Positions 1 to 64,000 of a stretch of 64,000 nucleotides of DNA are shown in pieces. Where the stretch lies: NCBI RefSeq assembly GCF_003428625.2, contig NZ_QVQT02000001.1, positions 62,001 through 126,000 of the forward strand, in the 5' to 3' direction. The notes under the pieces were generated by a model. The model made no database searches. It was not told where the DNA came from and was given only the letters and a program-made list of their open reading frames with translations. The position numbers and the translations under genes were made by a program. Position 1 is the stretch's first letter, and each line of letters begins with the position of its first letter. Origin of the DNA: Paracidobacterium acidisoli (GTDB taxonomy: Bacteria; Acidobacteriota; Terriglobia; Terriglobales; Acidobacteriaceae).

Positions 1-1
1 C

Positions 2-883
2 GGTCTCAAGCATGCCGCCGCACCAGACGGGAATGCCCCGCTCCTGCGCGGCATTGTGCACGGCGATCGCTTCGCTGAAGCCGCCGACGCGGCCGCACTT
101 GATATTGATGATCCGGCAGGATTCCATCTCGATGGCGGCAAGGGCGTCACGGCGGTTGCGGATCGACTCATCGAGGCAGATGGCGGTGGCAATCTGCTTC
201 TGCAGCATGGAGTGGAAGTAGAAATCGTCGGCCCAGAGCGGTTGCTCGATCATCAGCAGGTCGAAGTTATCGAAGGATGCGATGTGATCGACGTCTTTCA
301 GACGGTAGGAAGAATTGGCGTCGCAGCTCAGACGGATATCCGGCCAGCGGGTGCGGACGGCCTCGAAGACCTGCACATCCCAGCCGGGTTTGCACTTCAG
401 CTTGATGCGCTGGTATCCGGCGGCGATCTCCCGCTCCACCTGGGCGAGCTGCTTTTCAAGAGAGGGCTGAATGCCGATGGAGACGCCGCAGTCGATGACT
501 TCGCGCGTGCCGCCAAGCAGCTCAGCCAGCGAGACACCCTTCATCTGCGCCTCGAGGTCCCACACCGCGTTTTCAAGGGCCGCTTTGGCCATGCGATGGC
601 CGCGCACCGGACGGAAGATCTCAGGACATTTGCCGCCGTGCTCCGGGTCGGCGGCGGCCAGGGCCGGAGCCAGCTCCTGCTGCGCCATCAGCCAGGCCGT
701 ATCCACCGTCTCTTCGGAGAAATACGGATGCTCGCCGGCAACGCATTCGCCCCAGCCGCTGAGGCCTTCGGCGCGGATCTCGACGAGAAGGATGCGGCGC
801 TCGGTGGTACGTCCAAAACTGGTTTCAAAAGGCTGAACGAGGGGGAGACGGATCTCGCGGAGAAAAATCGAATCAATTCTCAT
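2..883 (-). CDS. menC: o-succinylbenzoate synthase / N-acylamino acid racemase (enolase superfamily), 3' end cut by window edge
   Basis: The minus strand from the ATG at 883 is open to the window edge, giving 294 residues and no stop. The protein is a muconate-lactonizing-subgroup enolase: an N-terminal capping domain (about 1-125) followed by the barrel. The expected acid/base and metal ligands are visible: K161 and K163 in KLKCK, D188 in CDAN, E213 in IEQPL, D238 in CLDES and K262 in NIKCGRVGG. The motif PVWCGGMLET near the break is typical of the menC/NAAAR group. Members either dehydrate SHCHC to o-succinylbenzoate in menaquinone synthesis or racemise N-acyl amino acids, and sequence alone does not separate these. 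It lies 13 nt downstream of a GNAT gene, probably in one operon with mazG. The C-terminal part lies outside the window. Confidence 0.85.
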   Translation of the reverse strand, partial: MRIDSIFLREIRLPLVQPFETSFGRTTERRILLVEIRAEGLSGWGECVAGEHPYFSEETVDTAWLMAQQELAPALAAADPEHGGKCPEIFRPVRGHRMAKAALENAVWDLEAQMKGVSLAELLGGTREVIDCGVSIGIQPSLEKQLAQVEREIAAGYQRIKLKCKPGWDVQVFEAVRTRWPDIRLSCDANSSYRLKDVDHIASFDNFDLLMIEQPLWADDFYFHSMLQKQIATAICLDESIRNRRDALAAIEMESCRIINIKCGRVGGFSEAIAVHNAAQERGIPVWCGGMLET

Positions 884-896
884 AAATAATCAGTGC

Positions 897-1733
897 TCAG
901 TTGCCTGTAGTCGGTGGAGGATACGGAGCCAGCTCAAAGAAACCGTTTCCGTTCTGGTCGGTACGGAAGCCAACGACAGAGAGTCCACGTGCGAAAGCAT
1001 GCAAAAAGCGCTCACGGTTTTCCGTCTGCACGGCAAGCGCGCGGGGCAGGCCGGTCTCCGATGTTTTCCACTCGCTCACTTCTTTCGGGACCACGATTGT
1101 CTCCTGAACTGGCGGCGGCGTGTATGGGATTCCGTGGAGGACAGCATTGACCCGGTCCGAATTCATCCACCATTCGGCGTGAAGGCGGTCGGTCGGTAAT
1201 CCTCCCTGCAGACGTGATGAGGATACACCATAAAAATTCGATGTATAAGAACGAACAACGACTCCGAGCCTGTGGATATTGAGGAAGGAATTTTTGATCT
1301 CGAGCGGATCGAAGGTCCATTCCATCAGGGAAATTCCCCTCCCAAGCGCCTCATCTCGCTGAGCCAGCTTCAGTTTACGGCCAATCCCGCCGTTCCGATA
1401 CTCCGGAGTGACGGCCAGCATGTGGGAATGGAGATACGGCAGCGTTTTTCCGCCCGGGACCGATTTTATTCCCGGCAGGGACATGGCAAAGCCGATCAGA
1501 TTGGCGGCTCGAACGCTTTCCACCACAGCCGGGCGTCCGGCAGCGAAGGCGCCAATCACCTGTCCGCCAATATGCTGCGCGACGATGAAGGCGCGGCGCG
1601 GAATGACATCGCCATCGGAATAACCCCAGGTCTCCATCTGCAGGCGGACGCAGCCTTCCAGCTCGTCAAAGCCCCGGCAGCTTCGGATCTCGATGCGCCC
1701 GTCCGTATCCGGCAGAGCTGTCTGCGTGCTCAT
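897..1733 (-). CDS. GNAT-superfamily acetyltransferase-like protein (COG3375 type)
   Basis: This is a 278-residue protein. I place the start at the ATG at 1733, which overlaps the mazG stop as ATGA and has a GGAAGG ribosome site just upstream; the frame is open 13 codons further but without such support. The N-terminal half looks like a GNAT fold, with HMLAVTPEYRNGGIGRKLK around residues 105-123 matching the acetyl-CoA pyrophosphate loop (R/Q-x-x-G-x-G). The second half has no motif I recognise. Proteins of this type are predicted acetyltransferases often found beside N-acylamino acid racemase/menC genes, as here. An N-acylation substrate is therefore plausible, but that is inference from context. 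Confidence 0.75.
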   Translation of the reverse strand: MSTQTALPDTDGRIEIRSCRGFDELEGCVRLQMETWGYSDGDVIPRRAFIVAQHIGGQVIGAFAAGRPAVVESVRAANLIGFAMSLPGIKSVPGGKTLPYLHSHMLAVTPEYRNGGIGRKLKLAQRDEALGRGISLMEWTFDPLEIKNSFLNIHRLGVVVRSYTSNFYGVSSSRLQGGLPTDRLHAEWWMNSDRVNAVLHGIPYTPPPVQETIVVPKEVSEWKTSETGLPRALAVQTENRERFLHAFARGLSVVGFRTDQNGNGFFELAPYPPPTTGN

Positions 1734-2575
1734 CGAGTGGCTTCCTTCCCGGCCAGCTTCGCAGCACTCCACAGCTCTTCAAGCTCCTGCGGCGAAAGAT
1801 CCTCGAGCGGACGCGGAGACGACGCTTCCATGGCAGCGAAGCGGCGGCGGAATTTGGCATTGGTGTCGCGGAGCACCATCTCCGGATCAATCTTCATGTG
1901 ACGGGCGAGGTTCACCGCGGTAAACAGCAGATCTCCCAGCTCTTCCGAGATCGCTTCTGTGCGACCGTGCGGCAGCTCCTGTTCGAGCTCTGCCGTCTCT
2001 TCGCGCAGCTTGTCGATGAGGCCGCCGGCATCGGGCCAGTCAAAGCCGGCCTTCCCTGCCTTCGATCCGAGCTTCGAGGCTTCGTGCAGAGCGGGCATCG
2101 AGCGCGGGATGCCATCAAGCCGGCCTTCCGATGTGAAATGATCGGCCTTCTCAGACTTTTTAATCTCTTCCCAGTTACGGAGCACCTGCTTTGCGTCGAT
2201 GCCGTCGGTCGCAAGGCCAGCGGCGGAGTTTCCGGCAGCCGCGGCAGCGGCGTCTCCAAAGACATGCGGGTGGCGGCGGATGAGCTTGCGGCTCAGGCCA
2301 TTTACCACGTCGGCGATGGTGAAATGCCCGGCCTCGGCAGCCATCTCCGCATAAAAAAGGACCTGCAGCAGCAGGTCGCCGAGCTCTTCCTGCAGATCGG
2401 GCCAGCTCCGGCGCTCGATCGCATCGAAGACCTCGTACGTCTCTTCAAGCGTGTACTTTCGGATCGAGTCAAAGCTCTGCTCCCGGTCCCAGGGACAACC
2501 GCCGGGCGCACGCAGCCGCGCCATAATGGAGACGGCTTCCGCAAAGAGCTTTCCCGTGTCCTGACCGGAGGGCAT
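1730..2575 (-). CDS. mazG: Nucleoside triphosphate pyrophosphohydrolase MazG
   Basis: The 281-residue protein has the two tandem MazG domains of the full-length housekeeping enzyme. The first has the signature CPWDREQ near residue 27, EETYEV (EExxE metal ligands) and ELGDLLLQV. The second, near residue 190, has EETAELE and EELGDLLFTAVN. MazG hydrolyses NTPs/dNTPs to NMP and pyrophosphate and is linked to removal of aberrant nucleotides and to (p)ppGpp control. The gene is the first of a minus-strand run with the GNAT and menC-like genes (4-nt overlap), and is divergent from the prepilin peptidase across a 74-nt or longer gap. Confidence 0.95.
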   Translation of the reverse strand: MPSGQDTGKLFAEAVSIMARLRAPGGCPWDREQSFDSIRKYTLEETYEVFDAIERRSWPDLQEELGDLLLQVLFYAEMAAEAGHFTIADVVNGLSRKLIRRHPHVFGDAAAAAAGNSAAGLATDGIDAKQVLRNWEEIKKSEKADHFTSEGRLDGIPRSMPALHEASKLGSKAGKAGFDWPDAGGLIDKLREETAELEQELPHGRTEAISEELGDLLFTAVNLARHMKIDPEMVLRDTNAKFRRRFAAMEASSPRPLEDLSPQELEELWSAAKLAGKEATR

Positions 2576-2676
2576 AACTTTACTCTAACGTATGATCCGG
2601 AACGGAGACGGCGTATGCCGGACCGGGACAAAGAATCAAAAGGAGCAAGCTGACCCTGCTGATTTCCATCTTCGCA

Positions 2677-3486
2677 GTGCTTTTCGGGCTGGCCTTCGGG
2701 AGCTTTCTGAACGTCTGCATCTCGCGGCTGCCGCGGCACCAGTCGATTGTGCAGCCGGGCTCGCGCTGCCCCCGGTGCGGTACGGCAATTCGCTCCGTGG
2801 ACAATATTCCGGTGCTGAGCTGGCTGCTGCTGCGCGGCCGCTGCCGGAGCTGCGGCAAACCCATCGCGTGGCGATATCCGCTGGTGGAGGCGGCGACGGC
2901 GTGCCTGTTTCTGCTGTGCTTTCTCACCTTCGGGCTGAATACAGAGGGAGCCGGAGCCGCGGTGCTCTGCTTTCTGCTGCTGGGCCTGGCCGTAATGGAC
3001 GCTGAGACCATGCTGCTGCCGGATGCCTTTACCCTGCCCGGTATTGCGCTGGGCATTCTGTATGCCGCGATTCTCCCGGCCGATTCAGCAATGATTCGCC
3101 TGCGGCATGCCGGAGAAGCTGCCCTGTGGGCGCTGGCCGCCGCCGCGCTGCTGCTGGCTATTCGCGAACTCTATTTTCTGGTCCGGAGGCAGGAGGGGAT
3201 GGGCGCGGGCGACGTGAAACTGCTGGCTCTGATTGCTGCCTGGATGGGACCGGAGCTGGGCGGGGTGGCGCTGTTTCTCGGGGTGCTCAGCGCAGCGATC
3301 TATGGAGCGGTAGGGGGGATAGCTGGGGGGATGGTTGGGAGCGCGGTTCGGCACCTGCCTGCGTCCGGGCGCAGACGGCCGGGTCAGGCCAGGCTGCCGC
3401 TGGGCGTGTTTCTCTCGGCAGCCGCGATCTGCACCCTTTTTGAAGGACAAAAAATCCTCAACTGGTACCTTCAGTTTTTCCGTTAA
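2677..3486 (+). CDS. pilD: Type IV prepilin peptidase / N-methyltransferase (PilD/GspO family)
   Basis: The protein is 269 residues from a GTG at 2677. It has the family hallmarks: GSFLNVCISRLP near the start, two CxxC pairs of the zinc-binding cytoplasmic loop (CPRC and CRSC), and the two catalytic aspartates in VMDAETMLLPD and GAGDVK. Several hydrophobic segments follow. It should cleave leader peptides of type IV pilins or type II secretion pseudopilins at the inner membrane and methylate the new N terminus. The true start may be an in-frame CTG at 2650, which has AAAAGGAG just upstream and restores a longer first transmembrane helix. No other pilus gene is nearby, so the gene is an orphan here. 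Confidence 0.92.
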   Translation: MLFGLAFGSFLNVCISRLPRHQSIVQPGSRCPRCGTAIRSVDNIPVLSWLLLRGRCRSCGKPIAWRYPLVEAATACLFLLCFLTFGLNTEGAGAAVLCFLLLGLAVMDAETMLLPDAFTLPGIALGILYAAILPADSAMIRLRHAGEAALWALAAAALLLAIRELYFLVRRQEGMGAGDVKLLALIAAWMGPELGGVALFLGVLSAAIYGAVGGIAGGMVGSAVRHLPASGRRRPGQARLPLGVFLSAAAICTLFEGQKILNWYLQFFR

Positions 3487-3493
3487 GCAATTC

Positions 3494-4051
3494 TTATGTC
3501 GCCGGATGGCTGGTATCAGGAAGCGGCGCTGCCGTTCGCTTCAGGCGGCGAAACTGACGGAGGTGATGGTGACCGTGAACGACGTGAAAGCGCCGCCACT
3601 GATCGACGCGCAGGGGTCCGAAGAAGAAATGTGAGGTGACTCGCTGAATACCGAAGCGATGGCGGCACTGATCGAGCAGGGTGTCCATCTGCTGGAGCCC
3701 CTCGCTGAGCTTCGCGGCCAGCTCTTCGCCGGTCATCGGCGGCCAGTTCAGCCGTCCAGGCCGGGTATTTCCGGGCGCAGGAACGCCGCTGGGCATACGG
3801 CCGAGGGAGAGCACACAGATCTGCAGCACCCACTGGGTGAAGGTGCTGTGAGAGCGCGTTGGGCGCCTCTTCTCCAGACGCTCCTCGAGCAGCAGAGAGG
3901 TACTCTTGTACGTAAGCACCAGATGCTCGATAAGCTCCTGGGCGCTCCACTGGCGTACGTTGCCGAAGGGGTGAAGCTGGCACCACGCGGCGTCCCTGCC
4001 GGAAAGCTCCTGCGCCCAGGCATCAGAGACGTGTTGGAGTACCGGATGCAT
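3494..4051 (-). CDS. DUF1569 / DinB-like four-helix protein
   Basis: The 185-residue protein starts at the ATG at 4051, the first start that fits the fold; upstream codons are rich in residues atypical of this protein. It has a DinB/YfiT-like pattern: WSAQELIEHLVLTYKS around 30-45 and LGPLRVDQWRRFHVVHG-like text (FFGPLRVDQWRRFHVVHGHH) near the C terminus, a DUF1569 feature. The histidines (EH in helix 2, H-x-H-H-x-x-Q at the end) could form the DinB metal site. Members are uncharacterised; some DinB relatives are thiol-dependent transferases. The gene is convergent with the prepilin peptidase (7-nt gap). Confidence 0.6.
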   Translation of the reverse strand: MHPVLQHVSDAWAQELSGRDAAWCQLHPFGNVRQWSAQELIEHLVLTYKSTSLLLEERLEKRRPTRSHSTFTQWVLQICVLSLGRMPSGVPAPGNTRPGRLNWPPMTGEELAAKLSEGLQQMDTLLDQCRHRFGIQRVTSHFFFGPLRVDQWRRFHVVHGHHHLRQFRRLKRTAAPLPDTSHPAT

Positions 4052-4215
4052 ACACAACTCATACCGGCGGCACCGGATGCTTCCGGTAACACCGGAATAT
4101 GGCTCTTCGGACAGCGCCGAAGTATATAGATAAGACGCGACTTCGAGTAAAGTACGGAACTGACAGTATGCTCCTTCCGCTGCTCTGCTGCGAACTAGGA
4201 GGAACAGGGAATCTG

Positions 4216-4785
4216 ATGCTCTATCTCGCCGATGCACCATCGAGCCTTGCCTTGGCCTGGCACCAGAGCGGAGAGTTCTGTCTGCGGACTGCGGCCGCGG
4301 TGGCCCGTCACCCTCTGGCGGTTCTGGTGGCCGCCGCCGTGCCTGCCGCGGAACGCGGTTATGTGCTGATGCAGTCCCGGACGCTGCCCCGGCTGCGGCT
4401 CACGCTGCTGGAAGCGCTGGTGACGCTGTGGCGGGTTCTGCTCTGCGTGGTGGCGATATGGGCCGCGCTCTCCGGGAGCGAATGGCTGCGTCTGCGGCAG
4501 CGCGTCGGCGTCGCGGAATCATGGCAGCTTGCCCTGCAGCATCTGGGAAAGCATATCGGCAATCATCTGCGTGTGGTGCTGTGGGAGTATGTGCTCTTCA
4601 TCGCCGGATTCGCCCTTCTGAATTTTGCGATCACCGCCCTGGTCCGGGCCCTGGGAGCAGCCGGCAAAAGCCGTCTGCAGACACCGGAGCATCGCCGGGC
4701 GGCGATTTCGGTGCTGCGCAATCTGATTCTCGTGCCGCTGGCTGTGATTTATCTGGTGGAGACGCTTCGCCCGATGTTTCAGTAG
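4216..4785 (+). CDS. Conserved hypothetical membrane protein
   Basis: This is a 189-residue protein of unknown function. I use the ATG at 4216, preceded by AGGAGGAACAGGGA, rather than the in-frame ATGs at 4099 and 4168, which lack a ribosome site and overlap the divergent gene. It has three or four hydrophobic stretches: AVLVAAAVPAA near 35, ALVTLWRVLLCVVAIWAAL near 70, a segment VLFIAGFALLNFAITALV near 130, and ILVPLAVIYLV at the end. An amphipathic region with LALQHLGKHIGNHLRVV lies between them. It is probably an inner-membrane protein. No catalytic motif is visible, and neighbours give no hint. Confidence 0.6.
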   Translation: MLYLADAPSSLALAWHQSGEFCLRTAAAVARHPLAVLVAAAVPAAERGYVLMQSRTLPRLRLTLLEALVTLWRVLLCVVAIWAALSGSEWLRLRQRVGVAESWQLALQHLGKHIGNHLRVVLWEYVLFIAGFALLNFAITALVRALGAAGKSRLQTPEHRRAAISVLRNLILVPLAVIYLVETLRPMFQ

Positions 4786-4806
4786 GAGCGCTGCGGCGGA
4801 GGCTGC

Positions 4807-5487
4807 TTATTCCGGCGGCTTCGCGCCAAGCGCTTTCAGAGCCTTGCGGGCATCCTTTGCATGGGGTCCGTCCGGCAGCGCTTCCAGATACAGCCTGTAG
4901 CCGGAGACGGCTTCGTCGCGGTGGTTCAGACCGCGCTCTGCTTCGGCCAGCCCAAAGACCGCATCGGCGTTGCCTGGGTCGACCTTCGTCGCCTCGAGAT
5001 AGCGCGAATAGGCGCCCTTGTAATCTCCCGTGCGCAGATAGTAGCCGCCGACGCGGGCATCGTCCGCGGCAAGCTTCGGATTCAGCACCGTCCCTCCGGC
5101 GCCGTCGCTGATGCGGGAATCCTTGTCGCCGGGAAGATCGAGACCCTTCAGCCCGTCCTGGCTGGAGCTGTAATTCTTATCGCTGCTCGAAGGCGGAGTG
5201 GCAGGAGACGAAGAATCGGGAGCGGGCGTATCGTTTCCGGCCTCGTGCGCTGCTTTGGTCGACTGCGCTTCCGGAAAAGGATTGTCCTCGGCGGCGCTGT
5301 GCTTTTTGTGCTGATCCTGCGTCTGGTTCGCGGGCTGGGTCTGCTTCTGCGGCGCGTTGGTATCCCCATTCGCATTTGAGGAGCTCTGCGAAGAGTCCGA
5401 TTGCCGGCTTTGCTGCGCATAGCCGCAGGCTGAGCACAGCAACAGAAGCAGAACGATGTGGAGGATGGATCGCCGCACGAAAATCAC
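4807..5487 (-). CDS. Secreted TPR-repeat protein with low-complexity linker
   Basis: The 226-residue protein starts at GTG 5487, with AAGGAG directly upstream (a second in-frame GTG at 5478 has a more usual spacing). An N-terminal hydrophobic signal ILHIVLLLLLCSACGYA suggests export; the cysteine could be lipidated or the cut could follow AYA-like GYA. Residues 25-105 are an extended Ser/Gln/Asn/Pro-rich linker. The C-terminal 90 residues contain tetratricopeptide-like helices (GGYYLRTGDYKGAYSRYLEA, then ADAVFGLAEAERG), a protein-protein interaction module. It probably acts in the periplasm or envelope. The partner is unknown. Confidence 0.65.
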   Translation of the reverse strand: MIFVRRSILHIVLLLLLCSACGYAQQSRQSDSSQSSSNANGDTNAPQKQTQPANQTQDQHKKHSAAEDNPFPEAQSTKAAHEAGNDTPAPDSSSPATPPSSSDKNYSSSQDGLKGLDLPGDKDSRISDGAGGTVLNPKLAADDARVGGYYLRTGDYKGAYSRYLEATKVDPGNADAVFGLAEAERGLNHRDEAVSGYRLYLEALPDGPHAKDARKALKALGAKPPE

Positions 5488-5577
5488 TTCTCCTTAAGTG
5501 TAGACGCAGCGAATGAAAAATCGGCTCCTGCAGGATGATCGAACGGCCTGCGGCCTTGCTATACTGACCCCAATTCC

Positions 5578-6060
5578 ATGGGTCTGATTATTCGCTCTTC
5601 TTCCATTCATGCCGCCGGCTGCTACACCACAACTGCGATCACAAAAGGCTCGCGCGTGGTGGAGTACACGGGGCCTCGCATCACCAAAGAGCTCGCCGAT
5701 GAAAAGTATCAGAGCTCGCCGACGACGTATCTGTTCGGCCTGGGCGACGGCGACTTCGTGATCGACGGACACGGCACGGCGATGTTCATCAACCATTCGT
5801 GCGACCCGAACTGCGAGACCGGCGAAGTGCGCGGGCGCGTATGGGTGAAGGCGATTCGCGATATCGCGCCGGGCGAAGAGCTGACCTACGATTATTTTCT
5901 CTACGACGGCGACGAGACCGACCCGGCATACTGCAACTGCGGCGCCGAGGACTGCCGGAAGACCATGTATTCCCCCGACGAGGTGCAGCGGCGTGAGCGG
6001 GTTGCGAATCGCGCGACCAGGAAGAAGCAGCAGGGGCGAACGGCCGCTGCAGGAAGATAG
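5578..6060 (+). CDS. SET-domain protein (lysine methyltransferase-like) with post-SET cysteines
   Basis: The 160-residue protein is a nearly bare SET domain. From the N terminus it has IHAAGCYTTTAI (the G-x-G-like start of SET), the SAM/lysine-channel motif INHSCDPNC near residue 73, and ELTYDYF near 103 with the catalytic tyrosine. A post-SET cluster CNCGAEDC near 120 could complete the zinc site with the NHSC cysteine. SET domains transfer methyl groups from SAM to protein lysines, classically histone tails. The target in this bacterium is unknown, and the basic tail (RKKQQGR) may bind nucleic acid. It stands alone between a minus-strand gene and dnaX. Origin by transfer from a eukaryote is possible. 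Confidence 0.88.
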   Translation: MGLIIRSSSIHAAGCYTTTAITKGSRVVEYTGPRITKELADEKYQSSPTTYLFGLGDGDFVIDGHGTAMFINHSCDPNCETGEVRGRVWVKAIRDIAPGEELTYDYFLYDGDETDPAYCNCGAEDCRKTMYSPDEVQRRERVANRATRKKQQGRTAAAGR

Positions 6061-6194
6061 CTGCTCCCTGCTTCCCGGAAGAGGAAGCGAACATCTGGTG
6101 ATCGACGTTTCGAAGCAGCTTTTGCACTGAAACACCGCTTCCCTCGCCTGTCACTGGCCTGCCGATCCCGATACAATCATGTTTCGGATTCCTC

Positions 6195-8213
6195 ATGACG
6201 TATCAGGTCCTCGCCCGTAAATATCGTCCTCAGCGCTTCTCCGATGTTGCCGGGCAGGAGCACGTTACGCGCACGCTGCTGAATGCCCTGGCGCAGGGGC
6301 GCATCGCCCACGGCTACATCTTTTCCGGACATCGCGGCATCGGCAAGACGACCATCGCCCGCATTCTGGCGCAGGCGCTGAACTGCCGCACGGAGATCGG
6401 CTCCGCGCAGAGGCCGACGCCCGAGCCCTGCGGCGTCTGCGACTCCTGCACGGAGATTCGCGCCGGCAACGCGGTCGATGTGATCGAGATCGACGCGGCG
6501 ACCAACCGCGGCATCGACGAGATTCGCGAGCTGCGCGATGCGGCACGGTACCGGCCGGCGCGGGACAAGTACAAGATCTACATTCTGGACGAAGCGCACC
6601 AGATCACCGATGCGGCCTTCAATGCTCTGCTGAAGACGCTCGAGGAGCCGCCCGATCATGTCGTCTTCATGATGGCGACGACGCAGCCCGAGGATTTTCC
6701 GCAGACGATCCGCTCACGCTGCCAGCACTTCAGCTTTCATGCAGTGAAGTTCGACGATATTCTCGCGCAGCTTCGCGGCATCGCTTCGCAGGAAAATATA
6801 GAAGCCGAAGACGGAGCGCTGGCTCTGCTGGCCGAGGCCGGTGACGGATCGATGCGCGATGCGCTGTCGATCATGGACCAGGCGATCGCTTCGGCTCCGC
6901 TCGAAGACGGCAGGCCGCATCTGGACGCGGAACAGATTCGCGAGCTGATGGGCGCCGTGCCCAACGCGATCTTCGAGCGGCTGCTCGAAGCCATCGGCGA
7001 GGGCCAGAGCCCGACGGTGATCGAGGAGATGAACCGGCTGCTGAATGCCGGCAACAGCCCTTCGGCGCTGGCGCGGCAGTTCGTGCGCTACCTGCGCAAT
7101 GTGCTGATGGCGCGCATCGCGGGGGAAAACTCCGATCTGCTGCAGGTGTCGGCGGATGAGCGGGCGCGGGCTGGCCGTTCGGCAGCGCTCTTCTCCGAAG
7201 AGGACCTGACGCGCTTTCTGCAGGTCATGCTGCGCACCTTCGATGATCTGAATTACCGGCAGGAGCAGCGCTTCCATCTGGAGCTGGGGCTGGTGCGGCT
7301 GGTGCATCTGCAGCGGCTGCTTCCGGTCGAAGAGTTTCTGAGCATGCTGCCGGTTTCTTCGGACACGGGCAAGGCTGGAGGAGGACAACTCAGTGCCGCT
7401 TCTTCGGCCAGACCGGCAACGCAGCGTGCGATTCCTCCGCCGGTGCGGACGGCGACGGCTGCTCCGGTTCGTGCCCCCGAACGTGCTCCGGAACCGGCGA
7501 AACCGGCCTTCTCGCCCTTTGAGGCAGACAGAAGCCGCAAAATCACCGGGGAAAGCACAGTACCGGCCATGGAAGAGACCGCGCCGCCGGAAACACGGAT
7601 AATCGCTCCGGAGCCGCATGCCGTTACTGCATTTCAGACCGTTGCCGAACCAGCGGTTGTTTCAGAATTACGAGCTGCTCCTGAACCGCGGGCGCTGACG
7701 CCGATGGAAGCAACGGCGCGAGCGGTTGCGTCCGTTCCGGCCCGGCCTCCGGTTCCTGCAGGTATGGCCGAGATAACGGACGGCGCGCTGGCGCTGGCTA
7801 TTGAGCCTGGTGCGGCGGCGGAGAATCCGGATCTCGCCCGCATTACGGAGGCCGTCTGCGCCGCGCTGGAGCGCGAGGGCCACAACACGGCGGCGGTGCT
7901 GCTGGGCGATGGCACATGGACGCAGCAGGGCGAGACGATTCAGGTCGAAGTAGCAATCCGCAAAACGATGCTGGGGCTGACCATGAACGCCGAAGCGGAG
8001 AAGATCTGCCGCAGCGCCATGCGGGAGATCGGGGCATCGCAGAAGCTGGTGGTTGTGCCGGGCGAGAATGGATCGGGCAAAGCGTCGAAGCCGCGAGCCG
8101 CCGTCAGCGGCAGCGTGCAGGCCGCGGCGCTCGATAACCCGCTGGTGAAGCAGGCGCAGGAACTGTTCAGCGCAGAGGTGCGAAGCGTGCTCGACCTGCG
8201 GGATAAGAATTAA
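6195..8213 (+). CDS. dnaX: DNA polymerase III subunit gamma/tau
   Basis: The 672-residue clamp-loader ATPase begins MTYQVLARKYRP, the canonical start. The Walker A loop GHRGIGKT is at 45-52, zinc-binding cysteines are at 64, 79, 82 and 85, Walker B LDEAH at 131-135 and the SRC sensor motif at 174-176. Domain III runs to about 370. Residues 385-530 are an Ala/Pro/Glu-rich linker, followed by a C-terminal domain (about 545-672) that would be the tau-specific part binding DnaE. It is co-oriented with ybaB (30-nt gap), the common dnaX-ybaB pairing. The usual third member recR is not present here. Confidence 0.97.
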   Translation: MTYQVLARKYRPQRFSDVAGQEHVTRTLLNALAQGRIAHGYIFSGHRGIGKTTIARILAQALNCRTEIGSAQRPTPEPCGVCDSCTEIRAGNAVDVIEIDAATNRGIDEIRELRDAARYRPARDKYKIYILDEAHQITDAAFNALLKTLEEPPDHVVFMMATTQPEDFPQTIRSRCQHFSFHAVKFDDILAQLRGIASQENIEAEDGALALLAEAGDGSMRDALSIMDQAIASAPLEDGRPHLDAEQIRELMGAVPNAIFERLLEAIGEGQSPTVIEEMNRLLNAGNSPSALARQFVRYLRNVLMARIAGENSDLLQVSADERARAGRSAALFSEEDLTRFLQVMLRTFDDLNYRQEQRFHLELGLVRLVHLQRLLPVEEFLSMLPVSSDTGKAGGGQLSAASSARPATQRAIPPPVRTATAAPVRAPERAPEPAKPAFSPFEADRSRKITGESTVPAMEETAPPETRIIAPEPHAVTAFQTVAEPAVVSELRAAPEPRALTPMEATARAVASVPARPPVPAGMAEITDGALALAIEPGAAAENPDLARITEAVCAALEREGHNTAAVLLGDGTWTQQGETIQVEVAIRKTMLGLTMNAEAEKICRSAMREIGASQKLVVVPGENGSGKASKPRAAVSGSVQAAALDNPLVKQAQELFSAEVRSVLDLRDKN

Positions 8214-8243
8214 GGAAAAGATGAAACCAATTTCGAGGCTGTC

Positions 8244-8573
8244 ATGGTGAATCCGTTCAAAATTCAGGAGATGCTGGGTCAGGCGAAGCAGATGCAGGAC
8301 GAGGTACAGCAGAAGCTGGCCGCCACCGTGGTGGAGGCCTCGTCGGGCGGCGGCGCAGTCACCGTGAAGATGAACGGCAAAAAGGAGATCCTGAAGATCA
8401 CCATCGATCCCGCCGCGGTCGCGAGCCTCAGCGGTCCTCACCCCGACGTGGAGATGCTGGAAGACCTGATTGCAGCCGCTTTCAACGAAGCGGGACGGCG
8501 CGCTGAGGAGATTCTGAAGTCGAGCCTGCAGGGCCTTCTGGGCGGCCTGAATCTGCCGCCGGGCATCCTCTGA
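8244..8573 (+). CDS. ybaB: Nucleoid-associated protein YbaB/EbfC
   Basis: The 109-residue protein has the standard YbaB layout: a helical start NPFKIQEMLGQAKQMQDEVQQ, then the beta-region VEASSGGGAVTVKMNGKKEI and a C-terminal helix EDLIAAAFNEAGRRAEE. The size (about 105-110) matches the family. Members form dimers that bind DNA and influence nucleoid shape and gene expression. It directly follows dnaX with a 30-nt gap and is probably co-transcribed. Confidence 0.95.
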   Translation: MVNPFKIQEMLGQAKQMQDEVQQKLAATVVEASSGGGAVTVKMNGKKEILKITIDPAAVASLSGPHPDVEMLEDLIAAAFNEAGRRAEEILKSSLQGLLGGLNLPPGIL

Positions 8574-8650
8574 AGCAGTAGTTTCCGGGCTTCGGCGATT
8601 GTGGACGAACGTTTTTCGATCGATGCAGCTCACCAGGGGAGCGAAAGACG

Positions 8651-9628
8651 ATGACCACGCGACGCAGTTTTCTTACGCAGACGGGCATGGCCGCCGCCGC
8701 GCTGCTTGCGGGCAATGCAGCATCGGCCTTCAGCCAGGCACAGCAGCCTCCTGCCGCTCCCGCGTCTGCGCCCGCGCAGCCGGACCCGGTGCAGACAATG
8801 CGGGCTGCGGCTGCAACGGAAACCGTTAAAACCACGAAGATCACAGATACGATTTCTCTGCTGCAGGGCGTGGGCGGCAATGTCGTTTGCCAGATTGGTC
8901 CGGATGGAAAGCTGGTGATCGATTCAGGGATTTCCACCGGGGCGCATCATCTGCTGGACGCGATCGGCCAGCTCGATCCGCACCCGATACGGCTGCTGAT
9001 CAATACGCACTGGCACTTCGACCACACCGACGGCAACGCCGTGCTGCACGATGCAGGCGCCTTCATCATTGCGCAGGAGAAGACGCGGGAGCGGCTTTCC
9101 ACGCCGCAGAAGGTTGAGATTCTGAATATGCAGATCTCCGCGGCGCCGAACAGCGCGCTGCCGCAGCAGACCTTCGCCGAGAGCGAGAAGCTCTATTACA
9201 ACAACGACGAGATCGATCTGAAGTACGCGCCGAATGCGCATACGGACTCCGACGCCTACATCTATTTCGTGAAGGCCAACGTGCTGCATACCGGCGATCT
9301 GTGGTTCAACGGAATGTATCCGCTCATTGACACCGGCACGGGAGGCACGATCAACGGAATGATCCGCGCGGTGGATGAATGCCTGGGACTGGCCGATGAC
9401 AGGACGAAGATCGTGCCCGGACATGGGCAGCCGGGCAACAAAACTGCGCTGCAGCAGTACCGCGACATGCTGGCGACCGTGGGCAACCGCGTGGAGAAGC
9501 TGAAGATCGCCGGAAATACGCTCGATCAGGTGCTGGCCGCTAAACCCACTTCAGACCTGGATGCGACGTGGAACAAAGGCATGATGAAGCCGGAGATGTT
9601 CGTGACGGTCGTCTACAACTCGCTTTAG
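8651..9628 (+). CDS. Tat-exported metallo-beta-lactamase-fold hydrolase
   Basis: The 325-residue protein carries a twin-arginine signal (TTRRSFLTQ, then a hydrophobic AAAALLAGNAASA), so it should be exported folded. After an Ala/Pro/Gln-rich linker (30-50) comes an MBL domain with the zinc motif H120-W-H-F-D124-H125 (NTHWHFDHTDG). Downstream are LHTGDLWFNG (third metal histidine and aspartate) and IVPGHGQPG (last histidine). Proteins like this are annotated as generic MBL hydrolases, and many hydrolyse unknown periplasmic substrates. Beta-lactamase activity cannot be inferred. An AGGGGAGCGAAAGACG ribosome site precedes the start. It is convergent with the multicopper oxidase (15-nt gap). Confidence 0.85.
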   Translation: MTTRRSFLTQTGMAAAALLAGNAASAFSQAQQPPAAPASAPAQPDPVQTMRAAAATETVKTTKITDTISLLQGVGGNVVCQIGPDGKLVIDSGISTGAHHLLDAIGQLDPHPIRLLINTHWHFDHTDGNAVLHDAGAFIIAQEKTRERLSTPQKVEILNMQISAAPNSALPQQTFAESEKLYYNNDEIDLKYAPNAHTDSDAYIYFVKANVLHTGDLWFNGMYPLIDTGTGGTINGMIRAVDECLGLADDRTKIVPGHGQPGNKTALQQYRDMLATVGNRVEKLKIAGNTLDQVLAAKPTSDLDATWNKGMMKPEMFVTVVYNSL

Positions 9629-9643
9629 ATCTCTGCGGCTCTT

Positions 9644-11140
9644 TCAGGCGTAGTCGAAGAGCGTCATAAAGCCGAAGTCCATGTGCAGCTGCTGATGACA
9701 GTGGAAGAGCGTCATGCCGGGATTGTCGGCCACGAAGTCGATCTCCGCCTCCTGATAGCCGCCCAGCATCACGACATCCTTCATCAGTCCTGACATGGAT
9801 TGTCCGCCATAGCGGGTCAGCTCGAAGCTGTGCCGATGCAGATGGACAGGGTGAATGTCATCGCTCTGGTTGTGCATGCGGATGCGGTAACGGCTTCCCT
9901 GCTTCAGGCGATGCGAGGGCGCGGCCATCATCTGCGCATCGGGATAAGCGACGCCATTGATGGTCCAGCGATTGAAGCCGGCATCGGCGGCGTTCTCTTT
10001 GACGAAGGTCATCTCGATGGTTTCGTCAGGAGCGGCGGCGGCAGCTTCCGGATTCGCGAAGCGTGCGTAGCTCCAGCGCGCTTTGGGCGGTGCGATCCAC
10101 TGCGGTCTTCCGGATTGCCCGGCGTATTCGACCACGATCCCCATACCGTGATGGCGGTCATCATCGGCAAGATCGCCCATGATCCAGACGCCGGGATGAT
10201 TCATCTCGACGATGGCGGAGATGCGCTCGGCGGTGCCCAGCCAGAGCACGGGAACGGATGCGGGCACAGGCACCGGATTGCCGTCGAGAGCGACGACGCG
10301 GAAGAGATGGCCGGGCAGAGCGAGGCTGCGAATCTCGGTGGCGCTGCCGTTGAGGATGTGGAAGAGCACGCGCTCGCCGCGCTTCACGCGCACCGGCTCA
10401 CCATGGCCGAGCATGCGTCCATTGATGGTGAAGGAGGCGTAGCCCACCTCGAAGCCGTGCGGCATACCCTTTGCGAGCGAGGCGTTCATGGCCGCTTCGC
10501 CGCGCTGCTTCAGCTCCGGCACGACGGTAGCGGGAGAGAGAAAGTCCATATCCATATCGCCGCCGCGGCTGAAGGAGGGCTCGAACTCCTTGAGCGTGAG
10601 AAAGACCTCGCGGTCGTAGCTGCCCTGATCGTGCGCGGGCTCGATATACACCGGCCCGACCAGCCCGCTGTATTGCCCGGCGCTGAGGTCTGCTCCGGCG
10701 CGAACATGTGTGTGATAAAAGCGGAAGCCTGCCGGACGCGGCGTAAACACGATGCGGCGCGAGCTGTGCGGAGCGATGAAGGGCGAGCCTTCTTCGGCGG
10801 CTCCATCCACTTCGACCGGAACGGCCTGGCCGTGCCAGTGGAGCAGCTCAGGCGCTTCGGTGTCGTTCACAACATCGACGGTCACAGGCCGGCCTTCTTT
10901 GAAGCGCAGCAGCGGGCCGGGAAAGCCGCCGTTGTACGTCGCCACGGAGACGATGCGGTTCGGAGCGATTTCAAGAGGAGTAACGGCGATCCGGAGCGAC
11001 TCGTGCTGCCCGGTGGTGACGGGGCCGGAGAGATTTTCCTGAAGAAGCAGAGAGCGCGCGGAGGATGGAAGAAGTCCTGCGGCGCCGGTCATTGCGAGAG
11101 ATTTGAGAAAACTGCGCCGGGATGCCGGTAAGAGCTGCAT
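9644..11140 (-). CDS. Tat-exported multicopper oxidase (laccase-like, three-domain)
   Basis: The ATG at 11140 gives 498 residues and begins with a Tat signal (SRRSFLKSLAMTGAAGLLPSSA); the frame extends 19 codons further without better support. All four copper-ligand blocks are present: HWHGQAVPVE, YHTHVRAGADLSAG, HPVHLHRHSFEL and LFHCHQQLHMDFGF. The last contains the H-C-H-x3-H type 1 site, with phenylalanine at the axial position as in some high-potential laccases. These enzymes couple one-electron oxidation of phenols or metals to reduction of O2. No methionine-rich CueO-type insert is obvious. The periplasmic substrate is unknown. Confidence 0.92.
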   Translation of the reverse strand: MQLLPASRRSFLKSLAMTGAAGLLPSSARSLLLQENLSGPVTTGQHESLRIAVTPLEIAPNRIVSVATYNGGFPGPLLRFKEGRPVTVDVVNDTEAPELLHWHGQAVPVEVDGAAEEGSPFIAPHSSRRIVFTPRPAGFRFYHTHVRAGADLSAGQYSGLVGPVYIEPAHDQGSYDREVFLTLKEFEPSFSRGGDMDMDFLSPATVVPELKQRGEAAMNASLAKGMPHGFEVGYASFTINGRMLGHGEPVRVKRGERVLFHILNGSATEIRSLALPGHLFRVVALDGNPVPVPASVPVLWLGTAERISAIVEMNHPGVWIMGDLADDDRHHGMGIVVEYAGQSGRPQWIAPPKARWSYARFANPEAAAAAPDETIEMTFVKENAADAGFNRWTINGVAYPDAQMMAAPSHRLKQGSRYRIRMHNQSDDIHPVHLHRHSFELTRYGGQSMSGLMKDVVMLGGYQEAEIDFVADNPGMTLFHCHQQLHMDFGFMTLFDYA

Positions 11141-11325
11141 GAGGATCGCCTGCCCTGCTCGACCGGTTGTAGCACAGATCCATGACAGCGCCGTCATGTG
11201 GAGACAGAGAGCGGCAGCGGGCTCCGGAATAATGCGAAGTGTTTTTGCTTACCGGCGGGCAGACTGCGCTCCCGCCGGAAGATCGATTCCCGGCGGAAGG
11301 AAAGATTCAGCAAAAAAGGACTGGG
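11141..11325. other. Gap with GC-rich inverted repeats between multicopper oxidase and receiver genes
   Basis: No gene is seen. CCGGCGGG (11252-11259) pairs with CCCGCCGG (11271-11278), and a third copy of CGGCGG at about 11291-11296 could pair with the latter instead. Neither is followed by a T-run. It may be a 3' structure of the receiver mRNA. Confidence 0.3.
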
Positions 11326-11697
11326 CTAACTGCGAAGACGGGCGAGAAGATCCTGAGGATGCACAGGCTTGGCGAGAATCTCGAATTCATGCCCCTGAAC
11401 GCGGGCCCGGTCGAGCAGGTCGGCGGTAGCGGCCTGTCCGGAAAAGAGGAGAATCTTGCATGCGGGCACGAGCGTGCGAATCTTGATGGCCGCATCGATA
11501 CCATTCAGATCCGTCATGATGACGTCGCTGATCAGCATGTCCGGCTGCAGCGTTTTCGCGGTTTCAACGGCTTTTTCACCGCTGTACACAGCGGTGGCTT
11601 CAAATCCACTTTGATTCAGAATAATCGCCAGGGTATCCGCGATCACGCGTTCATCGTCGGCCACCAGAACCTTCGGCTTGACCTGAGTATCGGACAT
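11326..11697 (-). CDS. Single-domain response regulator (receiver only)
   Basis: The ATG at 11697, with AAGGAAAA upstream, gives 123 residues. It is a lone CheY-like receiver: acidic pair D14-D15 (VADDER), phosphoacceptor D58 (LISDVIM), a serine in LLFSGQA and the conserved lysine in LAKPVHP. There is no output domain and no kinase gene nearby. It would relay phosphate or bind a partner, for example in a phosphorelay or to steer another regulator. It is upstream of and co-oriented with the multicopper oxidase, but the 185-nt gap with GC-rich hairpins argues against simple co-transcription. Confidence 0.9.
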   Translation of the reverse strand: MSDTQVKPKVLVADDERVIADTLAIILNQSGFEATAVYSGEKAVETAKTLQPDMLISDVIMTDLNGIDAAIKIRTLVPACKILLFSGQAATADLLDRARVQGHEFEILAKPVHPQDLLARLRS

Positions 11698-11952
11698 TCG
11701 TTTTCCTTGCTGTAAAGCAGAATACCCCACCGTCAGTCGCAGACTGCTCCCGACTATGGAGCATGTGGAGAGGTTTACAACGGATTGATCAATATGATGA
11801 TACGCTTTCGATCGAAGGATGCTTCATCCTTCTCTTAAACTTCCGGCTTAAACTACATGTAATCTGTAAACCCGGCCATGTGCCAAAAGGTTCCGCGGGG
11901 ACCGGCAGGAAAAATCTGCGCCGGACTCAAATTCTGATCTTTATGGACTGTT
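11698..11952. promoter_or_regulatory. Leader of the ABC importer operon with hairpin and direct repeat
   Basis: No gene is visible in this 255-nt divergent gap. A perfect hairpin GAAGGATG-CTT-CATCCTTC is at 11814-11832. Directly after it CTTAAACT is repeated exactly at 11834-11841 and 11847-11854, a 13-bp period. These are candidate regulatory sites for the importer. Confidence 0.4.
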
Positions 11953-13296
11953 ATGACCGAACCGATTATCCGCGCACAGCAGGTGGAGAAGTTCTACGCT
12001 CAACCCAGCGAGAACCGTATCCAGGTGATCGCGCCGACCAGCCTGGAGATCTTCCCCGGCGAGATCGTTGCACTGCTCGGGCCCTCCGGTTCGGGGAAAT
12101 CGACGCTGCTGCGCATGCTCGCGGGGCTCTCGAAGCCCTCGGCGGGAGAGGTGCTGTGGCACGGCAAGCCGGTCTCGGCCTCGCAGATTAATGTCTCGAT
12201 CGTCTTTCAGAGCTTTGCTCTCTTTCCCTGGCTGACGGTACTGGAAAATGTGGAGGCGCCGCTGAAGGCACGCGGCATCGCGTCCACCACAAGACACAAG
12301 AGCAGTCTGAAGATTCTGGACACGGTCGGTCTCGACGGTTTCGCATCGGCCTATCCGAAGGAGCTCTCCGGCGGCATGCGGCAGCGCGTGGGCTTCGCGC
12401 GCGCCCTGGTCGTGGAGCCGGAAGTGCTGTTCATGGACGAGCCGTTTTCCGCGCTCGACGTGCTGACCGCCGAGAACCTGCGCAGCGAGCTGCTCGAGCT
12501 GTGGCAAAAGAAGACGATCCCCACGCAGGCCATCTTCCTCGTCACGCACAATATCGAAGAGGCCGTTCTGCTGGCCGACCGCATCATCGTGCTGGGCCGC
12601 AATCCCGGCCATGTGCGCACCGACTTTAAAGTGAACCTGCAGCATCCGCGCGACCGCAAGAGCGCTCCGTTTACTGCGCTGGTCGATTACATCTACAAAG
12701 TGCTGACCCGGCCCGATGTGGCTCCGGCAGAGATGCCGGTGATCGAGGGCGGACGGCGCGTGCGCGACCAGCGGCAGATGCATTACGAGATGCTGCCCCA
12801 CGCGCGGCCCGGCGGCATCGCCGGTCTGCTGGAGCTGATCATCGACCTGAACGGCCGCACGGATATCTACCGGCTGGCCGATGAGCTGGCCTTCGAGATC
12901 GACGACCTGCTGCCTATCGTGGATGCCGCGCAGCTGCTCAGCTTTCTGCGCGTCGAAGAAGGCGATGTGGCGATTACTCCGGAAGGACGAGAGTATGCCG
13001 AATCGGAGATTCTGCGGCAAAAGGAGCTCTTCCGCAAGGCGGCGCTGGACCACGTGCTGCTGCTGCGACAGATCACGCGCGCGCTGAATAACAAGACGGA
13101 CCATACCGTGCCGGAAGACTTCTTCCTCGACATGCTCGACGAGCAGTTCAGCGAAGAAGAGACACAGCGCCAGCTCGACACGGCTATCAACTGGGGCCGT
13201 TATGCGGAGCTGTTCGACTTCGACGCCTCGCGCCGCAGGTTTGTGCTGCCCGAAACCGAAGAGTCTATGGCTGCCGCCGGAGAAACGGAAGAATGA
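11953..13296 (+). CDS. ABC transporter ATP-binding protein, NitT/TauT type, with C-terminal AAA-associated domain
   Basis: The 447-residue protein has an ATPase domain like SsuB/TauB/NrtD: Walker A GPSGSGKS at 43-50, Q-loop VFQSFALFPW near 85, signature LSGGMRQR at 138-145 and Walker B LFMDEP at 159-164. Residues about 285-435 form a second domain (HARPGGIAGLLELI, RTDIYRLADELAFEIDDLLP, later EEETQRQLDTAINWGRYAELF) of the AAA-associated type seen in a subset of these importers. Its role may be winged-helix-like sensing or regulation. The stop overlaps the permease start by 4 nt (ATGA). The start lacks a clear ribosome site and is preceded by a 255-nt leader. Confidence 0.9.
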   Translation: MTEPIIRAQQVEKFYAQPSENRIQVIAPTSLEIFPGEIVALLGPSGSGKSTLLRMLAGLSKPSAGEVLWHGKPVSASQINVSIVFQSFALFPWLTVLENVEAPLKARGIASTTRHKSSLKILDTVGLDGFASAYPKELSGGMRQRVGFARALVVEPEVLFMDEPFSALDVLTAENLRSELLELWQKKTIPTQAIFLVTHNIEEAVLLADRIIVLGRNPGHVRTDFKVNLQHPRDRKSAPFTALVDYIYKVLTRPDVAPAEMPVIEGGRRVRDQRQMHYEMLPHARPGGIAGLLELIIDLNGRTDIYRLADELAFEIDDLLPIVDAAQLLSFLRVEEGDVAITPEGREYAESEILRQKELFRKAALDHVLLLRQITRALNNKTDHTVPEDFFLDMLDEQFSEEETQRQLDTAINWGRYAELFDFDASRRRFVLPETEESMAAAGETEE

Positions 13297-15038
13297 AGAC
13301 GCGCCATACGCTCTCGCGCGAGCTGGTTCTGGAGCGCACCTGGCCGTTCTTCATCGATCTGGGCGTAGCCGCCGCGCTGCTGGCCGGCTTCTATGCCGTT
13401 CTGTGGGTGGCGAAGTTCTGGTTCAGCACGGCGATTCCCGAGGTCGAGATCTACCGCTCGCCTTCGCACCTGCCGCTCTATGCGTTCTATTCACTGATAC
13501 GTATTTTCGTCGCGTACGCGCTCAGCCTGCTCTTTGCGGTGGGCTATGGCTATGTTGCGGCGTACAACAAGCGGTTTGAAACGCTGATGATCGCCACACT
13601 GGACATTCTGCAGTCGATTCCGGTGCTGAGCTTTCTTCCCGGCGTGATGCTGGCGATGATGTCGCTCTTCCCCTCGCGGCAGCTCGGCATCGAGTTCGGC
13701 GCGATCCTGCTGATCTTCACCGGCGAAGTATGGAACATGGCCTTCAGCTTCTATACCTCGCTCAAGAGCATTCCCCGCGAGCTGCAGGAGGCCTGCACCA
13801 TCAACCGTTTTTCCGCATGGCAGCGGCTCTTTCAGCTGGAGCTGCCCTTTGCCGCCATCGGCCTCATCTGGAACTCGATGGTTTCGGTGGCGAACGGCTG
13901 GTTCTTTCTCATGATCTGCGAGATGTTCCCCGTCGGCAGCAGGAACTTCCGCCTGCCGGGACTGGGATCGTATCTGCAGACGGCCGCTTCGCACGGCGAC
14001 ACGCAGGCCATGGTCTACGGCATCATAACCATGATCCTGATTATCGTGCTGACCGATCAGCTGCTGTGGCGGCCGCTGATTGCGTGGTCCGACAAATTCA
14101 AGTTCGAGAACGTCGAGAGCTCGAATCGCATCACCTCGCCGATCCTGTACGCGCTGCGCAACTCGAATGTGCTCGGCATCATCAATCGCCATACCTTCCG
14201 GCCGGCCGCGGAGCGCCTTTATGCGCAGCTCGCGGAGCGCCGCGAACGCAATCTGGCGCGCGCCGCAAAGCACAGCAGACCGCAGCGTACCCAGGGAATC
14301 ATATTTTTCATGGTGATGGGGTTTGTCCTTATCGCCATCTGTATTGCGGCGTTCCATGCCGTCATGCTGCTGCACGATGTTCACGTGAGCGGCCTGATCC
14401 TGCTGCTGAAGGGCGCGGCGGCGACCTTTCTGCGGGTGAACGCTTCCCTGCTGATTGCCGCGCTGTGGACGATTCCGGTAGGCGTCGCGATCGGCTCACA
14501 TCCAAAGCTCGCGAATATAGCTCAGCCGCTGGCACAAATTACCGCGTCCTTTCCGGCGACGGCGCTGTTTCCTCTTCTTCTGCTGGCGCTGCTTCACGCC
14601 GGGCTGGGTCTCGGCATCGGCTCGCTTGCGCTGATGCTGCTGGCGGCGCAGTGGTACATCCTGTTCAACGTGATCGCCGGAGCGATGGCCATCCCATCGG
14701 ATCTGATGGAAGTCTCGACGCTCTTTCACTTCTCCGGTGTGCAGCGCTGGACGACGGTGATTCTCCCCGGCATCTTTCCCTTTCTGATCACCGGCCTGGT
14801 AACGGCCTCCGGCGGCGCATGGAATGCCTCGATTGTGGCCGAGTACTTCAAGCTGCAGGACAGAACGCTGCAGACGGTCGGGCTCGGCGCGCAGATCAGC
14901 GCGGCCAGCGATCAGGGCAATTATCCGCTGCTGCTGCTGGCCACCATCATCATGGCGCTCATGGTGGTTACCATCAACCGGCTGGTATGGCGGCCGCTTT
15001 ATAAGCTCGCGGAGACGCGTTACCGGCTGGATGGATGA
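13293..15038 (+). CDS. ABC transporter permease with two binding-protein-dependent transport domains
   Basis: The 581-residue membrane protein contains two MetI-like halves in one chain. The first half has an EAA-like loop QEACTINRFSAWQRLFQLEL near residue 165. The second, after a long linker (about 285-345), has MEVSTLFHFSGVQRWTTV near 470. About twelve transmembrane segments are visible. It would form the full channel for the adjacent ATPase, so the importer needs only two genes. The substrate class (nitrate, sulfonate, bicarbonate or similar oxyanions for this family) cannot be told, because no substrate-binding protein is encoded alongside. Confidence 0.9.
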   Translation: MKTRHTLSRELVLERTWPFFIDLGVAAALLAGFYAVLWVAKFWFSTAIPEVEIYRSPSHLPLYAFYSLIRIFVAYALSLLFAVGYGYVAAYNKRFETLMIATLDILQSIPVLSFLPGVMLAMMSLFPSRQLGIEFGAILLIFTGEVWNMAFSFYTSLKSIPRELQEACTINRFSAWQRLFQLELPFAAIGLIWNSMVSVANGWFFLMICEMFPVGSRNFRLPGLGSYLQTAASHGDTQAMVYGIITMILIIVLTDQLLWRPLIAWSDKFKFENVESSNRITSPILYALRNSNVLGIINRHTFRPAAERLYAQLAERRERNLARAAKHSRPQRTQGIIFFMVMGFVLIAICIAAFHAVMLLHDVHVSGLILLLKGAAATFLRVNASLLIAALWTIPVGVAIGSHPKLANIAQPLAQITASFPATALFPLLLLALLHAGLGLGIGSLALMLLAAQWYILFNVIAGAMAIPSDLMEVSTLFHFSGVQRWTTVILPGIFPFLITGLVTASGGAWNASIVAEYFKLQDRTLQTVGLGAQISAASDQGNYPLLLLATIIMALMVVTINRLVWRPLYKLAETRYRLDG

Positions 15039-15123
15039 ACGACCGCCTATGCCAGGCAACGTTTCGTCCGCTCCTGGCCTCTGATCAGTGAATCTCTGAT
15101 ACTTCAGACCTGAGAGTGGACGA

Positions 15124-17265
15124 ATGGCCAGCGCGCTTCTTCCCGGGAAACCTACGCCTTTGGGCGCCAAATGGGATGGCACCGGCGTCAACTTTGCCAT
15201 TTATTCCGAATACGCCACGGCAGTGGAGCTGTGCCTGTTCGACGAGTCGGGCGCGGAGGCGGAAAAATATCGTCTGGAAGAGCGGACGGCGTTTGTGTGG
15301 CACGGCTATCTGCCGGGCATTCAACCGGGCCGCCGCTATGGCTATCGCGTCTATGGTCCGTGGGAGCCGGAAAAGGGCCTGCGCTTCAATCCCGCGAAGC
15401 TGCTCGTCGATCCCTACGCTCAGGCCATCTGCGACAAGGTCGACTGGCAGCAGTCGATCTTTCCCTACCGGTTCGGTGGTGAAGACGCCGACCTGCAGAA
15501 GGATGATGGCGACAGTGCTCCGGGAGCGCCGAAGAGCGTGGTCGTCAATCCATACTTCGACTGGGACCAGGACCGCCCGCTGCGCACCCCTCTGGTCGAC
15601 TCCATAATCTATGAGACGCATGTGCGCGGCTTCAGCATTGCGAATCCGGAGATTCCGGAGGCGCTTCGCGGCACCTATGCCGCAATCGCTTCGCCGGCCA
15701 GCATTCGCCACTTCAAGCGGCTCGGGATTACCGCGGTCGAGCTGATGCCGGTTCACCAGTACATCCAGGACTCGCACCTGGTCGAAAAGGGGCTGAGCAA
15801 CTACTGGGGCTATAACACGCTCGGCTATTTCGCGCCGGAGGGCCGCTATTGCTCTTCCGGCGACGGCGGGCACCAGGTCTCCGAGTTCAAGGCGATGGTG
15901 AAGACGCTGCACCGTGAAGGGATCGAAGTGATTCTGGACGTGGTGTACAACCATACCGCCGAAGGCAATCATCTCGGCCCGATGCTCTCCTTCAAGGGCA
16001 TCGACAACCTCACCTACTACCGGACGCTGCCGGACAATCCCCGCTATTACATGGATTACACCGGCACCGGCAACAGCCTGAACGTTCGGCATCCGCAGGT
16101 GCTGAAGCTGATCATGGACAGCCTGCGCTACTGGGTACTCGAGATGCACGTCGACGGCTTCCGCTTCGATCTGGCGGCGACGCTGGCGCGCGAGCTGCAC
16201 GACGTGGACCGGCTGAGCGGCTTCTTCGACATCATTCACCAGGACCCGACGCTGGCCGATGTAAAGCTCATCGCCGAGCCGTGGGATGTGGGAGAGGGCG
16301 GCTACCAGGTCGGCAACTTTCCTATCCTGTGGGCGGAATGGAACGGCAAGTACCGCGATACGGTGCGCCGCTACTGGAAGGGCGACGATGGACAGCTCTC
16401 CGACCTCGGCTATCGCCTGACCGGATCGAGCGACCTCTACCAGCACGACGGCAGGCGGCCGTATGCCAGCATCAATTTCGTCACGGCGCATGACGGCTTT
16501 ACGCTGCGCGACCTGGTCAGCTACGACAACAAGCACAACGAAGCCAACGGCGAAGACAATCAGGACGGCACGAACGATAACTACTCCTGGAACATGGGCG
16601 CCGAAGGTCCGACCGACAACTCGGACATTCTTCACGCGCGCGAGCGGCAGATCCGCAATTTTCTGGCGACGCTGCTGCTCTCCCAGGGCGTACCCATGAT
16701 CTCCGGCGGCGACGAGATGGGCCGCACGCAGAACGGCAACAACAACGCTTACAGCCAGGACAATGAAACAAGCTGGTACGACTGGACGCGGACGGACGAA
16801 AAAGAGGCGCTGATCGACTTCACGGCGGAGCTGATCCGTCTGCGGCGCGACCACCCCAACCTGCGCCGCCGAAAATTCTTTCAGGACCGCGGCATTCACA
16901 ACGTCGAAGGCTCGGATATCGCGTGGTACAGCACCAGCGGCAAAGAGCTGGGCGCAGACGCCTGGAATGCGGGATGGATGCGCAGCGTCGGCATGATGCT
17001 GAACGGCAAAACGCTGAATATCTGTGACGATCAGGGCAATCCGGTTGCAGATAACTCATTTCTGCTGCTGCTCAATGCTCACTATGAGCCGGTCGACTTC
17101 CATCTGCCGTCCGCTCCCGGCGGCGGAGCGTGGGTCGTCACGCTGAATACCGATCACATCGACACACCGTTCAAATCCGGTCCGACGCGTAAAAAGCTGC
17201 GCCTCGAGGGACGCTCCCTGATGCTGCTGTGCGAACACGAGGCGCAGAAGGCCGCGGCGCTCTGA
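15124..17265 (+). CDS. glgX: Glycogen debranching enzyme GlgX (isoamylase-type, GH13)
   Basis: The 713-residue protein has the GlgX order: an N-terminal CBM48-type domain (about 10-110), the GH13 barrel and a C-terminal beta domain. Catalytic signatures are [10 protein letters not shown] near 272, nucleophile D349 in VDGFRFDLA, acid/base E385 in LIAEPWD, and [10 protein letters not shown] with the following [12 protein letters not shown]-like stretch. It hydrolyses alpha-1,6 branches of glycogen or limit dextrins, releasing maltooligosaccharides. It stands about 26 kb from the glgE/treS operon in this window. A downstream oxidoreductase is co-oriented (57-nt gap) but unrelated in function. 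Confidence 0.95.
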
Positions 17266-17322
17266 GCGATGCGCGGGCACGCGCAAAGGAATGCGCATGC
17301 CTTTGCCGTATGATGGCAACGT

Positions 17323-18378
17323 ATGCATGAACCTGTTCGCGTTGGCGTCATCGGCTTCGGCATGGCGGGCCGCATCTTTCACACCGCAGTAATCGCAGAA
17401 ACGCCAGGACTGGAGCTGGCCGCCATTGTGCAGCGCACGGGCGATGAAGCGGCCAGTACGTATCCCGATGCCCGCATCTTCCGCTCGATCGACGAGCTGC
17501 TGGAAGACGCTTCGATTCCCTTCATCGTTGTGGCGACGCCGAGCGGCGCGCACTTCGAGCATGCGCGGCAGTGCCTGCTGGCCGGCCGTCACGTGCTCAT
17601 CGACAAGCCGTTCACGCTGACCTCAGACGAGGCGGCGGAGCTGATCCGGCTGGCGCGCGAGCGCAGCCTGCTGCTGACGGCCTACCAGAGCCGCCGCTGG
17701 GACGGCGATTTTCTGACCGTCCGTGAGGTGCTGGAAAGCGGCGAGCTGGAGCGGCTGGTTCGCTTCGAGTCGCACATGGACCGCTTTCGCGCGGCGCCTC
17801 GGCTCGAAGCATGGCGTGAAAACGGCGAGGCCGGCGGAGGCATTCTCTTCGACATCGGACCTCACCTCATCGATCAGGCACTGAAGCTCTTTGGAGCGCC
17901 CGAGAGCATTCTGGCCGAGGTGCGGACGGAGCGCGAAAGCGCCGTCATCGACGATGCCTTCGACATTCTGCTGCAGTATCCGGCTCTCACGGTCTTTCTG
18001 CGCTCGACGCTTTCCACCTTCACGCCCGGTCCGCGTTTTGCGCTGCACGGGACGAAGGGCAGCTTCGTAAAATTCGGCATCGATCCGCAGGAAAATCAGC
18101 TCAAGGCCGGGCTCACCTTCGCATCGCCCGGATTCGGCGAAGATCCGGAGAGCGACTGGGGCGAGCTGCGGCTGGCCGACGGCGATTCGCGCCGCCTGGT
18201 GACCCGGCGGGGCGACTACCGCGACCTTTACGGCAATGTGCGCGATGCCCTGCTGGGCAAAGGCGAGCTGGAGGTGAAGCCGGAGCAGGCCTGGCGCACC
18301 ACACGGATGATCGAGCTGGCGCGGCAGAGCAGCGCCGAAGGACGGCGGCTGCCGGTGGACTTCAGCGATCAGCCGTAA
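17323..18378 (+). CDS. Gfo/Idh/MocA-family NAD(P)-dependent oxidoreductase
   Basis: The 351-residue protein begins with a Rossmann motif VGVIGFGMAGRIFH and continues with HVLIDKPFTL near residue 90, the family's conserved E/D-K-P motif. The C-terminal half (about 125-340) is the alpha/beta dimerisation domain, with GGGILFDIGPHLIDQA (the G-x-x-x-D-x-G-x-H motif) near residue 170. It resembles the YdgJ/scyllo-inositol dehydrogenase branch. The substrate is probably a sugar or inositol. It is a single gene between glgX and a secreted-protein gene. Confidence 0.9.
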   Translation: MHEPVRVGVIGFGMAGRIFHTAVIAETPGLELAAIVQRTGDEAASTYPDARIFRSIDELLEDASIPFIVVATPSGAHFEHARQCLLAGRHVLIDKPFTLTSDEAAELIRLARERSLLLTAYQSRRWDGDFLTVREVLESGELERLVRFESHMDRFRAAPRLEAWRENGEAGGGILFDIGPHLIDQALKLFGAPESILAEVRTERESAVIDDAFDILLQYPALTVFLRSTLSTFTPGPRFALHGTKGSFVKFGIDPQENQLKAGLTFASPGFGEDPESDWGELRLADGDSRRLVTRRGDYRDLYGNVRDALLGKGELEVKPEQAWRTTRMIELARQSSAEGRRLPVDFSDQP

Positions 18379-18434
18379 CGCCGGCAACCGTGATCTGCGC
18401 GGAGTAAGACACGGACAGGCAAAGACCCGGCGCT

Positions 18435-18463
18435 GAGGGAGTTCGATGGGGTGAATCTCCCTC
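18435..18463 (+). terminator. Possible hairpin after the Gfo/Idh/MocA gene
   Basis: A perfect 7-bp inverted repeat (GAGGGAG / CTCCCTC) with a 15-nt loop lies 57 nt after the oxidoreductase stop. No uridine run follows, so it is a weak candidate for a terminator or mRNA structure. Confidence 0.25.
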
Positions 18464-18522
18464 TTGCGGAATCGGTTCGCCGCATCCAACATGGAAGACG
18501 GTACTCGCTCCGGAGGTGTTCC

Positions 18523-19059
18523 ATGCGCCGGTGGATTCACTGGTGTCTTCTGCTGCTTTTACTGGCCGGTTCGGCTCCGCGTCTGCTGGCCCAGCAGGAT
18601 CAGGACACGCTCACCGAGTCCGAGATCGAGCAGATCCGGGAGAATGCCGTTCATCCCGTAGATCGTATCAAGCTGTATATGAAGTTCATCGATCAGCGCG
18701 TCGATGACATTAAGAAGCTGGCGGCCGATCCGGCGCTGACCCACCAGAAAGCACAGCTGCGGTCGAAGCTCGAAGAGTTTACCCGGCTGTGCGATGAACT
18801 CCAGGACAATCTCGATACCTACGATGCGGCGCATGCCGACCTGCGCAAGGCGCTGAAGGATCTGGCTCCGGACAGCGGCAAATGGCCGGATGTGCTGAAT
18901 CGCGTGGGAACCGATGCGACCTACGACTTTTCCCGCAAGACCGCGCTGGCCGCCTCCCAGAGCGTGAACGATGAGGTAAAACAGCTGCTCGCCGAACAGG
19001 ACAAATACTTCGCCGATCACAAGGACGAGCGCGGCAAAAACGGCTCCGGCCCCAATTAG
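18523..19059 (+). CDS. Small secreted helical protein of unknown function
   Basis: The ATG at 18523 follows CGGAGGTG at good spacing and gives 178 residues. It starts with a clean signal peptide (RRWIHWCLLLLLLAGSAPRLLA, cut before QQDQ). The mature part is almost entirely helical and charged, with likely coiled-coil stretches (AQLRSKLEEFTRLCDELQDN). I recognise no domain. It would be periplasmic or envelope-associated. The next gene is convergent. Confidence 0.65.
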   Translation: MRRWIHWCLLLLLLAGSAPRLLAQQDQDTLTESEIEQIRENAVHPVDRIKLYMKFIDQRVDDIKKLAADPALTHQKAQLRSKLEEFTRLCDELQDNLDTYDAAHADLRKALKDLAPDSGKWPDVLNRVGTDATYDFSRKTALAASQSVNDEVKQLLAEQDKYFADHKDERGKNGSGPN

Positions 19060-19131
19060 TCGAAAGCTGGATTGCCGTTCGGCGCAGCCGGGATTTTCTC
19101 CGCGCTGCGGGAAGATATTTTTCGGCGAGTC

Positions 19132-20412
19132 TTAGCCCGGAAGCTCATCGAGGCTGGCGGCCAGACGCGAGCGCTCACGGCGCGCCAGCATCTGCAGCAC
19201 GATCCAGCTCAGCAGCGCCAGGGTTCCGTCGGTAGCCAGGCTGGCAATGGCCGCACCCTTCCACGACCAGCGCGGAATCAGCACCGCATCGAGAGAGAGA
19301 TTGAGCAGCGCGGCGCTGAGCTGGGTTGCCGTCCGGTTCCACTGCGAGGCAGAGGCAGTAATCGCCGTTCCCCACGCATAGTGGAGCACGCGCAGCAGCG
19401 GCAGCAGACACAGCCAGCGCAGCACGGTGACCGATCCGCGAAAGGACGGGCCAAAGAGCAGCGGCAGCACTCCTGCGCCCAGATAGAGCCCGATGGCGGC
19501 CACGATTCCGTAAGGAACGGTACGCAGCAGCAGCTTGCGAACCAGCGGCGTAGCTCCGGCGATACCGCCGCGTCCCCCCTCGCGAAAAAACCGCGGCATG
19601 GCCGCTGCATACAGGCCGTAAAGCGGAGCCGTAACCACGTCGATGACGCGGTAAGCCGCGGAGTAGAATCCGGCGGCGGAGAGCTGGTTGAGTCCAGCCA
19701 GAAAGGTTTTGTCGATGTCGTTATAGATCGAGATGGAGGAGCTGGAGAGCGAAAAGCTGAAGCCTTCGCTGAGGTCGCGTCCGCGGATGCGGGAGATACG
19801 CGGCCGTCCCAGCCTGGTAGTAACCACGATCAGTGCGCCGACGGCCACGATGAGCGTCGAAAACCAGTAGATCTTCGCCCAGGTCAGCGCGGTGGGATGC
19901 ACGCCAAGCGCATGCGCGTACCAGAAGAGCCCCGCCGCGGTAAGAGCGCGGCCGATATTGGTGACGGCGGTCAGCTTCGCGGTCCAGTCCAGATGCCCGG
20001 CGCCCTGGAAGGCCCGCGCGGCAAGCAGCACCAGCTTCCCGAGAAGGCCGTCGGCGAAGGCAGCGTATGGAATAAGCACGCGGAGATCGGGACGCAGCGT
20101 GTAGTGGCCGATGAGCAGCGAGGTTGCCAGCAGAACCAGAAAGCCGGCGAAGGTGATGATCAGCGACTGGCCCCAGGTGACGGCGAAGGATTCGCGGTCG
20201 CGGCTGACATTGCGGACCAGAATCATCTCCATGCCCAGGGCGCTGAAGTTGGCCAGCGTGCCCACCAGGGAGACGACACCGATGAAGACGCCGTACTCGC
20301 GGCTGCCCAGGGTGCGGCCCATCAGCACAAAGTAAATCCCCTGAAAAAGGATCGAGACGGCCTGGCCGGAGAACATCCAGAGCGAGCCGCGCCGTAACGA
20401 ATCCTCTTTCAT
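19132..20412 (-). CDS. Polysaccharide flippase (Wzx / MATE-like oligosaccharide exporter)
   Basis: The 426-residue protein has about twelve transmembrane segments and the polysaccharide-synthase start LRRGSLWMFSGQAVSILFQGIYFVLMGR. Its central text GFYSAAYRVIDVVTAPLY is also typical. It would flip undecaprenyl-linked repeat units across the inner membrane. It is the last gene of an eight-gene minus-strand exopolysaccharide operon, starting in an ATGA overlap with the upstream glycosyltransferase. Confidence 0.9.
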   Translation of the reverse strand: MKEDSLRRGSLWMFSGQAVSILFQGIYFVLMGRTLGSREYGVFIGVVSLVGTLANFSALGMEMILVRNVSRDRESFAVTWGQSLIITFAGFLVLLATSLLIGHYTLRPDLRVLIPYAAFADGLLGKLVLLAARAFQGAGHLDWTAKLTAVTNIGRALTAAGLFWYAHALGVHPTALTWAKIYWFSTLIVAVGALIVVTTRLGRPRISRIRGRDLSEGFSFSLSSSSISIYNDIDKTFLAGLNQLSAAGFYSAAYRVIDVVTAPLYGLYAAAMPRFFREGGRGGIAGATPLVRKLLLRTVPYGIVAAIGLYLGAGVLPLLFGPSFRGSVTVLRWLCLLPLLRVLHYAWGTAITASASQWNRTATQLSAALLNLSLDAVLIPRWSWKGAAIASLATDGTLALLSWIVLQMLARRERSRLAASLDELPG

Positions 20413-21551
20413 TGCGGCGCCCCTCCTTCTGACAGCGCGGCATACGTCTCTTCGAGAATAGCGGTTTGCGCTTGCAGGTCGAAGAAGCGTTCGGCACGGC
20501 GACGACCGGCATGACCGATCATCGACGCCAGGGCCGCATCGCGAAGAAAGGTTCCGATGGCTGCGGCCAGCGCCTGGGGATTGCCCGGCTCGACCAGCAG
20601 ACCGGTTTCGTCATTTTCCACGGCTTCGGAGACGCCAGGGCCGCGATAGCCCACCACCGGCAGGCCCATAGCCTGCGCCTCGCAAAGCACGACCGGCAGA
20701 CCTTCGGAGTCCCCATCGGCGGCGACGATGCTGGGCGCAGCGAGCAGGCGGGCGCGGCGCATCCACGCACGCACCTCCTCTGCCGGCTGCGACCCGAGGA
20801 AGACAACATTACGGAGACTTTGCCGAGCCTGCGCCTCGAGCGGCACCCGCAGCGGCCCATCACCGATAAGGACCAGCCGCGCCTCGGGCCTGGCGCACTG
20901 CACCTGAGCCATCGCCTCGATCAGATGTGCGCAGCCCTTTTTCTCCACCAGGCGGCCGACAAAGAGGACCACCGGCTCACGATCCGCCGAAGGCCCCGGA
21001 GAAAAGAGGCTGAGATCGACGCCGATGCGATGGGTTAAAAGCCTTTCCGCCGGGAAGCCACGCTCGATGGCTCTCTGCCGGATGTGATCGGAGACGCAGA
21101 GAAAGAGGCTGGCCTGCTCGAAGAGCCGCTGTCGCCGGTGCAGAAAAATGCGGCCAGGCGCGGAGCAGCGCAGCGCCTCGTCGGAGCGGGTGACGTCGTA
21201 GCCATGCAGGGTGACAACGAGAGGCAGGCCGAGCCGTCTGCACAACGGAAGCGCGATCGCCGCATCGACGGCGAAATGAGCATGAAGCAGCACCGGACGG
21301 CTGCCCCGAAGTGTTCGCTCGAAGGCGGGAGAGAACCCGGAGTGCAGCCAGGCGCGGCGCTTCAGACGATCCATCAGCGTGTTGCCTTCCGTCAGAGCCG
21401 TCACGCGGAACGCATCCAGAGGCAGGCCGGAGGGAACGCGGCGAAGACCAGCGAAAACCGGCTCGAAGCGGCGCAGAGCGCCCGCCTGCGAGGCGATGAA
21501 GGTCTCCGACAGCGGCAGAAGCTCAATACGAAAGCAGAGGATGCGGGGCAT
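20409..21551 (-). CDS. Glycosyltransferase family 4 (GT-B fold)
   Basis: I start at the ATG at 21551 (380 residues), because PRILCFRIELLPLSETFI is the usual N terminus of this group; an ATG at 21575 is also in frame. The GT-B pattern is clear: HAHFAVDAAIALP near 90, the donor-domain start VVLFVGRLVEKKG, and the nucleotide-sugar motif SEGLPVVLCEAQAMGLPVVG (E-x7-E) near 290. It should add one sugar of the exopolysaccharide repeat unit on the cytoplasmic face. The 5' end overlaps the polymerase gene by 29 nt, and the 3' end overlaps the flippase start by 4 nt. Confidence 0.9.
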   Translation of the reverse strand: MPRILCFRIELLPLSETFIASQAGALRRFEPVFAGLRRVPSGLPLDAFRVTALTEGNTLMDRLKRRAWLHSGFSPAFERTLRGSRPVLLHAHFAVDAAIALPLCRRLGLPLVVTLHGYDVTRSDEALRCSAPGRIFLHRRQRLFEQASLFLCVSDHIRQRAIERGFPAERLLTHRIGVDLSLFSPGPSADREPVVLFVGRLVEKKGCAHLIEAMAQVQCARPEARLVLIGDGPLRVPLEAQARQSLRNVVFLGSQPAEEVRAWMRRARLLAAPSIVAADGDSEGLPVVLCEAQAMGLPVVGYRGPGVSEAVENDETGLLVEPGNPQALAAAIGTFLRDAALASMIGHAGRRRAERFFDLQAQTAILEETYAALSEGGAPQ

Positions 21552-22887
21552 CGACGGTCTCGGAAGGAATTTCATCCCGGAATGACGGCGGAGGCATCTC
21601 TGCCCGCCGCCCGGCGGCCAGTCCCTCGATATGGGCCAGAGCCGAGACGTAAAGCACCCAGAAGAGGCCGTTGTAGATCAGCAGAGTATTTTCGTCGAGG
21701 TCGTAGAGCGCAATCAGAACCAGCAGAAACAGCGGCCAGGCAGCCTGATCGATCTGTCCGCGGCGCAGAGCGGGCCAGAGCCTTCGCCAGGCACGAAGGT
21801 AAGTGAGCAGGAAGAGGAGCAGTCCGGCCGCGCCGAGGTCCAGCCAGATTTCGAGGAAGCCATTGTGAGCGTGGAACACGATAAAGTGCACCGTGGCGGC
21901 CACGCGAAACGACGGCCCGTGGATTCCCTGCCAGAACGCGCCGTATCCATACCCCAGCCAGGGCTGCTTCCGGATGAACGACCAGACCTGCGTCCAGATA
22001 GCGGTGCGGCCGGAGAGAGTGGCATCGCGCCCGAGCAGGCCGGTAAGCTGCGACAGAAAGAGCACCGCGGCTGCCGCCATGGCTGCCGTCAGAACCGCGG
22101 CTGCAAGGCCGAGGAGAACGCGGCCGCGCTGCTCCATACGCCGCATGAGGCGCAGCAAAAGAGACAGGACGAAGACGGCGGCTTCAATCAGCCAGGCGCC
22201 GCGCGAGCCGCTCATGACGAGAACGAAGACAAACAGCGACAAAGCGGCCAGGCGCGGAATGGTAAGCCGTCGCTGACAGAGCACCACAGCAGTGGCCAGC
22301 ACCATGATGCGCCCGCAGGCGTTCTTCTGCGTAAAGACACCCTGCCAGTCGCTGTGGTGGCCCGGCGAGTGATCCAGCCCGATCTGCGGAAAGCAGACTG
22401 CGACGAAGGCCGCGCCCAGAGCCAGCAAAACCATCGACAGCATCAATATGGAAATCTGCCGGCGCAGCGGAAAGCGCGAGGCGAACCACAGGCCGAAGAA
22501 TCCTGCCAGAGTGAAGGCCAGAGAGCGCCGAAGCGTCAGCAGCGGATCGATTGACCAGAGCGTGGAGAAGATCACAAGCGCCGCGAAGAGCGCCGCATAC
22601 CCCAGAGACAGAATGCGGCGTGCCAGAAGGCGCGCGTCTTTCAGCAAAAAGAGCAGGATCGTTCCATCGATAACGACCTGCGAGGCGATGCCGCCGATGC
22701 GCATCAGCGGCGTGGGAGCGGCATTGGTGGCTTCGAGCGCCTGACCGGGAGCGATGCCGGGAATGGCTCCCTGCACGGCAAAGAAGGCAAAGATCAGCGC
22801 GCAGAGAATATCGGCCAGCGGCAGACGCAGCGGCGGCTGGCGCATTCTCACCGGACCGGCAGCGAGGCCGCTCTCAGCGATCCGCAT
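21523..22887 (-). CDS. O-antigen ligase / exopolysaccharide polymerase (Wzy/WaaL family)
   Basis: The 454-residue membrane protein has around eleven to twelve transmembrane helices and the large periplasmic-loop signature GYGYGAFWQG followed by FHAHNGFLEIWLDLGAAGLL, the Wzy_C (O-antigen ligase) hallmark. In this position, between wza-like and flippase genes, polymerisation of repeat units is the likely role. The start at 22887 overlaps the upstream gene by 14 nt; an alternative ATG at 22845 follows GGTGAG and avoids the overlap. Confidence 0.88.
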   Translation of the reverse strand: MRIAESGLAAGPVRMRQPPLRLPLADILCALIFAFFAVQGAIPGIAPGQALEATNAAPTPLMRIGGIASQVVIDGTILLFLLKDARLLARRILSLGYAALFAALVIFSTLWSIDPLLTLRRSLAFTLAGFFGLWFASRFPLRRQISILMLSMVLLALGAAFVAVCFPQIGLDHSPGHHSDWQGVFTQKNACGRIMVLATAVVLCQRRLTIPRLAALSLFVFVLVMSGSRGAWLIEAAVFVLSLLLRLMRRMEQRGRVLLGLAAAVLTAAMAAAAVLFLSQLTGLLGRDATLSGRTAIWTQVWSFIRKQPWLGYGYGAFWQGIHGPSFRVAATVHFIVFHAHNGFLEIWLDLGAAGLLLFLLTYLRAWRRLWPALRRGQIDQAAWPLFLLVLIALYDLDENTLLIYNGLFWVLYVSALAHIEGLAAGRRAEMPPPSFRDEIPSETVDAPHPLLSY

Positions 22888-23779
22888 AAATCAGGGCTGT
22901 CGAGGCCGCGGCAAGAATGCTGGTGCTGCCCATCGCAACGTTCTTCGCAAAACTGAAAGGCACGTAGAGGACATCACTCGGATGGAGCGCCACATCCGGC
23001 TGCTTGCCGTTTTCCATCGCGCGCAGCGGCAGGTCCAGCTCGACATACTGGCCGTCCGCATTGTGAATGAGGCGGATTTTGCGATCGGAGGCAGTCTTTC
23101 CGGCACCGGCGGCCATGGCAATCGCCTCCAGCACCGTCATCTTCGAGTCGTTCTGCATGACGTAGCCGCCGGGGCGTCCCACATCGCCGAGAACATAGAT
23201 AATTCCGGCCTTCGGCACAATCACCGTGTCTCCGGGATAGACCATCACGTCCGCATGCAGGTCCTGAGCGGCGTTGTTCGGCAGATACACCTGCACGGTA
23301 TCGCCGTCTTTACCGGCGCGATGCAGGGTGATGTGGCGATCAGCGGTTTCGGTCAGGCCGCCGGCCATGGACAACACATCGATCAGGCTGCGCGGCGTGG
23401 CCAGCTGGATGGCTCCGGGCCTGGCGATCTGACCGAGCACCGCAACGGACTGCGTGGCGTACTCCTCGATAAGGACGGAGACCTCGGGATGCTTCAGAAA
23501 GTTGCCCTTCCGATACTGCTCCGCAATAGCGGCGGCGGCATCGGCCGGCGTCAGTCCTTTCACAGATACGTTGCCGATGAGCGGAAGGGCGACATCGCCG
23601 GAGTCGCGCACGCGGGCTCTGCGCTCCAGCTCGGATTCGCTCAGCACCGAGACGTGCAGCAGATCGCCGGGGCCGATCAGCAGGCTCTCGGTCGGCGCGC
23701 TCTGCTGCGCGCCTGCCGGAGCAAGAGCCAGCCATGCCGCCACGCAGCAGCACACGATTTTAAGTGCGAGTCCCGCCAT
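22874..23779 (-). CDS. Polysaccharide export protein, Wza-like (Poly_export + SLBB)
   Basis: The ATG at 23779, 7 nt after AAGGA, gives 301 residues. An N-terminal signal (LALKIVCCCVAAWLALAPAGA) precedes the Poly_export domain beginning LLIGPGDLLHVSV. Two SLBB repeats follow (VAVLGQIARPGAIQL and IYVLGDVGRPGGYVM). This is the outer-membrane/periplasmic channel component for exopolysaccharide secretion. A cysteine cluster in the signal (CCC) could allow lipidation. The start overlaps the BY-kinase 3' end by 20 nt. Confidence 0.92.
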   Translation of the reverse strand: MAGLALKIVCCCVAAWLALAPAGAQQSAPTESLLIGPGDLLHVSVLSESELERRARVRDSGDVALPLIGNVSVKGLTPADAAAAIAEQYRKGNFLKHPEVSVLIEEYATQSVAVLGQIARPGAIQLATPRSLIDVLSMAGGLTETADRHITLHRAGKDGDTVQVYLPNNAAQDLHADVMVYPGDTVIVPKAGIIYVLGDVGRPGGYVMQNDSKMTVLEAIAMAAGAGKTASDRKIRLIHNADGQYVELDLPLRAMENGKQPDVALHPSDVLYVPFSFAKNVAMGSTSILAAASTALIYADR

Positions 23780-26021
23780 AGCGCGATCCTTTGTATCCGT
23801 AGTATTCGTAGTACTCTGCCGATGTTTCGCGAACGCCGTTAAGCACCACTCCCAGAACCGCGTTCTGCGCCATCTGCAGCGAGAGCGCTCGATAACTGCG
23901 CGCAATGGCCGGCTTCGCAGTCACGCCAGGGCGCGCGACCAGCAGCGTGGCATCGGACATCTGCGAAAGCACCAGAGCATCCGCAAAGGGCAGCACCGGC
24001 GGGCTGTCCAGCACGATGAAGTCGTATTGATGGCGCCATCCGCCGAGCAGCTCCTCCATGCGGCGCGATGCGATCAGCTCAGAGGGAAAGGGCGGCTTTC
24101 GCCCCGCATGCAGCAGCGCGAGAGAAGGCAGCGCCGTCAGCGGCTGCGGCTCGGGCGGAGCCGCGCTGCCCGCCAGAGCCTCGCTGAGGCCGGGCGACTC
24201 CGGCATATTGAGATAGCGGTGCAGCGCGGGCCGGCGCAGATCGCCGTCGACCAGAAGAACCTGCGCGCCCTGATGCGCCAGGATCGCGGCCAGGTTCAGC
24301 GCAATCGTGCTCTTGCCTTCGGCGTCCCGCGTGCCGGTCACCAGCAGCACCTGCGGCGGAGCGCTGCTGCGCGAGAGCATCAAAGAGGCGCGCAGCGTGC
24401 GAAGCGATTCCGAGAACGGAGAGCCGGATGCGCTGCCGGTTCCCTGCAGCTCCCACGAAGCAGCGGCCGTCACACCGGATGAGCCTCCGCCACGCAGCAG
24501 ACGCGGAAGATGGAAGGAGGGCTCGAGCAGTGGAATCACGCTGAACAAGGGAGCCCCGGTCAGCCTCTCCACTTCGGTGAGCGAAGTGATCGACCGGTCG
24601 GTGAACTCGCAGGTAATGGCTCCGGCGCACCCCAGAAAAAGCCCGGCGCCCAGAGCCGCCGCATAATACAGCGGCAGGTTCGGGCTTTTCGGATGATTCC
24701 CCGGAGGAATGCGCGCAGGGTTGACGATGCTGAAGCTGCTGGTGTGCAGGCCTTCGAGAACGCCGGCCTGCTTCAGCTTTCCAAAGAGCTGATCGTACAG
24801 CCTGCGGCTTTCGTCGGCCTCCTGACGGGCGAGCGTCCATGCGATCCGCCTGTCGTTCATCTGAGCGGCCAGCGTCTTCTGCTTTTCAAACTCCTCGCGA
24901 GCCGTGTCTTCGGCGCGCTGCGCGATCTCATAGTCGGCGTGGGCACGCTCACCGACGCGCCGCACCTCGTCATGAATCGACTTCTGTATCTCCGTAAGCT
25001 GTGCCTGGCGCTCCTGCATACCGGGCCATGCGGCTCCGTAGCGGGTCTCGTCCTGCGCGAGCTCGGCCTTCGCCGTCGACTCGCGGGAGCGAAGCGTTTC
25101 GATCAGCTCGAGGGAATGCTGCAGGCCGCCTGTCTCTTCAGCGCCTGCGCTGGCGGTCAGTCCGGAGATCAGCTCCGGATCTCCGCTCTGCGCGGTATGG
25201 TCGATGGCTTCTTTCAGAATGCGATTCAGCTCCGCCTGCGAGAGCGCCTGATTCAGATTCTCCAGCTGCGCGAGAACGACATCGTGAGAGCCATTGTCCC
25301 CATACATTCCGGCCTCGCTCTGCAGCCCGATGGCCTTCGTCTGCAGCGCTTCGGCCTGCTTTTTCAGGCCGGACATCTGGCCGGCAAGCCAGGACGAGGA
25401 TTCCGAGGTCTGCGCCAGGCGCGACTGAAAGGTGTAATCGGCGAGCGCCTGCACCAGACGATTGACGACTCGGGCGGCCAGCGCAGGGTCGGGGTCGGAG
25501 TAACGAATCTCGATCAGCCGTGTGCCGGTGACGGGCTGCACGGTCAGGTGGCGGGCAAAGATGCGGAGCGCAACATAACGGCGGTTGGGCGCTTCTTCCA
25601 GAGGCACGCTGCGCGGCTCGAGCGGGCTTCGCCAGAAGAAGATCCAGCCGGGGATGGTCAGACCGCGCTTCTTCGCCGGAAAGAAATTCTGCGTGGATTC
25701 AAGATCGAGGGCGCGAATGACATGCAGGGCCAGCGTGTCGGATTCGAGAATTCCCGCCTGCGTCTCGATCGACATGCTGTTCTCAAGCGCATCGGAAGCC
25801 TCATGACTCGTGTCTCCGAGCACACCATTGTCCAGACCGAAGGCCCCGGAGGGCTCGCGCTGAATCTCGATCTCTCCGGTTGCCTGGTAGAGCGGCGTTA
25901 TCAGCAGACAGTACAGAGTGACAAGCAGGAGAAGCGCAAAAACCATGCCGAGCACGATGCGCCGCCGCCGGCGCAGGATCGACAGCAGATCGGCGACCGT
26001 CCACTCATCATAGACAGCCAT
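23760..26021 (-). CDS. Polysaccharide co-polymerase with BY-kinase (Wzc-like tyrosine autokinase)
   Basis: The ATG at 26021, after GAAAGAGA, gives 753 residues; an upstream in-frame ATG at 26057 is possible. The N terminus is a Wzz domain with a transmembrane helix (IVLGMVFALLLLVTLYCLL). A long helical periplasmic region (about 200-470) and a second membrane helix follow. The cytoplasmic C-terminal third is the kinase: Walker A GTRDAEGKST, Walker A' VLLVDGDLRRP and Walker B FIVLDSPPVLP. It ends in a tyrosine cluster (EYYEYYGYKGSRYGG) that would be the autophosphorylation tail. It controls chain length and export of the polymer. Confidence 0.93.
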   Translation of the reverse strand: MAVYDEWTVADLLSILRRRRRIVLGMVFALLLLVTLYCLLITPLYQATGEIEIQREPSGAFGLDNGVLGDTSHEASDALENSMSIETQAGILESDTLALHVIRALDLESTQNFFPAKKRGLTIPGWIFFWRSPLEPRSVPLEEAPNRRYVALRIFARHLTVQPVTGTRLIEIRYSDPDPALAARVVNRLVQALADYTFQSRLAQTSESSSWLAGQMSGLKKQAEALQTKAIGLQSEAGMYGDNGSHDVVLAQLENLNQALSQAELNRILKEAIDHTAQSGDPELISGLTASAGAEETGGLQHSLELIETLRSRESTAKAELAQDETRYGAAWPGMQERQAQLTEIQKSIHDEVRRVGERAHADYEIAQRAEDTAREEFEKQKTLAAQMNDRRIAWTLARQEADESRRLYDQLFGKLKQAGVLEGLHTSSFSIVNPARIPPGNHPKSPNLPLYYAAALGAGLFLGCAGAITCEFTDRSITSLTEVERLTGAPLFSVIPLLEPSFHLPRLLRGGGSSGVTAAASWELQGTGSASGSPFSESLRTLRASLMLSRSSAPPQVLLVTGTRDAEGKSTIALNLAAILAHQGAQVLLVDGDLRRPALHRYLNMPESPGLSEALAGSAAPPEPQPLTALPSLALLHAGRKPPFPSELIASRRMEELLGGWRHQYDFIVLDSPPVLPFADALVLSQMSDATLLVARPGVTAKPAIARSYRALSLQMAQNAVLGVVLNGVRETSAEYYEYYGYKGSRYGGTRT

Positions 26022-26129
26022 GGCGTCTCTTTCGAGGATGTGCGTCGGCGAGGTCATCGGCGGCCTCGCGGGGGAACGCGGTGCGGCGTCTGCGCGTGAA
26101 AGCGCAGGCCGAGTCTCCGCAGCCGATGG

Positions 26130-27116
26130 TCAGGCATTGCGGAGCAGCACCACCGATCCGTCGAAATCAAAGCGGAAGTCCATTTCGCTCAGGCCGGCAT
26201 CGGTCATCGTCCGCCGCAGACGCTTGCGATCCTGGGTGTGGAAGAGAAGAAACCCACTGCCGCCGGCGCCGACGAGCTTGCCTCCGGTCGCGCCGCCCTT
26301 CGACAAAGCAAGCTCGTACAGCTCATCGATGCGGTCGCTGCTCATTCCCGAAGATCGTTTGCGCTTGCGCAGCCAGTGCTGATGCATCAGACGGCCAAAC
26401 TCGGCGATGTTTCCCGATTCGAGTACATTGCGCGTCTCTTCGCCCAGAGCGCGCACAAAGTGCAGGCTTTCGATCATCGCGGGATCGCCCGCCTCCGAGC
26501 GCCGCTTCTGCTCATCGAGCAGCGTGGAGGCGCTGCGCGTGTAGCCGACAAAATAGAGCATCAGCGAATCGCGCAGCTCGCGAATCGCCTCCTCGCTCAT
26601 CTGCAGCGGAGAAACGGTCACCTGGTCGTCGGGATGATACTGCTGGCAGAGAAGACCGCCGTAGGCGGCAATGTACTGGTCCTGTTTACCGACGGGCTCG
26701 GCCAGACGATTCATCTCGATCTCGACGGCATCGCGGGCCAGCTTTTCCGCCGTCACGGGCTGCCGCTGATAGGCGCACAGCGCATGCACCACGCCCACGA
26801 GAAATGCGCCGGAGGAGCCGAGTCCGGTACCGGCGGGAACATCGGCAACGCTGACGATCTCGAGCGGACGCGGCGCCTGATGCATCTCCAGCGCCGAGCG
26901 CAGCAGCGGGTGGCGAATCTCCTCGCAGGTTTCGGCGTGCTCGGTTTCGGAATACTTCAGAAAATAGCCGGGAAAGAAGCTGCGGTTGACCGAGATATAG
27001 ACATACTTATTGATCGCCGCGGAGATGACGAAGCCGCCGAACTCCCGGTAATACGATGGAAGGTCCGTGCCGCCCCCTCCGATGGAGATGCGCAGCGGCG
27101 TACGGGTCATGATCAC
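26130..27116 (-). CDS. hddA: D-glycero-alpha-D-manno-heptose 7-phosphate kinase (GHMP family)
   Basis: The 328-residue protein begins RTPLRISIGGGGTDLPSYY, diagnostic of the HddA branch of GHMP kinases. The ATP loop PAGTGLGSSGAF is near residue 95, and GGATGGKLVGAGGSGF near 275 is the third GHMP motif. It phosphorylates heptose 7-phosphate at C1 to the alpha-1,7-bisphosphate. The start forms an ATGA overlap with hddC, the next enzyme-coding gene of the GDP-heptose route; gmhA and gmhB lie about 5 kb away on the same strand. Confidence 0.9.
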   Translation of the reverse strand: MIMTRTPLRISIGGGGTDLPSYYREFGGFVISAAINKYVYISVNRSFFPGYFLKYSETEHAETCEEIRHPLLRSALEMHQAPRPLEIVSVADVPAGTGLGSSGAFLVGVVHALCAYQRQPVTAEKLARDAVEIEMNRLAEPVGKQDQYIAAYGGLLCQQYHPDDQVTVSPLQMSEEAIRELRDSLMLYFVGYTRSASTLLDEQKRRSEAGDPAMIESLHFVRALGEETRNVLESGNIAEFGRLMHQHWLRKRKRSSGMSSDRIDELYELALSKGGATGGKLVGAGGSGFLLFHTQDRKRLRRTMTDAGLSEMDFRFDFDGSVVLLRNA

Positions 27117-27898
27117 GGGAGGACCTCACTGAGGGGCCGCGGCTCCGGCTGGTGCGCCGGCTCAGCCACCAGCGTGCCGGATAACAGACTCTCGGTTTCG
27201 CTCAGCCCGCGAGGAGAGCCGATCTCATAGAACCGCTCCTGCACTTCATAACCGGCCAGTTCCCTGCGGTTCACCAGCTCGGAATACACATCCGCGAGAT
27301 CGAAGGGTTCACACTCCGGCCACGGATCGAAGACCTCGTTGCTCATCGCGCTCAGGCCGTAATCGATGTGCTGCATGGAAGGCGTGCAGTACTTCTTCGC
27401 ATAGCGAAGGATTCTTCCCGAGCTGAACTCGACATTGCTCTTGTCCCAGCGGTGATTATTGCGGTAAAGAGTCATCAGCGCCGGCTTCGAGCAGATACGA
27501 AAGGCATCCCAGACGGGCGCAAGCCACACCGGAAGATAGCTGTCGCCATACATCACGAAGAAGCGCCTCCCCAGCATCGCTTTCGCCTTCATCAGCGCGC
27601 CACCGGTGCCGAGCAGTTCATCTCCGTCGTAGCTGTAGCGGACGCGAAGCCCGAACTGCCGCCCGTCTCCGACGAAGGCCTCGATCTGCTCGCCGAGATG
27701 ACCGCAGCAGATCACGACATTGCGCAGTCCCTGATTTCCCAGCAGGCGAAGCTGATGGGCGATGAAGGGTTCGCCGGCCACCATCAGCATCGATTTCGGC
27801 ACGGATTCGGTCAGCGGCAGCAGCCGTGTTGCCAGGCCGCCGGCCAGCAGAGCGAGCGTGGGCAACACGTCAGTTTTAGTGGAAACGCGTGCGATCAT
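27113..27898 (-). CDS. hddC: Nucleotidyltransferase, probable D-glycero-alpha-D-manno-heptose 1-phosphate guanylyltransferase
   Basis: The 261-residue NTP_transferase protein has the pyrophosphorylase signature LAGGLATRLLPLTESVPKSM (G-G-x-A-T-R-L, with lysine in PKS) near residue 20. GDELLGTGGAL is near 93, and the metal aspartate lies in VMYGDSYLP. It makes an NDP-sugar from sugar 1-phosphate and NTP. Assignment to the heptose pathway rests on the 4-nt overlap with hddA; sequence alone would also allow another sugar nucleotide. The start overlaps the epimerase gene by 23 nt and has GGAG about 10 nt upstream. Confidence 0.82.
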   Translation of the reverse strand: MIARVSTKTDVLPTLALLAGGLATRLLPLTESVPKSMLMVAGEPFIAHQLRLLGNQGLRNVVICCGHLGEQIEAFVGDGRQFGLRVRYSYDGDELLGTGGALMKAKAMLGRRFFVMYGDSYLPVWLAPVWDAFRICSKPALMTLYRNNHRWDKSNVEFSSGRILRYAKKYCTPSMQHIDYGLSAMSNEVFDPWPECEPFDLADVYSELVNRRELAGYEVQERFYEIGSPRGLSETESLLSGTLVAEPAHQPEPRPLSEVLP

Positions 27899-28871
27899 CC
27901 GAGATCAGCTCCTCCAGTGAGCGGCGCATAGCCTGATGGCTGTTCATGTGTGGAATCCAGCCAAGGGACCGGATACGGTCCGCATTGAGCCGAACGATCG
28001 GAACATCACCCTTCCATCCCTGCGAGCCGCCGGTATAGTGCAGCGCGGGCATAGACGGTAACGCGAGGCACTGCGCGGCCAGCGCCGCAATTTCGTTGAC
28101 GGTGATGGCATCGTCGGTGGCGATGTTAAATACCGAAAAACCTTCATGGCTGCGCTCGGCGGCACAGAGTACGGCTTTCACGACATCTGAGGCGTGAATG
28201 TAGTGCTTGCTCTGCTGCCCGTCGCCAAGAATCGTCAGCGACTGCGGGTTCCTCCCCAGACGGCGGATGAAATCGAGACCCACGCCATGCGTCTGACGCG
28301 CGCCGATCACGTTGGCAAAGCGAAAAGCGCAGGCAGTGAGTCCAAACATGGCGCAGTAGCCCGCGATCAGCGCTTCGCCTCCAAGCTTGCTGGCTCCGTA
28401 TGTGGATACCGGAACGAGCGGACCATGATCCTCGTACGCAGCGTTGCTGCCCAGATCGCCGTAAACGCCGCTGCCCGATGCATAGAGCAGACGCCGCACA
28501 CTGCTGCGCCGCATCGCCTCGACGATGTTGCTGGTAAGCTGCGTGCCCTGTTGGAAATCGATCTGCGGCTCAAGCGCGGCGCGCGCGATATCCGGGTTCG
28601 AGGCCAGATGAAGGACCACATCATGCCCGCGCATGGCCTCGGTCAGCGTCTCCAGATCATCGACGCCGCCGCGAACCACGCTCAGGCGCAGGTCGCCTGC
28701 GTGCGCCTCATAGTGCCACTCGCGGCCGGAAGAAAAGTTATCGTAGAGAGTTACCGACCGGGCCAGGTAAGTACCGAGAAGATGATCGGTAAAATGACTG
28801 CCGATAAATCCGGCTCCACCTGCGAGAAACCACTTTTTCGCCCGGATTGTCTCTTCCGTCTGATTTGACAT
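27876..28871 (-). CDS. NAD-dependent nucleotide-sugar epimerase/dehydratase (extended SDR)
   Basis: The ATG at 28871 gives 331 residues. The NAD loop GGAGFIGSHF is at the N terminus, and the SDR catalytic set is seen as S/A-S-G-S-G-V-Y-G and STYGASK (Y-x-x-x-K) near residues 130-155. The substrate region RQTHGVGLDFIRRL and KHYIHASDVVKAV follows the UDP-glucose 4-epimerase-like pattern. It is the first gene of the exopolysaccharide operon and would modify an NDP-sugar, perhaps the GDP-heptose made by its neighbours. That link is inference. Confidence 0.85.
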   Translation of the reverse strand: MSNQTEETIRAKKWFLAGGAGFIGSHFTDHLLGTYLARSVTLYDNFSSGREWHYEAHAGDLRLSVVRGGVDDLETLTEAMRGHDVVLHLASNPDIARAALEPQIDFQQGTQLTSNIVEAMRRSSVRRLLYASGSGVYGDLGSNAAYEDHGPLVPVSTYGASKLGGEALIAGYCAMFGLTACAFRFANVIGARQTHGVGLDFIRRLGRNPQSLTILGDGQQSKHYIHASDVVKAVLCAAERSHEGFSVFNIATDDAITVNEIAALAAQCLALPSMPALHYTGGSQGWKGDVPIVRLNADRIRSLGWIPHMNSHQAMRRSLEELISDDRTRFH

Positions 28872-29162
28872 TGGCAGTAAGTCCTGCAGGCACGGCTCGC
28901 CGGTCACCCCGATCCCCTCCTGATGCAGGTTTCTCGCGGCTTCCCCTCATCTGGTCCGGTAACCCGGAACGATGATTTTTCTAATTACTGAATTTGTTAT
29001 TTTGAGTGACCTTATCAAACGGCCTGTAGCAGAGCAAATTACCTAAGTTATAGACCGGAACTATTCCTCTTCACGGATTCACGATCCGCATTTGATATAA
29101 GTTGCAAAACCATCTTTCAGATTATTTATGCGCAGCTACAGGTTTATCCGGATGCTCTGTAT
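28872..29162. promoter_or_regulatory. Divergent intergenic region between the two arms of the exopolysaccharide locus
   Basis: This 291-nt gap is strikingly AT-rich at 28970-29130 compared with its surroundings. It separates the minus-strand operon from the plus-strand GT2 gene, so it should hold both promoters. A weak plus-strand pair (TTGCAA at 29102, TATTTA-like text near 29123) is visible, and no clear minus-strand pair. The small dyad TCCGG/CCGGA lies near 28957. Confidence 0.45.
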
Positions 29163-30140
29163 ATGACTCAGGACAGACTGATTACAGTTGGCGTACCAGT
29201 CTATAACGCAATGCCGTGGCTGCCCGAATCGCTGGACAGCATCCTCTCTCAGACCTTCCACGACTTTGACCTTCTGGTTATTGTTGACGGCGCCACCGAT
29301 GACAGCCTGGACTATCTCGAATCCATCGATGACTCCCGTCTGCGCATACTCACTCAGGAAAACTCCGGCGTGGCGCAAACACTGAACCGGATGCTGCACG
29401 AAGCCCGCACGCCCTGGCTGGTTCGCCACGATGCCGACGATGTATCGTACCCGCTGCGTCTTGCACGGATCGCCGAAGCTATTGAGCAGCATCCCGATGC
29501 CGGTATGTTTTACTCTTTCGCCGACTACTATCCGGTTCACGCGAGCGCCGGAAGATTCCGCTGCTCGCGAGGCCCGGCAGCGTCTTTGCGCAGCATGGCG
29601 GAGCGCGGCTATGTGCCCTCGATCTGCCATCCATCGGCCGCGCTGCATATCGAAAAGACGCTGCGCATCGGCGGATACCGGCTCGACCTGCCGGCGGAGG
29701 ATGCCGATCTCTGGTGGCGCATGGCGCTCGCCTGGGATATTCACTGCATTCCCGAGCCGCTGGTAGGGTTTCGCCACAACGGAGCCAGCGTCAGCACGCG
29801 CCGCTTCCATATGCAGGAAACAGCAGGACTGTATGTGCAGTACCTTCTTCTCTCTCACTTATGGAATCTGGTTCCGCAATCCTTCTGCATCGTTGAAAAA
29901 GAGCTGGAAAAGCTGGCTGACCCGGCACAGCGCAGCGCGAAGTATCTGCTGCGCTCGATGAATCTGCGGCTGTCGGAGCGGCAGCCGCTGCGGGCCGCCG
30001 CAGCATTTCTGAAAGCCCTTGCCGCCTCGCCTTCCTATGTTGCCGGAAGGGTGCGCGACGAAATCTTCCCCGGAACGATCGTGAATGGAATCTCCCCCGA
30101 GCTATTCCTTCAGCGAAAGGACATTTTATGGGCCGATTGA
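29163..30140 (+). CDS. Glycosyltransferase family 2 (GT-A fold)
   Basis: The 325-residue protein begins with the GT2 N terminus LITVGVPVYNAMPWLPESLDSILSQTF. It has the nucleotide-binding aspartates IVDGATDDS near 40 and the metal motif VRHDADDVS (D-x-D region) near 92. The later PAEDADLWWRMAL is the acceptor/catalytic E-D signature. It should add a sugar to the lipid-linked repeat unit. It opens the plus-strand arm of the locus and overlaps the following wecG-like gene by 13 nt. Confidence 0.9.
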   Translation: MTQDRLITVGVPVYNAMPWLPESLDSILSQTFHDFDLLVIVDGATDDSLDYLESIDDSRLRILTQENSGVAQTLNRMLHEARTPWLVRHDADDVSYPLRLARIAEAIEQHPDAGMFYSFADYYPVHASAGRFRCSRGPAASLRSMAERGYVPSICHPSAALHIEKTLRIGGYRLDLPAEDADLWWRMALAWDIHCIPEPLVGFRHNGASVSTRRFHMQETAGLYVQYLLLSHLWNLVPQSFCIVEKELEKLADPAQRSAKYLLRSMNLRLSERQPLRAAAAFLKALAASPSYVAGRVRDEIFPGTIVNGISPELFLQRKDILWAD

Positions 30141-31012
30141 TCGCAGGAGAACGCCGCACGGATGTGGCACAAAACACCGGGTCGAAGCCGGCAATGCACC
30201 GCGCGGCCAAGCCGGTGGAATTTCGGATGGATCACGTCTATGTGGACCGGATGCCGATGAACGACGCAGCCGGCTGGGTGGTGGCAGGCATCCGGCAACG
30301 CGCAGAGCAGCCTCTGCTCATCGTTGGACCGAATGCGCAGATCGTCACGCTGGCGGAGCAGAACAGGCGCTTTGCGTCGGCTCTGCAGGCAGCCGATTTA
30401 TCGGTTGCCGACGGGGTCTCGGTCGTATGGGCATCGCGGCTGCTGGGCAAGCCGGTTCCGGAGCGCGTGACGGGCGGCGATCTGATGGAGCGCCTGTGCG
30501 CGGAAGCAGCCGCACATGGCTTCACGGTCTTCTTCCTGGGCGGCCTTCCGGAGGCGGCGGAAAAAGCCGCGGCAACGCTCACCCGGCGTTATCCCGGCCT
30601 GAAGATTGCCGGAACGTACTGCCCTCCTCTCGGATTCGAGGCCGATCCGGAAGAGGTCGCAAAGATACGCGAGCAGATTACGCAGGCAGCGCCCGATCTG
30701 TTGTGCGTCGCCTTCGGCGCTCCCCGGCAGGAGATATGGATGCACGAGCACTGCCCCTCTCTGCCGATCCGCGCAGCCATTGCCGTCGGCGCGGCACTCG
30801 ACACACAGGCCGGGCTGCGGCATCGCGCCCCGGCGTGGACCCATCGCCTTGGGGTGGAGTGGCTCTACCGCCTGCTGCGCGAGCCACGGCGCCTGTGGCG
30901 CAGATATCTGATCGGCAACACCCATTTCATCTGGCTCGTTTTCCGCCTGTGGATACGGCAGCAGATGCCGGTCGAGCCTCTTCCCTCTCCCGGAGCCGCA
31001 GGGCCGGATTAA
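30128..31012 (+). CDS. WecG/TagA/CpsF family glycosyltransferase (GT26)
   Basis: The 294-residue protein starts at ATG 30128 with AAAGGA 8 nt upstream. The family motifs are complete: GPNAQIVTLAEQN, LSVADGVSVVWASRLLG (the catalytic D in ADG), ERVTGGDLMERL, FFLGG and LLCVAFGAPRQEIWM. The end IGNTHFIW is also typical. GT26 enzymes add ManNAc-type or other sugars to undecaprenyl-PP-linked acceptors at the membrane. The first 33 residues are an N-terminal extension over typical family members. Confidence 0.92.
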   Translation: MGRLIAGERRTDVAQNTGSKPAMHRAAKPVEFRMDHVYVDRMPMNDAAGWVVAGIRQRAEQPLLIVGPNAQIVTLAEQNRRFASALQAADLSVADGVSVVWASRLLGKPVPERVTGGDLMERLCAEAAAHGFTVFFLGGLPEAAEKAAATLTRRYPGLKIAGTYCPPLGFEADPEEVAKIREQITQAAPDLLCVAFGAPRQEIWMHEHCPSLPIRAAIAVGAALDTQAGLRHRAPAWTHRLGVEWLYRLLREPRRLWRRYLIGNTHFIWLVFRLWIRQQMPVEPLPSPGAAGPD

Positions 31013-31064
31013 CCGCAGGATCGGCAGGGCAAACGGCAGCACAGAAGTGCTTTGAGGAGCAGCG

Positions 31065-31805
31065 ATGCCACGAATCGAAGATCTTACTGTGAAACTCTTC
31101 AGCGACGGCGCAGATATGCAGAGCATCCTTCGCCTGAGCGCAAACCCATGGATTCGCGGGTTCACGACAAATCCCACGCTGATGCGAAAGGCCGGCGTGG
31201 CCGACTACGAAAACTTCGGCCGTGCCCTTCTGCGCGCTATTCCCGACCGGCCGGTCTCGCTCGAAGTCTTTGCCGACGATGAAGACGAGATGGAGGATCA
31301 GGCGCTGACCATCGCAGGCTGGGGGCCGAACGTCAATATAAAGATTCCGATCACCAACCGGCAGGGCATCTTTCCGGAGCGGCTCATCCGGCGTCTGTCT
31401 TCCGCGGGCGTCACGCTGAATATCACCGCGATTCTCACGCTCGATCAGGTAAAGCGAACAGTGGACGCACTCGCTCCTTCATCTCCGGCCATCGTGTCGG
31501 TCTTCGCGGGCCGCATCGCCGATACGGGCATCGATCCCGTCCCGGTGATGCGCGCCGCGCGCGAGCTTCTCAGCCTGCACCCTGGAGCGGAGCTGCTCTG
31601 GGCCAGCCCGCGCGAGCTGCTGAACGTCTTTCAGGCCAATGACGCGGGCTGCCACATCATCACGGTCCCGTCGGAGATGCTGCAGAAGCTCTCGCTGATC
31701 GGAAAAGATCTGACCGCTTATTCGCTGGAGACCGTAGACATGTTCTATCAGGATGCGCGGGCGGCGGAGTACCGGATCAGGTCAGCGGTCATGCAGCCTG
31801 TCTGA
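31065..31805 (+). CDS. Transaldolase family protein (small TalC/Fsa-like form)
   Basis: The 246-residue protein has the class I aldolase layout: FSDGADMQSIL and GFTTNPTLMRKAG at the start, SLEVFAD near 65, Schiff-base lysine in NVNIKIPI near residue 95, and VSVFAGRIADTG later. A GAGGAGC site precedes the ATG. In the exopolysaccharide locus it could produce sedoheptulose 7-phosphate from fructose 6-phosphate and erythrose 4-phosphate, the substrate of gmhA. Its 3' end overlaps the convergent gmhB 3' end by 24 nt. Confidence 0.88.
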   Translation: MPRIEDLTVKLFSDGADMQSILRLSANPWIRGFTTNPTLMRKAGVADYENFGRALLRAIPDRPVSLEVFADDEDEMEDQALTIAGWGPNVNIKIPITNRQGIFPERLIRRLSSAGVTLNITAILTLDQVKRTVDALAPSSPAIVSVFAGRIADTGIDPVPVMRAARELLSLHPGAELLWASPRELLNVFQANDAGCHIITVPSEMLQKLSLIGKDLTAYSLETVDMFYQDARAAEYRIRSAVMQPV

Positions 31806-32426
31806 CGGCGCACGCTGCGGCATGACCGGCTCCATGCCGGCGAGAAGATACATGGCGGCCTCGGCGAGACCGGATGCGATGAAGCCGGCATTTGGATCGG
31901 TCACCGGCTGCTGTGTAAGCTCATCGGCGATGCGAATGGTGCCGACACCAGCCGCCCGGCCGCACTCTGTATCGGTGGAACGGTCGCCAATCATCCAGGA
32001 GTTTGCGAGATCGAGATGAAACTCCCGCTGCGCGCGAAGAATCGATGCCGGAGAAGGCTTTCGGCACGCGCAGTTTCCGCTGTAGCCAGGTACAATTCCG
32101 CGGGGATGGTGCAGGCAGTAATAGAAGGCGGAGAAAGCGATCTTTCCCGCGTCTAACTCCAGCTTCAGACGAAGGTGAATCTTCTGCAGGGTATGCAGGT
32201 CTGACTTACCCAGAGCATAGTTTGGCTGATTCGAGACAAGAAACAGAAGATATCCGGCCCTTTGTAGTCTCTGCATCGCTTCGACTGCATTTTCCACGAG
32301 ATGAAAGTCGGCTATGGTTCGTGGCGACTCGAATCTTCCCGTATCCGGATAGAGAATATTCCGGTTGATCACGCCATCGCGGTCGAGAAAGATTCCGCGC
32401 CGTGCTGTTATGCGGTCGATTCCCAT
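31782..32426 (-). CDS. gmhB: D-glycero-D-manno-heptose 1,7-bisphosphate 7-phosphatase (HAD family)
   Basis: The ATG at 32426 gives 214 residues and begins GIFLDRDGVINRN, the HAD nucleophile motif (D-x-D) of the GmhB/HisB-N branch. Motif II is LVSNQPN. The zinc-binding loop is CLHHPRG then CACRKP, a GmhB hallmark. Motif IV is MIGDRSTD. It removes the 7-phosphate of heptose 1,7-bisphosphate. The start overlaps the gmhA 3' end by 19 nt and its 3' end overlaps the convergent transaldolase gene. The longer open frame up to 32750 is antisense-like text inside gmhA. Confidence 0.92.
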   Translation of the reverse strand: MGIDRITARRGIFLDRDGVINRNILYPDTGRFESPRTIADFHLVENAVEAMQRLQRAGYLLFLVSNQPNYALGKSDLHTLQKIHLRLKLELDAGKIAFSAFYYCLHHPRGIVPGYSGNCACRKPSPASILRAQREFHLDLANSWMIGDRSTDTECGRAAGVGTIRIADELTQQPVTDPNAGFIASGLAEAAMYLLAGMEPVMPQRAPSDRLHDR

Positions 32427-33010
32427 TTCATCTCGTTCTGTTTCAGGCCGGGATGAGAGACGATCAGATGCCAGACGACGGCCTGAAACTCTTCCGTATG
32501 CGGGGTCACAGTCTCCGGAGAAAGCGTTGGAATCACGATGCAGGCGTCGGCAACCTGTGCCGTGTATCCGCCATCGCGGCCTACGACTCCCAGCACACGG
32601 GCCCCCACCTGCTGCGCAAGGCGAAGGCTGGCGACCAGGTTCACGCTGATATTTCTCTCGATATTGCCGCCGCCGACGGAAAAGACGAAGAGCATATCTT
32701 TCGCGCCGAGCCGGCTGGTACGCAGCCAGTTCGCGTAGCTGGACTCCCACCCGTCATCGTTGATGCGCGCGGTCAGCTCTGAGACGTTATCGGTGGGTGC
32801 GTAGCATTCGATGCCCGCAATCTTGCGGAAGTCGTTGACCGCGTGGCCGGCGTGCCCTGCGCCTCCGCCGACCCCCAGAAAGAAGACGCGTCCACCCTGA
32901 CGGCGCGTTTCGACGAGAAGATGAACCATGCGATCCACGCACGATCCGTCCATGGAACGCGCGATGGTCTGCACTTCGGCAAGATAGCTTGCTGTATACC
33001 CACTGGTCAT
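32408..33010 (-). CDS. gmhA: Sedoheptulose 7-phosphate isomerase GmhA-like (SIS domain)
   Basis: The ATG at 33010 (GGAGAG upstream, ATGA overlap with the GT2 gene) gives 200 residues. The SIS phosphosugar-binding pattern is present: VFFLGVGGGAGHAGHAVNDF near 45, LFVFSVGGGN near 110 and GVVGRDGG near 145. The metal/catalytic residues of GmhA (E and H in the N-terminal helix and in PHTEEFQAVVWH) are present in likely positions. It converts sedoheptulose 7-phosphate to D-glycero-D-manno-heptose 7-phosphate, the first committed step of ADP- or GDP-heptose synthesis. Confidence 0.88.
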   Translation of the reverse strand: MTSGYTASYLAEVQTIARSMDGSCVDRMVHLLVETRRQGGRVFFLGVGGGAGHAGHAVNDFRKIAGIECYAPTDNVSELTARINDDGWESSYANWLRTSRLGAKDMLFVFSVGGGNIERNISVNLVASLRLAQQVGARVLGVVGRDGGYTAQVADACIVIPTLSPETVTPHTEEFQAVVWHLIVSHPGLKQNEMKWESTA

Positions 33011-34077
33011 CGAAGGCTGCTCTCCTGCAGGCTGGCGCGGTTCTGCATCCGGCCTGAACTTCTGCGCGCGCGGATCATCCCCCGAGAGCTCTGCCCGGCT
33101 GCGCCGCGGCTGGACGTTCGGATGCGGTCTCTGAGCGATTGCCGGAGTGTGACCGGCACCCAGGCAAAGATGAGGAAGTGCAGCGCAGCATTCCAGGTGG
33201 GGCGCCCCTCCAGCAGAAAGGCGCGCAGCAGGAGAAGCTTTTCTCTGAGCGTGGCTCCGCTTTGCGCCGCGCGCCACACGCACTGGATCGCAATGAACCA
33301 GGAGAATGCCCGGGGCGAAAGATACTGGCGCACTTCTCTCGCCCACTGCAGAGAGAATCTCCAGTCGGGTGTGCGGCCCACGCTGTCACGGCCGTCTTCA
33401 ATGCGGCAGAGCGCGAGCGGCTCGGAGAGCATGTGAATGCGAACGCCTTTGCGGGCCGCCGCGCGCAGGACCCAGTCCCAGTCCTGATGCATGCGCAGGC
33501 CGGCGCGAAACGGCACGGCAAGCAGCAGCTCGCGCGGCATGAGCAGGGTCGAAGTCTGCAGGATGCCTCCGCCCCCTGTAAGCCCGTCGCGGCTATAAAG
33601 ATAGTCACCCACGGCCTGGTTTTCCCGGTAAAGCACACGCGGCACGGGGAAGCTGACGCGAGGAGAGCTGGCGATGAAGCGCGAAGAGAGAACCGGATAA
33701 TCCTCCTGCAGGTACAGAGCGCGGTGCATCTGGCGGCTGAGCTTCGCGGGAAGCCATTCATCGTCGTCGTCGAGAAAGGCGATCCATACGCCCCGAGCCG
33801 CGCGAACGCCGATGTTGCGCGCCTCCGACCCGCCCGCCGGGACCGGCAGATCGATGATGCGCACGCGTGGATCGTCAATCGCACGAAGATGGCCGCTTGT
33901 CTCCGGATCGCAGCCGTCGACGACGACGATGACCTCGAGGTTCGGCCAGCTCTGGCGCAGCACGCTGCCCACCGCCTGCATCAGCAGCGCAGGCCGGTTT
34001 CGTGTGGGAATGACGGCACTGACCAGAGGGGTATCCACAGCGGCAGAAGGCACAGGCATCTCCGCACTCTCGCTCAT
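33007..34077 (-). CDS. Glycosyltransferase family 2 (GT-A fold)
   Basis: The 356-residue protein has the GT2 start VSAVIPTRNRPALLMQAVGS, an aspartate in VVDGCDPETSG and the metal motif AFLDDDDEWLP near residue 105. The acceptor-site text MHQDWDWVLRAAAR is near 195. It is most likely a repeat-unit or heptosyl transferase of the exopolysaccharide locus. It is first in the minus-strand trio with gmhA and gmhB (4-nt overlap with gmhA). The C-terminal 60 residues are basic and low in defined motifs. Confidence 0.88.
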   Translation of the reverse strand: MSESAEMPVPSAAVDTPLVSAVIPTRNRPALLMQAVGSVLRQSWPNLEVIVVVDGCDPETSGHLRAIDDPRVRIIDLPVPAGGSEARNIGVRAARGVWIAFLDDDDEWLPAKLSRQMHRALYLQEDYPVLSSRFIASSPRVSFPVPRVLYRENQAVGDYLYSRDGLTGGGGILQTSTLLMPRELLLAVPFRAGLRMHQDWDWVLRAAARKGVRIHMLSEPLALCRIEDGRDSVGRTPDWRFSLQWAREVRQYLSPRAFSWFIAIQCVWRAAQSGATLREKLLLLRAFLLEGRPTWNAALHFLIFAWVPVTLRQSLRDRIRTSSRGAAGQSSRGMIRARRSSGRMQNRASLQESSLR

Positions 34078-34219
34078 CTTCAGAATTGGGGTAAGGTTTT
34101 TTCAGCATATCCCGGAGCCTCGGAGCGGAGCGGCGTTCTTTTGCCCGTGTCGAGACTTTGGTAATGTACTCGGGACGCGCTGTTACGGCGCATGCCGCTC
34201 CGTATCACGCGCAGATTCT

Positions 34220-35890
34220 ATGGATCGAAGCCCCGCAACTATTCTCCGCTGGCTTTTCGGCTCGCAGAGCGGTCTGACCGACCGGCAGATTCCGCGATGG
34301 ATTTTTCTGCGCACGCTGGCGGCGATTTATTTTTCCGCGTTCTTCTCGCTGCTGTTTCAGATCAAAGGACTGATCGGGCCGCAGGGCATTCTTCCGGCGC
34401 AGCAGTATCTCGCGGCCGTTGCCGAGCATCTCGGATCGCAGCGCTTCTGGTATGCGCCGACGCTCTTCTGGCTCTCCTCCGGATCGCACATGCTGATGGC
34501 CGTCACCTGGATCGGCCTGGCTGCCTCGGTGGTGGCGCTCTTCAATCTCTGGCCGCGGCTGTGCTTTGCCCTCTGCTTTGTCTGCTTCCTCTCCTTCGTC
34601 AGCGCCGCCGGAGACTTCTCCGGTTATCAGTCGGACGGCATGCTGCTGGAAGCAGGATTCATCGCGCTCTTCTTCACGCCAGGCGGTCTGCTGCCCGGAT
34701 GGGGTGAGCGCAGCCCCGTCCGGCGCGCTGCCCTGTTCCTCCTGTTATGGGAGTGGTTCCGCATCTACTTCGAATCGGGCATCGTCAAGCTGCTGAGCGG
34801 CGATCCGGAGTGGCGCAGCCTGACCGCGATGGATGAGTACTACCAGAACGGACCGCTCCCGACGTGGATCGGTTGGTATGTGCAGCACCTGCCGCACTGG
34901 TTTCATGTAGCCACGGCCGCCGGCACGCTGGTCATGGAGCTGGGCATCGTCTGGATGTTGTTTCTGCCGCGGCGGCTGCGGCTGATCTGCTTCTTCATCG
35001 TCACGCCGTGGGAGATCGGCGTGATTCTCACGGCCAATTACACCTTTCTGAATTACCTCGTCCTCTGCCTCGGCTTTCTGCTGCTCGACGACCGCAGCAT
35101 TCGCTGGCTGGTGCCCACGCGCTGGCGCAGCAGATTGCCCCGCGAGGTGTCCGTACAATCGAGCGACAACGCAGATCAAACCGAGCCGGTCCTGTCGATT
35201 CTCTCTGCACCCGAGGGTGCGGCAAAGGAAGAGAAGAAGCCGGCTGCGCCCCGCCGCGGCACTGCCGATCATCTGCGGGCACTGCGTCTGGCGGTGGTCG
35301 CCGTGCTGCTGACGTGGATTGCCTATGACACGACGGCAGAGCTGCTGCGGATGCCCTTCCCCGATCTGCCGCTGCCATCGGGGCCTGTCATCGCGCTCGA
35401 GCCGCTTCGCATCGCTAACCGGTACGGCCTTTTCGCCGTGATGACGCGCGGCCGGTATGAGATTGAATTTCAGGGCTCGAATGACGGGCAGAACTGGACG
35501 CCGTATCCCTTCCGCAACAAACCGCAGGCGCTGAATGAGGCGCCGCGCATTTACGCGCCGTACCAGCCGCGCTTCGACTGGAATCTCTGGTTCGCCTCGC
35601 TCGGCGACTGGCAGCAGTATCAGATCGTTCCCATGACCGAGGAGCGTCTGCTCGAAGCCAGTCCGGATGTTCTGGCTCTCTTTCGCAGCAACCCCTTTGC
35701 CCAGGCGCCGCCGCGCTACGTTCGCGCCGTGCTGTGGCAGTACTGGTTTACGTCCATGGCGGAAAAGAAGAGCACGGGAAACTGGTGGCGGCGCGAGCCG
35801 ATCGGCCTGTACGCTCCGGTGCTGACCCGTACGGTGGCAGGAAAGTTCGGAGTGGTGCAATGGCCGGAGCCTCTGCCGCAGCATAATTAA
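34220..35890 (+). CDS. Lipase maturation factor family membrane protein
   Basis: The 556-residue protein matches the LMF1/LMF2 family. It has many transmembrane helices in the first 310 residues, with QIKGLIGPQGILPAQQYL near 50, GDFSGYQSDGMLLEAGF near 135 and WFRIYFESGIVKLLSGDPEW near 180. A C-terminal soluble part carries RYEIEFQGSNDGQNW and YQPRFDWNLWFASL, both family hallmarks. In animals LMF1 helps fold secreted lipases in the ER; the bacterial role is not established. The start at 34220 has no evident ribosome site. The FAD oxidoreductase begins 3 nt after its stop. Confidence 0.9.
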   Translation: MDRSPATILRWLFGSQSGLTDRQIPRWIFLRTLAAIYFSAFFSLLFQIKGLIGPQGILPAQQYLAAVAEHLGSQRFWYAPTLFWLSSGSHMLMAVTWIGLAASVVALFNLWPRLCFALCFVCFLSFVSAAGDFSGYQSDGMLLEAGFIALFFTPGGLLPGWGERSPVRRAALFLLLWEWFRIYFESGIVKLLSGDPEWRSLTAMDEYYQNGPLPTWIGWYVQHLPHWFHVATAAGTLVMELGIVWMLFLPRRLRLICFFIVTPWEIGVILTANYTFLNYLVLCLGFLLLDDRSIRWLVPTRWRSRLPREVSVQSSDNADQTEPVLSILSAPEGAAKEEKKPAAPRRGTADHLRALRLAVVAVLLTWIAYDTTAELLRMPFPDLPLPSGPVIALEPLRIANRYGLFAVMTRGRYEIEFQGSNDGQNWTPYPFRNKPQALNEAPRIYAPYQPRFDWNLWFASLGDWQQYQIVPMTEERLLEASPDVLALFRSNPFAQAPPRYVRAVLWQYWFTSMAEKKSTGNWWRREPIGLYAPVLTRTVAGKFGVVQWPEPLPQHN

Positions 35891-35893
35891 GAT

Positions 35894-37306
35894 ATGCGCG
35901 CCTCTGTGATCGGATCGGGACCGAATGGGCTGGCGGCGGCGATTGTCCTGGCTCAGGCCGGATTGCCGGTGGATGTCTTCGAGGCGGAAACGCAGCCCGG
36001 AGGCGCCGCGCGAACGCTTCCTTTGACGCTGACCGGCTTTCGCCATGACTTCGGCTCGGCGGTCTATCCCATGGCCGTGGGCTCGCCGTTTTTCCGCTCG
36101 CTGCCGCTCGAACAGAACGGCCTGGTCTGGATTCACGGGTCAGCGCCCCTGGCGCATCCGTTCGATGATGGTACGGCGGCCGTTCTCGAACGCGATCTGA
36201 AAGAGGCTGAGCGCACGCTGGGCGCGGACGGCAAACCGTGGCGGCGCATGGCGCAGCCCATCGTCGATCACTGGACCGCATTTGCCGAAGACGCTCTGGG
36301 ACCGGCGCTTCGCATCCCACGGCATCCGTTTCTGATGGCGCAGTTCGGCCTCAGAGCGCTGACCTCTGCCCAAACCTTCAGCAGCAATAGCTTTCAGAGC
36401 CCGCGGACGCGCGGCCTCTTTGCCGGCCTCGCGGCGCACTCGATTCTCGCGCTCGATCAGCCGCTGACCGCAGCCGTCGGCATCATGTTCGCCGCGACCG
36501 TGCATGCGCTTGGCTGGCCCATTCCGCGGGGCGGCGCGCAGGCGATTCCCGATGCGCTGATTCGCTGCCTGGAATCGCGCGGCGGAACCGTTCATACCGG
36601 ACGCCGCATCACGGCGCTGCACGAGCTGGATCACGAGGACTCGCTGATTCTTTGCGATGTCACGCCGCAGCAGCTGCTCTCCATCGCCGGAGGCCGCCTG
36701 GCCCAGTCTTACCGGCGGGCGCTGGAGGGCTTTCAGTATGGTCCCGGAGCCTTCAAGATCGACTATGCCCTGTCTGAGCCGATTCCGTGGAAGGCGCAGG
36801 AGTGCCGGCGCGCCATCACCGTGCATCTGGGCGGCACCTTCGAGGAGATCGCGCGATCGGAACATGCCGCCAGCCACGGACAGCACATCGACGAGCCCTT
36901 TGTGCTGCTCGCTCAGCCGACGCTCTTCGATGCGAGCCGCGCACCGGAAGGAAAACACATTGCCTGGGCTTACTGTCACGTGCCGAACGGCTCGACGATC
37001 GATATGACCAGCCGCATCGAGGCACAGATTGAGCGCTTCGCGCCGGGATTCCGCGATTGCGTGGTGGCGCGGCGCGTATCATCGCCCGCTGTGCTTGAGT
37101 CCATGGACGCGAACCTGATCGGCGGCGACATCAACGGAGGAGCCTTCACGCTGCGGCAGTTCTTCCTTCGCCCCGCCCTCGGCGAATACGCCACCGGCGT
37201 GCCGAACCTGTATCTTTGCTCGTCCTCCACGCCTCCCGGCGGCGGCGTACACGGCATGTGCGGGTACCATGCGGCGAAGCTGGCGCTGCGCCGACTGCGC
37301 CGCTGA
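35894..37306 (+). CDS. FAD-dependent oxidoreductase, phytoene-desaturase/PYROXD2-like
   Basis: The 470-residue protein begins with a dinucleotide-binding fold ([21 protein letters not shown]) and the second FAD motif [21 protein letters not shown]. The C-terminal FAD motif [21 protein letters not shown] is also present. The group covers carotenoid desaturases and the poorly understood PYROXD2 proteins, and no carotenoid gene is nearby. It is 3 nt from the lipase-maturation-factor gene and 83 nt upstream of glpK, so it may belong to a lipid/glycerol use transcript. Confidence 0.85.
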
Positions 37307-37389
37307 AAGGCCGCATATTCGAGCGGCAGCGAGGGCTTGCTCCGGCAGAGCAAACCGTGTCTACTGGTCTCCGCGAGGAAACCGATTCG

Positions 37390-38877
37390 ATGCCCTACAT
37401 CCTGTCGCTCGATCAGGGAACGACCAGCTCGCGGGCCATTCTTTTCAGCCACTCCGGCGAAATTGCCGCCCAGGCGCAGCATGAATTTCAGCAGATTTAT
37501 CCGAAGCCCGGATGGGTCGAGCACGACTCGTTTGAAATCCTGACGTCACAGATCAGCTCGGCCGTTGAAGCGCTGGGCAAGGCAGGTGTGCGTCCGCGCG
37601 ATGTCGCCGCCACGGGCATTACGAATCAGCGCGAAACGGTCATTGTGTGGGATCGTGAGACGGGCCGGCCTGTGTATAACGCGATCGTCTGGCAGGACCG
37701 GCGTACGGCGTCGCGCTGCAAAGAGCTGACCGGCTCGGGCGCGGAGACCATGATCCGCGAGCGGACCGGGCTGGTGATCGACCCCTATTTCTCGGCCACG
37801 AAGATCGCCTGGATTCTGGAGAATGTGGACGGCGCGCGGCAGCGCGCAGAGGATGGAAAGCTCGCCTTCGGCACCGTCGACAGCTGGCTGATCTGGAACC
37901 TGACCAGCGGCACAAAGCATGTCACCGACACGACCAACGCATCGCGCACGCTGCTCTTCAATATCGTGACCGGGCAGTGGGATGACGATCTGCTGAAGCT
38001 CTTCGGCATTCCGCGCAGCATGATGCCGGAGGTGGTGTGGTCGAGCGAGCCGGTGGGCGACGTGACCACCACGCTGGCGCTCAGCGGGATTCGCATCGCC
38101 GGCATAGCGGGCGATCAGCAGGCGGCACTCTTCGGACAGCTTTGCCTGCACCCTGGCGACGCGAAGAACACGTATGGAACCGGCTGCTTTCTGCTGGAGC
38201 ATATCGGCAACCAGTTTGTGCAGTCGAAGCACCGGCTGATTACGACGCTGGCGGCGAGCGTTGAGCGCAGGCTGGAGTATGCGCTCGAAGGCAGCATCTT
38301 TATCGGCGGAGCCGTGGTGCAGTGGCTGCGCGATAATCTGCGCATGATCCGCACTTCTTCTGAAGTGGAAGAGCTGGCTATGTCTGTGCCGGACAGCGAT
38401 GGCGTCGTCTTCGTTCCGGCCTTTGTCGGCCTTGGCGCGCCGCACTGGGACCCGTATGCCTCCGGCATGCTGATCGGCCTGCAGCGCGGCACACAGCCGG
38501 GACACATTGCGCGAGCGGCGCTGGAGAGCATCGCCTTTCAGGTGGCGGATGTGCTGGACGCGATGCGCTCGGAGACCGGCCAGGCCATTCCCGAGCTTCG
38601 CGTCGATGGCGGCGCAGCCGTCAACGATATGCTGATGCAGTTTCAGGCCGATCTGCTGGGCGTTCCTGTGGTTCGTCCCCAGGTCACGGAGACGACGGCG
38701 CTGGGCGCGGCCTATCTGGCAGGACTCGCGGTCGGCTTCTGGAAAGATCCAAAGGAGATCTGGTCGCACCGGAAGAGCGATACGCGGTTTGAGCCGAAGA
38801 TGCATCCCGCTGAAGTGCAGGCACGGCGCGAGCGCTGGAATCATGCGGTGGAGCGCGCCAGGGGCTGGTCTCGCTGA
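37390..38877 (+). CDS. glpK: Glycerol kinase
   Basis: The ATG at 37390 (GAGG upstream) gives 495 residues, the normal glycerol kinase length. FGGY-kinase motifs are complete: [55 protein letters not shown] and the second signature in [22 protein letters not shown]. It makes sn-glycerol 3-phosphate from glycerol and ATP. The next gene glpD begins on the last base of its stop codon (TGATG), indicating tight co-translation. Confidence 0.97.
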
Positions 38878-40439
38878 TGCGGCGCGAGCAGATGCTGCAG
38901 AGGCTGCGCGAGCGCAGCACGCCGTGGGACATGCTGATTATCGGCGGCGGAGCCAGCGGTGTCGGCGTTGCCGTCGATGCGGCCTCGCGCGGCTTCGACG
39001 TGCTGCTGCTGGAGGCGCAGGACTTCGGCAAGGCCACTTCAAGCCGCAGCACCAAGCTGGTGCATGGCGGCGTGCGCTACCTCGAACAGGGCAACGTCTC
39101 GCTGGTGATGTCGGCGCTGAAGGAGCGCGGGCTGCTGCGGCAGAACGCTCCGCACCTGGTGCATGACCTGGCTTTCGTCGTTCCGAATTATTCCTGGTGG
39201 GAGGCGCCGTTCTACGGCATCGGACTGAAGCTTTACGACATGCTGGCCGGCAAATATGGCTTCGGCAAATCGCGCCTGCTCTCGCCGGAAGATACGCTGG
39301 AGCTGCTGCCCACGCTCGAGACCAATGGGCTGCGCGGCGGCGTGATCTATTACGACGGCCAGTTTGATGACTCCCGCCTGCTCATTCACCTCGCGATGAC
39401 GGCCGCCGATCATGGAGCGGTGCTGATCAATTACATGCCCGCGATCGAGCTGACCAAAGACGAGGAGGGCTACCTGAACGGGGCCATCGCCAGAGACGAA
39501 GAGACCGGCGAATCCTTCACCATTGCCGCGCGGGTCGTCATCAACGCCACCGGCATTTTTACCGACCGCATTCGCAGGCTTGCCGATCCTGACGCGGCGG
39601 AGATGATGACTCCGAGCCAGGGCATTCATCTCGTCTTCGACCGCTCGTTTCTGCGCGGAGACACCGCATTGATGGTGCCGCGCACCAGTGACGGACGCGT
39701 GCTCTTTGCCATTCCCTGGCACGATCACACTGTCGTCGGCACGACGGACACTCCGCTGGAGGAAGCCGTTTACGATCCGAAACCGCTTGAGGAAGAGATC
39801 CGCTTTATCCTGGAGACGGCGGGGCTCTACCTGAGCCGTCCGCCGCAGCGAAGCGATGTGCTGAGCGTCTATGCGGGCATCCGGCCCCTGGTCAAAGCCG
39901 ACAGCGACAGCAAAACATCGGCACTTTCCCGCGATCATGTCATTCACGTCGATAACTCGGGCCTGCTGACGCTGACCGGCGGCAAGTGGACCACCTACCG
40001 GCACATGGCGGAAGACTGCGTGGATCATGCCATCACGCTGGGCCGGCTGCGGGAAGAGCCCTGCGTCACCAAAACCCTGCATATTCACGGCTATCGCGAA
40101 GAGATCGAGGATCTGGGCAGTCTGTGGGTCTATGGATCGGATGCCGATGAGATTCGCGCCATTGGCAATGCCGATCCGGCGCTGCGCGCGCCGCTTCATC
40201 CCGAGCTGCCCTGCACCGGCGCTGAAGTGGTGTGGGCCGCCCGCGCAGAGATGGCGCGCACGGTGGAAGATGTGCTGGCCCGGCGGAACCGGGCGTTGTT
40301 TCTTCATGCGCGCGCGGCAATCGCGATGGCTGAGCCGGCGGCGCGTCTTATGGCGAAGGAACTGGGACTCGACGATGCGTGGATCGCCCGTGAGGTCGAA
40401 TCCTTCCGGCAGCTGGCGCAGCAGTATCTGGTGATGTGA
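38877..40439 (+). CDS. glpD: Aerobic glycerol-3-phosphate dehydrogenase (FAD)
   Basis: The 520-residue protein has the FAD motif LIIGGGASGVGVAVDAASRG and the GlpD signature SSRSTKLVHGGVRYLEQGN near 55. Later IPWHDHTVVGTTDTPLE, GIRPLVKADSDSKTS and LTLTGGKWTTYRHMAED are also typical. It oxidises glycerol 3-phosphate to DHAP at the membrane and passes electrons to quinone. It overlaps glpK by one base; the aquaporin follows 67 nt downstream. Confidence 0.96.
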   Translation: MRREQMLQRLRERSTPWDMLIIGGGASGVGVAVDAASRGFDVLLLEAQDFGKATSSRSTKLVHGGVRYLEQGNVSLVMSALKERGLLRQNAPHLVHDLAFVVPNYSWWEAPFYGIGLKLYDMLAGKYGFGKSRLLSPEDTLELLPTLETNGLRGGVIYYDGQFDDSRLLIHLAMTAADHGAVLINYMPAIELTKDEEGYLNGAIARDEETGESFTIAARVVINATGIFTDRIRRLADPDAAEMMTPSQGIHLVFDRSFLRGDTALMVPRTSDGRVLFAIPWHDHTVVGTTDTPLEEAVYDPKPLEEEIRFILETAGLYLSRPPQRSDVLSVYAGIRPLVKADSDSKTSALSRDHVIHVDNSGLLTLTGGKWTTYRHMAEDCVDHAITLGRLREEPCVTKTLHIHGYREEIEDLGSLWVYGSDADEIRAIGNADPALRAPLHPELPCTGAEVVWAARAEMARTVEDVLARRNRALFLHARAAIAMAEPAARLMAKELGLDDAWIAREVESFRQLAQQYLVM

Positions 40440-40506
40440 TGCCGGCAAACAGCGATGGATATCGAACAACTATGGTGACGGCATCAGGAAAGTGTGAGTA
40501 CGGCAA

Positions 40507-41235
40507 ATGAGATGTCCTTTTCTCGGAGAGTTCATGGGAACTCTCATGCTGGTTTTGCTGGGTGATGGTGTCAACGCGGCCGTGCTGCTGAAGCGCTCGA
40601 AGGCGGAGGGCAGCGGCTGGATGGTCATTACGACGGGCTGGATGCTCGCCGTGCTGTGCGGCATCTTCACCGCGCAGCTCTTCGGCAGCGCCGATGCTCA
40701 TCTGAATCCGGCGATCACCCTGGCATCGGCGGCGCAGTCCGGCAGCTTCGGCCATGTCGCAGGCTTCGCGCTGGCGCAGATGCTTGGCGCATTCACGGGG
40801 GCGGTGCTGGTGTGGCTTCACTACTATCCGCACTGGAAGATCACTGATGATCCGGAGCTGAAGCGCGCCGTCTTCTGCACCGGTCCGGCGATCCGTAATC
40901 CGCTGACAAACTTTCTGAGCGAAGTGATCGGGACCGCGGTTCTTGTGCTGGTGGCGGGCGCGATGAGCTCGAAGCTGGTGCTCACCTCGGGCGCGGCGGC
41001 CGGGCTGTCGCCGTGGCTGGTGAGCTGCGTGGTCTGGGGAATCGGCCTTTCGCTCGGCGGAACGACCGGCTATGCGATCAATCCCGCGCGCGATCTGGGA
41101 CCGCGTGTGGCGCACGCTCTGATGCCGATTGCAGGCAAAGGATCGAGCGACTGGGGCTATGCCCTGATTCCAATTCTCGGCCCTGCCACCGGAGGCATAT
41201 TGGCAGGGCTGGTGCTGCGCTGGATCGGCGCTTGA
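40507..41235 (+). CDS. glpF: Aquaglyceroporin (MIP family, glycerol facilitator)
   Basis: The 242-residue protein has six hydrophobic segments and both NPA boxes: NPA at 67-69 (HLNPAIT) and the second in GYAINPARDLGPR. The aspartate directly after the second NPAR is the mark of glycerol-conducting channels rather than pure water channels. It should admit glycerol for the preceding kinase and dehydrogenase. It is convergent with the next gene, with only 11 nt between stops. Confidence 0.95.
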   Translation: MRCPFLGEFMGTLMLVLLGDGVNAAVLLKRSKAEGSGWMVITTGWMLAVLCGIFTAQLFGSADAHLNPAITLASAAQSGSFGHVAGFALAQMLGAFTGAVLVWLHYYPHWKITDDPELKRAVFCTGPAIRNPLTNFLSEVIGTAVLVLVAGAMSSKLVLTSGAAAGLSPWLVSCVVWGIGLSLGGTTGYAINPARDLGPRVAHALMPIAGKGSSDWGYALIPILGPATGGILAGLVLRWIGA

Positions 41236-41246
41236 TCAAAACATAA

Positions 41247-41951
41247 TCAGAAGTGGTGCAGGCGCTCCGGCGCAGGCACCTCAACCGGACGCGCCGCTTC
41301 GCGCTCAAGCGACCGGCTGACAAGATCGCGCGAGCCAAGCCCGACGGCCAGCGCCAGCGCCAGCACAATGCCGCCGAAGAGGATTCCGAAGGCCAGCTCG
41401 ACGATCTCACCACCAAGCGCCAGATGATCGAGAACCATGGCCGCAGTCAGAACGAAGATAAGCCAGCGCACGCCCATGCTCAGAATGCGCGCGTAGCTCA
41501 GGTTGAGATTGACGGACGCGATAAGAACGCTGCGCGAAAGGAAGCGCCCCAGAACCGTGCCGGCCAGAAGCAGAATCGCCGCGCCGATGATGCGCGGAAT
41601 ATAGGAGAAGATGTACGCGGAGATTCCGGCCTCCGACGATCCCGCTTCAAATGCGGAGACACCCACGAGCAGACCGATGATGATGAAGCCCCAGAAGATC
41701 ACCCGCGTAATCAGCAGTGTGGGCGTGTAGCGCGGCGTCCACTCGGCGATCGTGCCTGTTCCCTTACCCATGCGCTCATCGAACTTCACCGCAATGAGAA
41801 TGCGGCGCGCCAGCATGGCCAGCGCCCAGGCGATCACAAGAAAGATCAACAGCGCCACGATGAATGCCAGAATGCCGGGCAGCAGTATGGCGATCTTGTT
41901 AATCACCCGCACCATCGACTGGTGAAGCGATTGTTCGACCTGATTCCACAT
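41247..41951 (-). CDS. Membrane protein with conserved TM-helix repeats (mechanosensitive-channel-like)
   Basis: The 234-residue protein has about five transmembrane helices. Its first helix block LPGILAFIVALLIFLVIAWALAMLARRILIAVKFDERMGKG-like layout (broken by a charged turn) repeats later as ILLLAGTVLGRFLSRSVLIA. The terminal helix ILFGGIVLALALAVGLGSRDLVSRSLE resembles the pore-lining helix of MscS-type channels. It is the last gene of the glgE operon, 21 nt after the glycosyltransferase-like gene. A channel or scaffold role is plausible, and there is no full MscS soluble domain. Confidence 0.75.
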   Translation of the reverse strand: MWNQVEQSLHQSMVRVINKIAILLPGILAFIVALLIFLVIAWALAMLARRILIAVKFDERMGKGTGTIAEWTPRYTPTLLITRVIFWGFIIIGLLVGVSAFEAGSSEAGISAYIFSYIPRIIGAAILLLAGTVLGRFLSRSVLIASVNLNLSYARILSMGVRWLIFVLTAAMVLDHLALGGEIVELAFGILFGGIVLALALAVGLGSRDLVSRSLEREAARPVEVPAPERLHHF

Positions 41952-41972
41952 GATGTTTCTCCTTCGACGGAG

Positions 41973-43211
41973 CTACGGATTGAACCGGTCCGGCCATCTC
42001 CAGCGCGAAACCAGATATGGCTTGTTGTCTTCGTAAGCGCGAGCCAGCTGCTCCAGCCGCTGTTCGGCCGCCGCATGGGTCATATTTGATACTTCTCTGA
42101 CGTAGGACGCTACCCATCCCAGGTAGAGCGGCGTCAGCGCGCCCAGCAGATGTGTCCGGCTGATGGTGCGCAGCCGGTGTGCGAGAGCGAAGTCGTACAC
42201 AATTTTCACCCACAGCGTGTCGGGCATGCGAAACTGCTCCGGCGACTGGCGAGCGAGATGCTTCAGCTCAAGCAGAGTGACGGGAGGCAGCACCAGACGC
42301 CACACCTCATCCAGGTTCTTCGATCCCAGAAGAAATGAGTCGATCATCGGCTTCGCATCGATTGGCTCCTCGCTCACCGGGGGCGGCGTGGGCGTTCCCC
42401 ACGTGGGCGTCTGCTGCGAGGCGCGCACGCGCTGCCACTGCGCCGCATACTGCTCCATTTCGAGAAAAGCGGAGCCGACAAGCTGCGCAAGCACGACGCT
42501 TAGTTCCAGACCCTCGGTGGGAACGTGGTGATGCACATCGAGATATACCTGGCCGATCGGAGCAGCATCGATGGCGGCGACGGTCGCAGGCCACAGAAGA
42601 GAGCGATCCGCCTGATTGCCCGAGCGCGCAGACAGAGCAAGCCGCGTGCTCAGCCGCGCCGACACGCCGAATTCAAATGGCAGAGGATAGCGTACGCGCC
42701 GCCCGTAAAGCGCCCGCGTCAGCGGTGAGAGGATGCCGCTGTTGATCAGTCCGTCGTACTTCCCGACGGGATAAATCGGCGTCACCAGATCGCACTGCTT
42801 TTCGACCGAAGCGTAGAGCAGCATCTGAATGCTCTGCACATGGAGCGCAACCAGATCTGCATTGAGGACGAGACAGCTTCCCGCGTTCAGCAGCGCCGCT
42901 ATCTCCAGAATGGAGCGCTGCGCCGATGCGGCTTCGATCCACAGCTCGCCGGCTGGTCCGGAAGACGGCGACGGATATTGCAGGCACACAACGGTCGAAT
43001 CCGGAGCGGAGGGAGGCTGCTCCGGCGGCGTGTCTCCGGGAAACGCAAAGACGATCTTCTGCGCCGTCTCGCCCAGCTCCGCAATCACCTGCGCCGCGCG
43101 TTCATAAAAACCATCGCGGCCGACTGTGCCCCAGACACCGATCAGGACGTCGACAGAACCGATCGCTTCAATCCTGCGTTTTGTCTCTTCCGGAAGTTCC
43201 ACTCTTGCCAT
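41973..43211 (-). CDS. Putative GT-A glycosyltransferase, GpgS/mannosylglycerate-synthase-like
   Basis: This is a 412-residue protein of uncertain family. A central GT-A-like core has the candidate metal motif LNADLVAL near residue 117. Next come DLVTPIYPVGKYDGLINSGI and PLTRALYGRRVRYPLPFEFG near 150-180, then a helical C-terminal part (WVKIVYDFALAHR, LLGALTPLYLGWVASYV). This order resembles retaining glucosyl-3-phosphoglycerate (GT81) and mannosylglycerate (GT78) synthases, in which a P-L-x-x-E/G segment follows the D-x-D. The N-terminal donor-binding segment (SVDVLIGVWGTVGRDGF) is atypical. It lies in the glgE operon, 18 nt after the treS fusion. Function is inference. Confidence 0.6.
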   Translation of the reverse strand: MARVELPEETKRRIEAIGSVDVLIGVWGTVGRDGFYERAAQVIAELGETAQKIVFAFPGDTPPEQPPSAPDSTVVCLQYPSPSSGPAGELWIEAASAQRSILEIAALLNAGSCLVLNADLVALHVQSIQMLLYASVEKQCDLVTPIYPVGKYDGLINSGILSPLTRALYGRRVRYPLPFEFGVSARLSTRLALSARSGNQADRSLLWPATVAAIDAAPIGQVYLDVHHHVPTEGLELSVVLAQLVGSAFLEMEQYAAQWQRVRASQQTPTWGTPTPPPVSEEPIDAKPMIDSFLLGSKNLDEVWRLVLPPVTLLELKHLARQSPEQFRMPDTLWVKIVYDFALAHRLRTISRTHLLGALTPLYLGWVASYVREVSNMTHAAAEQRLEQLARAYEDNKPYLVSRWRWPDRFNP

Positions 43212-43229
43212 CGCGTGCTATCCCCCTGC

Positions 43230-46559
<3,330 letters not shown>

Positions 46560-46573
46560 TCTGCTGACGATCC

Positions 46574-48571
46574 TTACTGGTAGTAATCGAAATCATTTTC
46601 CGATCGCACGCGCCGCAGAATGCGGAAGACATGCGCCGGTAATTTCTCCGGAGCCAGCTCCACATAGTTGCTCCGGCCCTGCCACAGATAGGTCTGCCCG
46701 GTAAGCAGATCGCGCACCTGAAAGCTCTCCTCCTCGCCAAGCTGCAGATGATCCAGATCAAGACTGACCCAGCCCGACTGCGTATGGAAAGGATCGAGAT
46801 TCACAACGGTAACGATCATATTCGATCGCTCCGGATTCGACTTGCTGTACGCGATCAGCTGCGGGTTATCCGTGGCGTGGAAGTACAGATCGTGATTCGT
46901 GTGCAGCGCCGCATTATCGCGGCGCGCGCGGTTCAGCGCGGTGATCACTCCCTGAATGCTCTCCGGCGCGTCTGTATTCCAGTGCTTCAGCTCATACTTT
47001 TCCGAATCCAGATACTCTTCGCTTCCCTGCCGCACGGGCTGGTTCACGCACAGCTCATAGGCAGGACCATAGATGCCGTAGTTCGAGCTCAGCGTCGCAG
47101 CCAGCACCAGCCGGCTGATAAAGGCCGGCCGACCGCCGGTCTGCAGGCTCTCGTGAAGAATATCGGGAGTGTTCGGCCAGAAGCTGGGGCGGAAGTACTC
47201 TTTCAGCTCGCTCTGCGTCAGCTCTTCGAGATACTCTGTCAGCTCCTGTTTTGTATTACGCCACGTGAAATAGGTATAGGACTGCGAAAAGCCGAGCTTC
47301 GCCAGCCGCTGCATCACACGCGGACGCGTAAAGGCCTCGGCCAGAAACAGCGCCTCCGGATGGTCGCGTTTGATCTCCGCAATCGCCCACTCCCAGAAAG
47401 GAAAGGCCTTGGTATGCGGATTATCGACGCGAAAGATGCTCACTCCCTTGTCGAGCCAGAAGAGAAACACATCTCTGAGCGCGTTCCATAAGCCCCGCCA
47501 GTCACTGCTTTCAAAGTTCAGCGGATAAATATCCTGATACTTCTTGGGCGGATTCTCCGCGTACTGAATCGTTCCGTCGGCCCGTTTCTTAAACCACTCC
47601 GGATGCTCGCGCACCCAGGGATGATCCGGAGAGCACTGGAAGGCGATGTCCAGAGCGATCTCGAGGCCGAGCTGATTCGACTTTCGTACCAGGCTGCGGA
47701 ATTCCGCGAGTGTGCCGAGCTGCGTGTGGATCGCCGTGTGACCGCCGTCGGATGCTCCGATCGCCCAGGGGCTGCCGACATCGCCTGGCGCGGCATCGAC
47801 GGCATTGTTCTTTCCCTTGCGGAAGCTCCGGCCGATGGGATGAATCGGCGGCAGATACAGAACGTCGAAGCCCAGACCGGCAACGTAGTCGAGCCGCTCC
47901 TCACAGTCTCTGAAGGTCCCGTGCCTGCCCGGCTCGAATGATGCCGAGCGGGGGAAGATCTCATACCACGCGGAAAAGCCGGCACGCTTCCGATCCACCG
48001 TTACGGAAAGAGCGGGCTCGTATTGCGTCTCCAGCGTTTCGTCATAACAGCGCTGCATCAGCGCCGCGAGCCCGGGATGCAGCGCGGTCTCCTTCACTCC
48101 TTCGTCGCCCACGTGCTCGCGAAGCAGATTCTTCCAGAGGCGCAGTTCTTTCAGGTCATCGCCCGCAGCACGGCGCTCGGCCTCTTCGATCAGCACGGCT
48201 CCGTTGAGCAGGTCCACGCGGATATCCTGCCCGGCCTCCATGCGCTTCAGCAGGTCGGCGCGCCATGTATCGAAGTGATCGATATGGCCCGCGATGGTAT
48301 AGGCATACTGCCCCATCTGCGTTACCGGAAACTCGCCGCGCCAGCGGTCATTTCCCAGCGAGACCATCTCCAGACGCTGCCATACGGTTTCCTGGGCGGG
48401 CCGCCAGAGCAGTTGAGCCGCAACGTGGTCGTGCCCATCGGCAAATACGTCTGCTTCAACCGATACTGTTTCTCCCACTGTTCGTTTGATCGGGAACAAC
48501 CCCGAGTCGATCTGAGGGGTTACCGCTTCTATGACGACACGCTTTCGTCCGTCGAATTGTGTCAGTTTCAC
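46574..48571 (-). CDS. glgE: Alpha-1,4-glucan:maltose-1-phosphate maltosyltransferase
   Basis: The 665-residue protein has the GlgE N-terminal domain ([20 protein letters not shown]) and a GH13_3 barrel with [18 protein letters not shown] near 235 and [17 protein letters not shown] near 303. Nucleophile D383 is in [10 protein letters not shown] and acid/base E412 in FLAEAFTRP. It extends alpha-1,4-glucan using maltose 1-phosphate with retention, independently of ADP-glucose. It is first in a four-gene minus-strand operon (glgE, treS-maltokinase, glycosyltransferase-like, membrane protein). A branching enzyme gene is not present in the window. Confidence 0.96.
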
Positions 48572-48598
48572 GCGAACAACTTTCTCCCCGGCAGGTAT

Positions 48599-48632
48599 TC
48601 CGGCATGCAGCCCTCAGAAAGAAGATGCCGGA
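48599..48632 (-). promoter_or_regulatory. Hairpin in the 5' leader of the glgE operon
   Basis: A perfect 8-bp inverted repeat (TCCGGCAT / ATGCCGGA, 18-nt loop) lies 28-61 nt upstream of the glgE start. An AT-rich CATATT stretch just beyond it (about 48643-48650) could be a -10 element, but no good -35 is seen. Confidence 0.3.
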
Positions 48633-48702
48633 TTCCAAAAATATGTTTTGTGTGAACGGGAAAACTTGTGCGCCGATCCACTTTCTTTCCGGTAAAGGCC
48701 GC

Positions 48703-49671
48703 TTATGGAATGAGCAGGAGCTTGCCGGTGGTTTTGCGGGCTTCCAGATCGCGATGCGCGCGCTGCGCATCGGCCAGCGGATAGGTGTGCTCCATACGCA
48801 CCTTCAGCCGGCCCTTCGCAATAGCGCGAAAGACATCGCCGGCGCGCCATGCAAGGTCTTCCCGTGTGAGCGTGTAGTGGCCGAGGGTCGGCCGCGTAAG
48901 AAAGAGCGATCCCTTCACCGAGAGCTGAATGGGATCAAAGGGCGGCACCGCGCCGCTCGAGCCTCCAAACAGCACCATCATGCCGCGCGGGCGCAGGCAG
49001 TTGAGCGATTTGTCGAAGGTGGTCTTGCCGACCGAATCGTACACCACGTCGACACCGCGGCCTTCCGTAAGCCGCTTCGTCTCCGCTTCAAAGTCCGCCT
49101 GGGTGTAGAGAATGACCTCCGCCGCGCCGGCCTCACGCGCCAACTTCGCCTTTTCTTCCGTCGAAACGGTCGCGATCACACGCGCCCCGATCGCCGACGC
49201 CATCTGCGTGAGCAGCAGCCCGACTCCTCCGGCGGCCGCATGTACCAGAGCGGTTTCACCGGCCTTCAGGGGCCAGGTGGAGTGCGCGAGATAATGGGCC
49301 GTCATGCCCTGCAGAATGGCCGCAGCAGCCAGCTTCAGGTCCACATCATCCGGCACCTTCACCAGCTTCGCCGCGGGCACCGCGGCATATTCGGCGTAAG
49401 CGCCCAGAATATTGCACCAGGCAACGCGGTCACCAGGCTTCACCTCGTCCACGCCCTCGCCGACGGCTTCTACCATGCCTGCGGCCTCCTGGCCATCCAC
49501 GAACGGGAGGGCGGTCTTATAACGGCCTTCGCGATAGTAGATATCGATGAAATTCACGCCACAGGCTTGAATGCGAACCAGCGCCTCACCGGCCTTCGGC
49601 ACGGGAACAGGAATATCACTGAGAGTAAGGGCTTCCGGGCCGCCGGTCTGCAGAATCTGAATGGCTTTCAT
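48703..49671 (-). CDS. qor: NADPH:quinone oxidoreductase (zinc-independent MDR)
   Basis: The ATG at 49671 gives 322 residues beginning [18 protein letters not shown], as in Qor. The substrate-domain motif [15 protein letters not shown] and the cofactor loop [18 protein letters not shown] (A-A-x-G-G-V-G) are present. [13 protein letters not shown] near 215 is also family-typical. It lacks zinc-ligand cysteine clusters, consistent with a quinone reductase. It reduces quinones or enals with NADPH in the cytoplasm. It is a single gene, 131 nt from the glgE start. Confidence 0.93.
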
Positions 49672-49743
49672 ACGGCATGACCATGCCACAGAAGTGGGCT
49701 TTCATGCAACGCCGGGAGCAGGATGCTGTCATCGCACAGCAGC

Positions 49744-49769
49744 AAAAAATGCCTCCCAACGGGAGGCAT
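49744..49769 (-). terminator. Intrinsic terminator of the minus-strand glycosyltransferase gene
   Basis: A perfect 9-bp stem (ATGCCTCCC / GGGAGGCAT) with a 3-nt loop is followed, in the minus direction, by a run of six T residues (49744-49749 are A on the plus strand). It sits 35 nt after the stop at 49804. This is the clearest rho-independent terminator in the window. Confidence 0.9.
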
Positions 49770-49803
49770 CCTCTGATTATTTTGGGTAAAGAGCCGGGAG
49801 CAA

Positions 49804-50790
49804 TTAGTTTTCTGAAAGAATGCTCGGCTCCTCAGGAGCGCGCAGCCGCACCAGCCGGTCAATCGTATAGGGAGCGCGATGCGAGGCCGTGTGATAGTGG
49901 CGCACCTGCAGCTCACCCAGCAGGCCGATGGCCAGCATCTGCGTTCCCGCCAGGATCAGGATACCGGCGATAACGAAGAGCGGACCATGCTGATCCATGA
50001 CATGCTGATGCGTCACCAGCTTCAGCACCGCCAGAAAGACCGAAAGCACTCCACCCAGCAGAATGCTCAGTGCGCCGAAGGCACCGAAGAAGTGCAGCGG
50101 ACGCGTCATGTACTTCAGCAGAAAACGGATCGTCAGCAGGTCGAAGAAGACGCGGAAGGTGCGGCCGATACCATAGTGCGATTTGCCGCGCTCGCGGTTG
50201 ACGTTCTTAATCGGGATCTCACAGATACTGGCGCCATACCACGAGGCCAGAGCCGGGATGAAGCGGTGCATCTCGCCATACAGCGGGATGTTCTGAATGA
50301 CCTCGCGCCGGTACGCCTTATACGTGGTGCCGAAGTCATGAATGTTGACGCCGGAGAGCTTTGCCATCAGCCAGTTGGCGCAGCGCGAGGGAAAACGCCG
50401 CATCACGAAGTTGTCGATGCGCTCTTTCCGCCAGCCGCTGACGACGTCGTAGCCTTCCTCCAGCTTTTCGAGGAAGTTAGGGATCTCCTTCGGATCGTGC
50501 TGCAGATCGCCATCCATGGCCAGCACAAACTCGCCCTGCGAGTGATCGAAGCCGGCAGCCAGCGCCGAGGTCTGCCCGAAGTTGCGGCGCAGCTTCACAA
50601 CCAGCACACGGCTGTCGACCGCGGCGATCTCCTCCAGCAGCTTGTAGGTGCGATCACTGGAGCCGTCGTCCACGAAGATGAGCTCAAAGCTGTCTCCCAC
50701 CTGTTCCATCACGGCCTTCAGCCGGTCGTACATGGCGGTGACATTTTCTTCTTCGTTGTGGAAGGGGACGACGATGGAATATTTCGGCAT
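49804..50790 (-). CDS. Polyprenyl-phosphate glycosyltransferase (GT2, DPM1/ArnC-like) with two C-terminal TM helices
   Basis: The 328-residue protein begins YSIVVPFHNEEENV and has FVDDGSSDRT near 40, the D-x-D-like LAMDGDLQHDP near 92 and the catalytic-site text NRERGKSHYG near 200. Two transmembrane helices follow (LHFFGAFGALSILLGGVLSVFLAVL and LFVIAGILILAGTQMLAIGLLGEL, each broken by charged turns). Such enzymes load a sugar onto undecaprenyl phosphate for use on the periplasmic side. A TGAGGT ribosome site precedes the start. It is monocistronic, closed by the strong terminator at 49744-49769. Confidence 0.9.
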   Translation of the reverse strand: MPKYSIVVPFHNEEENVTAMYDRLKAVMEQVGDSFELIFVDDGSSDRTYKLLEEIAAVDSRVLVVKLRRNFGQTSALAAGFDHSQGEFVLAMDGDLQHDPKEIPNFLEKLEEGYDVVSGWRKERIDNFVMRRFPSRCANWLMAKLSGVNIHDFGTTYKAYRREVIQNIPLYGEMHRFIPALASWYGASICEIPIKNVNRERGKSHYGIGRTFRVFFDLLTIRFLLKYMTRPLHFFGAFGALSILLGGVLSVFLAVLKLVTHQHVMDQHGPLFVIAGILILAGTQMLAIGLLGELQVRHYHTASHRAPYTIDRLVRLRAPEEPSILSEN

Positions 50791-50884
50791 GACTTACCTC
50801 ATTATATAGACGCGATACCGAGGCAGCCGTTTCTTTTACTGGTTCCCTTTCCTGGCCGCCTTTCCGGCGGAATCCTGCTCATTC

Positions 50885-51982
50885 TTACAGTTTCGCAATT
50901 TCTTCGACAGCAATGCGGGCAGCTTCCGCGCAGGCCGTGCGGTCCACGTCCTTATGGGTCACAAAGCGGACGGCCTGCGGTCCCACGACGCTGGCCAGCA
51001 CGCCGCTGCGCTTCAGCCGCGCCACCAGCTCTTCCGGAGAGGATTCACCGCGCAGGCGGAAGATCACGATATTGGTCTGCACTGTTTCGAGATCGATCTC
51101 CACCTGCTTCAGCTCCGCCAGGTGCTCCGCCAGCAGCCGCGCGTTGGCATGGTCTTCCTGCAGCCGTTGCGGCATCTCTTCCAGGGCGATCAGGCCGGCC
51201 GCGGCCAGCACACCTGCCTGCCGCATACCGCCGCCCAGCGCCTTGCGAATATTCCTCGCGCGATCGATCGCCTCCGCCGAACCCACGAGCAAAGAGCCTA
51301 CCGGAGCGGCCAGCCCCTTCGACAGGCAGAACATCACCGTCGCAAAGCCGCGCGTCAGCTCGCGCACGCCGATGCCGAGCGCCACGGACGCGTTGAAGAT
51401 GCGGGCTCCATCGAGATGGACAGGCAGATTCCGCTCGCTCGCGCCCAGCCAGATCTCTTCCAGCACCTCAGGCGGAAGAGCCACGCCGCCGGCCATGTTG
51501 TGCGTGTTTTCGAGCGTAATCAGGCCCGTGGGCGCGCGATGATAGCTTTTGCCATAGAGAAACGGCTCGATCAGCTTCCAGGTAAGTATGCCGCGCGGCG
51601 CGGCGATGGTGCGGAGCTGGCAGCCCGAAAAGGTCGCGGCCATGGCCATCTCCCAGTCGACGACATGGGCGCGCGCCTCGCAGACAATCTCCTGCCCCGG
51701 ACGCGTGTGCAGACGCATTGCGATCTGATTGCCCATCGTGCCCGACGGAACAAAGATTGCTGCCTCGCGTCCGAAGACCGCGGCAGCCCTGGCTTCCAGC
51801 AGATTGATGGTCGGGTCTTCACCATATACGTCGTCGCCCACTTCGGCTGCGGCCATTGCGGCGCGCATCGCCGGGGTTGGCTTCGTGACGGTGTCGCTGC
51901 GCAGGTCAATCGCCGCAACAGGGGCGGACGACGACACCTTTGCGGAGGCCTCTTCAGCAGAACTCATCGCAGGAGAAGACAT
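50885..51982 (-). CDS. ltaE: Low-specificity L-threonine aldolase
   Basis: The 365-residue PLP enzyme has the beta-eliminating-lyase pattern: [19 protein letters not shown] near 25, [49 protein letters not shown] and the PLP lysine in [14 protein letters not shown] near 215. It cleaves L-threonine or allo-threonine to glycine and acetaldehyde. The first 22 residues are a Ser/Ala-rich extension, and the internal ATG at 51967 (MSSAEE) is an alternative start. It is separated from hemW by 45 nt and may be co-transcribed. Confidence 0.93.
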
Positions 51983-52027
51983 ACGAACATTTCAGCACAG
52001 GAGAAGCCTTCCTGGGCAGGCACTTTC

Positions 52028-53227
52028 TCAGACTGCGGCGGCCCGCTCTTCCAGAAACCTTCCGAAGACCTCGTTCGACAGCAGACGCCCCTGCGCGGTC
52101 AGCGCCACATGGTCCCGGGAGCGCACGACAAGGCCCTCAGATTCCAGCTCGCGCAGTCTTCCGACATATTCGCCGACATTCTCCGCGCCAAACTCCTCAC
52201 ACAGAGCGGTCAGGCTGACACCCTGATTCAGACGCAGCCCGAGAAACCACGCCTCTTCCAGCTCTTCCCTGCGCGTAAGCCAGTGCGGCTCGTTCCATCC
52301 CGCAGCAGCAAGAAACGGCTCCAGTTCATCTGTCGTGGCAAAGCGCAGCGCCTGCCCCGCGCCGGTTCGCAGCATGGAGTGCGCATCGACACCGATGCCC
52401 AGATACGGCGCACGCTGCCAGTACTTCAGGTTGTGACGGGATGAGTGATCGGCTTGTGCACCCGTCCGGACAAAGTTGGAGATCTCGTACTGCATCATTC
52501 CCTGCCCGGCCAGAAAGGCAACACCCTCTATATAAAAATCGGCGATCGCATCGTCGGAGGGAATCTCGACTGCGTGATAGCGCAGGCCGCCGATACCAAT
52601 CTCACGGCCCAGACGCGAATCGTCATCCACTTCGAGCATGTAGATACTGGCATGGTCTACGCCGGTGTCCGCAAGAACAGCCAGCGACTCGCGCCAGGAA
52701 GCGGCCGTCTGTCCAGGAAGACCTGCGATCAGGTCGAGGCTGATATTGCTGATTCCCGCGGTGCGCACGCGGCGAATGTCTTCAAGAGCGATGGCGCGGT
52801 TATGCAGGCGTCCGGTAAGCGCGGCCTCGCGGTCGATGAAGGACTGGACGCCGAAGCTGATGCGATTCACGCCCGCCGCAGCGAAGGCGGCAAGCGTGGC
52901 CTCCTCAAGCTGGCCGGGCGCACATTCGACGGTTATCTCCGCATCCGGCATGACCGTCAGCTCGCCACGGATCGCAGAGAAGATCCGGCGCACCAGCTCC
53001 GCGGGCAGAATAGACGGAGTGCCACCGCCGAAGTAGATCGTATCCGCAGCCGCAGGCAGAACAGCGCCCCACGCCGCAGCCTGCGCACGCGCCGTATGAA
53101 GATCCGCTTCCAGCCGCGCGGTGTATTGTTCGAAGTAGCTCGACGGAAAGACGCCTGAAGCGAAGTTGCAGTAGGTGCACTTCGAGCGGCAGAACGGCAC
53201 CGAAATGTAGAGGCCGAGCGTTTCCAT
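52028..53227 (-). CDS. hemW: Radical SAM heme chaperone HemW (coproporphyrinogen III oxidase-like)
   Basis: The 399-residue protein has the radical SAM cluster C13-x3-C17-x2-C20 ([11 protein letters not shown]), then [30 protein letters not shown] and [13 protein letters not shown], all HemW family motifs. The C-terminal HemN-type domain includes [13 protein letters not shown] near 320. True HemN has a C-x3-C-x2-C-x-C arrangement; the fourth cysteine is absent here (F at that position), favouring the HemW heme-transfer role over coproporphyrinogen oxidation. Confidence 0.93.
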
Positions 53228-53282
53228 CTGCCTCTATTGTTGCACTGCGCGGGAATCGGCTGTTATGCCGGGCAAAGGCAGG

Positions 53283-53315
53283 CCGCGCCCTGAAGCTGTT
53301 CCCTTCAGAGCGCGG
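53283..53315 (-). terminator. Long GC-rich hairpin after the aldo/keto reductase gene
   Basis: Two 13-nt arms (53283-53295 and 53303-53315) pair with a single wobble and a 7-nt loop, starting 17 nt after the aldo/keto reductase stop. On the minus strand no T-run follows directly, so the stability fits a terminator or mRNA 3' end but the class is uncertain. Confidence 0.45.
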
Positions 53316-53331
53316 GCACAAACAATAAAAA

Positions 53332-54291
53332 TTACGCCGACACAGGAGTGCTGACTTCGTCCAGCCGGCGAAGCGCACCGGCGTCCAGTTTCAGGTCCGC
53401 CGCAGCGGCCAGATCATCGAGCTGGCGATCATTGGTGGCGCTGGCAATGGGAGCGGTGATACCGGGCTGGGCCAGCAGCCACGCAAGCGCAACCCGCGCC
53501 GGCGTCGACTGCAGTCCTTCGGCAATCTCCGTCAGCGCATCCACCACGGCGAAGCCGCGATCGTTGAGATACTTCTGCACCATCGCTCCGCGCGCCGCCT
53601 TCGCCGCGTCTCCCGCACCGCGGTACTTGCCGGTAAGGAAACCGGCCGCAAGCGAGAAGTACGGAATCACTCCGATGCCGTACTGCTGCACCACCGGCAG
53701 CAGATCCGTCTCAAAGTCGTGCCGCTCCATCAGGTTGTAATGCGGCTGCAGCGAGATGTAGCTGGCGAAGCCGTGCTTTTTGCTCGTCTCCAGAGCTTCG
53801 GCGAGCCGCAGGCCGGAGTAGTTCGACGCGCCGAGATAACGAACCTTGCCCGCCTTCACCAGCTTGTCAAAAGCGCCAAGCGTCTCTTCGAGCGGCGTCT
53901 CCTTATCATCGCTGTGCGCCTGATAAAGATCGATGTAGTCGGTCTGCAGGCGGCGCAGAGAGTCTTCGACGGCCTGTTCGATGTAGGCCGCCTTCAGACC
54001 CTTGCGGCCATCGCCCATATCCATGCCGACTTTGGTCGCGAGAATGACCTGGCTGCGATGTCCGCTCTTTGCAAACCAGCGGCCAAGAATCGTCTCCGAC
54101 TCGCCTCCCTGATGGCCGGGAACCCATCGGGAGTACACGTCGGCGGTATCCACAAAGTTGAGACCGGCGTCGAGCGCGCGATCGAGCTGATGGAAGGTGT
54201 CGGCTTCAGAGAGCGTCCAGCCATAAACATTGCCGCCGAGAACGATGGGAGGGACTGCCGGACCCGATGAACCGAGTGTTCTCTTCTGCAT
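53332..54291 (-). CDS. Aldo/keto reductase
   Basis: The ATG at 54291 follows AAGGAGTAC and gives 319 residues. It begins KRTLGSSGPAVPPIVLGGNVYGW. The catalytic tetrad is visible: D in FVDTADVYSRW, tyrosine in the same motif, lysine in ILATKVGMD and histidine in LYQAHSDD. The C terminus has the NADPH site text ITAPIASATNDRQLDDL. It reduces aldehydes or ketones with NADPH; the substrate is not predictable. The open frame extends 65 codons upstream without support. Confidence 0.93.
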   Translation of the reverse strand: MQKRTLGSSGPAVPPIVLGGNVYGWTLSEADTFHQLDRALDAGLNFVDTADVYSRWVPGHQGGESETILGRWFAKSGHRSQVILATKVGMDMGDGRKGLKAAYIEQAVEDSLRRLQTDYIDLYQAHSDDKETPLEETLGAFDKLVKAGKVRYLGASNYSGLRLAEALETSKKHGFASYISLQPHYNLMERHDFETDLLPVVQQYGIGVIPYFSLAAGFLTGKYRGAGDAAKAARGAMVQKYLNDRGFAVVDALTEIAEGLQSTPARVALAWLLAQPGITAPIASATNDRQLDDLAAAADLKLDAGALRRLDEVSTPVSA

Positions 54292-54445
54292 CGCGAAGTA
54301 CTCCTTAAAGATGATGTGCCAGGAAAAATGACGTTTACAGACTACAGCCCAGCATAGACGATGGAACAACGGAGCGGACAAGCGGCTGCCGCGCCAGCAC
54401 ATCGCACGAGACCGTATCTGCATCCCCTGTAAGGAGGCGTGCTTC

Positions 54446-55681
54446 ATGATTTCTGCTTCGGCTTCGACACGTACGCGCTGCTGCATTGCCGGAGGCGGTC
54501 CTGCGGGTATGGTGCTCGGTTATCTGCTGGCGCGCGCGGGCGTTCCGGTTGTCGTGCTGGAGAAGCACGCAGACTTTCTGCGCGACTTTCGCGGAGATAC
54601 CGTGCATCCGTCGACGCTCGAAATCATGCACGAGCTGGGCCTGCTCGATGCGTTTCTCATGCGGCCTCACCAGAAGATTCAGGAGCTGAACGCAGTGATC
54701 GGAGGGAAAGAGATCGCGGTCGCCGACTTTTCCCACCTGCCCCTGCACTGCAAATTCATCGCGCTGATGCCGCAGTGGGATTTTCTGAACTTCATCGCCG
54801 AACAGGCAAAGCAGTTTCCCCACTTTGCGCTGTGCATGGAAACGCGCGCCGTGGAGCTGGTGGAAAAAGATGGGAAAGTGACGGGTCTGCGCGCGGAAAG
54901 CAACGATGGGCCGCAGGAGATTTCGGCCAATCTGGTTGTTGCCGCCGATGGCCGCCACTCCGACCTGCGCCGCGCCGCCGGGCTGGAGGTGATCGATCGC
55001 GGCGCGCCGATTGACGTGCTGTGGATGCGCCTGCCGCGTCACCCTGACGATCCGGAAGCCACCGGCGGGCGGTTTGCCACGGGCCATATCCTGGTGATGA
55101 TCAACCGCGGCGATTACTGGCAGTGCGCCTTCGTCGTGCCGAAAAATGGGTATGAAGCCATTCGCAGCGCCGGCCTCGATGCTTTTCGCAGGGAGATTCT
55201 GTCTCTGGCTCCCTTCGCCGCAGATCGCATCGCGGAGCTGAATGACTGGGACAAAATCAAGCTGCTGACGGTAACGGTGAACCGGCTGAAGCAGTGGTCA
55301 AAGCCGGGCTTTTTGTGCATCGGCGATGCGGCTCATGCCATGTCGCCCGTGGGCGGAGTGGGCATCAATCTTGCCATTCAGGATGCGGTCGCGGCTGCGA
55401 ATCTGCTGGCGCAACCGCTGCGCGGCGGAGCTCCATCGCCCGATGCGCTCGCATCGGTTCAGCGCCGGCGCGAATGGCCGACGAAGATGACGCAGAGCCT
55501 GCAGATCTTCATCCAGAACAATATTCTGGCGCATGCATTGTCGGATGCTTCGCCAAAGAACGAGGTTCCCTTCGCGCTGAAAGCGGTGCAGCGCCTTCCA
55601 TTTCTTCGCCGCATTCCCGCCAGAGTCTTTGGCATGGGCTTTCGCCCCGAGCACGCTGCACCGTTTCTTCGCAAAAGCTGA
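54446..55681 (+). CDS. FAD-dependent monooxygenase (PHBH / UbiH-like)
   Basis: The 411-residue protein has an N-terminal FAD loop CCIAGGGPAGMVLGYLLARAG, the DG motif VVAADGRHSDLRRAAG near 170 and the second FAD motif FLCIGDAAHAMSPVGGVGINLAIQDA near 290. This is the order of class A aromatic hydroxylases. It would hydroxylate an aromatic or related substrate using NAD(P)H and O2. A GGAGG site precedes the start. It is convergent with the LysR gene (24-nt gap) and divergent from the aldo/keto reductase. Confidence 0.9.
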   Translation: MISASASTRTRCCIAGGGPAGMVLGYLLARAGVPVVVLEKHADFLRDFRGDTVHPSTLEIMHELGLLDAFLMRPHQKIQELNAVIGGKEIAVADFSHLPLHCKFIALMPQWDFLNFIAEQAKQFPHFALCMETRAVELVEKDGKVTGLRAESNDGPQEISANLVVAADGRHSDLRRAAGLEVIDRGAPIDVLWMRLPRHPDDPEATGGRFATGHILVMINRGDYWQCAFVVPKNGYEAIRSAGLDAFRREILSLAPFAADRIAELNDWDKIKLLTVTVNRLKQWSKPGFLCIGDAAHAMSPVGGVGINLAIQDAVAAANLLAQPLRGGAPSPDALASVQRRREWPTKMTQSLQIFIQNNILAHALSDASPKNEVPFALKAVQRLPFLRRIPARVFGMGFRPEHAAPFLRKS

Positions 55682-55705
55682 AAGCATCGGATCGCGTCCG
55701 TCTGT

Positions 55706-56650
55706 TCAGCCGATGGCGTCCTCATCGCAGTACAGCGTGTGGCGTTGCCGCAGCAGCTGTTTGATGGTGGGCTTCATCTCGCGGACCAGGCGAAGAAACG
55801 CACGCTGCATGCCGGTTTCATTCTCAGGAGACCACGCCATCACCACTCCAAGATGCGCGGTATTGGGACGAATACGGCAGCTGACCACCTGGCTCGACAT
55901 CAGCGACCAAAGACCGGCCGGAACCAGGCCCACTCCTTCTCCCGCCTCGACCAGCGTCAGCACAGCCGACCAGCGAGAGGCCGTATGCGCAATGCGCGGC
56001 GAAAATCCGGCGCGGCGGCAGATCGAGATGATGGTGTCGAAGAGTGTGGGCGAGGTCTCACGATTGCAGAGAACGAAATCCTCTCCCGCCAGACTGTCCA
56101 GCGGAATGGGCCCCGGCACGAGCGGGTGCTCCCTGGGCAGCGCGGCAACGATCGGATCGCGGTAGAGCGGCTCGGAGCGCAGGGTCAGATCGAAGGGCGG
56201 CTCCAGCGGCCGGGTAAAACCGATATCGATCTTTCGCTCGACGAGCGCCTCCGATTGTTCGGCGGCGTGCATTTCATGCAGCGAGAGCTGCACACCCGGG
56301 TAGCGCCTGCGAAACTCGCGAATGATCTGCGGGAAAAAGGCGCCGGTTCCCCAGGCAAAGAAGCCAATCGCAAGACGCCCCACTTCATCGCGCATGGAGC
56401 GCTGCGCCATCTCCACGGCACGATCGGCGGAAGCGAGAATCCTGCGCGCTTCGGCAAGAAATATCTCTCCATGGCGGGTGAGACGCACCTGTCGCTGCGA
56501 GCGGTCGAGCAGCGTTACGCCGATCTCGCTTTCAAGGTCGCCGATCTGTTCGCTGATGGCCGACTGCGAGACATACAGATGGCGAGCCGCATGGCTGAAC
56601 CCTTTGCGCTCGGCCACGGCACAGAAGTAGCGGAGATGCCGCAGTTCCAT
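55706..56650 (-). CDS. LysR-family transcriptional regulator
   Basis: The ATG at 56650 gives 314 residues and begins with the LysR winged helix: ELRHLRYFCAVAERKGFSHAARHLYVSQSAISEQIGDLE-type text spread over 1-40. The effector-binding domain starts near 90 (RLAIGFFAWGTGAFFP). It is divergent from the RND efflux operon (279-nt gap), a standard arrangement for a regulator and its target. A T-N11-A dyad lies 13 nt upstream of its start, suggesting autoregulation. Confidence 0.93.
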   Translation of the reverse strand: MELRHLRYFCAVAERKGFSHAARHLYVSQSAISEQIGDLESEIGVTLLDRSQRQVRLTRHGEIFLAEARRILASADRAVEMAQRSMRDEVGRLAIGFFAWGTGAFFPQIIREFRRRYPGVQLSLHEMHAAEQSEALVERKIDIGFTRPLEPPFDLTLRSEPLYRDPIVAALPREHPLVPGPIPLDSLAGEDFVLCNRETSPTLFDTIISICRRAGFSPRIAHTASRWSAVLTLVEAGEGVGLVPAGLWSLMSSQVVSCRIRPNTAHLGVVMAWSPENETGMQRAFLRLVREMKPTIKQLLRQRHTLYCDEDAIG

Positions 56651-56662
56651 GTCTGCTATCCT

Positions 56663-56677
56663 ATCGGAAATACCGAT
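56663..56677. promoter_or_regulatory. LysR-type T-N11-A operator
   Basis: The sequence ATCGGAAATACCGAT is a dyad with 5-bp arms (ATCGG/CCGAT) and contains T-N11-A exactly. It lies 13 nt upstream of the lysR start in the divergent lysR-RND gap, the expected place for a LysR recognition site. Confidence 0.6.
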
Positions 56678-56929
56678 GGGACGCGTCGGCACAAACTTTG
56701 AAGCCATCCCGTCGTAAGCTGGTCAAATCATTACAGAGTTCTTTCGGCCTTTGCATGCTCCGGACAGGAGTCCCCGGTATGGCTTTCCGCGAGCTTTGAC
56801 TGCCTCATTTCAGCAACGCAACGGCCATTGCGGGATGGCCAATACGGCGCCGGCCGTGCTTTCGGCTGCATTCGCCTGCCATGCACTTTCAGGCGGCATC
56901 GGTCATGGAAGCGGGAGTGAACATACGAC

Positions 56930-59900
56930 ATGTGGATCGTTAAGGTAGCGCTCAATCGACCGTATACATTTATTGTTCTGGCGCTGCTGATTCTTATCGT
57001 CAGCCCGGTCGTCATTCTGCGCACACCGACGGACATCTTCCCCAACATCAATATTCCGGTGATCTCGGTGGCGTGGACCTACACCGGTCTCGATGCGGAG
57101 AACGTGGAAGGGCGTCTGACCACGGCTTATGAAAAAGCTCTGACCACGCTGGTCGACAACATTCAGCACACCGAGTCGACCACGTACAACGGCGAAGCGG
57201 TCATCAAGGTCTTCCTGCAGCCGGGCGCCAGCCTTGACACGGCAAATGCCCAGGTCACCGCAGCGTCGCAGTATCTGCTCAAGGAGCTGCCTCCAGGCAT
57301 TCAGCCTCCGGAGATCATCAACTTCAGCGCATCGAGTGTGCCGATTCTGCAGCTCGGCCTCTCCGGCAGCGGCCTGTCGGAACAGCAGCTCAACGATATG
57401 GGCCAGAACTTCGTGCGTCCGCAGCTGGTAACGGTTCCGGGAGCTGTGCTTCCGCTGCCCTACGGCGGCAAACAGCGTCAGGTGATGATCAACATGGACC
57501 CGAACCTGATGCAGGCCAAGGGCGTTTCCCCCATCGACATCCTGAACGCGATCAATGCGCAGAACGTGGTGCTGCCGGCCGGCACCATGAAGATGGGCGA
57601 GAACGAATACGACGTCCGGCTGAACAGCTACATCAGCACCGTTGCCGAACTGAACGATATTCCCGTAAAGCAGGTGGACAGCACCACCATCTACCTGAGA
57701 GATGTCGCCACCGTCAGCGATGGCTTCCAGGTGCAGACGAATGCCGTGCGGCAGAACGGGCATCGCGGCGTACTGATCACGGTTCTGAAGGCCGGTAATG
57801 CGTCCACGCTGGATGTGGTGAAGGGCATCCGCGCCACGCTTCCGCGTCTCCGCACCATCGTTCCGCCACAGCTGAACATCGTTCCGATCGCCGATCAGTC
57901 GATCTTTGTGCGCAGCGCGGTGAGTGGAGTGATCCGTGAAGCGGTGATTGCCGCGGCGCTGACGGGGCTGATGATTCTGCTCTTTCTGGGAAGCTGGCGC
58001 AGCACGCTGATCATCGCAGTATCGATCCCGCTGTCGATCCTCAGCTCGATCACTGTCCTGGGTCTGCTGCACGAAACGATCAACATCATGACGCTGGGCG
58101 GCCTCGCGCTGGCCGTCGGCATTCTCGTCGACGACGCCACGGTAACGATCGAGAATATCGAGCGCTATCTCGAAGAGGGCCATCTGCTGTATGACGCCAT
58201 CCTCGAAGGCGCGGCGCAGATCGCAACTCCGGCGCTGGTCTCCACGCTGTGCATCTGCATCGTCTTTCTGCCCATGTTTCTGCTCGAGGGCGTGGCTCGT
58301 TATCTGTTTGTTCCGCTGGCCGAAGCGGTGGTCTTCGCCATGCTGGCCTCGTATGTGCTTTCAAGAACGCTGGTGCCGACACTGGCCCTTTATCTTCTGA
58401 AGGCAAAGGAGCACGGCTATACCTCAAGGAACATCTTCGCCCGTTTCCAGAGAGGCTTCGAGCGCATCTTCGAGCGGGCGCGGCTCAGCTATCGCGGACT
58501 GCTGGAGAAACTGGTCGGGCACCGCCGAATCTTTGTGCCTTCGTTTCTTGGCATCTGTCTGTGCGCTTTTCTGCTGGCTCCGTGGCTCGGCCAGGACTTC
58601 TTCCCCAGCACCGACAGCGGTGAGTTCATCCTTCACATTCGCGGCCGCACCGGCCTGCGCATCGAGGAGACAGCCCGCCTCTGCGACCTGATTGAGAACT
58701 CCATCCGCAAAGAGATTCCCGAACGGGAGATGGACAACATCCTCGATAACATTGGCATGCCCTACAGCGGCATGAACACGATGCACATGACCTCGGGCAC
58801 CATCGGCGCAGGCGATGCGGACATCCTCGTCTCGCTGCGCGAGCATCATCATCCCACGGCCGATTATGTCCGCGATCTTCGCCGCGAGCTGCCGCGCGAG
58901 TTCCCCGATGTGACCTTCTACTTCCTGCCGGCCGATATCGTGACGCAGATTCTGAACTTCGGCCTGCCGGCTCCGATCGACGTGCAGGTCGAAGGAAACG
59001 ATGTGGACATCAGCCATCAGATTGCGGACAAAATGATGAGCCAGCTTCGCCAGGTGCCGGGCCTGACCGATCTGCGCGTGCAGCAGCCGATGAACTATCC
59101 CACGCTCGATATCGACGTGGACCGCACCAAAGCCCTCGAAGCCGGCTACACCGCACGGGATGTGACGCAGAGCGTGCTCAATACGCTGAGCGGCAGCTTC
59201 CAGATCAATCCGCTGTTCTTCCTGAACTGGAAGAACGGCGTGAATTACCCGCTGGTGGCGCAGACACCGCAATACCGCATGCAGTCGCTGGGAGCCCTCG
59301 AAAATATCCCGATGAGCGCCGCAGGACGGCAGCAGACAACGCCGGAGATTCTGGGCGATCTGGCCACGATTCATCGCTCGCATGAGATGGCGGTCATTTC
59401 GCACTACAACATCCGGCGCGTGGTGGATATCTACGGCTCCGTGCAGGACCGCGATCTGGGCGCGGTGAGCCGCGATGTAACGCGCATCGTGCGGGAAAAT
59501 GAAAAGGCGCTGCCGCGCGGCACGTTCATCACCGTTCGCGGCCAGGTGCAGACCATGCGCAGCTCTTATGAAGGACTGCTGGCCGGTCTTGGCTTCGCCA
59601 TCGTTCTTGTCTACATGCTGATCGTGGTGAACTTTCAGTCGTGGCTCGATCCGTTCATCATCATCACGGCGCTGCCCGCGGCGCTGGCCGGCATTGTGGT
59701 CTTTCTGTTTCTTACGCGCACCACGCTGAGCGTGCCGGCGCTGATGGGAGCCATTATGTGCATGGGCGTGGCCACGGCCAACAGCATTCTGGTGGTCTCG
59801 TTTGCGCGGGAGCGACTGCAGCTGCACGGTGATGCGGTGCGGGCCGCGGTGGAAGCCGGCGCGACGCGCTTTCGCCCGGTGCTGATGACCGCGCTCGCCA

Positions 59901-60112
59901 TGATTATCGGCATGGTGCCGATGGCTCTGGGACTGGGCGACGGCGGCGAGCAGAATGCGCCGCTGGGCCGGGCCGTCATCGGCGGCCTGTTCTGCGCAAC
60001 CGTGGCAACGCTGATTTTTGTACCTGCTGTCTTCAGTCTTCTGCATGGAAGAGGCGGGGCAGCGGAAGCGCAGCCAATCGCGGACGACCGACAGGAGCCG
60101 CTGCACGCATGA
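56930..60112 (+). CDS. RND efflux transporter, inner-membrane permease (HAE1 type)
   Basis: The 1060-residue protein has the RND topology, with a first helix followed by TPTDIFPNINIPVISVAW, a large periplasmic porter loop, helices 2-6, a second loop, and a mirrored second half. The proton-relay pair D-D is in AVGILVDDATVTIENIERYL in helix 4. It resembles the HAE1 (drug) rather than heavy-metal group. It should use proton motive force to export drugs, solvents or metabolites through the adaptor and outer-membrane factor encoded next (ATGA overlap). Confidence 0.95.
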   Translation: MWIVKVALNRPYTFIVLALLILIVSPVVILRTPTDIFPNINIPVISVAWTYTGLDAENVEGRLTTAYEKALTTLVDNIQHTESTTYNGEAVIKVFLQPGASLDTANAQVTAASQYLLKELPPGIQPPEIINFSASSVPILQLGLSGSGLSEQQLNDMGQNFVRPQLVTVPGAVLPLPYGGKQRQVMINMDPNLMQAKGVSPIDILNAINAQNVVLPAGTMKMGENEYDVRLNSYISTVAELNDIPVKQVDSTTIYLRDVATVSDGFQVQTNAVRQNGHRGVLITVLKAGNASTLDVVKGIRATLPRLRTIVPPQLNIVPIADQSIFVRSAVSGVIREAVIAAALTGLMILLFLGSWRSTLIIAVSIPLSILSSITVLGLLHETINIMTLGGLALAVGILVDDATVTIENIERYLEEGHLLYDAILEGAAQIATPALVSTLCICIVFLPMFLLEGVARYLFVPLAEAVVFAMLASYVLSRTLVPTLALYLLKAKEHGYTSRNIFARFQRGFERIFERARLSYRGLLEKLVGHRRIFVPSFLGICLCAFLLAPWLGQDFFPSTDSGEFILHIRGRTGLRIEETARLCDLIENSIRKEIPEREMDNILDNIGMPYSGMNTMHMTSGTIGAGDADILVSLREHHHPTADYVRDLRRELPREFPDVTFYFLPADIVTQILNFGLPAPIDVQVEGNDVDISHQIADKMMSQLRQVPGLTDLRVQQPMNYPTLDIDVDRTKALEAGYTARDVTQSVLNTLSGSFQINPLFFLNWKNGVNYPLVAQTPQYRMQSLGALENIPMSAAGRQQTTPEILGDLATIHRSHEMAVISHYNIRRVVDIYGSVQDRDLGAVSRDVTRIVRENEKALPRGTFITVRGQVQTMRSSYEGLLAGLGFAIVLVYMLIVVNFQSWLDPFIIITALPAALAGIVVFLFLTRTTLSVPALMGAIMCMGVATANSILVVSFARERLQLHGDAVRAAVEAGATRFRPVLMTALAMIIGMVPMALGLGDGGEQNAPLGRAVIGGLFCATVATLIFVPAVFSLLHGRGGAAEAQPIADDRQEPLHA

Positions 60113-61407
60113 GAACCGAAAGGGGGATGAACAGAGTGGAGACGCCGGTGGAGGAGCTGGAGAGCCGGAACGAAGGCCTGAACGCGAATCACGATGGGAG
60201 TGATGACGCGAACGGAGAGAACGCCTCATCGGGAGGCGGCACAAAGTGGCTCCTGATCGTCGCAGTTCTGGGCGTGGTGGCGCTTGGCGCGGCCATCTAT
60301 TTCGGCATCCGCGCGCGCGCGGCGGAAGAGACCAGACTGACCACGGTGACGGAGAGGGCGGCGATTCCCTCCGTGCTGGTGGTGCATCCGGCAGGCGATT
60401 CGAAGACACAGGAGATTGCGCTGCCCGGCAATGTGCAGGCCTTCATCGATACGCCGATCTACGCCCGCACCAGCGGCTACCTGAAGCAGTGGTATGCGGA
60501 CATCGGCGCCCACGTCCGGCAGGGACAGCTTCTGGCGACCATCGAGACACCGGAAGTGGATCAGCAGCTCGATCAGGCACGCGCCGATCTGAAGACGGCT
60601 GAGGCCAACGCGCAGCTGGCGAAGACGACGGCCGTCCGCTGGCAGAACCTTCTGAAGACGAATTCTGTCTCGAAGCAGGAGACCGATCAGGCCGTGAGCG
60701 ACGCTGCCGCGAAGCAGGCCACCGTCGATGCCCAGCTTGCGAATGTGCACCGGCTGGAGCAGCTGCAGTCCTTTGAAAAGATCTACGCTCCCTTCGACGG
60801 CGTGATCACCGCGCGCAATACCGATATCGGCGCGCTGATTGCAGCCGGCGCCAACACAACGCCGCAGGAGCTCTTCCACCTTGCCGCAATTCGTAAGCTC
60901 CGCGTCTTTGTCGCCGTGCCTGAGATCGATGCCTCGGCCGCGCGTGACGGCGCAACAGAGCCGGTAACCTTTGACGAATATCCAGGACAGGTATTTCAGG
61001 GCACGATCGTACGCAACTCCAGCGCGATTAACTCTGCGACCCGTACCCTGAATGTCGAAGTCGATATCGATAATGCATCCGGCAAAATCATGCCCGGCGC
61101 CTATGCCTTCGTCCACTTCCGTCTTTCTTCAGAAAAGGAAGCGACGAAGAGCGCTCTCGCGTCCGAATCGCTCGTCATTCCCGCCAATACTCTGCTGTTC
61201 CGCGCGGAGGGTCTGCGCGTGGCGGTGGTGCGGAACGGAAAAGCGGAGCTGGTTCCGATACAGATTGGGCGCGATTACGGCAGCAGCGTTGAAGTGATTG
61301 CCGGACTACAGCCGGCAGACGAAGTGATCGTAAATCCTGCTGATTCGATCGAGAGCGGCATGCGCGTGCAGATTGCGTCCGATCCGCAGGAAGGCAACGC
61401 GCAATGA
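60109..61407 (+). CDS. RND efflux periplasmic adaptor subunit (membrane fusion protein)
   Basis: The 432-residue protein starts in an ATGA overlap with the permease gene. It has one membrane anchor (WLLIVAVLGVVALGAAIYFGI near 45), then the lipoyl half-motif YLKQWYADIGAHVRQGQLLATIETPEVDQQL split by a coiled-coil hairpin (about 145-215). The beta-barrel domain contains FAPFDGVITARNTDIG-like text (YAPFDGVITARNTDIG). It bridges the inner-membrane pump and the outer-membrane channel. An ATG at 60127, directly after GGGGG, is an alternative start. Confidence 0.94.
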   Translation: MRTERGMNRVETPVEELESRNEGLNANHDGSDDANGENASSGGGTKWLLIVAVLGVVALGAAIYFGIRARAAEETRLTTVTERAAIPSVLVVHPAGDSKTQEIALPGNVQAFIDTPIYARTSGYLKQWYADIGAHVRQGQLLATIETPEVDQQLDQARADLKTAEANAQLAKTTAVRWQNLLKTNSVSKQETDQAVSDAAAKQATVDAQLANVHRLEQLQSFEKIYAPFDGVITARNTDIGALIAAGANTTPQELFHLAAIRKLRVFVAVPEIDASAARDGATEPVTFDEYPGQVFQGTIVRNSSAINSATRTLNVEVDIDNASGKIMPGAYAFVHFRLSSEKEATKSALASESLVIPANTLLFRAEGLRVAVVRNGKAELVPIQIGRDYGSSVEVIAGLQPADEVIVNPADSIESGMRVQIASDPQEGNAQ

Positions 61408-62855
61408 AGAGGCTCGGACCGGCTGCCGGATCGGCTGCCCTTTTATTGCTCGCTGGCTGCATGGTTGGCCCCAGGTATCATCGGCCCGATGTGGCAACGG
61501 CTCCCGCATATAAGGAACCGGCTCCGGCCTCATGGCAGGGCACGGATGGCTGGAAGAACGCGCAGCCGCAGGATCAGTCGCTGCGCGGCAAATGGTGGGA
61601 GATCTTTGGCGACCCACAGCTGAACACTCTCGAAGAGCAGGTGACCGCTTCTAACCAGGATCTGAAAGTTGCCGAAGCGCACTATCGCGAGGCGCGCGCC
61701 ATGGTCCGCTTCAGCCGCGCAGGAGAGGCGCCGACGATCGGCACTGCGCCTTCCATCACGAACGAGCGCCTGTCACCGAACCGCCCTTACTTTTCGCAGA
61801 CCGCAGCAAACAACGGCACCGGCGACTTCGTGTTGCCGGTCGATCTCTCCTGGGAGATCGATCTCTGGGGAAAGATCCGCCGTGAAGTTACCGCCTCCCG
61901 GGAGGAGGCACAGGCCTCCGCGGCCGATCTGCAGACGGCGAGCCTGAGCCTGCATGCCGAGCTGGCCATCGACTACTTTGAATTGCGCAGTGCTGACGCG
62001 CAGAAGCAGTTGCTTGATCAGACGGTAAAAGATTACGAAGACGCTCTGCGGCTGACGACCAACCGCTTCGAGGGCGGCGCCTCACCAAAGTCCGATGTGG
62101 CCCAGGCGCAGACACAGCTCGACGCGGCGCAGGTGCAGGATACGGACATCGGCGTGCAGCGCGCGCAGTTTGAACACGCCGTCGCCATCCTGATCGGCAA
62201 GCCTCCTGCGCAGTTCTCGCTCGCACTGACACCGCTGCATGCCGAGCCGCCGGTCATTCCCGCGGGCGTGCCTTCTGAGCTGCTGCAGCGACGGCCCGAC
62301 ATTGCCGCCAGCGAACGGCGCATGGGCGAAGCGAACGAGCAGATCGGCATCGCACGCAGCGCTTACTTCCCCGACCTTACGCTCAGTGCTGAGGGCGGCT
62401 TTGAAGGGACCACCATCGCCAACTGGATGAACTGGCCAAGCCGCTTCTGGGCCGTCGGCCCCACACTCGCCCAGACGATCTTCGATGGAGGCAGACGCAG
62501 AGCCACTTCGGAATCCGCCCTCGCCGGCTATGATGCCGCGGTCGCTACCTATCGGCAGACCTCTTTAACTGCATTCATGGAAGTCGAAGACAATCTGGCG
62601 GCGCTGCGTGTACTGGAGCAGGAAGCGCAGCAGCAGAATCAGGCGACTGCCTCCGCGCAGGAATCGCTGCAGCTGTTCGACAACCGGTACGAAGGCGGTG
62701 TGGACAACTACCTGCAGGTGATTACCGCGCAGACCACCTACCTTGCCAACGAGCGGAACAGCATCGACATCATGCGCCGCCGCATGGATTCGAGTGTGCT
62801 GCTGATCAAGGCTCTCGGTGGTGGATGGGATACCTCGCAGCTGCCGAAGCTGTAA
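61404..62855 (+). CDS. RND efflux outer-membrane lipoprotein (NodT/OprM family)
   Basis: The 483-residue protein begins with a lipoprotein signal ending LLAGC (C19), followed by the NodT-type GPRYHRPDV. Two TolC-like repeats are seen (SLSLHAELAIDYFELRSADAQK and QTSLTAFMEVEDNLAALRVLEQE), with RRPDIAASERRMGEANEQIG between them. It is the trimeric outer-membrane channel of the pump and overlaps the adaptor gene by 4 nt, completing the three-gene operon. Confidence 0.95.
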   Translation: MKRLGPAAGSAALLLLAGCMVGPRYHRPDVATAPAYKEPAPASWQGTDGWKNAQPQDQSLRGKWWEIFGDPQLNTLEEQVTASNQDLKVAEAHYREARAMVRFSRAGEAPTIGTAPSITNERLSPNRPYFSQTAANNGTGDFVLPVDLSWEIDLWGKIRREVTASREEAQASAADLQTASLSLHAELAIDYFELRSADAQKQLLDQTVKDYEDALRLTTNRFEGGASPKSDVAQAQTQLDAAQVQDTDIGVQRAQFEHAVAILIGKPPAQFSLALTPLHAEPPVIPAGVPSELLQRRPDIAASERRMGEANEQIGIARSAYFPDLTLSAEGGFEGTTIANWMNWPSRFWAVGPTLAQTIFDGGRRRATSESALAGYDAAVATYRQTSLTAFMEVEDNLAALRVLEQEAQQQNQATASAQESLQLFDNRYEGGVDNYLQVITAQTTYLANERNSIDIMRRRMDSSVLLIKALGGGWDTSQLPKL

Positions 62856-62910
62856 GCGTGAGCCTGCACAGGCATCCGTATCAATGCTGAAATCCTCTTC
62901 GCGACAAAGA

Positions 62911-62944
62911 CGACCGGGGCTTCCATGATCCCAAACCCCGGTCG
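62911..62944 (+). terminator. Probable terminator hairpin of the RND efflux operon
   Basis: A perfect 9-bp stem (CGACCGGGG / CCCCGGTCG) with a 16-nt loop begins 56 nt after the last efflux gene. It is followed by CTATAAAAC rather than a T-run, so it may need Rho or act as a 3' stabiliser. Confidence 0.5.
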
Positions 62945-63050
62945 CTATAAAACCGTTCTGTACTGATCTGTTATTTCCCTGCGGCTGCCGGCGGGAATGA
63001 GCGCAATACACCCGAAGACAGATGCATTGCAACGCCGATCAACATATTCC

Positions 63051-63062
63051 GTTATCGTTACC
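63051..63062. promoter_or_regulatory. Operator-like half repeat, distal copy
   Basis: GTTATCGTTACC is the exact reverse complement of GGTAACGATAAC at 63275-63286, 213 nt away in the same intergenic region. A 12-bp exact match in inverse orientation suggests a regulator binding both sites, perhaps with looping. Confidence 0.4.
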
Positions 63063-63239
63063 ACTGTCAAACAAAATTTCGGATGAATGTAATTCCGCCT
63101 GTTCCAAATTACATGATGCCTCCTGCTGCGGGGGCCTTCCTCATCAGTCGAACGCACTTTCGTTCGCTCTCCCTCTGACAGAGAAGAATGCGGCGCAGTA
63201 TTCAGAGTTTCCTGCTTTTCCATAGCAACATATAAGCCC

Positions 63240-63289
63240 TTGACATTCCAGTCGATAAAAACTTATTGTTTTCCGGTAACGATAACAAT
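63240..63289 (+). promoter_or_regulatory. Promoter and overlapping palindromic operator of the DUF5107 gene
   Basis: TTGACA at 63240-63245 is a perfect -35 box, with TATTGT 18 nt later (63264-63269) as a weaker -10. Overlapping it is a 25-bp palindrome at 63265-63289: ATTGTTTTC, a 7-nt spacer and GATAACAAT, arms matching at 8 of 9 positions. The half site GATAACAAT resembles lac-type operator half sites. A LacI/GalR-type repressor controlling the downstream gene is a reasonable inference. Confidence 0.5.
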
Positions 63290-63383
63290 CCGTAACCGGA
63301 ATAAGCCACTTTTCAGCGACGAGCATCATGCGGAGGCTGCAGTATTCTGGTTCCGCTGGGCCCGATCGGAGAGAAAGACGACG

Positions 63384-64000
63384 ATGCTGCAAAAAGCGAT
63401 ATCGCCGGAAAGAGATGACATCCTCCAGGACTCTGCCGCGAAGCTGCAGCTGCCTCAGGCGCCGGCTTCCGAGTCAGGACCAGTGAAGGCCTGGGAAGAG
63501 CCGGTGGTCATGCGCACTTATGCTCCCGGCCCTCCGGATCGCAATCCTCTGTTTCTTGAAAAGCGCGTCTATCAGGGCAGCAGCGGCCGTGTGTATCCGC
63601 TTCCGGTGATCGATCGTGTCGACACCGAGCCACAGGACGTTAGCTGGCGGGCGATCCATCTCGAGAATGAGTTCGTGCGGTTCATGGTTCTGCCTGAAAT
63701 CGGCGGACGGATTCACGTTGGCCTGGACAAGCTGAATAATTACGACTTCTTTTACCGGCAGAACGTGATCAAGCCCGCGCTGGTGGGTCTTGCCGGTCCA
63801 TGGATCTCCGGCGGCGTGGAGCTGAACTGGCCTCAGCATCATCGCCCTGCGACGTTCATGCCGGTCGAAACAGTCATCGAGCGCGATGAAGATGGAAGCG
63901 TGACCGTGTGGTGCAGCGATCATGACCCCATGTCGCACATGAAGGGCATGCATGGTCTCTGCCTTCGTTCGGGAAAAGCTTATCTCGAGCTTCGTGTGCG
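63384..64000 (+). CDS. DUF5107 domain protein, 5' part only (cut by window edge)
   Basis: The ATG at 63384, preceded by GGAGAGAAAG, opens a frame to the window edge (205 complete codons). Residues 60-205 match the DUF5107 start: the segment IHLENEFVRFMVLPEIGGRI followed by DFFYRQNVIKPALVGLAGPW and SGGVELNWPQHHRP. This is a galactose-mutarotase-like beta-sandwich region. Full-length members are around 1000 residues with C-terminal TPR repeats; whether that holds here is beyond the edge. They often sit with sugar-use genes. The upstream operator supports carbohydrate-responsive control, as inference. Confidence 0.8.
   Translation, partial: MLQKAISPERDDILQDSAAKLQLPQAPASESGPVKAWEEPVVMRTYAPGPPDRNPLFLEKRVYQGSSGRVYPLPVIDRVDTEPQDVSWRAIHLENEFVRFMVLPEIGGRIHVGLDKLNNYDFFYRQNVIKPALVGLAGPWISGGVELNWPQHHRPATFMPVETVIERDEDGSVTVWCSDHDPMSHMKGMHGLCLRSGKAYLELRV

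Follow-up and report, generated by a model that had tools for sequence, protein, structure and literature searches.

A probable pseudo-glycosyltransferase encoded beside a small membrane protein in a trehalose/GlgE operon of Paracidobacterium acidisoli

The window, that is, the whole stretch of 64,000 nucleotides from Paracidobacterium acidisoli which was analysed, raises the question whether a protein resembling a glycosyltransferase with an aberrant metal motif still is an enzyme and, if not, for what it could have been retained. The open reading frame at 41973..43211 on the minus strand starts with ATG and encodes 412 amino acids. A first-pass annotation had described it as a divergent relative of GpgS and mannosylglycerate synthase (MGS), and the frame as well as the motifs IYP-x4-DGLINSGI and PLTRALYGRR-x-RYPLPFEFG are found as it gave them; the triplet N-A-D, which takes the place of the DxD metal motif, corresponds to residues 117-119 (42855..42863, minus strand). 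The gene is the third in a run on the minus strand which comprises GlgE (46574..48571; PF11896 and PF21702), a trehalose synthase-maltokinase fusion (TreS-Pep2/Mak, 43230..46559), the gene under study and a small membrane protein of 234 amino acids (41247..41951), with intergenic gaps of 14, 18 and 21 bases in this order. The fusion scores 938.3 bits with TIGR02456 (cut-off 678.35) and 461.9 bits with TIGR02457 (cut-off 375.05). Judged by eye, Shine-Dalgarno-like stretches precede the ATG of our gene and that of the membrane-protein gene; promoter and terminator scans gave nothing useful.

Searched by itself, the protein stays below every Pfam and NCBIfam cut-off and lacks a significant match in the PDB. 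Its sole Pfam listing is NTP_transf_3 (E = 0.093), and a search of its own genome retrieves just the protein itself. We modelled it together with 72 relatives using AlphaFold and obtained a mean pLDDT of 92.5 and a pTM of 0.92. The top Foldseek matches of the model are mannosylglycerate synthase structures (E = 6.6e-11). With the MGS of Rhodothermus marinus (GT78; PDB 2bo4, 2bo7, 2y4j) VIA-align yields a Z of 28.2 over 349 residues at an rmsd of 4.3 Å and 13% identity, and the superposition spans model residues 22-402, so that both domains of the two-domain MGS fold are present. The next family after MGS is GtrB (Z 14.2 over 214 residues). GpgS (GT81; PDB 7pdo, 4y6n) has the GT-A fold in common with the model, but its structural match is far lower than that of MGS (Z about 12-13 over about 220 residues). 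The comparison with MGS and GpgS thus upholds the GT78/GT81-like GT-A core which the first-pass annotation had proposed. In the model the GT-A domain covers residues ~19-260 and a helical C-terminal domain residues ~287-400; they are followed by a conserved tail (401-412), which the MGS structures lack and which ends in the near-invariant RWRWPDRFNP (residues 403-412; 41976..42005, minus strand).

A single-sequence search of the genomes of named species gave no relative; the later alignment search did and yielded 244 relatives, from which we retained 80 loci as group III. The closest protein matches in these genomes are from Acidobacteriaceae, and we take all 80 loci to belong to the Acidobacteriota. 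A profile of more distant relatives has matches in 107 of the 396 genomes of the phylum; the best 30 were retrieved, and hence the sample favours intact group I genes. Among 100 related genomes, the own genome included, 33 have a family match (E<=1e-3). We set three groups from motifs and gene context together. Group III, the clade of the window, consists of the window gene and the loci of the alignment search and has eroded GT-A motifs. Group II consists of the TreS-linked members of alignment A2, which have the donor loop and lack the DxD; as the TreS link helped to define this group, it is not an independent result. The remainder forms group I, in which all GT-A motifs are present. Residue columns were counted over 79 group III rows (the 80 loci and the window, with L082 and L092 omitted as incomplete), 14 group II rows (L129 omitted as incomplete) and 35 group I rows, which represent 34 distinct genes since L015 and L113 are the same gene.

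A PDB search with the group I profile leads to both GpgS (E = 1.2e-6) and MGS (2bo4, E = 3.5e-6), and one group I protein, L133, passes the Pfam family MGS_GT (PF21969) with 32.7 bits against a cut-off of 27. The group III profile retrieves nothing relevant from the PDB and no GpgS at E<=10. Neither the window protein nor the 15 clade members of alignment A1 match MGS_GT at E<=0.1; NTP_transf_3 matches, weak and below the cut-off, occur in 8 of these 15. Group I is homologous to the window protein along its full length, and so sequence matches and structure matches both support a chain from the window over group I to MGS.

In GpgS and MGS the pairs Lys114/Lys76, Asp134/Asp100 and Glu232/Asp192 form a network round the donor sugar, and Asp136/Asp102 binds the metal, in MGS together with His217 (PMC2581804). 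In the 34 group I genes the columns Lys76/114, Asp100/134, Asp102/136, Asp192/Glu232 and His217/258 are intact but for two substitutions, one S at Asp102 and one E at Asp192. The alignment gives for the window protein a gap, N, D, L and H at MGS Lys76, Asp100, Asp102, Asp192 and His217; thus neither the window protein, which also lacks the donor loop, nor its clade carries the MGS catalytic set. Of the GpgS residues, the window protein likewise lacks an equivalent of the first Asp of the DxD, of the PGKG Lys and of Glu232. Within group III 76/79 rows have a gap at Lys76 and one has Lys. At Asp100 we count 39 G, 15 A, 9 H, 5 N, 3 D and others, and at Asp102, which is not conserved in the clade, 47 D, 16 E and others. 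The Asp192 column holds L, V, F, I or M in 71/79 rows and E in a single one (with one row outside the eight residues listed). His in the metal-His column is equally unconserved, as just five of the 79 have it, the window protein among them.

The N-A-D triplet itself, which had been read as a non-standard metal motif, occurs once in 79 clade members and is therefore not a conserved new motif. Its column contains 34 different triplets, D being first in 3 and third in 47, so that the homologue alignment proposed as a check shows the triplet not to be invariant. In the clade alignment, none of the acidic residues in the donor half of group III is invariant. The first-pass annotation had left the choice between a new retaining glycosyltransferase subfamily and a non-catalytic relative. 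The latter is favoured, for the loss extends to other catalytic positions; the former finds little support given the missing invariant acid, though the column of MGS Glu166 holds D or E in 77/79. We conclude that the loss of catalysis in the clade of the window is well supported by sequence. This Glu166-column acid and the Asp of DGGS, retained in 21/79, nevertheless tell against a complete loss everywhere. Together with the 47 third-position D and the metal His of the window protein they leave room for some group III members which may still bind a nucleotide or metal weakly. The Thr139 column has a conserved Asn in 74/79.

A second TreS-linked group without DxD and Lys is formed by group II (L112, L116-L129). 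Here Lys and the first Asp are lost in 14/14 and the His in 12/14, the first two losses being common to the clade of the window. Group II differs from that clade in that the donor loop DGGS is kept (Asp and Ser in 14/14), in the Glu which 11/14 have at the Asp192 column and in the tail RWRWPDRFNP, which is found in 0/14. From these residues, group II proteins could bind a nucleotide without turnover.

Is the gene decaying? In 14 close group III pairs (dS<0.6) dN/dS is 0.097-0.212. Apart from the window gene, group III has 78 complete genes, of which 31 entered the test; 10 of the 14 pairs derive from five related loci, and none includes the window gene. More distant pairs reach dN/dS values of up to 0.73 at a near-saturated dS. 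The clade of the window is under purifying selection. None of the family matches listed in the related genomes has an internal stop, and these stop-free matches, the 244 relatives and the dN/dS of the close pairs establish 41973-43211 as a real gene. What characterizes a pseudo-glycosyltransferase, that is, a glycosyltransferase fold, lost catalytic residues and purifying selection, is therefore found here.

The site of conservation has moved. In group I the mean column entropy is 1.35 bits in the donor half, 1.87 in the C-terminal helices and 2.46 in the tail; in group III the corresponding values are 2.71, 1.23 and 0.29 bits, and group II is even (1.10 and 1.13 bits in donor half and C-terminal helices). 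Conservation in group III is relocated to the C-terminal domain and the tail, the inverse of group I. WRWPDRFNP forms the C-terminal end in 63/79 group III proteins, with variants in the other 16. Model confidence drops at the tail (pLDDT blocks of 78 and 45), which would fit a tail that folds on a partner.

A candidate for such a partner is the product of the membrane-protein gene downstream. It contains the MS_channel_1st_1 helices (PF05552, 39.4 bits, cut-off 22), and with 56.2 bits stays below the cut-off of the NCBIfam family msc (100 bits). The MscS cage domain is unmatched, as Pfam gave the membrane-helix family alone. The model of the membrane protein is middling (pLDDT 76.2), and the fold search with it returned no match at E<=1e-3, MscS having an E of 6 over 88 columns; the label 'channel' therefore derives from the Pfam helix family, with a middling model and a fold search without significant match. 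Among the 100 related genomes the membrane protein is present in 32 of the 33 family-bearing ones and in 2 of the 67 others, in two-by-two co-occurrence tests which ignore phylogeny. By coordinates both genes lie on the same strand and within about 230 bases of each other in all 32 co-occurring genomes, and the one genome that has the family without the membrane protein, G047, has its gene at a contig end. The membrane protein is likewise present in 78/80 group III loci, and both misses (L033, L049) reach the contig end. In the two genomes which have it without a family match, the relatives of the membrane protein lie inside 531-aa frames (G080:C32:26896-27519 and G088:C38:31691-32320).

The C-termini of the membrane proteins were read where the stop falls in the locus, that is, for 76/80 loci of group III, 16/24 of group I and 13/14 of group II. 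After a variable linker the protein ends in H-[FLIV] in 76/76 complete members of group III and 16/16 of group I; in the window this end is LHHF (41250-41261, minus strand). In group II 11/13 lack the C-terminal H plus hydrophobic residue and mostly end in SPL. The conserved end looks as would a C-terminal docking peptide, to judge from its sequence.

Which pathway does the pair belong to? TreS is found upstream on the same strand in 71/80 group III loci, GlgE within the locus in 40/80, and in all 15 group II loci TreS is next to the gene; group II genes, too, have the membrane protein as a neighbour. In six group III loci (L090, L097, L100-L103) TreY, TreZ and a trehalase-like GH15 protein in a divergent cluster replace TreS; these loci retain the group III gene, the tail and the membrane protein. 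In L083 both the tail and the membrane protein are present, but its locus contains no TreS and no GpgS; among 13 group III rows compared, this one shows the least erosion (HSDGGSTDG, SPDLQSI, KVHPS). Half of the 100 related genomes have TreS (50), among them all 30 with a group II or III gene; the three family-bearing genomes without it (G025, G095, G098) all have group I genes. As 20 of the 67 family-free genomes possess TreS as well, TreS does not need the pseudo-glycosyltransferase. TreS and one GlgE are among the proteins reported in PMC7074687 as up-regulated in a Granulicella under high sugar.

The neighbourhood of group I differs. We read it for 24 loci, of which 17 have a GpgS-like protein, 17 a mannosyl-3-phosphoglycerate-phosphatase-like protein, 17 a similar membrane protein and none TreS. 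In the group I cluster at L163:6632-10695 a GpgS-like protein, a phosphatase, an intact MGS-like transferase and an MscS-related protein lie together, and L164, L171 and L114 are similar; such clusters are predicted to make a glycosylated glucosylglycerate osmolyte. In the genome from which the window comes, a search run with no positive control turned up no GpgS relative, and we do not claim absence.

In a quick maximum-likelihood tree of 86 rows, including 38 of the 79 group III members, group I comes out as paraphyletic; within it groups II and III each form a clade of their own (SH-aLRT 100 and 99), and L083 is the first branch of group III. The root was set, by choice, on six rows of group I. 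A single clade of II and III is not rejected in the AU test (p = 0.335); catalysis may thus have been lost once or twice, and we do not claim the two losses drawn by the best tree.

We lean towards the view that the window protein is a non-catalytic pseudo-glycosyltransferase which acts as soluble partner of the membrane protein in the trehalose/GlgE operon. Its partner role we infer from gene order and conservation; physical binding, regulation, any ligand and the lack of sugar transfer are likewise inferences. The following course appears plausible. The ancestor would have been an active MGS-like glycosyltransferase tied to the glucosylglycerate osmolyte pathway. Then catalysis would have been lost and the protein retained as a soluble regulatory or scaffold protein. 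The C-terminal helical domain and the RWRWPDRFNP tail probably bind a partner, in the first place the cytosolic portion of the membrane protein encoded directly downstream. Such binding would couple an MscS-related membrane protein to trehalose/maltose-1-phosphate (TreS-GlgE) metabolism, and the pair might respond to, or adjust, the osmolyte or glucan pool of the operon.

Some observations sit uneasily with this partnership. The two genes may lie side by side simply because they are regulated together, L083 as the first branch of the clade has no TreS or GpgS in its locus, and the membrane proteins of group II mostly end in SPL. It is possible, if doubtful, that the protein is instead a non-catalytic regulator or scaffold of TreS-Mak or GlgE themselves and the membrane gene a co-regulated passenger. 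The place of TreS upstream of most group III genes and beside every group II gene, and its presence in all 30 genomes with such genes, would suit a regulator of this kind; the six loci with TreY/TreZ, which keep gene, tail and membrane protein, do not, nor does L083 with neither system, and group I pairs the family with the membrane protein in 17/24 loci and with TreS in 0/24. We consider it improbable that the protein is an active, metal-independent glycosyltransferase with a re-invented active site. An MGS fold of nearly full length, purifying selection, the Asn at the Thr139 column, the acid at the Glu166 column and the sub-cut-off NTP_transf_3 matches speak for such an enzyme, but the donor half is the least conserved part and without invariant acid, the Lys76 column is mostly a gap and the Asp192 column hydrophobic. 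A functionless, decaying gene, finally, would account for the lost catalytic motifs and is hardly credible in view of the low dN/dS in the close pairs, matches free of internal stops and a near-invariant tail.

The preferred reading, a soluble pseudo-glycosyltransferase partner, can be extended to a wider picture, which as a whole seems rather unlikely to us. Here the glycosyltransferase fold would now serve an MscS-like channel without a cage as its cytosolic subunit. An osmolyte-making transferase would ancestrally have sat on the channel, and in the clade of the window it would be dead and serve as sensor or gate in the trehalose/GlgE operon, a conversion that perhaps took place twice (groups II and III).

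Proteins that are dead relatives of glycosyltransferases are already known. Our search of the literature found no trehalose/GlgE operon in which a dead clade of MGS-like proteins is paired with a protein related to MscS. What the family offers is a graded series from an apparently active transferase of an osmolyte pathway to a dead relative while the membrane partner stays constant, and with such a series the role of a pseudo-glycosyltransferase can be put to the test in Acidobacteriota that grow in culture. Should the two proteins form a physical pair, this would represent a novel link between solute synthesis and a membrane channel. For annotation we advise caution: in this clade, which comprises at least 79 genes, an MGS-like fold should not be read as a sign of an active glycosyltransferase.

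On the other strand of the window, at 37216-41235, we observed glycerol-3-phosphate dehydrogenase and aquaporin-type genes and a glycerol-kinase-like frame, the last named by eye; this gene order is preserved in L042, L046 and L054.
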